Below, piece after piece: positions 1 through 22,782 of a stretch of DNA of 22,782 nt. Position 1 is the stretch's first letter, and each line of letters opens with the position of its first letter. This DNA is from a virus. The position numbers were made by a program, and so were the translations under genes. Below the pieces are notes generated by a model, which did no database searches, was not told the DNA's origin, and saw nothing but the letters and a program-made list of their open reading frames with translations. The DNA lies in the IMG/VR virus record IMGVR_UViG_3300047564_000493, positions 1-22,782 of that record. One strand, 5' to 3'.

Positions 1-1
1 A

Positions 2-283
2 AGCCGAGATGAACAGGTACACGTTGCCACCAATAGTTTGGTGTGTCGTGAGCTTGGCCTCACTGTGTCTCCCTCTTTGGATAAGTTGCGTAAGGCAACC
101 ATCGCTTGGGTGATGCAACCACTCAAGAGGTCGGAGAACAAATACCTCGACAAGCAGTTCTGGCTTGATCAGAGTGACAGCTTGATGTACTCGGGTAAGG
201 CAGAAGGTCTGCTGGAAACACAACGCGCACGGATGCCTGCTTTCTTTGAACATGCCAACCCCAATCTCCCTCAATACGCTTGA
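2..283 (+). CDS. nrdB: Probable class I ribonucleotide reductase beta subunit, C-terminal part (5' truncated)
   Basis: The frame is open from the window edge, so the true start lies upstream; 93 codons are visible. Near the left edge the protein reads S-R-D-E-Q-V-H, which matches the second iron-ligand motif (R-D-E-x-x-H) of class I RNR beta subunits, followed by a helix-like stretch and a short C-terminal tail. The beta subunit makes the radical or metal cofactor used by the large subunit to reduce ribonucleotides to dNTPs for phage replication. Cyanopodoviruses are known to carry a class I RNR with a short beta subunit just before the structural genes, which fits this place. Only about 85 residues follow the Glu-x-x-His motif, shorter than the E. 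coli enzyme, and no classical C-terminal acidic/aromatic tail is obvious. The family call rests on one motif plus context; another ferritin-like protein remains possible. Confidence 0.55.
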   Translation, partial: SRDEQVHVATNSLVCRELGLTVSPSLDKLRKATIAWVMQPLKRSENKYLDKQFWLDQSDSLMYSGKAEGLLETQRARMPAFFEHANPNLPQYA

Positions 284-446
284 GACATTTGGTCTCACCG
301 TAAAGACAATGCTTCAGGAACTGGAGGAAACATTCCCTCAGTTTCTACCACAACCTTCGGATCCGCAGAACCTGATCATGTACAAGAGTGGTCAGCGTTC
401 AGTGGTCGAGTGGATTCAACATCGTTTAGATGAAGACAATGGCTAA
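252..446 (+). CDS. Small conserved-looking phage protein, unknown function
   Basis: A 64-residue acidic protein whose C-terminal half (M-Y-K-S-G-Q-R-S-V-V-E-W-I-Q) looks helical and ordered. I chose the ATG at 252; a TTG at 246 in the same frame is possible. The start lies inside the end of the RNR-like gene (32-nt overlap) and the end overlaps the start of the next gene by 8 nt, a tight arrangement that favours a real, translationally coupled gene. No Shine-Dalgarno sequence is evident. I do not recognise a defined function. Its place directly before the head-assembly genes suggests an assembly or regulatory role, which is inference only. Confidence 0.7.
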   Translation: MPTPISLNTLETFGLTVKTMLQELEETFPQFLPQPSDPQNLIMYKSGQRSVVEWIQHRLDEDNG

Positions 447-1221
447 AAAGAATAACCGCCAACCAGTGGCGACAGGAACTCTTTCTAAGAATTACAATAC
501 TGGTGTAGTTACTCAGACTCGCACTCCGACAAAGTACAGCCTTGCTGGCGTCGGCAGTAACCTTAGTTCGAGAGAAGCGCAACGCATTGCAAATGATCGC
601 GGCACTAGTGTCGGTAAGATCATGGATAAAGCCATGGGCAAAGGGTTGACCATTGGCTCTGGCTTGGTGAACAAGTACAACAGCGGTCAATTTTCCAGCC
701 CTCGTGAAAGGTTTTGGAGCAGCGTTGGTCAAGGAATCTTTGGCACTAAGGGTTTTAATAGTCTTACTGGTGTCAGTAATAATATGGCGGGTCTGTCTGG
801 ACTTAAGCTAAATAGTGGTCAGGTGTATGGTGGAAGCTATATGCGTGATGGTCAGCTCACACCACTGGTTGGAATGAAAGGGATGGGCGCTGGTGGTGGT
901 GGTAAGAACAGCACGACCGAGACAACCACGACCACTAGCAACACTGGAACCAATGGCTACACGCCAGAGGAGCTGACACCCACACCCACACCCACACAGA
1001 CTGCTCCAGAAGCTGCTGCTGCTAACTCAGTAGATGCTTCGTTCTCTCCTGGCGGTACAGGTGCCATGCTTGATGGTGGTGCTATCAGCTTCCGTAAGGC
1101 TAAGTCAAAAGCACGAACTGCTGGCTTGACTACTAAAGGCACTAGTCAGTTCAAGATCTCAGGTCAGACTGGCACATCCTCTGGATTGAATATTGGCTAC
1201 TCCCGTATGTTGGGATCGTAA
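439..1221 (+). CDS. gp7.3-like virion/tail assembly protein (tentative)
   Basis: A 260-residue basic, low-complexity protein immediately before the portal. The N-terminus is Lys/Asn-rich (M-A-K-K-N-N-R). The middle (about residues 145-195) is Gly-, Thr- and Pro-rich, with a short T-P repeat coded by a CACCCA-type microsatellite near 975-1000. The C-terminus has a basic patch (F-R-K-A-K-S-K-A-R) and ends with S-G-L-N-I-G-Y. T7 gp7.3, the tail assembly protein encoded just before the connector, also has a basic segment and a C-terminal G-G-G-I-N-I, so position and C-terminal pattern agree, but this protein is about 2.5 times longer. I chose ATG 439 (MAKK); ATG 430 would add three residues. The gene ends 3 nt before the portal start. 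The role is inferred from synteny and a weak motif. Confidence 0.75.
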   Translation: MAKKNNRQPVATGTLSKNYNTGVVTQTRTPTKYSLAGVGSNLSSREAQRIANDRGTSVGKIMDKAMGKGLTIGSGLVNKYNSGQFSSPRERFWSSVGQGIFGTKGFNSLTGVSNNMAGLSGLKLNSGQVYGGSYMRDGQLTPLVGMKGMGAGGGGKNSTTETTTTTSNTGTNGYTPEELTPTPTPTQTAPEAAAANSVDASFSPGGTGAMLDGGAISFRKAKSKARTAGLTTKGTSQFKISGQTGTSSGLNIGYSRMLGS

Positions 1222-1224
1222 AAG

Positions 1225-2832
1225 ATGACAGCACGTAAACGGTATGACTATCTAACGAAGTATCGTACCCAGTTTCTTGACATTGCTGTTCAGTGCTCAA
1301 AGCTGACTCTTCCGTACCTGATTCAGGACGATGAGCAGATCAGTCGTGGTACACACCGTAACCTTGTCACACCTTGGCAAAGCGTTGGTGCAAAGGGTGT
1401 AGTTACTCTGGCATCTAAGTTGATGCTAGCTCTGCTGCCCCCTCAAACCAGCTTCTTTAAGCTGCAGGTTAATGACAGTAAGCTTGGTGTTGATATCCCT
1501 GCTGAAGCACGGTCGGAACTTGATCTTTCCTTTGCCAAGCTTGAGCGTATGGTGATGGATTCGATTGCTGCATCCAGTGATCGAGTTGCTATTCACCAAG
1601 CAATCAAGCACCTTGTGGTTGGGGGTAATGCCCTTGTCTACATGGGTAAGGATGGTCTCAAGCTGTATCCGATCAACAGGTATGTCGTAGATCGAGATGG
1701 TAACGGTAACGTCATTGAGATAGTTACTAAGGAGCGCATCAGCAAGAAGCTATTGGGACCACTTGCACAGTCAGTGCCCAATGCTCCTGGTGATGACGGC
1801 TCAAAGCAAGAGGAAGACATCGATGTCTTTACTCATGTTCGTAAGGACAACAACCGATGGGTATGGCACCAGGAAGTTGAAGACAAGATCATTCCTGGTT
1901 CGATGGGCAAAGCACCTACTGATGCAAGCCCGTGGCTTCCTCTGAGGTTCAATACAGTTGACGGCGAATGCTACGGCAGAGGCCGCGTCGAGGAGTTCCT
2001 TGGTGATCTCCGATCTCTTGAAGCATTGATGCAGGCCCTGGTAGAGGGCAGTGCAGCGGCAGCCAAGGTTGTCTTTGTTGTCTCCCCCTCCTCCACTACC
2101 AAGCCGCAGACAATCGCTGCTGCTGGTAACGGTGCCATTGTTCAGGGTCGACCTGATGACATCGGTGTGATCCAGGTTGGTAAGACCGCTGACTTCAGGA
2201 CGGCTGCTGAGATGGCAGCAACACTGGAGCGTCGGATCAGTGAAGCATTCCTTGTGATGAATGTCCGTCAATCTGAGCGGACAACAGCAGAGGAAGTGCG
2301 GATGACTCAGATGGAACTGGAGCAACAACTTGGTGGGCTGTTCAGTCTGCTGACTGTTGAATTCCTGATTCCGTATCTGAACCGTAAACTGAATGTGATG
2401 CAACGTGACGGTGAGATTGTTCGTCTTCCGAAGGGTCTCGTCAAACCAACCATCGTTGCTGGTATCAATGCTCTTGGTCGTGGCCAGGATCGTGAAAGTC
2501 TCACGGCATTCCTCACGACCATTGCTCAGACTATTGGCCCTGAGGCGTTAGGCAAGTATGTCAACCCAGATGAGGCCATCAAGCGTCTTGCTACTGCACA
2601 AGGTATTGACATCCTGAATCTGATCAAGACGATGGAGCAGCAGCAGCAAGAGATGCAACAACAGATGGGTATGCAGAAGGAGATGGCATTGGTCAACCAG
2701 ACTGCTGCGCTGGCTGGAACACCGATGTTCGATCCAAGCAAGAACCCAGATGCAATGAATTTATTGAATGGACAAAACACAACCCAGCCGCCCAACGCGG
2801 GTCAAGAACAAGCCGCTCCCGCCGGTCTCTAA
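1225..2832 (+). CDS. Portal protein (head-tail connector, T7 gp8-like)
   Basis: A 535-residue protein, the usual size for T7-like connectors. It forms the dodecameric ring at one capsid vertex through which DNA is packaged and ejected and to which the tail attaches. The N-terminus (R-Y-D-Y-L, then T-P-W-Q-S-V-G-A-K-G-V, then L-A-S-K-L-M-L-A-L-L-P-P) is typical of the T7-type head-tail connector family. A second conserved stretch (S-E-R-T-T-A-E-E-V near residue 350) is also characteristic. The C-terminus is Gln/Met-rich (about residues 470-490), probably helical, then disordered. The start follows the previous stop by 3 nt. The last 65 nt overlap a small gene in another frame. Confidence 0.96.
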   Translation: MTARKRYDYLTKYRTQFLDIAVQCSKLTLPYLIQDDEQISRGTHRNLVTPWQSVGAKGVVTLASKLMLALLPPQTSFFKLQVNDSKLGVDIPAEARSELDLSFAKLERMVMDSIAASSDRVAIHQAIKHLVVGGNALVYMGKDGLKLYPINRYVVDRDGNGNVIEIVTKERISKKLLGPLAQSVPNAPGDDGSKQEEDIDVFTHVRKDNNRWVWHQEVEDKIIPGSMGKAPTDASPWLPLRFNTVDGECYGRGRVEEFLGDLRSLEALMQALVEGSAAAAKVVFVVSPSSTTKPQTIAAAGNGAIVQGRPDDIGVIQVGKTADFRTAAEMAATLERRISEAFLVMNVRQSERTTAEEVRMTQMELEQQLGGLFSLLTVEFLIPYLNRKLNVMQRDGEIVRLPKGLVKPTIVAGINALGRGQDRESLTAFLTTIAQTIGPEALGKYVNPDEAIKRLATAQGIDILNLIKTMEQQQQEMQQQMGMQKEMALVNQTAALAGTPMFDPSKNPDAMNLLNGQNTTQPPNAGQEQAAPAGL

Positions 2833-2980
2833 TCCGGTAGAGGAAGACACTGAAAACAAATATGCCAAGCGAACTCATTTGATTGGTAAGCCAGTGATTG
2901 GTCGAGCAATCAAAGTAGAAACTGTTGGTCTTGGTAATCTTAAAGTAGAAACTATCAATGGCATTGACCCTGACGTATGA
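2768..2980 (+). CDS. Small basic overlapping gene between portal and scaffold
   Basis: A 70-residue frame that begins inside the 3' end of the portal gene (65-nt overlap) and ends 23 nt inside the scaffold gene. Without it about 125 nt between two essential genes would be empty, which is unusual in this compact block. The protein is Lys/Pro-rich at the N-terminus. The C-terminal half has a short internal duplication (K-V-E-T-V-G-L-G-N then K-V-E-T-I-N-G-I), mirrored in DNA by two copies of AAAGTAGAAACT about 30 nt apart. The ATG at 2768 is the only ATG in frame. No Shine-Dalgarno is seen and I do not recognise a family. Confidence 0.6.
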   Translation: MDKTQPSRPTRVKNKPLPPVSNPVEEDTENKYAKRTHLIGKPVIGRAIKVETVGLGNLKVETINGIDPDV

Positions 2981-3740
2981 CCCCTCTGATGATCCTCAGG
3001 CTTTGGCAGAAGCTGAAGCTAGGGATCAAGAGAGTCTTGAAATTGGCGAACGCCTCCAGCAGGAACAAGAAAGCCTGCTTGCTGGTAAGTACCGTGATGC
3101 AGAAGAGCTTGAACAAGCGTACCTTGAACTGCAGAAGAAGCTTGGTTCTCGCAACAACGATGAGCCAGCTGAAGTAGAGCAAGAGCCTGAGCCGGAACAA
3201 GAAGAGGAGATCGATGAAGCTCCCGACTACTCCTTCCTGAACCGTCTTGCTGAAGAGGCAGATGGTGGAGAGTTCACTCAGGAGACACTCCAAGCGTTGG
3301 AGCAGATGTCTGCTTCTGATATTGCTGATATGTTCCTGGCATACCGTCAGGAGCAAGGCACTCAAGAATCTTATGTGATGAACCAAGAGGACATCGATGA
3401 GATGAAGAGTGTTGTCGGTGGTCAGGATCAGTACAACCAGATGATCGCTTGGGCATCACAAGCTCTAAGCCCTGAGGAGATCCAGGTCTATGACAGTGTC
3501 ATGGATAAAGGAGATCCTCAAGCTATTTACTTTGCAATTCAAGCTTTGAACTATCGCTATCAAGATGCAGTAGGGACTGATGGTCGTCTGCTTACTGGCA
3601 ATGCACCGATATCTACTGCTGATGTCTTCCGCAGTCAAGCTGAGGTTGTGCGGGCTATGAATGATCCGCGATATGACAGCGACCCTGCGTATCGCCAGGA
3701 TGTGTTTGACAAACTAGAGCGCAGTAATCTGCAGTTCTAA
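2958..3740 (+). CDS. Capsid assembly scaffolding protein (T7 gp9-like)
   Basis: A 260-residue, strongly acidic, helix-prone protein between portal and capsid genes, where T7-like phages encode the scaffold. Scaffolds form a temporary core that guides capsid protein around the portal and leave before maturation. The N-terminal 60 residues are rich in Glu/Gln/Leu with coiled-coil character. Residues about 70-92 form an acidic Pro/Glu linker. The middle holds D-Y-S-F-L-N-R-L-A-E-E-A, a pattern I associate with cyanopodovirus scaffolds, and the C-terminus is more basic (L-E-R-S-N-L-Q-F), as expected for the capsid-binding end. The start overlaps the preceding small gene. Confidence 0.92.
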   Translation: MALTLTYDPSDDPQALAEAEARDQESLEIGERLQQEQESLLAGKYRDAEELEQAYLELQKKLGSRNNDEPAEVEQEPEPEQEEEIDEAPDYSFLNRLAEEADGGEFTQETLQALEQMSASDIADMFLAYRQEQGTQESYVMNQEDIDEMKSVVGGQDQYNQMIAWASQALSPEEIQVYDSVMDKGDPQAIYFAIQALNYRYQDAVGTDGRLLTGNAPISTADVFRSQAEVVRAMNDPRYDSDPAYRQDVFDKLERSNLQF

Positions 3741-3751
3741 GTATTGGTGAA

Positions 3752-3765
3752 GTTGGAAGAGTAAA
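3752..3765 (+). promoter_or_regulatory. Possible phage promoter-like element after the scaffold gene
   Basis: The short gap after the scaffold stop contains GTTGGAAGAGTAAAC, which resembles GTTAGGGAGACGTAA found before the capsid gene. Shared purine-rich core followed by GTAA suggests a common element, perhaps a start site for the phage RNA polymerase. The match is short and gapped, so this is speculative. Confidence 0.2.
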
Positions 3766-3793
3766 CAATATAACTGTCCCTTGCAATGAACCA

Positions 3794-4099
3794 ATGACTT
3801 TATTCACACTTACCCTTGCTGCTCTCGCCTCTTGGTATGGCCATCCCTATCACGGGAGAACCACTGCTAACGGTGAGACTTACAACATGAATGCAATGAC
3901 TGCTGCACACCCGTCTCTTCCGTTTGGAACAAAGGTCAGGGTCTGCAGTAAGAAGACTGGCCGCTGTGCTGTGGTACGAATCAATGATCGTGGACCGTTT
4001 GTTCATGGTCGTTCAATTGATCTCAGCAAAGCAGCTGCTCAACGCATTGGTGTGTACAGCGAGGGCGTAGGTGAAGTATCAATTACCCCTGCAAACTGA
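3794..4099 (+). CDS. RlpA-like double-psi beta-barrel protein (putative lytic transglycosylase)
   Basis: A 101-residue protein that is almost entirely one RlpA-type double-psi beta-barrel. It shows the family landmarks in order: A-S-W-Y-G near residue 12, T-A-N-G-E-T-Y-N, T-A-A-H, L-P-F-G-T-K-V-R-V, V-V-R-I-N-D-R-G-P-F and G-R-S-I-D-L-S. Bacterial RlpA proteins cleave naked peptidoglycan glycan strands at division sites. The Glu of G-E-x-Y, the His of T-A-A-H and the Asp of N-D-R-G-P are present; the residue that is Asp in some RlpAs after G-E-x-Y/F is Asn here. No SPOR domain and no lipobox are present; only about 12 hydrophobic residues precede the domain, so a true signal peptide is doubtful. 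It sits between scaffold and capsid genes, an odd place for a lysis gene, and could be a virion or lysis-helper enzyme. The ATG at 3794 has no clear Shine-Dalgarno sequence. Confidence 0.88.
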   Translation: MTLFTLTLAALASWYGHPYHGRTTANGETYNMNAMTAAHPSLPFGTKVRVCSKKTGRCAVVRINDRGPFVHGRSIDLSKAAAQRIGVYSEGVGEVSITPAN

Positions 4100-4146
4100 T
4101 GAAAGGCAAAGGCGGAAAAGGCGGCGGATGTAAGAAAGGCTGCTGA
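4099..4146 (+). CDS. Possible 15-residue Gly/Lys/Cys-rich micropeptide
   Basis: Starting with an ATG that overlaps the RlpA-like stop codon (TGATG), the frame reads M-K-G-K-G-G-K-G-G-G-C-K-K-G-C and stops. The stop/start overlap is the type that allows translational coupling, and the composition (Gly, Lys, two Cys) is far from random. It may be a real micropeptide or a chance frame in a purine-rich stretch. No function can be assigned. Confidence 0.35.
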   Translation: MKGKGGKGGGCKKGC

Positions 4147-4230
4147 TCGCTTAGTGCCCGTGTCCGTGGCATTGTAACGGCAACTTCGCAAATCCCCTCG
4201 TGGGTCTTCTGCAGAAGCGGTAAAGGAAGG

Positions 4231-4263
4231 GAAGTAGAGCACCTCAGAGTAGGACTCTACTTC
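4231..4263 (+). other. Stem-loop between RlpA-like gene and capsid gene
   Basis: GAAGTAGAG (4231-4239) is perfectly complementary to CTCTACTTC (4255-4263), with a 15-nt loop, giving a 9-bp stem. No T-tract follows, so it does not look like an intrinsic terminator. It could be an mRNA processing or stabilising hairpin, as T7 uses between late genes, but the sequence alone cannot tell. Confidence 0.6.
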
Positions 4264-4373
4264 TATTGGCTATTGGCCCTCTACGGAGGACACCCTTTAG
4301 TCATTGACGGTGGGAGAGACCACAAATAACAACAACAAACACTGAATGCCAATGAACTTGGTTCGTTGGAATT

Positions 4374-4396
4374 CCTAACCGGTTAGGGAGACGTAA
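4374..4396 (+). promoter_or_regulatory. Candidate phage RNA polymerase promoter for the capsid gene
   Basis: A perfect 14-bp palindrome CCTAACCGGTTAGG (4374-4387) runs into TTAGGGAGACGTAA (4383-4396). The core TAGGGAGA equals the start-site region of T7 class III promoters, and the 14-mer matches 10 of 14 positions of the promoter I recall for the Syn5 cyanophage polymerase (ATTGGGCACCCGTAA, from memory). The place, about 25 nt before the capsid ATG, is where T7 has phi10. The polymerase gene is outside the window, so its specificity is unknown. Confidence 0.4.
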
Positions 4397-4402
4397 TAAA
4401 CA

Positions 4403-4416
4403 CTTCTCTCTTTTCT
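4403..4416 (+). promoter_or_regulatory. Pyrimidine tract replacing a Shine-Dalgarno before the capsid gene
   Basis: The 14-nt run CTTCTCTCTTTTCT ends 4 nt before the capsid ATG and there is no purine-rich ribosome binding site. Cyanobacteria initiate many mRNAs without Shine-Dalgarno pairing, and pyrimidine-rich leaders can bind ribosomal protein S1. This is a plausible translation enhancer for the most abundant virion protein; the role is inferred. Confidence 0.4.
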
Positions 4417-4420
4417 AACA

Positions 4421-4771
4421 ATGGCTAATGCCACTCAAACCGTATTCGGTACGCTTAACAAAGCCGTAGCCGATACCTCTGGTTCGCGTGCTTACGATAC
4501 TAAGTACGCAACTTATCTGAAACTGTTTAGCGGTGAGATGTTCAAGGCGTATGAAAGCGCCACCATCGCTAAAGGAACTGTTCAAAGCCGCACCCTGAAG
4601 AATGGTCGCGCGATGCAGTTCATCTTCACTGGCCGCATGATGGCTGGTTACCATACCCCTGGTACTCCTATCCTGGGTAGTGGTGATCCCCCGGTGGCAG
4701 AGAAGACCATCGTCTGTGACGACCTGCTGATCAGCTCGGCATTCGTCTATGACCTGGATGAAACTCTGGCT
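4421..4771 (+). CDS. Major capsid protein, exon 1 (residues 1-117)
   Basis: Codes for the N-terminal 117 residues of the T7-like capsid protein (T7 gp10 equivalent, HK97 fold), the subunit of the icosahedral shell. The sequence Y-D-T-K-Y-A-T-Y-L-K-L-F-S-G-E-M-F-K-A-Y-E and A-E-K-T-I-V-C-D-D-L-L-I-S-S-A-F-V-Y-D-L-D-E-T-L-A is typical of cyanopodovirus MCPs. The frame reads straight into a TGA at 4772-4774, formed by the first three intron bases, so an unspliced message yields only this fragment. The product continues without a missing residue in exon 2 at 4981, giving L-D-E-T-L-A joined to H-Y-S-L-R-S-E. The joined protein is 338 residues, reasonable for the family. The last 8 nt of the exon form the 5' half of intron helix P1. 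Confidence 0.93.
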
Positions 4772-4980
4772 TGAAGTAATGGGTCAGAGTATAATAAATT
4801 GGAAGAATTGCTGGAACCCTAAGTCTTCGGATATGGCGATCAGCAGCCGAGCCTCTTACGCTTAAGAGGAAGGTTCAGAGACTAGGCGGGTTGGGAAGCG
4901 TCCCATGTAATACGCCACAAGCATCCAACACCATTTGGTGAAGATATAGTCCGAACCTAGTCGAAAGACTAGTACGTTTG
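4772..4980 (+). ncRNA. Self-splicing group I intron without ORF, inside the capsid gene (group IA-like)
   Basis: A 209-nt insertion whose removal restores the capsid frame. P1: exon CTCTGGCT (4764-4771) pairs with GGTCAGAG (4782-4789; as RNA G-G-U-C-A-G-A-G), placing the conserved U.G pair exactly at the 5' splice site. P10: GTAATG (4776-4781) is complementary to the first six bases of exon 2, CATTAC (4981-4986). P3: TTGGA (4799-4803) with TCCAA (4924-4928). P4: TTGCTG (4808-4813) with CAGCAG (4841-4846). P6: CCTCTTA (4852-4858) with TAAGAGG (4863-4869). P7: GACTA (4880-4884) with TAGTC (4947-4951), flanked by GGTTC/GAACC (4872-4876/4953-4957). A hairpin between P7 and P3 (4885-4916, inner GGGA/TCCC) suggests subgroup IA (P7.1/P7.2). 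P8: 4929-4940. P9: 4957-4972, closed by a GAAA tetraloop. The last base is G. The conserved AAGATATAGTCC segment is at 4941-4952. No homing endonuclease is encoded. Confidence 0.96.
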
Positions 4981-5646
4981 CATTACTCCCTCAGAAGCGA
5001 AATCGCCGCTAAGATCGGCCACGCTCTGGCTGAGGCTTACGACAAGAAGATCTTCCGCACCATTGCTAAGGCTGCTCGCGAAGCTCACCCCATCACTGCT
5101 GCTCCTGGTCCTGAGCCCGGCGGTTCTGTGATCCAACTGGGTGTGCAAAAAGAGTATGACGCTCAGGCCCTGGTTGATGCCTTCTTTGAGGCTGCTTCGA
5201 TCATGGATGAGAAGAACCTTCCCAAGCAAGGTCGTCAGGCTATCCTTTCTCCTCGTCAGTACTACGCCCTGATCTCGCAGGTTGACAGCAACATCCTGAA
5301 CCGTGACTACGGTAACAACCAGGGTAGCCTCACCAGCGGCGAGGGCCTGTATGAGATCGCTGGTATCCCCATCAAGCGTTCCAACAACCTGCCCTTCCTG
5401 GCTGGTACTGTCAACGCTATCAGCGGTGAGAACAACGATTACTCCGGTGACTTCAGCACCCACTGTGGTCTGATCTACCACAAAGATGCTGCTGGTGTGG
5501 TTGAGGCCATCGGTCCTCAAGTGCAGACCACCGGCTCTGACGTGAAGACCCTGTATCAGGGTGACGTTGTTGTGGGTCGTCTGGCCATGGGTTGTGGCAC
5601 TCTGAATCCCGCCGCTGCTATCGAACTGCAGTCGGCACGTAGCTGA
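4981..5646 (+). CDS. Major capsid protein, exon 2 (residues 118-338)
   Basis: Codes for the remaining 221 residues of the capsid protein, beginning H-Y-S-L-R-S-E-I-A-A-K-I-G-H-A-L-A-E-A-Y-D-K-K-I-F. It includes the conserved G-G-S-V-I-Q-L-G stretch, Y-D-A-Q-A-L-V-D-A-F-F-E-A-A, L-S-P-R-Q-Y-Y-A-L-I and the C-terminal D-V-V-V-G-R-L-A-M-G-C-G-T-L-N-P-A-A-A-I-E. A TTG at 4978 could mimic an independent start, but the protein would begin in the middle of the capsid fold and lacks a ribosome binding site; splicing explains it fully. Codon use is GC-richer and more biased than in the internal virion genes, as expected for the most expressed phage gene. The gene is followed after 17 nt by a small gene with a strong Shine-Dalgarno. 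Confidence 0.95.
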   Translation, partial: HYSLRSEIAAKIGHALAEAYDKKIFRTIAKAAREAHPITAAPGPEPGGSVIQLGVQKEYDAQALVDAFFEAASIMDEKNLPKQGRQAILSPRQYYALISQVDSNILNRDYGNNQGSLTSGEGLYEIAGIPIKRSNNLPFLAGTVNAISGENNDYSGDFSTHCGLIYHKDAAGVVEAIGPQVQTTGSDVKTLYQGDVVVGRLAMGCGTLNPAAAIELQSARS

Positions 5647-5663
5647 TAACGGAGGAACAGGTA

Positions 5664-5882
5664 ATGTCTATTGCACCTGGATCTTCTCGTCTTGTCACTC
5701 TTGGTGGAGCATCTGCTGCGCCCAACACCCCGAACGGCAAACTGTTTGGTTCTTCCAAAACTGTGAAGTCGTTCACTCTCAATCCGATGTCTCCTTTGGA
5801 GTATGGCCGGACTGTGAGTGGTGGTGAGGCTCTGAAAGCTACGTCTGCCTCCTCCATTGCTGGCAACACATCTGCTGCATAA
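5664..5882 (+). CDS. Small protein after capsid gene, possible virion component
   Basis: A 72-residue Ser/Ala/Gly-rich protein with few charged residues, starting at an ATG with a strong Shine-Dalgarno (GGAGGAACAG from 5651). It contains G-K-L-F-G-S-S-K-T-V-K-S-F-T-L-N-P and P-L-E-Y-G-R-T-V-S-G-G. It lies between the capsid gene and a late terminator, in a block of three small genes with similar codon bias, so it is probably expressed as strongly as the capsid and may be a minor capsid or decoration protein. I do not recognise a family. Confidence 0.8.
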   Translation: MSIAPGSSRLVTLGGASAAPNTPNGKLFGSSKTVKSFTLNPMSPLEYGRTVSGGEALKATSASSIAGNTSAA

Positions 5883-5907
5883 CCTTTAATATCATTGGGA
5901 TTCTACA

Positions 5908-6396
5908 ATGTCCGTAACCATCAATAGCACTAACGGGGCGGTTAACTACCAGCCCGATATGATGCAGCTCAGCAACATTGTTACGGCCAACCAGACCGTG
6001 ACCAACAGCGCCACCCTGGTGACCGTTCCTGAGCTGACTCTTGCCGTTGGTAAGTATGAGCGCGTAGCGTTTAACTACCAAGTTTTCTATACCACCACTG
6101 CAAGTGGTGACCTGAAGTATCGAGTGGATGTCCCTGCATCCCCGACTTCCCTGCGTATCCTGCTGGAAGAGCAAGCCCCCACTGCCTCTGCCACTGTAAC
6201 CACCATCCTTACCTCTGAAGCCGACGACACGATTCTGGCTGCTTCCGGTACTGAGGGTTACATCAACATCAAAGGCGTTCTGGTCAATGGTGCCAACGCT
6301 GGTGATGTGATCTTCCAGTTCGCTCAGAACACTGCTACCGGCTCTGAGTCCGCTGTGATTCTGTCCGGTTCCTTCCTTGAGTATCGGAGGTTCTGA
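5908..6396 (+). CDS. Putative capsid-associated or decoration protein
   Basis: A 162-residue, probably all-beta protein rich in Thr, Ala and Val with very few Lys/Arg. The segment Q-T-V-T-N-S-A-T-L-V-T-V-P-E-L-T-L-A-V-G-K-Y-E-R-V-A-F and the C-terminus G-A-N-A-G-D-V-I-F-Q-F-A-Q-N-T-A-T-G-S-E-S-A-V-I-L followed by L-E-Y-R-R-F look like a beta-sandwich; I have seen this kind of sequence in marine phage structural genes, but cannot name the family. It follows the capsid gene and precedes the late terminator. Some cyanopodoviruses carry capsid knob or horn proteins, so a surface role is plausible but unproven. The ATG at 5908 has only a weak TTGGGA upstream. Confidence 0.85.
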   Translation: MSVTINSTNGAVNYQPDMMQLSNIVTANQTVTNSATLVTVPELTLAVGKYERVAFNYQVFYTTTASGDLKYRVDVPASPTSLRILLEEQAPTASATVTTILTSEADDTILAASGTEGYINIKGVLVNGANAGDVIFQFAQNTATGSESAVILSGSFLEYRRF

Positions 6397-6398
6397 TC

Positions 6399-6677
6399 AT
6401 GGCTAATACCACGACTGCTAACGGTCTGGGTGGTAGCGCCGGCACTGTGAGCTTTGCTAACCGCACGGTAACTGGTGCCTACGGTTCTACCTACACCGAC
6501 AACGGCAACCTGGCTGTCTCTGATAACCACGCTGTTCGCCGCTCTGTGGCTCGTACCAGCCGTTCTGCTCCGACCACCGCTTCTGGTGTGTTCTCGGAGA
6601 CCCAAGGTCTGCGCTTTGCGTATGCCGGTGTTGAGGCGGATTCTCCGTCGCTCGACGCTACCCGCACTGCTGTCTGA
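6399..6677 (+). CDS. Small putative virion protein before the late terminator
   Basis: A 92-residue Thr/Ala/Ser/Gly-rich protein with an Arg-rich centre (V-R-R-S-V-A-R-T-S-R-S-A). It starts 2 nt after the previous stop, with GGAGG at 6385-6389 as Shine-Dalgarno, so the two genes are probably coupled. Codon use matches the capsid gene, suggesting high expression. It is the last gene before the intrinsic terminator. No family recognised; a minor structural role is inferred from position. Confidence 0.78.
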   Translation: MANTTTANGLGGSAGTVSFANRTVTGAYGSTYTDNGNLAVSDNHAVRRSVARTSRSAPTTASGVFSETQGLRFAYAGVEADSPSLDATRTAV

Positions 6678-6690
6678 TCTCTTTAATAAC

Positions 6691-6720
6691 GGGGAGCCTA
6701 TTACGGGTTCCCCTTTTTTT
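6691..6720 (+). terminator. Intrinsic terminator after the capsid block
   Basis: GGGGAGCC (6691-6698) pairs with GGTTCCCC (6706-6713, including one G-U pair) around a 7-nt loop and is followed by seven T residues (6714-6720). The place, between the capsid block and tail tube A, corresponds to T-phi of T7, which limits read-through and raises capsid-to-tail ratios. Confidence 0.93.
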
Positions 6721-6733
6721 CTTGAATAGTGAT

Positions 6734-7348
6734 ATGGCTTTTCCGAATGCTTTAGTGGCCACCGAACTGGCTGCCGTAAATCAAATACTCGGAGCAGTAG
6801 GACAGGCTCCTGTCACTACTCTCGATCAAACCAACCCTGATGTTGCTATCGCTTACGACACCTTGCAAGAAGTGAATCGTGAGGTGCAAGCAGAGGGTTG
6901 GGTGTTTAATACTGAGAATGAATATCCTTTTACTCCTGATACCAACGGTCAGATTCTGATCCCAGATAACGTCCTTCTTCTGGATCTCAGTGACCTGTAC
7001 GAGAACCGAGGTATTGATGTGGTGCGTAGAGACGGTAAGCTCTACAATAAGACTGATCATACATACACCTGGACGGATCAAGTTAAATGTGATGTGGTCT
7101 GGTTGTTTGACTTCAACGATCTCCCGACGCCGTTCCGTGACCTTGTAACAACACGAGCTGCTGTACAAGCATCCACCAAGATGATTGGTGATTCCACAGT
7201 CTTTCAGATGCTGCAGCAGAAGGAAGCAATGGCTCGTGCCAATGCAATGGAATACGAGTGCAACCAGGGTGACTACTCATACTTTGGATTCCCGCGATCC
7301 AAGAACTTCTATACCAGCTATCAACCGTTCCATACGCTAGCACGATAA
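6734..7348 (+). CDS. Tail tubular protein A (T7 gp11-like)
   Basis: A 204-residue protein with the typical N-terminus A-T-E-L-A-A-V-N-Q-I-L-G-A-V-G-Q-A-P-V and later L-Q-E-V-N-R-E-V-Q-A-E-G-W-V-F-N-T-E, both signatures of the T7 gp11 family. It forms the dodecameric ring (gatekeeper/adaptor) between portal and nozzle. The C-terminal stretch F-R-D-L-V-T-T-R-A-A-V-Q-A and M-A-R-A-N-A-M-E is also conserved. I chose ATG 6734 rather than the TTG at 6722, since the protein motif begins right after it. It begins 13 nt after the terminator T-tract, so its own transcript must come from read-through or an unseen promoter. Confidence 0.94.
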   Translation: MAFPNALVATELAAVNQILGAVGQAPVTTLDQTNPDVAIAYDTLQEVNREVQAEGWVFNTENEYPFTPDTNGQILIPDNVLLLDLSDLYENRGIDVVRRDGKLYNKTDHTYTWTDQVKCDVVWLFDFNDLPTPFRDLVTTRAAVQASTKMIGDSTVFQMLQQKEAMARANAMEYECNQGDYSYFGFPRSKNFYTSYQPFHTLAR

Positions 7349-7349
7349 T

Positions 7350-9776
7350 ATGGCAGCAGTAACACAGCGAATACCTAATTATCTTGGTGGTGTCTCCCAG
7401 CAGACTGATGATCTTAAGTTCCCAGGTCAGCTGAAAACATGCATCAATGCATATCCTGATCCTACATTTGGTCTGATCAAAAGGCCTGGTGGTAGCTTCC
7501 TTGTTGAACTAAAGGATACTAACGGGACGGTTGTCTCACCTACCACGTACAACAACGGTAAGTGGTTCTCGATCTTTCGTGATTCCACTGAACAATACGT
7601 CGGTGTGATCTACGGAACTAGCATCAATATCTGGAGTCTTATTGATGGTTCTGCAAAGACCGTGTCGTATGGATCAGGTGCTACCAGCTACCTGACTGGT
7701 ACAAAGGATGACTACGATATCCTTACGATCAACGATTACACGTTCATCACCAACAAGACTGTCACAGTCACCACCCAAGCAGCTGGTACATATAACTACG
7801 GACGACGTGCAACGATCCGCTTGTTGAGTGTTGAGTACGGATCGAAGTACGAAGTCACGATTAACGCTACTACCAAGAGTTATACCACCTTCAACGCAGA
7901 AGCAACGATCACAACTCCTGCTCAGACGGAGAACACGGTCACTGCTGATGCCATCTTGAACTCTCTTGTCACGTCAATCAATACCATCAGTGGTATTACC
8001 GCTACACGTATTGGTACAACGATTGAAGTTGAAGGGACAAGTGCATTCACTATCACCGCTAAAGGTGGTGCAGATAAGGAAGGATTATATGTTTTCCAAG
8101 ACTCTGTTGATAACCTATCACGTCTCCCCAACCAAGCAAAGCACGCAAGGATAGTCAAGGTAGCCAACAGCGTTAACGTTGAAGATGACTACTATCTGAA
8201 GTTCATCGCTGATGATGGTGTCTCTGGTACTGGCTATTGGGAAGAAACTCGTAAGCCTGATGTGAGCACTGGGTTGACGGCAGCAACGATGCCTCACCAG
8301 TTGATCAGGAATGCAAACGGTACGTTCACTTTCCAACGTGGTACGTGGGAAGACCGCCTCGTTGGAGATGACACCAGCAATGAGCATCCAAGCTTTGTTG
8401 GAAGCACAATCAATCAACTCTTCTTCTACAACAACCGACTTGGTGCGTTGACAGAAGAGAATGTCTCCATGAGTCAAACCGGAGACTATTTCAACTTCTA
8501 CCACACCTCAGCACTGACAACGGTTGCTTCTGATCCTGTCGATATCTCCTGCTCCAGCGTCCGTCCTGCCACGTTGCACGGCGTTGTACCTGTAGCCCAG
8601 GGCCTCCTGCTGTTCAGTCGCTCTCAACAGTTCCTGCTGCAAGGAGCTAATGGTGTGCTGACTCCTGGTGGTACAACCATCAAGACAATCTCTAACTATG
8701 AGATGGATATCGTCAATGACCCAATTGACTTGGGTACGACGGTTGCATTCATCTCTAAGACTCCGTCTTACGCCCGTGTGTTTGAGATGCAAACACGAGG
8801 TCAAGACGAAAGCCCAGTGGTGGTTGATATCTCACGGATTGTTCCTGAGTGGATTCCTAGCACCATCGATCAAGTTGTTGGTTCTCCTCAGAACAGCTTG
8901 ATGTCTCTTGGCTCCACTAGTAGCCGGGACCTTTACCTGTTCCGTTTCTACAACAACGGTGAGCGTAGAGAGATTCAGTCGTGGTTTAAGTGGACCCTGT
9001 CAGGCAATGTGCTTCACCACGCAGTTGATCGTGATGTGTTCTGGGCTGTGACTAAACAACAGAACTCATACGCTGTTCAGAAGATCTCTTTGATTCAAAG
9101 CCCAACCTCCTCCACATTCCTGACGTCAGATGGGAGCAAGGTGGATCCTCGATTGGATATGTGGGCTGCACCAGCAAGTAAGGTCTTTAACAGCACTCCT
9201 GGTGATGAATACACGAAGGTCTACCTGCCGTTTAAACACGACAGCAACCGGACTCTTTGTGTTGTTACTGCAAACCCCAACCAGACCACCCCAACATACA
9301 GCAACTCTGGCTTGGTGTTGTTCCCAACTGTCCTTCAAGACGGTACTGGTTACTACGCAAAGGTCACTGAACTTGATCTGACATCTGACGATCTGATTGT
9401 TGGTTATACCTACGACATGGATCTAGAGATCCCGCAGACCTACTATCGATCTGGTGACAACGGTCAAACAACTGATTACACCGCGTCTCTGACCATTGCA
9501 CGAATGAAGTTCCTGCTTGGTCTTGGTGGTGATGTTGTCTTTAGGCTTAAGGCTAAGGGACGTAGTGAGTGGTCAGATACTGAAGGTGTAAAAGCTGCTG
9601 ACTATTACCTTGCAAACGACATCCCCTTTGTCAATACATCAGAGTTTACAGTGCCGATTCATCAACGAGCAGAGAATATCCGAGTGCGTGTATTTTCTGA
9701 TTCACCCTTTCCGGTGAGTTTGCTTTCCATGATGTGGGAAGGCAACTACTCGCCCAGGTTCTATACACGGAGGTAA
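7350..9776 (+). CDS. Tail tubular protein B (T7 gp12-like nozzle)
   Basis: An 808-residue protein, the size of T7 gp12 (about 794). It starts with R-I-P-N-Y-L-G-G-V-S-Q-Q-T-D-D-L-K-F-P-G-Q-L, the classical signature of this family, followed by C-I-N-A-Y-P-D-P-T-F-G-L-I-K-R-P-G-G. Six copies form the tail nozzle through which DNA leaves. Further landmarks are the N-Q-L-F-F-Y-N-N-R-L-G motif near residue 355 and, close to the C-terminus, the beta-rich stretch ending S-P-R-F-Y-T-R-R. It starts 1 nt after the previous stop. The GGAGG at its 3' end (9769-9773) serves as Shine-Dalgarno for the next gene. Confidence 0.96.
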   Translation: MAAVTQRIPNYLGGVSQQTDDLKFPGQLKTCINAYPDPTFGLIKRPGGSFLVELKDTNGTVVSPTTYNNGKWFSIFRDSTEQYVGVIYGTSINIWSLIDGSAKTVSYGSGATSYLTGTKDDYDILTINDYTFITNKTVTVTTQAAGTYNYGRRATIRLLSVEYGSKYEVTINATTKSYTTFNAEATITTPAQTENTVTADAILNSLVTSINTISGITATRIGTTIEVEGTSAFTITAKGGADKEGLYVFQDSVDNLSRLPNQAKHARIVKVANSVNVEDDYYLKFIADDGVSGTGYWEETRKPDVSTGLTAATMPHQLIRNANGTFTFQRGTWEDRLVGDDTSNEHPSFVGSTINQLFFYNNRLGALTEENVSMSQTGDYFNFYHTSALTTVASDPVDISCSSVRPATLHGVVPVAQGLLLFSRSQQFLLQGANGVLTPGGTTIKTISNYEMDIVNDPIDLGTTVAFISKTPSYARVFEMQTRGQDESPVVVDISRIVPEWIPSTIDQVVGSPQNSLMSLGSTSSRDLYLFRFYNNGERREIQSWFKWTLSGNVLHHAVDRDVFWAVTKQQNSYAVQKISLIQSPTSSTFLTSDGSKVDPRLDMWAAPASKVFNSTPGDEYTKVYLPFKHDSNRTLCVVTANPNQTTPTYSNSGLVLFPTVLQDGTGYYAKVTELDLTSDDLIVGYTYDMDLEIPQTYYRSGDNGQTTDYTASLTIARMKFLLGLGGDVVFRLKAKGRSEWSDTEGVKAADYYLANDIPFVNTSEFTVPIHQRAENIRVRVFSDSPFPVSLLSMMWEGNYSPRFYTRR

Positions 9777-9779
9777 TAG

Positions 9780-10646
9780 ATGGCGGATCCATTTACGATA
9801 ATTGGCGGCCTTGGGATGGGGGTTCTTAGTGCAGTCACTGGTGCGTCGCAAGCAAGCCAAGCTCGTGCTGCTCAAGATCGACTTCTTGATGCACAGTACG
9901 ATTACGCCAAACAAGTCGATAAGTTCAACTGGAAGCAAACCAAGAGAGAGTATCAATATCGCAAGGATGAAGTTGCAACAGCTCGCAGCAACCAAGAGAA
10001 TAACCTTGCCTTCCAAGAGCAATCAGCACTTCGTGATTACCGTGATCAGCTAGCGATCAGAGATTTTGAATACGGGCAACAAGTCCGTATGTTCAATGAA
10101 TCTGAACGCATCTACGGTATGCAGTTAGGCTTCAACAACATGGCTGCCCAACAAGCCCAACAAGCTGAGGAAAGGCGTTACCAGGAGATCCTTACTGGCA
10201 TGGCATTCGACCAGCAGGACATGCTTGTCAAGATGCTCCAAGAGGAAGGCCAGGTGCAAGCTGCTGGCGTCTCTGGTCGCTCTGCAGGGAAGGTCTTGGC
10301 GTCTGCTCTTGCTAGCTACGGCAGGAACCAAGCCATCATGGCTGAGAGCCTTGTGAGTGCAACGAAGGACTCGCAGATCAACCGTAAGCAGATCAGCCTG
10401 GATAAGTACGGAGCAGACCTTGCTGCTCAGGCACGACGGATGCTGAAGCCGATGAAAGGTCCTGCACCTAGTGCTCCGCTCAAGATGCCTCGTGCAACTT
10501 TCCTTGATCCGCTTAAGCCGAAGCGTGGTCCGAAGCCAATACGTGGTGTCAACACACTGCCAGCAAACACTGGACTATCAATTGCAAGCAACTTCATCAG
10601 TGCTGGCCTTGATGGCTACAAGATGTTCGGTGGTTCTTTCACATAA
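9780..10646 (+). CDS. Internal virion protein (T7 gp14-like)
   Basis: A 288-residue protein with a glycine-rich hydrophobic N-terminus (I-I-G-G-L-G-M-G-V-L-S-A-V-T-G-A) followed by long Gln/Ala/Arg/Glu-rich, coiled-coil-prone helices (about residues 20-200), including G-V-S-G-R-S-A-G-K-V-L, a motif seen in gp14-type proteins. In T7, gp14 is ejected first and forms a channel in the outer membrane for DNA entry. The C-terminal third is Pro/Lys-rich. The ATG has an excellent Shine-Dalgarno (GGAGG at 9769). Order after tail tube B fits gp14 exactly. Confidence 0.88.
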   Translation: MADPFTIIGGLGMGVLSAVTGASQASQARAAQDRLLDAQYDYAKQVDKFNWKQTKREYQYRKDEVATARSNQENNLAFQEQSALRDYRDQLAIRDFEYGQQVRMFNESERIYGMQLGFNNMAAQQAQQAEERRYQEILTGMAFDQQDMLVKMLQEEGQVQAAGVSGRSAGKVLASALASYGRNQAIMAESLVSATKDSQINRKQISLDKYGADLAAQARRMLKPMKGPAPSAPLKMPRATFLDPLKPKRGPKPIRGVNTLPANTGLSIASNFISAGLDGYKMFGGSFT

Positions 10647-10654
10647 CAAATAAG

Positions 10655-13600
10655 ATGGATCAAATCAAGTATCAAGGGTACGCCCGCGATAGAGGTTTTA
10701 ACCCCATCCAGATGTCTACGGCTAGCATCGATTCTATCGCCCAACAAGGGAATTATCTGCTACGGCAGATGCAGGATAATCGAGAGACTAACCGTAGAAA
10801 TCGGGATGCCTATCAATCTGGGATGGTCAATGCCCAGAACATTGAACGTCAGAATCGAGCTGATAACTTTGCATTTGATCAGCGTAGCCGTGAACGCTAC
10901 CAAGATGCTGTCAATCAGAATTTACAGCAAAAGGTCTATGATGCTCAGAACTATCAGCAGAACTTAGATAAGCAGGTTACTGCTTTGAGTGTCCTTGCTC
11001 CTTTGTCTGGGACTATCGGCAAGATGATTGTTGATTGGAAGAAGAACAAGGACGAAGAGGAGCAGATGCAAGCCTACGTTGATACGCTTATTAACGGGCC
11101 GGATCCTCAGGAAGAGGTAAAGGTGCAGGCTGGCCTCGCTCAGATGCGTCAGGCAGATGAAGCAATTCAAACCACTGCTGATCAACTAGAGGATGCAGGA
11201 GCTGTACCTGAAGCTGTTCGCTCTGTCCGAAAACTATCCAAGAACCAACAAGTCGGTAGGGCAAAAGCAATGGCTGCCCTGTCTGCTCAAGGTTACGGAG
11301 GATGGCTCACAGAGCAATATAACGAGGATGATCAGACACAGATCCAATTCCTCGATCCAACAACTGGACAAGTCAAGCTGATCACTCCTGCCAACCACGA
11401 GGGGCCTGATCAACGTGAAGCAGTAAACAGAGCACTGTTTAAGAAGTTCGTCAAAATGAACGGGCTTCTTGGTGTCAACCCTGCACTAGTTGCTGATTCT
11501 CTTCTTGCAATGCGTAGGTCAGAGTCTGCATTGTTGGAGCAGGAACGCACAGCATTCATCAAAGCTGAGAATGAGAACAAGCGAACCGATCTAAGCATTC
11601 AGTTTGATGCTGCCATTGGTAGTGATCCAATCACAGCGTTTAACGATTTCATCACTCAGTTCTCACACCTAAAAGATGATAACGGTGCTCGCCTTGGAAA
11701 GGGTGGTGCTCGTGATGCGTTGATTGCTCGTCTGGTTGAGCGTCGTGATACTGCTTCACTCAACTCGATTGCTGACTCAGAAAGTTACGTCAAAGGAAAG
11801 ACTTGGCGTGATCTTTTCCCGATGAAGTTTCAGAAAGCACTCAATGATATCCAATCATCACAAGCTGCTGAGGAAGATCTAAGCGACCGCCTTGTCAGCC
11901 AAGAGCGTGAGAACTGGTCTGATCAGGTGATCAGAGAGCTTGTAGCGTCACCCGAAGGTGTTAGTGAAGAGGTTGTCGATAAGGCTATTAACGCATCAAA
12001 GCAGTTGTACAACGGCTGGGTTGATCAGCGTCTTCTGAGTTATCGGGAAAACTCAACACTTCAAGCACGGCAAGCTGACGAACAAAATAAGATTCTTGAA
12101 CAGCTCTATGAAGATGATGAGCTGACTGTTCAGGAACTTGAATCTGGAAAGTACTCAAAGCTTATCGCCGATAAATGGCGGAGCAAAGCACTTGACAGCG
12201 AGAATCGTAAAGCTCAATCCCTCAAGCCTTATCGTGATCAGGTTAAGGGCGCAATCGTTGATGAGCTGTTAAAAGCTTCTGATATTGCTGGATACGGTAC
12301 AAGGAAATCACCTACGTACCACTTTGCTGAAGCCCACGCTATGGCTCAGCTCGATGCCCAAGCTCGTACGTACATGCTTGATGGTAAGAGCGCAAACGAA
12401 GCTTATTCACTTGCTGCCCAGAATATTCGGGCGCAGATTGAAAAGGACAACGTCAAAGACGGTAAACCTAGGTACGGAACCTACACCTTCCGCGACGGGG
12501 AATTTGCTCGTTGGGGAAGTCGTGGATCTGGTGGTCAAGGAAGTTTGTCTGCTGCTCGTGCAAATGTCAGCAGTGTTATCAATCAGGTTTCCTCTGGTGG
12601 ACAAGCTGCTGTTTATGGTCGTACTCTGATTACGAAACAGCAAGCAGAATCACTGGTTGATCCGAATGCCCCTATCCCAGACATTATCAATGTAATTGCA
12701 AACAGCCTGCCGAAAGGTAAGGAGATGAGTGTCTTTGCAATCATTGATGCACAGCTTAATAAGCACGGGTTACCACCGCGCCAACGGCCATATGTGCAGC
12801 AAATGGTTGAGTCAACCATGAGCCCAAAGCTGCAAGAACTGCTTAACAGGACACCAACAGCACTACGAACCTCACGAGCTTTGGTTGGATCACAGATTGT
12901 AGGCCCTGGACAAGAGCGTCAGGCTATTGGATACATCGCCCAAAAACTAGGTGTCGATCCTGTTGATGTAGCAACATTCATCAACTACGAGACTGGCGGG
13001 TCTCTTGTGAGTGGTCGTTACAGGCGTGGCCTCGATGTGTGGGGTGGAGATGGTAATAACTACTTCGGTTGGATTCAGTTCTCTCCAGCCAACCGTGAAA
13101 AGTATGGAGTTAAACCCGGTATGAACTCCATGCAAATGGCAGATGCTGTTGTCCGTTATCTCAAGGACTCTGGAATTCGCCCAGGGGATGGGCTTGAGAT
13201 GATGTATCAAGCCGTACAGGCACCTGCACTTTTGAAAGAAGCTCGTGCTGCAGGGCGCAACATCGGTCGGGATAGCAATGCTGCCATCAGTGAGCACATC
13301 CGACGGATGCGTGCTGAGCATAGAAACGTTGCTGGCCGCTGGCTGATGGAAGGTGCTCAGAGTGGTGGCACTAGTTCTGTTTGGCGCGACCCTCGACTGC
13401 TGTCTGCACCTGCTAAACGGCTACTGACACAGCACCAACTGACAAGCTCTTTTGGTAATCAAGAATCATTCCGCAAGAAACCTCATGAAGGGAACGATTA
13501 CTACGTTCCTGTTGGAGGAAAACTGAGCTTCAAGCAGCCTGGTGTTGTCCTTCAAGTCGGTTCGCCCAATGAGTACAACGGTGGATACGGAGGTTTCATT

Positions 13601-13837
13601 GATGTCCGCTTGCAAGATGGCAACGTTGTGCGTATGGCACACCTATCTAACGTCAAGGTAAAGCCCGGTCAACGTATTGGTGCCAAACAAATTGCTGCGC
13701 TTTCTGGTAACACTGGAAGATCCACAGGGCCTCATGTCCACATCGAACACCTAAGCGGTCCATCCGGCACCCAAGAAACACTTAAGGGCAAGCGTAATCC
13801 TTCTTGGATTGCCTCCCAAGTATATGCTGACATTTAA
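10655..13837 (+). CDS. Internal virion protein (gp15-like) with lytic transglycosylase-like and M23 peptidase domains
   Basis: A 1060-residue protein in the gp15 position. Residues 1-110 are Gln/Asn/Arg-rich, followed by long helical regions with Glu/Lys. At about residues 755-880 lies a lysozyme-like lytic transglycosylase fold: I-A-Q-K-L-G-V-D-P-x-D-V-A-T-F-I-N-Y-E-T-G-G with candidate catalytic Glu779, then N-Y-F-G-W-I-Q-F. Residues about 925-1045 form an M23/LytM metallopeptidase: H944-x3-D948 and H1027-x-H1029 (G-P-H-V-H-I-E-H) provide the zinc and catalytic set. One domain cuts glycan strands, the other cross-link peptides, so the protein could open cell wall during DNA ejection. In T7 the transglycosylase sits at the N-terminus of gp16, so the domain is relocated here. 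The gene starts 8 nt after gp14. Confidence 0.9.
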   Translation: MDQIKYQGYARDRGFNPIQMSTASIDSIAQQGNYLLRQMQDNRETNRRNRDAYQSGMVNAQNIERQNRADNFAFDQRSRERYQDAVNQNLQQKVYDAQNYQQNLDKQVTALSVLAPLSGTIGKMIVDWKKNKDEEEQMQAYVDTLINGPDPQEEVKVQAGLAQMRQADEAIQTTADQLEDAGAVPEAVRSVRKLSKNQQVGRAKAMAALSAQGYGGWLTEQYNEDDQTQIQFLDPTTGQVKLITPANHEGPDQREAVNRALFKKFVKMNGLLGVNPALVADSLLAMRRSESALLEQERTAFIKAENENKRTDLSIQFDAAIGSDPITAFNDFITQFSHLKDDNGARLGKGGARDALIARLVERRDTASLNSIADSESYVKGKTWRDLFPMKFQKALNDIQSSQAAEEDLSDRLVSQERENWSDQVIRELVASPEGVSEEVVDKAINASKQLYNGWVDQRLLSYRENSTLQARQADEQNKILEQLYEDDELTVQELESGKYSKLIADKWRSKALDSENRKAQSLKPYRDQVKGAIVDELLKASDIAGYGTRKSPTYHFAEAHAMAQLDAQARTYMLDGKSANEAYSLAAQNIRAQIEKDNVKDGKPRYGTYTFRDGEFARWGSRGSGGQGSLSAARANVSSVINQVSSGGQAAVYGRTLITKQQAESLVDPNAPIPDIINVIANSLPKGKEMSVFAIIDAQLNKHGLPPRQRPYVQQMVESTMSPKLQELLNRTPTALRTSRALVGSQIVGPGQERQAIGYIAQKLGVDPVDVATFINYETGGSLVSGRYRRGLDVWGGDGNNYFGWIQFSPANREKYGVKPGMNSMQMADAVVRYLKDSGIRPGDGLEMMYQAVQAPALLKEARAAGRNIGRDSNAAISEHIRRMRAEHRNVAGRWLMEGAQSGGTSSVWRDPRLLSAPAKRLLTQHQLTSSFGNQESFRKKPHEGNDYYVPVGGKLSFKQPGVVLQVGSPNEYNGGYGGFIDVRLQDGNVVRMAHLSNVKVKPGQRIGAKQIAALSGNTGRSTGPHVHIEHLSGPSGTQETLKGKRNPSWIASQVYADI

Positions 13838-13839
13838 CT

Positions 13840-16800
13840 ATGACCTCTTCGTACATTCCATCAGGAGTTCAACAAAGCTCCTCATATGATTTTCTGCGTC
13901 AGCAACGAGCGATGGCTGACAAAGCCGCTCTTGATGCTCTGGATGACGACGAGGAGTATCGAAAGCGTGAAGAAGCTCAAGCAGCTGAAATTGAAAAACA
14001 GAAAGCTGCTGAACAGGATAAGCAACAACAGCAGACAGTAGATGCTGCTGGTAAGGCGAGTCCCCCGAATGCAATGCAAGAGATCGGGACTGCTGTGGTT
14101 GGGGCTGGTATTGACGCTGCAGAAGGCGTTGGAGCCACAGCAGAAGCCGCTCTGACGGGTCAGATGCTCAACCCTGAGTTCAAACCCACGTGGCTTCAGA
14201 TGGCGGATGAAGTCGAGCCTATGAACCGTACTGTTTGGGGCAATCTGATTCGTGGAGTTGGTGAGTATGCCATCCTGACAGGCCTGCTTCGTGGTGCAGC
14301 AAAGGCTACTAAGGCGGTCCGTCTCCCTGGAGCAACACGAATTAGCCAAGCTCTAGCAGCGGATAGTGCGTCGACAAAGGCTGGCAAGCTTGTCCGCACT
14401 GCTACCAAAGGAGCCATCATTGGCGCTGCTGCTGATTTCACTAGTTCTTATTCTGAAGGAGAGACTCTCTCCACTCAACTAAACAAGATCTTCCCCCAAG
14501 TTCCCGATTGGCTGGTCACTGAAGAGAACGACAGCCCTCTTGAGCGCAAAGTCAAGAATGTGGTCGAGGGTCTTGGAATTGGTGCAATCACTGACATTGC
14601 ATTTGGTTGGCGTGCTGCTAAGAAGATCGAAGCAGAAGCCAAAGTTCCAGCTGAAGATCAACTCAAAGCTCTTCAGACAACCGAAAAGGATCTTAATCGC
14701 GTCCAGAAAGCACTGTTTGATAAGGCCTCAACTGTCAACCCAGATGGCAAACTAACTGCTGATCAACGAGCATTCCTTGAGGAGACTGATCCTGAATGGA
14801 ACTCACTTGTTCAAGCTAAGAGCACCATCGGAAAGCAATACAAGGAGATGGTCGATGCGCTGGATCCAAAGACACGAGCTGAGTTTAAAGTCAGAGACAG
14901 TGCTGATCGCCGCCAAGCAAACTTTGATGAGAAGGTAGAAGAAGCCCTAAAGGATGACCCTGAAGGACTTGAGCCTAATGCATGGGTTAACTCTCCGCTG
15001 TTTGACAGGCCTGATAAAGGGATCTTTAGTACGGCAGGAAAAGGTGGCTTCTATCAATCGCTGCTCAATAACTACCGCATGGAGATCGACGGAAACCTTC
15101 AAGGTGGTCGTCGGCCAAGTATCTACACAGAAGCTGCTCTAGAGAAACGCCTCGCTCAATTCGATCCCCAACGGCGCAAGGTCATCGAGCAGGTTGCCAA
15201 GAACCTTGAAAAGGAACTTGACGCTGCTACTGATTCTACAGCTAAGAATCAAGCAATGCAAGGCTTCAGCGTTCAGCAGCTCAAAGCCCTTTCAACTGCA
15301 AAGTACACAGACATTATTGACGATATTGCCAAGAACCCAGAGGATCTTGAGTCGATCAAAAAGGTTCTTCTTGAGAATCCTAATAAGCGGTACAACGTAA
15401 TCAAGGGTGAATACGAGGACTACCTGGGGTTAGATGATCACAGAGCAGCTGAGATGCTGATCAATACAACTGCTGGTGAACTCAGTGATCTTGCTCAAGC
15501 AGGCCGTTCTATCCAAGGTGTTCTATCTAATGATCGCCAGGTAGAAGGCTTGCTAAACCGCATGAAGTTTCTTCTTATGGAGACCTCACGTTCAAAGTAT
15601 ATCCGGGGCTTTGAACTGAATGGCCTCAAGGCTGACCCTGCAAAGTATGCAGACGGCCTAGCAAAGAAAGAGATGGAAGTCGATCAGTTTGTCACCAAGC
15701 TGAAAGACTGGTTTGACAATGATCCTGAACTTCTAAAAGGCTATCTCGATGTGCTTGCACTTGCTGACGGGCATGTGAAGGCAATTGATGAGATGTTCAA
15801 GTTTGCAAAGGATCAGGTCTTCAACTGGGAATCTCTTGTCGGTAAGGACAACAAGCGCAGTGCTTTTATGGATGCGCTCACCAGCATCATGTACAACAGC
15901 GTTCTGAGCGGTCCTAAAACAATGATGCGAGCGTTGATGGGTAACACGCTTACAACGTTTATGAGGCCCGTCACGGCAATCATGGGGGGCGCTCTGAGTG
16001 GTGATGCCAAAACCACTGCCATGGGATTTGCCTTGATGAAGACGGCATTCCAATCGACAAGCGAGGCATGGCGTGTAGCCAAGATGGCGGTTCATGCAGG
16101 GAAGAACAACCTAGAGGAAATTCCTTTTCTTGCTCAGGGCCGCATACCTTTGACAATGACCGACCAGTGGAAAAACGTTGGTGCAGTTATTGAGAGAGAA
16201 GGTAATGCTGGTGAGATTGCTATGTACCGCATCACCTCTGCGATTTACGATTTCAGCAACTGGATGGGTGTGAAGTACCCAATGGTGGGTATGAGCAGTA
16301 TTGACGCTGCTACGAACGTGATCATGGGTCGTATGGATGCCAAGATCAAAGCATTCAGTGAGGCGTGGGATGAAACAGGCGGTAATGTAACCAAAGAGCT
16401 TGTTCAGAAGTACGAGCAGAAATTTCGCGATGAAGTATTTGATCACTCTAAGCAGATGATCAAGAGTGAATACGCCATCCGTATGGCTGATGAAGCTGGC
16501 TTAAAGATTCCGCTTGAAAGCAAGCGTATGTTCGGGATGCTCGATCTTGCTGCTGTTGAGCGTGGAGTAACTAATCACCCACCCCTCCGTAGCTTCTTCA
16601 TGTTCATGCGAACTGGTTACAACGCACTTGAGCTTGTCCAGAAGCACACACCAATCCTCGCTCGATTCAACGAAGAGGTTCGTGACATCCTTAAAGCAAG
16701 TGCTGATAACCTTGAGTCAGTCTCTAAGTACGGGATTACCCACCCAGCACAGCTGCTGGAAGCTCAGGCAGTGACCCGTGGGCGCATTGCTGCAGGATAT

Positions 16801-17862
16801 CTGACTGTCTTTGGTGCAATGGGTCTCTACACCAGTGGAGGTCTTACTGGTAACGGCCCCGCTGATCGAGAGCTGCGTAATGCATGGATCCAAGCTGGCT
16901 GGCGGCCGCGCTCAATCAGGATTGGTGACAAATGGGTTAGCTACGACAGTCTTGAACCGTTCACATCATTCCTGTCGATGGCTGCTGATATTGGTGATAA
17001 TGCTAACAACTTAGGAGAAACAGCCACACAGAACTGGTTGAAGAAACTTGGCTATCTGGTGTCGATGAACGTCACCAACAAATCGTTCCTTGCTGGTATT
17101 ACGCAACTCAACGATATCATGTCGTTTGACCTTAGCCGTACTCCGACTTGGTTTGCCAACATCGCTAACAACCAACTCCCGTGGGCTGGAGCAAGGAATG
17201 AAATAGCCAACATCTTCAACCCAGGTATGCGTGAGCTGGATAATGATTTCCGCAAGACACTGCAGACAATTGCCAACCGGAACCCGATTGCAAAGGATGA
17301 GCTTCCTCTGAAGTATGACATCCTGGATGGATCAGTCGTGCGTGACTTCGATCCACTCACTAGGTTCTTTAACGCAGTCTCTCCACTTCAGGTTAACTTC
17401 AAAGACAACGACACTCGTCGCATGCTGCGTGAAAGCAGCTATGACATTGTCCGTACTCTTCGGCGTGATAGCAACGGTAACGAGCTTGATGCTAAGACCC
17501 GTTCACGGATGCAAAACCTGATAGGCCAGCAGAATATCGAGAAGCAGCTTGAAGCTCTCTTTAAAGAACCAGCTATCCGCAAGGAGATGGAGACCTACAA
17601 GAAGATGCGTGATCTAGGTATCCGTAGTGCTTCTGGAGAAGGTGCTGATCCTGTTGGTGGTATGGACGTAAGCAATAGCAACTTCTACCGGCGTATTGAC
17701 CAGATCTTCCGCACTGCCGTTAAGCGTGCTGAAGCTGACCTGTACGCAGAATATCCAAACCTTAGGAAGCAGGCAATCAATAACCTGTCTAAGGAGCGGC
17801 TTCAGCAATCTAATCAACCGGATGCTGCGATTCAAGGCATCCTTCAATTGCAGAACAAGTAA
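13840..17862 (+). CDS. Large internal virion protein (T7 gp16-like)
   Basis: A 1340-residue protein, close to the size of T7 gp16 (1318). In T7 gp16 is ejected and helps build the DNA-translocating trans-envelope channel. Residues about 20-70 are highly charged and coiled-coil-like (Glu/Lys/Gln). Several glycine-rich hydrophobic segments follow: about residues 140-155, 185-200, and 683-735 (with M-R-A-L-M-G-N-T-L-T-T-F-M-R-P-V-T-A-I-M-G-G-A-L). Residues about 985-1045 contain G-P-A-D-R-E-L-R-N-A-W-I-Q-A-G-W-R-P-R-S-I-R-I-G-D-K-W-V-S-Y, a segment I recall from large ejected proteins of many podoviruses. There is no lytic transglycosylase at the N-terminus; that activity appears to be carried by the preceding protein. 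The stop TAA overlaps the next ATG by one base. Confidence 0.9.
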   Translation: MTSSYIPSGVQQSSSYDFLRQQRAMADKAALDALDDDEEYRKREEAQAAEIEKQKAAEQDKQQQQTVDAAGKASPPNAMQEIGTAVVGAGIDAAEGVGATAEAALTGQMLNPEFKPTWLQMADEVEPMNRTVWGNLIRGVGEYAILTGLLRGAAKATKAVRLPGATRISQALAADSASTKAGKLVRTATKGAIIGAAADFTSSYSEGETLSTQLNKIFPQVPDWLVTEENDSPLERKVKNVVEGLGIGAITDIAFGWRAAKKIEAEAKVPAEDQLKALQTTEKDLNRVQKALFDKASTVNPDGKLTADQRAFLEETDPEWNSLVQAKSTIGKQYKEMVDALDPKTRAEFKVRDSADRRQANFDEKVEEALKDDPEGLEPNAWVNSPLFDRPDKGIFSTAGKGGFYQSLLNNYRMEIDGNLQGGRRPSIYTEAALEKRLAQFDPQRRKVIEQVAKNLEKELDAATDSTAKNQAMQGFSVQQLKALSTAKYTDIIDDIAKNPEDLESIKKVLLENPNKRYNVIKGEYEDYLGLDDHRAAEMLINTTAGELSDLAQAGRSIQGVLSNDRQVEGLLNRMKFLLMETSRSKYIRGFELNGLKADPAKYADGLAKKEMEVDQFVTKLKDWFDNDPELLKGYLDVLALADGHVKAIDEMFKFAKDQVFNWESLVGKDNKRSAFMDALTSIMYNSVLSGPKTMMRALMGNTLTTFMRPVTAIMGGALSGDAKTTAMGFALMKTAFQSTSEAWRVAKMAVHAGKNNLEEIPFLAQGRIPLTMTDQWKNVGAVIEREGNAGEIAMYRITSAIYDFSNWMGVKYPMVGMSSIDAATNVIMGRMDAKIKAFSEAWDETGGNVTKELVQKYEQKFRDEVFDHSKQMIKSEYAIRMADEAGLKIPLESKRMFGMLDLAAVERGVTNHPPLRSFFMFMRTGYNALELVQKHTPILARFNEEVRDILKASADNLESVSKYGITHPAQLLEAQAVTRGRIAAGYLTVFGAMGLYTSGGLTGNGPADRELRNAWIQAGWRPRSIRIGDKWVSYDSLEPFTSFLSMAADIGDNANNLGETATQNWLKKLGYLVSMNVTNKSFLAGITQLNDIMSFDLSRTPTWFANIANNQLPWAGARNEIANIFNPGMRELDNDFRKTLQTIANRNPIAKDELPLKYDILDGSVVRDFDPLTRFFNAVSPLQVNFKDNDTRRMLRESSYDIVRTLRRDSNGNELDAKTRSRMQNLIGQQNIEKQLEALFKEPAIRKEMETYKKMRDLGIRSASGEGADPVGGMDVSNSNFYRRIDQIFRTAVKRAEADLYAEYPNLRKQAINNLSKERLQQSNQPDAAIQGILQLQNK

Positions 17863-18794
17863 TGGCCGTAACACAAAACACATACACAGGGAATGGTTCC
17901 ACCACAAACTATTCCTTCACTTTTCCATATCTTGAAACCACTGACATCAAAGTAAGTGTCAATGGTACACTAACAACTGCATACACACTGGCCAATGCCA
18001 CGACAGTTTCGTTTAACTCAGCCCCTGCCAACGGAGCTGCTATTCGCATTTATCGAGAGACCAATGATGTCAATCTGAATTCAACCTTCTACCCAGGATC
18101 TGCGATTCGCTCTCAGGATCTGAACGATAACTTCACTCAGATTCTTTATGTTTCCCAGGAGACGAAGACATTTGCAGAGGGAACTGATGCATCAGCTATT
18201 CAAGGACAAGTTAATGCAGCAGTAGCTACAGCTAATACTGCTAATACAAACGCTAATGCAGCTGTTGCCACTGCTAATACAGCATCAAGTACAGCCAACG
18301 GCATTGCTGCTACTGCTAACTCTGCACTAAGTACTGCTCAAGCTGCCGAGACAACCGCTAATGGTATCTCAGCAACAGCCAATACTGCATTGAGTACAGC
18401 TAATAGCGCCTCCACAACAGCTAATGCTGCCCTAGCACGTTCTGGTGGTACAATGACTGGCGCAATCACATTTGTTGCTGGTCAAACATATCCACAGGTT
18501 CCACAAAACTCTAAGACAGCTGCCTATACCCTACTGGCTAGTGATGCAGGTAAGCATGTCTCGATCACTACTGGTGGTATTACAATCCCCTCTGGTGTCT
18601 TTAGTGTCGGTGATGCAATCAGCATTTACAACAACAGCGGCAGCAGTCAGACCATTACCCAAGGGGCTAGTACAACTTTGAGGCTTGCTGGTTCTGCTTC
18701 TACAGGTAATAGAACAATTGCTCAGTACGGGTTATGTACTATTCTGTGTGTAGCTAGTAACACTTTTGTGATTAGTGGAGCAGGGTTAACGTGA
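17862..18794 (+). CDS. Tail fibre, T7 gp17-type N-terminal domain plus helical repeat shaft
   Basis: A 310-residue protein. Residues 1-105 match the T7 tail-fibre attachment domain (Y-T-G-N-G-S-T-T-N-Y-S-F-T-F-P-Y-L then S-A-I-R-S-Q-D-L-N-D-N-F-T-Q-I-L-Y). Residues about 110-190 form a run of Ala/Thr/Asn repeats of the type T-A-N-x-A-x-S-T-A-N, likely a trimeric coiled coil. Then comes the M-T-G-A-I-T motif and a small beta-rich head (T-L-L-A-S-D-A-G-K-H-V-S-I). It is shorter than T7 gp17 (553) and lacks a large receptor-binding tip; the proteins encoded just downstream probably supply that. It shares base(s) with the preceding stop and overlaps the next start (GTGA), suggesting coupled translation. 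Confidence 0.93.
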   Translation: MAVTQNTYTGNGSTTNYSFTFPYLETTDIKVSVNGTLTTAYTLANATTVSFNSAPANGAAIRIYRETNDVNLNSTFYPGSAIRSQDLNDNFTQILYVSQETKTFAEGTDASAIQGQVNAAVATANTANTNANAAVATANTASSTANGIAATANSALSTAQAAETTANGISATANTALSTANSASTTANAALARSGGTMTGAITFVAGQTYPQVPQNSKTAAYTLLASDAGKHVSITTGGITIPSGVFSVGDAISIYNNSGSSQTITQGASTTLRLAGSASTGNRTIAQYGLCTILCVASNTFVISGAGLT

Positions 18795-19585
18795 GTATTA
18801 TTCAATTGATGGGGTCAGGTGATATGACTCCAGCAGCGGACGCGTATTCTGCTTTTCTTACCGAAGCCTTACCTTTGAACTTTAAGTATGGTTTTACAGA
18901 CCAGTCTTATAGGATTAGAGGAGCAGGTGGACCAGCTTCTGTTGTTTATAATTCTTCGGCCTATCAACCAGAAATGGTTATTAGTTCCTTGAACTCAAAG
19001 TTTTATGGATCTAGTGCTAAGGAGCCACAGACAAGTCCAGCTGGAACAACATTTCATGCTTCACAGCTTGATGTAGATACAGGAGCCTCCAATACAATTG
19101 GAACTCAGAATTATTGTTATGAGTTTTGGTGGTACAGTCAAGACTTTAACTTTGCTGGACTAGTAAACTATACTCTGAACTATAACAGCGTTAGTACTGG
19201 TGGTGCAGGACTTACTTCTGGTGATGTTCCACATATTACTATTAAGGGAGATAACTGGGTCAATACCGCACCATATCAACGTGGTATCTGGGTAGGCGGT
19301 GGCCCAAATACAACTTTCTTTTATGAAACGACATCTCAATGTTTGCTGCCAAATACCTGGCATCACATTGCTGTCACAAGATCAGGAACCACCGGTAGAA
19401 TATTTGTAGACGGTGTATTGCAAGCAACTGGCACAGATTCCAGAAACTATGCAGGATACGTCAATGTTCATGGGGTCTGCAACCGTACACTTGGGTCTGG
19501 AATGTATTTACAAGATATTCGGTGTTATGTTGGCACCGCTAAATACACCAGCAACTTTACAGTACCTGGACCAATATTTCTTTAG
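18791..19585 (+). CDS. LamG/concanavalin-like lectin domain fibre protein
   Basis: A 264-residue protein beginning at GTG 18791, which overlaps the previous stop (GTGA). The C-terminal half shows a LamG-type jelly roll: Y-E-F-W-W-Y, N-T-W-H-H-I-A-V-T-R-S-G-T-T-G-R-I-F-V-D-G-V-L-Q-A, and an end D-I-R-C-Y-V-G-T-A-K-Y-T-S-N-F-T-V-P. Such domains bind glycans and are frequent in cyanophage fibres, so it is a good candidate for receptor recognition. The N-terminal 50 residues may dock to the preceding fibre. The gene is distinctly AT-richer than the downstream adhesin genes (hand count of 19081-19140: 23 of 60 G+C), suggesting a different recent origin. Confidence 0.85.
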   Translation: MSIIQLMGSGDMTPAADAYSAFLTEALPLNFKYGFTDQSYRIRGAGGPASVVYNSSAYQPEMVISSLNSKFYGSSAKEPQTSPAGTTFHASQLDVDTGASNTIGTQNYCYEFWWYSQDFNFAGLVNYTLNYNSVSTGGAGLTSGDVPHITIKGDNWVNTAPYQRGIWVGGGPNTTFFYETTSQCLLPNTWHHIAVTRSGTTGRIFVDGVLQATGTDSRNYAGYVNVHGVCNRTLGSGMYLQDIRCYVGTAKYTSNFTVPGPIFL

Positions 19586-19605
19586 ACCTATACGATTGAC
19601 ACACG

Positions 19606-20835
19606 ATGCCATTTCCAAACAATCCGAGCGTGGGTGACACTCACGTTGAGAACAATACTACATACAAATATCTCGGACCTACCAATGGTTGGTATCGAGT
19701 AAGCGTCGGTCCTAGCAACGATACTACCTACACTGGTGGTGGGGGTGGCAATGCCTCTGCTACAGGTAATGCTGGGGAGATCCAGTACACTGATGGTACA
19801 AACCTTGCTGCATCCCCGGATCTTCTTTGGGATGATGTCAATAAGGACCTAGAGATTGGTGGTGACATCACTCTTGATGACGGTGGCACCTTCACCACTA
19901 CGGTTCAAACCGTCACCCCCACCGCAAACCGTACGATCAGCTTCCCCGATGCAACGGGAACGGTCGCATTAGTTGCTGGGTCTAGTGGGCAGCTGCTGTG
20001 GAACAACGCTGGTGTTAATGCAGGCGTCTCGACGCTGACCTATGACGGCAGCATCCTTACAACCAGCGGCCGGTTCATCAATAGCTACAACGCCACCGCA
20101 TCGAGCCCGGCAAAGACGTTCACTGGCACGTGGTTTACGGGTGGCACCGGCACCACCACCAAGCCTCAGGTGTTGATCGAACCGACTGGCACCACGTCAA
20201 CAGCGTGGAGCACCAGCGGCACCGGTCTTGGTGTTAATGCCGCGAGTGGGTTTACCGGGAACCTGCTGGATCTGCAGGTGAATGGGACAAGCACCTGCAG
20301 GGTAACTTCCGCCGGACTTGTCTACCTGCCAGCAAGTGGAGGTGATTCTAGTGCCATCATTTTTGGTGGATCAGCGGTTACATCTGCCGCAAGTTATGTA
20401 GGTATATACGGGTTTAGACTGCGAAGTGCGCTTGACTTAAGCTGGTCTAGTGGTCAGAACTTAAACACACTCGACTTAAGGCTTTTCCGCGACGCCGCCA
20501 ACACCCTCGCCCAACGCAACGGCACCGACGCCCAAGCCTTCCGCGTCTACAACACATACACCGACGCCAGTAACTACGAGCGTCTGAGCACCACTTGGTC
20601 CAGCAACGTCTGCTACACCAAACCAGAGAACGCTGGCACAGGTTCTGCCCGTCTCTACGTCCCTGTTACAGGCTCCACCACGGTGGCCTCACTGCCGTCC
20701 GCATCTACGGCTGGTGCTGGCGCTCGTGCATTTGTGACTGATGCAAATGCCACCACCTTCCTCTCCACCGTTGCAGGCGGTGGGGCAAACAAAGTCCCTG
20801 TCGTCTCTGACGGCACCAACTGGCTCATCGGTTAA
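19606..20835 (+). CDS. Putative tail fibre / adhesin protein, mosaic composition
   Basis: A 409-residue, beta-rich, Gly/Thr/Ser/Ala-rich protein with almost no Lys. It begins M-P-F-P-N-N-P-S-V-G-D-T-H, a start common in phage fibre proteins, followed by Y-K-Y-L-G-P-T-N-G-W-Y. The middle has Y-T-D-G-T-N-L-A-A-S-P-D-L-L-W-D-D and T-G-T-V-A-L-V-A-G, typical of trimeric phage appendages. The C-terminus ends P-V-V-S-D-G-T-N-W-L-I-G. G+C content changes abruptly within the gene: 35 of 80 at 20341-20420 versus 27 of 40 at 20481-20520 (hand counts), a sign of recombination between fibre genes. The gene starts 20 nt after its neighbour with no clear Shine-Dalgarno. Confidence 0.85.
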   Translation: MPFPNNPSVGDTHVENNTTYKYLGPTNGWYRVSVGPSNDTTYTGGGGGNASATGNAGEIQYTDGTNLAASPDLLWDDVNKDLEIGGDITLDDGGTFTTTVQTVTPTANRTISFPDATGTVALVAGSSGQLLWNNAGVNAGVSTLTYDGSILTTSGRFINSYNATASSPAKTFTGTWFTGGTGTTTKPQVLIEPTGTTSTAWSTSGTGLGVNAASGFTGNLLDLQVNGTSTCRVTSAGLVYLPASGGDSSAIIFGGSAVTSAASYVGIYGFRLRSALDLSWSSGQNLNTLDLRLFRDAANTLAQRNGTDAQAFRVYNTYTDASNYERLSTTWSSNVCYTKPENAGTGSARLYVPVTGSTTVASLPSASTAGAGARAFVTDANATTFLSTVAGGGANKVPVVSDGTNWLIG

Positions 20836-20840
20836 TCATC

Positions 20841-21083
20841 ATGGCTTCTTTCACTATTGACATCGACGACACTCTCGTCCCCGGCATCGTCGCTACCGCA
20901 TCCCTTGAAGGCAAAACTCCTGAAGAGGTTGTCGGCGAATATGCCACCACATTGGCAACCAAAATCTGCCAGGACCTGAAGGTCGGCCCGTACTACACCG
21001 GCCCAATCCCGCCCCAGTTCAACGCTGACGGCACACCGTATGTGGCCCCAGTAGTCAACGACTCTACGGGGACGGCTGGATGA
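20841..21083 (+). CDS. Small acidic protein in the fibre cassette
   Basis: An 80-residue acidic protein starting M-A-S-F-T-I-D-I-D-D-T-L-V-P-G-I, with a helical middle (T-P-E-E-V-V-G-E-Y-A-T-T-L-A-T-K-I-C-Q-D-L) and a Pro-rich tail. It sits 5 nt after a fibre gene and overlaps the next start (ATGA). I do not recognise the family; a fibre chaperone, assembly helper or small structural subunit is possible from context. Confidence 0.75.
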   Translation: MASFTIDIDDTLVPGIVATASLEGKTPEEVVGEYATTLATKICQDLKVGPYYTGPIPPQFNADGTPYVAPVVNDSTGTAG

Positions 21084-21838
21084 CGTTAATTATTCAGAAG
21101 CCCAGCGGAGCTAAGTTTAATCTCCGCAAAACATCATCCGCCTGGGCCGAAGGCGGCGACCTTACATACACCATTGTCGTAAGCGGCACCAGCTATCGCG
21201 TCCACGAATTCAAGGCCGTTGGCACCACATCGTTGAATGTGATGAAAGGTGGCAACTTTGAGTACCTCGTTGTTGCTGGTGGAGGCGCTGGCAGGGGTAA
21301 TGGCGCTGCTGGAAACAGCGGAGATGGGGGCAATGCAGGTCAGCTTTTGTCTGGGTCTGTATCTCTTGCCGCTGGATCGCAGACAGTAACAGTTGGCCAA
21401 GGTGGAATTGGCGTTGTAAACGCAAACGGAGGCAACGGAGGCAACTCGGTTTTGGCTTCTGTTACAGCAACTGGCGGAGTTGGGGGAAGTGGTGTTTCTT
21501 CTGCTGTAGCTAGAAACGGCGGCGCTGGTGGCACTGGTACCCCAGGAGAAATTGGCAGCGGTCATCAAGCTGGTGCCGGGGGTGCCGGTGGCACATCTTC
21601 CATTACTGGCACTTCAGTTGTTTACGCAGGTGGTGGTGGTGGTGGTTTCACCTCTGGTGGACTTGGCGGCAACGGCGGTGGCGGTCGCGGTGAAAATTAC
21701 GCCCCAGGCGGCACCGGCACTCAGGCCACTCCAGGCCAAGCCAATACGGGTGGCGGTGGCGGTGGCGTTTCAAATGGAATCGGAGCTCCAGGTAAAAACG
21801 GCGGCTCCGGCATCGTCATCGTGAGGTACGCGATATGA
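21080..21838 (+). CDS. Glycine-rich adhesin/tail fibre tip protein
   Basis: A 252-residue protein. Residues about 1-65 are a beta domain ending F-E-Y-L-V-V-A-G-G-G-A-G, the hallmark start of phage glycine-rich domains. Residues about 65-240 are extremely Gly-rich with many G-G-x-G and G-G-A-G-G repeats, ending S-G-I-V-I-V-R-Y. In other phages, glycine-rich fibre-tip adhesins fold as stacked polyglycine II helices whose variable loops choose the receptor. The start overlaps the previous stop (ATGA), and its own stop overlaps a small ORF. The G-rich DNA is prone to recombination and slippage, consistent with a variable tip. Confidence 0.88.
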   Translation: MTLIIQKPSGAKFNLRKTSSAWAEGGDLTYTIVVSGTSYRVHEFKAVGTTSLNVMKGGNFEYLVVAGGGAGRGNGAAGNSGDGGNAGQLLSGSVSLAAGSQTVTVGQGGIGVVNANGGNGGNSVLASVTATGGVGGSGVSSAVARNGGAGGTGTPGEIGSGHQAGAGGAGGTSSITGTSVVYAGGGGGGFTSGGLGGNGGGGRGENYAPGGTGTQATPGQANTGGGGGGVSNGIGAPGKNGGSGIVIVRYAI

Positions 21839-21900
21839 ACTACACAAACCACGACCTACTAGACACTGCCACTACGATGCCTTTGGAGGTGATGCTATGA
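21835..21900 (+). CDS. Possible 21-residue coupled ORF between two adhesin genes
   Basis: The frame reads M-N-Y-T-N-H-D-L-L-D-T-A-T-T-M-P-L-E-V-M-L. Its ATG overlaps the stop of the glycine-rich gene (ATGA) and its TGA overlaps the ATG of the LamG gene (ATGA). Both ends being joined in this way suggests that translation passes through it to reach the next gene. It also covers the GGAGGT Shine-Dalgarno of that gene at 21885-21890. It could be a real small protein, a coupling device, or the remainder of a gene. Confidence 0.4.
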   Translation: MNYTNHDLLDTATTMPLEVML

Positions 21901-22595
21901 GTTGGGTAATTACGGGCTCGGAGAAAACGAAGGTTGATCCACAGTTTGGCAGCGTCTCTCTGCTACTCCACGGCAACGGCACCAACGGCAGCACGACAAT
22001 TGTTGATAGCGGTCCGGCGGCCAGAACAGTAACGGTTGTTGGTGATGCCCAAATCAGCACAGCACAGAGCAAGTTTGGTGGGGCCAGCATTGCGTTTGAT
22101 GGCACCGGTGATGGGCTGGCAGTTCCTTATGACATCAGCTTTGCGACATTTCCGCAATCTGGCAACATAGGCACCATTGAAGGATGGTTTCGTTTCAATG
22201 CTTTTACAGCTCCACGTCCATTCCTGGTTGGCGTGTGGTCTGCAGCAGGTGAACAGGGCTGGACTATTGACGCCACTACAGGTGGTGACCTTTTCTTCGC
22301 CAACAATGGCGCAGGAATTACTGCAAGTCTTTCAACCAAGCTGACAACCGCAGAGTGGATTCATTTGGCCGTTGTTAATACGGGCTCGACAATTAAAATT
22401 TACCGCAATGGAGTTGACGTAGGATCGGCATCTAATTACAGCCCAACACTTTCCTCGGACAGCCTTCGGATCGGATTGCGCAATGGAGGCTTGCTACCCC
22501 TGAACGGCTACATCGACGACCTCCGCATCACCAAAGGCGTAGCCCGCTACACGGCTAACTTCACCCCGCCCACCGCACCGTTTCCGGACATCTAA
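21897..22595 (+). CDS. LamG-domain adhesin/fibre protein
   Basis: A 232-residue protein, almost entirely one LamG/concanavalin-like domain: L-L-L-H-G-N-G-T-N-G-S near residue 22, F-G-G-A-S-I-A-F-D-G-T-G-D at about 61, I-E-G-W-F-R-F near 93, E-W-I-H-L-A-V-V-N and I-K-I-Y-R-N-G-V-D-V near 160-177, and Y-I-D-D-L-R-I-T-K-G-V-A-R-Y-T-A-N-F-T-P-P-T-A-P-F-P. It probably binds host glycans. It has a strong Shine-Dalgarno (GGAGGT, 21885-21890). The terminal motif resembles that of the other LamG protein at 18791, but composition is GC-rich (35 of 60 at 22501-22560), so the two have different recent histories. Confidence 0.88.
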   Translation: MSWVITGSEKTKVDPQFGSVSLLLHGNGTNGSTTIVDSGPAARTVTVVGDAQISTAQSKFGGASIAFDGTGDGLAVPYDISFATFPQSGNIGTIEGWFRFNAFTAPRPFLVGVWSAAGEQGWTIDATTGGDLFFANNGAGITASLSTKLTTAEWIHLAVVNTGSTIKIYRNGVDVGSASNYSPTLSSDSLRIGLRNGGLLPLNGYIDDLRITKGVARYTANFTPPTAPFPDI

Positions 22596-22604
22596 CCCCA
22601 GCCC

Positions 22605-22647
22605 CATTAGTCACGGTCACTACTACCGCGCCGTTCCCTGACATCTA
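22605..22647 (+). pseudogene. Frameshifted duplicate of a LamG gene terminus
   Basis: Just after the LamG gene, in a different frame, the DNA can be read ...T-V-T-T-T-A-P-F-P-D-I-stop, matching the P-P-T-A-P-F-P-D-I-stop end of the intact gene. No start or upstream domain remains. It looks like the leftover end of a second LamG gene removed by recombination. Confidence 0.6.
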
Positions 22648-22654
22648 GGCACCC

Positions 22655-22695
22655 AGTAGTGTCCCCGTCTAGTGGACAATCATAATATATAACAA
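22655..22695 (+). promoter_or_regulatory. AT-rich spacer before the last gene, possible promoter region
   Basis: The spacer contains TGGACA (22673-22678) followed by CATAATATATAA (22681-22692). The -10-like sequences are too close to the -35-like hexamer for a standard sigma70 promoter. A start site for the next transcription unit is possible, but support is weak. Confidence 0.2.
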
Positions 22696-22782
22696 ATGGC
22701 GTTTCTATCTGAAGCGGCCAAATACTACAAAGCTGAGCCACACCAGAAGGCCGCCTGGGACGCTCTAGAAGCTCAGCTATCC
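22696..22782 (+). CDS. N-terminus of a probable lysis-region protein (3' truncated)
   Basis: Starts at ATG 22696 after an AT-rich gap and stays open to the window edge (29 codons). It reads M-A-F-L-S-E-A-A-K-Y-Y-K-A-E-P-H-Q-K-A-A-W-D-A-L-E-A-Q-L-S. I recall similar short helical N-termini (A-A-K-Y-Y-K-x-x-P-H-Q-x-x-A-W) preceding cell-wall hydrolase domains in cyanophages and cyanobacteria, so a lysin is the leading guess. The catalytic part is outside the window. Confidence 0.65.
   Translation, partial: MAFLSEAAKYYKAEPHQKAAWDALEAQLS

Follow-up and report, generated by a model that had tools for sequence, protein, structure and literature searches.

A predicted group I intron in a T7-like cyanophage capsid gene begins with an in-frame stop codon that probably protects the ribozyme

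We find that the major capsid gene of a T7-like cyanophage is very probably interrupted by an ORF-less, self-splicing group I intron of the IA type whose first codon is a protective in-frame stop. On the sequence evidence assembled here, the stop would act as a safety device of the intron, and we found no support for a role as a timer of capsid production. Read in this way, the intron offers a clean natural example of a ribozyme in a heavily translated gene that shields itself from ribosomes.

The window (the whole stretch of DNA analyzed) is a 22.8-kb viral record with genes that include portal, scaffold, capsid, tail tube, nozzle and T7-type tail fibre, and the nearest relatives of its capsid gene are those of S-CBP1 and S-CBP3 (83–84% DNA identity). 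Gene content and nearest capsid relatives together place the virus among the Synechococcus T7-like podoviruses. The Rfam covariance model RF00028 matches positions 4763-4973 with 73.1 bits (gathering score 50; E value 4e-17), within the capsid gene (Table 1). Capsid homologs run uninterrupted across A117|H118, and joining the two exons gives an open frame for a 338-aa Gp10A-like, T7-type major capsid protein. Exon 1 ends in a U that forms the U4771-G4782 pair of P1, which is invariant across 13 sequences, and G4980 is the terminal G of the intron. The splice sites were placed after U4771 and G4980 because only these retain both the His codon of the homologs and the usual terminal G. Splicing after U4772 was ruled out, as it gives a 3′ site lacking the terminal G and alters the conserved His118. 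When the intron signature sequence was sought in bacterial genomes, no match was obtained.

Table 1. Features of the interrupted capsid gene and its predicted intron (window positions).
Feature	Position	Strand	Remarks
Major capsid protein, exon 1	4421..4771	+	117 codons; Pfam PF21703 Gp10A-like profile positions 1-53
P1, 5′ exon strand CTCTGGCT	4764..4771	+	Ends in the splice-site U; pairs with 4782-4789
Group I intron, no homing-endonuclease gene	4772..4980	+	209 nt; RF00028 match, exon continuity, terminal G, consensus fold of 13 relatives
In-frame stop TGA, intron nt 1-3	4772..4774	+	Codon 118 of the unspliced frame
P10, intron strand AGTAATG	4775..4781	+	7/7 Watson-Crick pairs with 4981-4987
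P1, internal guide sequence GGTCAGAG	4782..4789	+	Pairs with 4764-4771
P7.1/P7.2-like stems, typical of subgroup IA	4885..4916	+	Predicted; compensatory pairs, alignment columns 130-161 and 137-150
P10, 3′ exon strand CATTACT	4981..4987	+	First bases of exon 2; pairs with 4775-4781
Major capsid protein, exon 2	4981..5646	+	221 codons and stop; PF21703 positions 54-279, following on from those matched by exon 1

The fold was examined in an alignment of 13 distinct introns that share one capsid insertion position (codon 117). P1, for which the preliminary description had given both strands exactly, is 94.6% paired among the 13 sequences, with double changes at 3 pairs; P10, which that description did not mention, is 90% paired, with compensatory changes at 4 of its 7 pairs. 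Taken together, 92% of the P1 and P10 cells are paired and 7 of 15 pairs have changed on both sides among the 13 introns, as against just 34–46% pairing in slid controls. The consensus fold recovered the core helices, P7.1/P7.2-like stems included, with 18 doubly changed pairs overall, and the location of these stems between P7 and P3 suggests assignment of the intron to subgroup IA. One record (L099), which matches the window over 13 kb at 99.99% identity, had its splice register set by hand to that of the window, automatic mapping having placed it 5 nt off.

The preliminary description had read the first three intron bases as a TGA in frame after residue 117, a reading that we confirm to the base. 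Each of the 13 introns at capsid codon 117 has an in-frame stop as its first three bases, TAA in 11 and TGA in 2 (the window and L089). Because these introns are related, this is conservation and not 13 independent events, and a lone stop at a single codon would say little against chance. Were the TGA missing, translation would continue into the P4-P5 region, to a TAA at intron nt 49 (4820). The proposals that the TGA keeps ribosomes out of the structured intron, that translation of unspliced mRNA would end after residue 117 and that full-length capsid would depend on splicing are supported. Ribosomes on unspliced RNA would then stop after residue 117 rather than unwinding P3-P5, the intron core would stay folded and subsequently splice, and spliced RNA alone would give the 338-aa capsid protein. 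In most group I introns, an early in-frame stop excludes ribosomes from the intron (reviews PMC3073962, PMC3984707). A 28-codon frame that runs into the ribozyme core starts from an ATG at 4779-4781, 4 bases past the TGA; this ATG exists because the P10 strand mirrors the His codon CAT, and it is a possible re-initiation hazard.

Early stops were then counted in 62 introns of viral capsid and psbA genes, representing 15 insertion sites, among the matches listed by core-pattern scans. The 5′ splice sites were set by protein continuity, and the sites, which come from two genes, were treated as independent; a wider survey in which 5′ sites were guessed from P1 pairing alone proved too unreliable and was replaced by this mapping. 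Among the matches listed, 11.7 of the 15 sites have an in-frame stop that starts no more than 9 nt from the 5′ splice site, compared with 4.4 of 15 when these introns are read in their two other frames (permutation p 0.00025), so that early stops are ∼2.6 times commoner in the coding frame than off-frame. Similarly, the first stop falls before P3 in 59 of the 62 listed introns in-frame and in 33–36 off-frame (p 0.0003 by site). In contrast, stops placed exactly on the junction are not enriched among the same matches (4.3 of 15 sites in-frame versus 2.6 off-frame, p 0.23). Since enrichment is found within 9 nt but not at the junction itself, early termination appears to be favoured and its exact position to be nothing special. 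A comparable frame-controlled stop count was not found in the literature searched. Early stops are not essential, as introns at psbA codons 297, 335 and 337 persist with first in-frame stops only at +17 to +85. The introns at psbA codon 335 (L144, L178, L002) have no in-frame stop for 85 nt, and in one capsid intron (L123) the first in-frame stop comes as late as +33.

One alternative sees the junction stop as a by-product of structure: an extended P1, facing the P10 strand with its mirror image of the conserved His codon, would fix intron nt 1-2, and the resulting UAA or UGA would not be selected as a stop. RNAalifold does extend P1 in this way, pairing intron U1 with G and nt 2 with U (A-U in 11 sequences, G-U in 2), and part of the stop conservation may therefore be structural. 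The lack of enrichment exactly on the junction points in the same direction, as does the fact that in many introns the splice-site U is followed by AA, giving off-frame stops as well. However, nt 3, which the consensus fold leaves unpaired, is nevertheless A in 13 of 13 introns, while nt 4-6 vary, and the enrichment of stops within 9 nt is specific to the coding frame and covers sites of all three codon phases. We therefore consider it unlikely that the stop is only a by-product.

The preliminary description had also suggested that translation and splicing may compete and that this could delay or tune capsid output relative to the scaffold; for the delay or tuning no support was found in the sequence. 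As to competition, the size of a ribosome footprint would put a ribosome on the TGA over about 4755-4784, where it would cover the P1 strand of the exon together with part of the opposing strand, so that termination and P1 pairing would be impossible at the same moment. In a regulatory reading, terminating ribosomes would occlude P1, and translation load or the light or energy state of the cell would set the spliced fraction. Two observations in cyanophages are compatible with such a gate, namely the shift with light in the ratio of spliced to unspliced RNA of the S-PM2 psbA intron (PMC5931967) and the detection of both isoforms for the Pf-WMP3 intron (PMC3428280). Light-dependent splicing has been reported for the S-PM2 psbA intron only (PMC5931967), the one condition-dependent phage case that we found, and it keeps the idea of a gate alive at low probability. 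On the other hand, reviews of T4 work report that splicing is efficient only when the upstream exon is translated, with the ribosome probably guarding against misfolding (PMC3073962; also PMC3984707), which runs against a simple competition between termination and splicing. Moreover, an intron at A117|H118 is absent from all 80 of the closest capsid genes in IMG/VR, and capsid production evidently needs no gate. We regard it as very improbable that splicing delays or tunes capsid relative to scaffold, and as about equally improbable that junction termination set against P1 folding forms a condition-dependent gate through which translation or light and energy set the late capsid amount and for which TAA or TGA has been kept.

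It is also conceivable that the 117-residue product of unspliced mRNA, which any translated unspliced message would be expected to yield, is itself functional, for example as an assembly modulator. Its length is set by the insertion site, however, and insertions at codons 76, 123, 210 and 306 would give other lengths, which leaves no fragment conserved among these capsid genes; the 117-residue product also splits the Gp10A-like domain. We give this explanation almost no credence, and continue with the protective stop as the preferred reading.

Among the closest known systems is the DNA polymerase intron of the T7-like cyanophage Pf-WMP3. It begins with UAA, a codon that, as its authors noted, would terminate exon 1 whenever the intron is not removed (PMC3428280); it is a direct precedent for the junction stop described here. 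Like the capsid intron, it is a group I intron (IA2) in a protein gene of a T7-like cyanophage with an in-frame stop as its first three bases, and both introns have U-G at the 5′ site, a terminal G, P7.1/P7.2 and P10. They differ in that the Pf-WMP3 intron lies in the DNA polymerase gene, is 672 nt long, carries an HNH endonuclease and has been shown experimentally to splice, whereas that of the window lies in the capsid gene, is 209 nt long, has no endonuclease and is predicted from sequence. The introns td, nrdB and nrdD of T4 are longer, carry endonuclease genes and are found in nucleotide-metabolism genes. As in the intron of the window, an in-frame stop comes soon after the 5′ splice site in these T4 introns; their splicing depends on ribosome position (PMC3073962, PMC3984707). 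Cyanophage psbA introns share with the capsid intron a related ribozyme core (68% identity over 76% of the query for S-PM2; 75% over 68% for S-SRM01) and in-frame stops (PMC5931967), but interrupt a photosynthesis gene, and at several psbA sites their first stop comes late. In crAss-like phages, group I introns also interrupt the major capsid gene, although these phages are a different lineage and their introns were recognised by endonuclease domains, which are absent from the intron of the window (PMC7886860).

Introns occur at no fewer than five mapped positions in IMG/VR T7-type cyanophage capsid genes (codons about 76, 117, 123, 210 and 306), which makes the cyanopodovirus capsid gene a repeated group I intron target. 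Group I introns at codons 123 (L017/L093), 210 (L091, L098) and 76 (L094, L123, L337) each have their own 5′ end; L017, which is among the 80 closest capsid genes, has its insertion 6 codons downstream of A117|H118. Two capsid genes (L092 and L096) contain two group I introns each, mapped to codons 117 and 306, and another (L101) has an intron at 117 and a second one probably near codon 38, as seen in a raw scan. No description of introns in T7-type cyanophage capsid genes was found in the literature searched, and this intron family is apparently the part not described before. Capsid genes split in this way look truncated at the stop, which matters for annotation.

Within the window intron there is no endonuclease-sized ORF. 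The HNH_3 endonuclease was absent from 17 intron-bearing records, L099 included, and the GIY-YIG endonuclease from the window and 11 of the 17, all of these records being fragments. An intron-encoded or nearby homing endonuclease, by which a mobile group I intron is defined, was accordingly not found for the capsid intron in searches for the HNH_3 and GIY-YIG families in these fragmentary records.

Some features of the surrounding region were also recorded. A search for Syn5-type phage promoters around the capsid gene, using a consensus sequence, gave none above chance, and a search for sigma-70-like promoters in the same region gave none. Between scaffold and capsid, at 3794-4099, lies a gene for a 101-aa double-psi beta-barrel protein (PF03330, lytic transglycosylase-like), in the place where S-CBP1 carries hli and psbA. 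A long structured non-coding leader (4195-4425; fold z −2.35) is found upstream of the capsid gene and contains a 10-bp hairpin around 4230-4264.

What the first reader, a model, noticed from the sequence alone, without database searches (positions are those of the whole stretch)
4772..4980. ORF-less group I intron interrupting the major capsid protein gene
The capsid frame stops with TGA at the first intron bases and resumes 209 nt later with the exact expected continuation (L-D-E-T-L-A | H-Y-S-L-R-S). Both splice sites are fixed by base pairing: an 8-bp P1 with the U.G pair at 4771/4782, and a perfect 6-bp P10 between 4776-4781 and 4981-4986. P3, P4, P6, P7, a P7.1/7.2-type hairpin, P8 and a GAAA-capped P9 can all be drawn. 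Group I introns are known in T7-like DNA polymerase genes and in cyanophage psbA; I do not recall one in a T7-like cyanophage capsid gene.
Basis: partly seen in the sequence, partly recalled or inferred. Interest (0 to 1): 0.95.

Follow-up and report, generated by a model that had tools for sequence, protein, structure and literature searches.

The report
Self-splicing intron in cyanophage capsid gene
The main shell-protein gene of this cyanobacteria-infecting virus is interrupted by a 209-letter self-splicing RNA with no gene of its own. The same element sits at the same spot in about twenty other uncultured viruses but not in their close relatives, so it appears to be a small mobile element that jumps between capsid genes.

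Summary
Window 4772-4980 is a 209-nt ORF-less group I intron (Rfam RF00028, 73.1 bits, E 4e-17) between codons 117 and 118 of a T7-like (P-SSP7/S-CBP1-type) cyanophage major capsid gene. Splicing restores a 338-aa capsid protein that matches uninterrupted homologues across the junction.

Beyond the finding: the same intron lies at the same codon in 19 other IMG/VR contigs (12 distinct sequences in all). Helices P1, P6a, P7.1, P7.2, P8, P9 and P10 carry compensatory changes. These include exon-intron pairs (P1, P10), where synonymous codon choice in the capsid exon follows the intron guide. Intron-bearing genes are scattered on the capsid tree (at least 12 gains or losses), and introns are more alike (87%) than their exons (71%), which suggests horizontal spread. 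Related introns occupy five further sites in T7-like capsid genes, sometimes two per gene.

No homing endonuclease was found beside the gene, so the mode of mobility is open. Splicing is inferred, not shown. Capsid-gene group I introns are known elsewhere (LittleE, Tuc2009, crAss-like phages). None of the 50,697 isolate phage records showed one at this site. New member of a known kind, with an unusual multi-site, patchy distribution.

The parts
4421..4771 (+). exon 1 of the major capsid gene (codons 1-117)
   Evidence: phrog_27239/phrog_267 major head protein; spliced product PF21703 Gp10A-like, E 7.6e-82 and T7-like capsid 2XD8, E 7e-110
4772..4980 (+). ORF-less group I intron, 209 nt, begins UGA in the capsid frame, ends in G4980
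   Evidence: RF00028 73.1 bits; longest stop-free run inside is 47 codons, none a plausible gene; covariation
4981..5646 (+). exon 2 of the major capsid gene (codons 118-338 and stop)
   Evidence: phrog_267 E 3e-50
4763..4790 (+). P1: exon 4763-4771 pairs with internal guide 4782-4790, U4771.G4782 at the 5' splice site
   Evidence: 3 of 9 pairs with compensatory change, U.G and the next C-G invariant in 12/12
4776..4986 (+). P10: 4776-4781 pairs with exon 2 4981-4986
   Evidence: 3 of 6 pairs with compensatory change, 97% of cells paired
4799..4928 (+). P3: 4799-4805 with 4922-4928 (one A.A mismatch)
   Evidence: near invariant, core
4808..4846 (+). P4 4808-4814/4840-4846 with P5 stem inside
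   Evidence: invariant in all 12
4847..4873 (+). P6 4847-4848/4872-4873 and P6a 4852-4857/4864-4869
   Evidence: P6a 4 of 6 pairs with compensatory change, 100% paired
4880..4951 (+). P7: 4880-4884 with 4947-4951
   Evidence: invariant (guanosine-site helix)
4885..4916 (+). P7.1 4885-4888/4913-4916 with P7.2 4892-4896/4901-4905 nested, a group IA-type extension
   Evidence: 5 of 9 pairs with compensatory change, 100% paired
4929..4940 (+). P8
   Evidence: 3 of 4 pairs with compensatory change
4957..4972 (+). P9 with GAAA loop
   Evidence: 5 of 6 pairs with compensatory change

Best explanation
It is a small autocatalytic group IA-type intron in the late capsid transcript. After transcription, P1 and P10 bring exons 1 and 2 together. 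An exogenous guanosine bound in P7 attacks after U4771, the freed exon 1 attacks after G4980, and the joined message encodes the full 338-aa capsid protein. An unspliced message stops at once (UGA, the first intron codon) and would give only a 117-aa fragment. In evolution it behaves as a mobile element: it recurs at one fixed site in divergent T7-like cyanophages with a patchy distribution. Because it carries no endonuclease gene, mobility most likely depends on an endonuclease encoded elsewhere (as with S-PM2 psbA and F-CphI) or on ordinary recombination between co-infecting phages. Shown here: anatomy, splice-site fit, covariation, patchiness. Inferred: splicing in the cell, chemistry, mode of mobility.
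For: RF00028 hit and hits over the cut-off in all 19 other intron-bearing contigs. Exact exon restoration against 85 uninterrupted homologues. 97.9% of cells paired, 23 pairs with two-sided change against 10.4 +/- 1.8 in shuffles and 1-5 in slid controls. Exon-intron covariation in P1 and P10. Codon choice tied to the guide: G at exon position -4 in 14/15 intron-bearing against 48/182 intronless genes, p 3.5e-7, 9e-6 after removing near copies; U at -1 in 15/15 against 119/182, p 0.003. Patchy distribution needing 12 gains or losses, bootstrap range 12-12. Introns 87% identical while exons are 71%. L104 versus its intronless near twin L144: mismatches pile up within 66 nt of the insertion site (15% against 2%, p 5e-8), as expected of co-conversion of flanks during homing.
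Against: No RNA data; splicing is not shown. No endonuclease gene was found in or next to the intron. The Endo VII gene of this phage population sits beside the exonuclease gene, the place it occupies in an intronless relative, so it is not a specific partner. The co-conversion signal is only suggestive: 4 of 147 intronless control pairs are as extreme, because capsid genes recombine anyway. Intron-bearing loci were found with conserved-core patterns, which favours similar introns and inflates the 87%.
Confidence: 0.93

Rival explanations
1. The intron is inherited vertically from an old ancestor and has been lost many times, rather than spreading horizontally.
For: The site is identical everywhere, and intron and exon identities correlate (r = 0.52), with the window pairing with L089 in both.
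Against: It would need many losses: 12 changes for 15 carriers on a 197-gene tree. A non-coding intron would have to stay 87% alike while its coding exons fell to 71%. It crosses the deepest split of the tree.
Confidence: 0.2
2. The intron is a regulatory device: splicing efficiency, dependent on GTP and RNA folding, limits or times capsid synthesis in the host.
For: The capsid is a late, highly expressed gene. All 20 introns begin with an in-frame UAA or UGA. A paper cites regulation of psbA by its intron in cyanophage (PMC8557907).
Against: Most close relatives do without it, so it is not needed. Early stop codons are also common in selfish phage introns (general knowledge).
Confidence: 0.12
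3. The insert is a dead intron or the gene is a pseudogene.
For: No expression data exist.
Against: The exons flanking the site are open in all carriers. Splice-site pairs covary with exon codons. The core is invariant in 12 distinct copies. A major capsid gene is essential and no second copy was seen in the window.
Confidence: 0.03
4. Ribosomes hop over the 209 nt (translational bypassing) instead of RNA splicing.
For: The frame is phase 0 and stops exactly at the insert.
Against: The insert has a complete group I core and covarying P1/P10, which bypassing would not need.
Confidence: 0.01

Closest known systems
Cyanophage S-PM2 psbA group I intron (and S-RSM88, S-SRM01, S-CBWM1)
   Same: Group I intron in a cyanophage gene, small and ORF-less in S-PM2; the best sequence relatives among isolate phages (68% over 85% of the intron for S-PM2, 75% over 76% for S-SRM01).
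   Different: Sits in psbA of T4-like myoviruses. S-PM2 has the free-standing endonuclease F-CphI next door (PMC6083498); no such neighbour here.
Mycobacteriophage LittleE capsid intron
   Same: Intron in a major capsid gene; splicing shown by RT-PCR and by sequencing the N-terminus of the virion protein (PMC3706429).
   Different: About 820 bp, siphovirus, encodes a reverse-strand endonuclease; no sequence comparison was made here.
crAss-like phage Delta/Zeta group capsid introns
   Same: Group I introns in capsid genes, several per gene (PMC7886860).
   Different: Recognised by intron-encoded endonuclease domains; gut phages. Here the introns are about 200-250 nt and those examined are ORF-less.
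DNA polymerase introns of T7-like phages, including cyanophage Pf-WMP3
   Same: Group I introns in T7-like phages (PMC3428280; PMC6083498).
   Different: Different host gene; the Pf-WMP3 intron encodes endonuclease I-PfoP3I.

Membership tests
Group I intron (RF00028) | Conserved catalytic core P3-P4-P6-P7-P8 fitting the covariance model | tested here: met
   73.1 bits, E 4.4e-17, full model 1-253; core pairs invariant or nearly so in 12 sequences
Group I intron (RF00028) | U.G wobble pair at the 5' splice site in P1 | tested here: met
   U4771.G4782; U.G in 12/12
Group I intron (RF00028) | Terminal G of the intron and P10 with the 3' exon | tested here: met
   G4980; all introns end in G; P10 covaries
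Group I intron (RF00028) | Exact restoration of the interrupted gene | tested here: met
Group I intron (RF00028) | Guanosine-initiated self-splicing | not testable with these tools
   needs an in vitro transcript and labelled GTP
Group IA subgroup | Extra P7.1/P7.2 (or P7.1a) stems between P7 and P3 | tested here: met
   both stems covary, 5 of 9 pairs; IA1 versus IA2 not resolved
Mobile (homing) group I intron | Encodes a homing endonuclease | tested here: not met
   no ORF in the intron; HNH_3 and GIY-YIG absent from 19 carrier contigs; LAGLIDADG not searched
Mobile (homing) group I intron | Patchy distribution at a fixed site | tested here: met
   at least 12 changes on the tree; 6 of the 80 nearest marine segments carry it
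Mobile (homing) group I intron | Co-conversion of flanking exon | tested here: inconclusive
   strong in L104/L144, but 4 of 147 intronless pairs are as extreme
Collaborative homing (F-CphI type) | Free-standing Endo VII-type endonuclease adjacent to the interrupted gene | tested here: not met
   Endo VII in only 2 of 19 carrier contigs, not next to the capsid gene, and also in 10 of 20 intronless relatives

The most novel reading that the evidence does not exclude
The capsid gene of T7-like cyanophages is a multi-site landing place for ORF-less group I introns. These spread between phages, and perhaps between sites in one gene, without any endonuclease of their own: by an unidentified trans-acting endonuclease or by reverse splicing guided by the short target (sites C and D share a (G/T)GGT|GA target and a GCCC guide). 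Splicing thereby gates capsid production.
Probability: 0.3. Interest if true: 0.7.

Novelty: new member of a known kind. Interest (0 to 1): 0.52.

Why it matters
It puts a mobile ribozyme into the main structural gene of a globally abundant phage group whose capsid gene has been proposed as a field marker (PMC9860041); intron-bearing genes would be split by gene callers. The two dozen or so natural copies, with close intronless twins, give a test bed for how an intron without an endonuclease moves and for how a coding exon and a splice guide co-evolve codon by codon.

Tried and rejected
Endo VII as the homing partner: found in the same phage population, but next to the exonuclease gene as in intronless S-SRP01, and in half of the intronless relatives tested, so more likely a core nuclease. 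ORFs downstream of the capsid gene (5664-5879, 5908-6393, 6399-6674) as endonucleases: no endonuclease match. MFE folding of the single sequence does not give the full pseudoknotted core, as expected; z -2.2 only. RNAalifold mispairs the P3 5' strand with the P7 3' strand, since it cannot draw the pseudoknot. A general claim of co-conversion over all carriers: not supported, only L104 is strong. One codon-compatibility count used a guide shifted by one base; it was redone and the first number is not used.

Full report
WHAT IS THERE. The window is a 22.8-kb virus contig with the structural half of a T7-like cyanophage genome: portal, scaffold, an RlpA-like DPBB protein, major capsid, tail tube, nozzle, internal virion proteins and tail fibre. 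The capsid frame opens at 4421 and stops at 4772-4774 (UGA). The rest of the protein resumes at 4981. Joining 4421-4771 to 4981-5646 gives 338 aa with PF21703 E 7.6e-82. The nearest solved structure is 2XD8, a T7-like capsid protein, E 7e-110. Rfam finds one RNA in the whole window: RF00028 at 4763-4973, 73.1 bits, E 4.4e-17, spanning the full model.

THE SPLICE SITES ARE EXACT. The 85 intronless homologues pulled first from IMG/VR and from isolates (S-CBP1, S-CBP3, S-CBP4, S-SRP01, DSL-LC07) read DLDETLA|HY.LR.E across the point of insertion, as the spliced window gene does. Exon 1 ends in U and the intron ends in G. A second assembly (L091) is 99.99% identical over 13,091 bp and has the same insert.

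IT IS A FAMILY. Degenerate patterns across the intron 3' end and exon 2, and across the P6/P7 core, found 19 further contigs with this intron at the same codon boundary: 20 with the window, 12 distinct intron-plus-flank sequences. All 20 introns start with an in-frame UGA or UAA and end in G. RF00028 scores over the cut-off in all 19. The window's nearest intron-bearing relative other than L091 is L089 (92% intron identity, 83% exon identity). The other carriers have marine-type capsid proteins about 45-68% identical to the window's.

COVARIATION. On the 12-sequence alignment a hand-set group I structure of 62 pairs is 97.9% paired. Twenty-three pairs show changes on both sides, against 10.4 +/- 1.8 when 3' partners are shuffled and 1-5 when they are slid by 1-3 columns. 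The peripheral helices (P6a, P7.1, P7.2, P8, P9) covary; the core (P4, P6, P7) never varies. The decisive part is that P1 and P10, which join intron to capsid exons, covary too. When the His codon changes from CAU to CAC (L096) the intron base changes from A to G; when the Tyr codon becomes Phe (L118, UAC to UUU) the P10 strand follows; when Ala (GCU) becomes Ser (UCU) the guide changes from U to A in four of five sequences. In the population, intron-bearing genes use G at exon position -4 in 14/15 against 48/182 intronless genes (p 3.5e-7; 11/12 and p 9e-6 after removing near copies). They have U at -1 in 15/15 against 119/182 (p 0.003). Synonymous codon choice follows the splice guide, so the pairing matters in nature. 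Alternatively, insertion may favour such alleles.

MOBILITY. On a tree of 197 capsid genes, 15 carriers need 12 gains or losses, forced by well-supported branches. Introns average 87% identity while 590 nt of exon average 71%; the pattern search favours similar introns, so the contrast is an upper bound. In an intron-independent search the site-A intron is in 6 of the 80 nearest marine capsid segments. Carrier L104 and intronless L144 differ at 20 of 132 positions around the site but at 9 of 458 elsewhere (p 5e-8). The flank of L104 resembles L098/L146-type genes rather than its own clade. That is what co-conversion during homing would leave, but 4 of 147 intronless pairs are as extreme, so it is a lead only. 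The intron has no gene. HNH_3 and GIY-YIG endonucleases are absent from the 19 carrier contigs, many of which are fragments. Endo VII is in two carriers but also in ten of twenty intronless relatives, and in the window's phage population it sits next to the exonuclease gene as in S-SRP01.

MORE SITES IN THE SAME GENE. Introns with RF00028 scores of about 99-110 bits also lie at FSG|EMFK (site D: L102 and seven more contigs; L311 and L313 hold only the 3' part, and in L313 no model hit was reported). Others lie inside the codon after GAE in GAEFHTPG (site F, L311), at DVSV/VYQG (site B, L118 and L129) and at VYQG|DV (site C, L109), and at LFL|KVFSG in a more distant T7-like capsid gene (site E, L139; found by pattern, not scored with Rfam). 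L102, L109, L118, L129 and L311 carry two introns in one capsid gene. Exon-intron boundaries of sites B, E and F were placed by reading frame and the U/G rule, not by covariation.

COMPARISON WITH WHAT IS KNOWN. Among 50,697 isolate phage records the window intron's best full-length relatives are psbA introns of cyanomyoviruses S-PM2/S-RSM88 (68%), with S-SRM01 at 75% over three quarters; no capsid gene appears among the listed hits. Capsid-gene introns are published for mycobacteriophage LittleE, with Tuc2009 cited there (PMC3706429), and for crAss-like phages with several per gene (PMC7886860). T7-like phage introns are known in DNA polymerase. Searches of the open-access library found no report for a T7-like cyanophage capsid gene; subscription papers and preprints were not searchable.

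VERDICT. The finding is real and correctly read. It is a new member of a known kind; the scattered, multi-site family without endonucleases in one essential gene is the part a specialist would want to follow. Splicing itself and the route of spread remain to be shown.

Noticed in passing
L102 4854-5533 (-), L118 and L129, L109 8026-9144, L311 4789-5285 (-): Capsid genes of T7-like cyanophages with two group I introns each, at sites D, F, A, B or C.
   Followed up: partly
L314 1605-1660 (-), L317 608-663, L315 9117-9172, L312 6011-6064 (-), L316 5798-5851 (-): Glutamine-II riboswitch hits about 340-480 nt upstream of the site-D intron, on the capsid gene's strand and upstream of the gene.
   Followed up: no
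L117 (capsid reading shown), with similar introns in L111, L130, L141: A different group I intron next to an HK97-type capsid gene (PF05065 in L117); 3' exon reads PPREFYLGLTELTDAEGG.
   Followed up: no
L123, L125, L126, L128, L136, L138, L140 and near copies L112, L114, L132: A cluster of very similar introns in viral contigs; in L138 the downstream frame matches uracil-DNA glycosylase (PF03167). Several have an endonuclease-like ORF upstream (by eye).
   Followed up: no
L310 (S-SRM01) 381-537, 1024-1224, 1491-1672: Three group I intron-like matches around the broken-up psbA of S-SRM01; the paper suggests one intron holding an endonuclease.
   Followed up: no
window 3794-4096: RlpA-like DPBB protein (PF03330) between scaffold and capsid genes, also in S-SRP01; psbA stands in this interval in S-CBP1.
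   Followed up: no
window 5908-6674: Two ORFs of 162 and 92 aa without known domains between the capsid and tail-tube genes, where S-CBP1 and S-SRP01 have one small ORF of about 60 aa.
   Followed up: no
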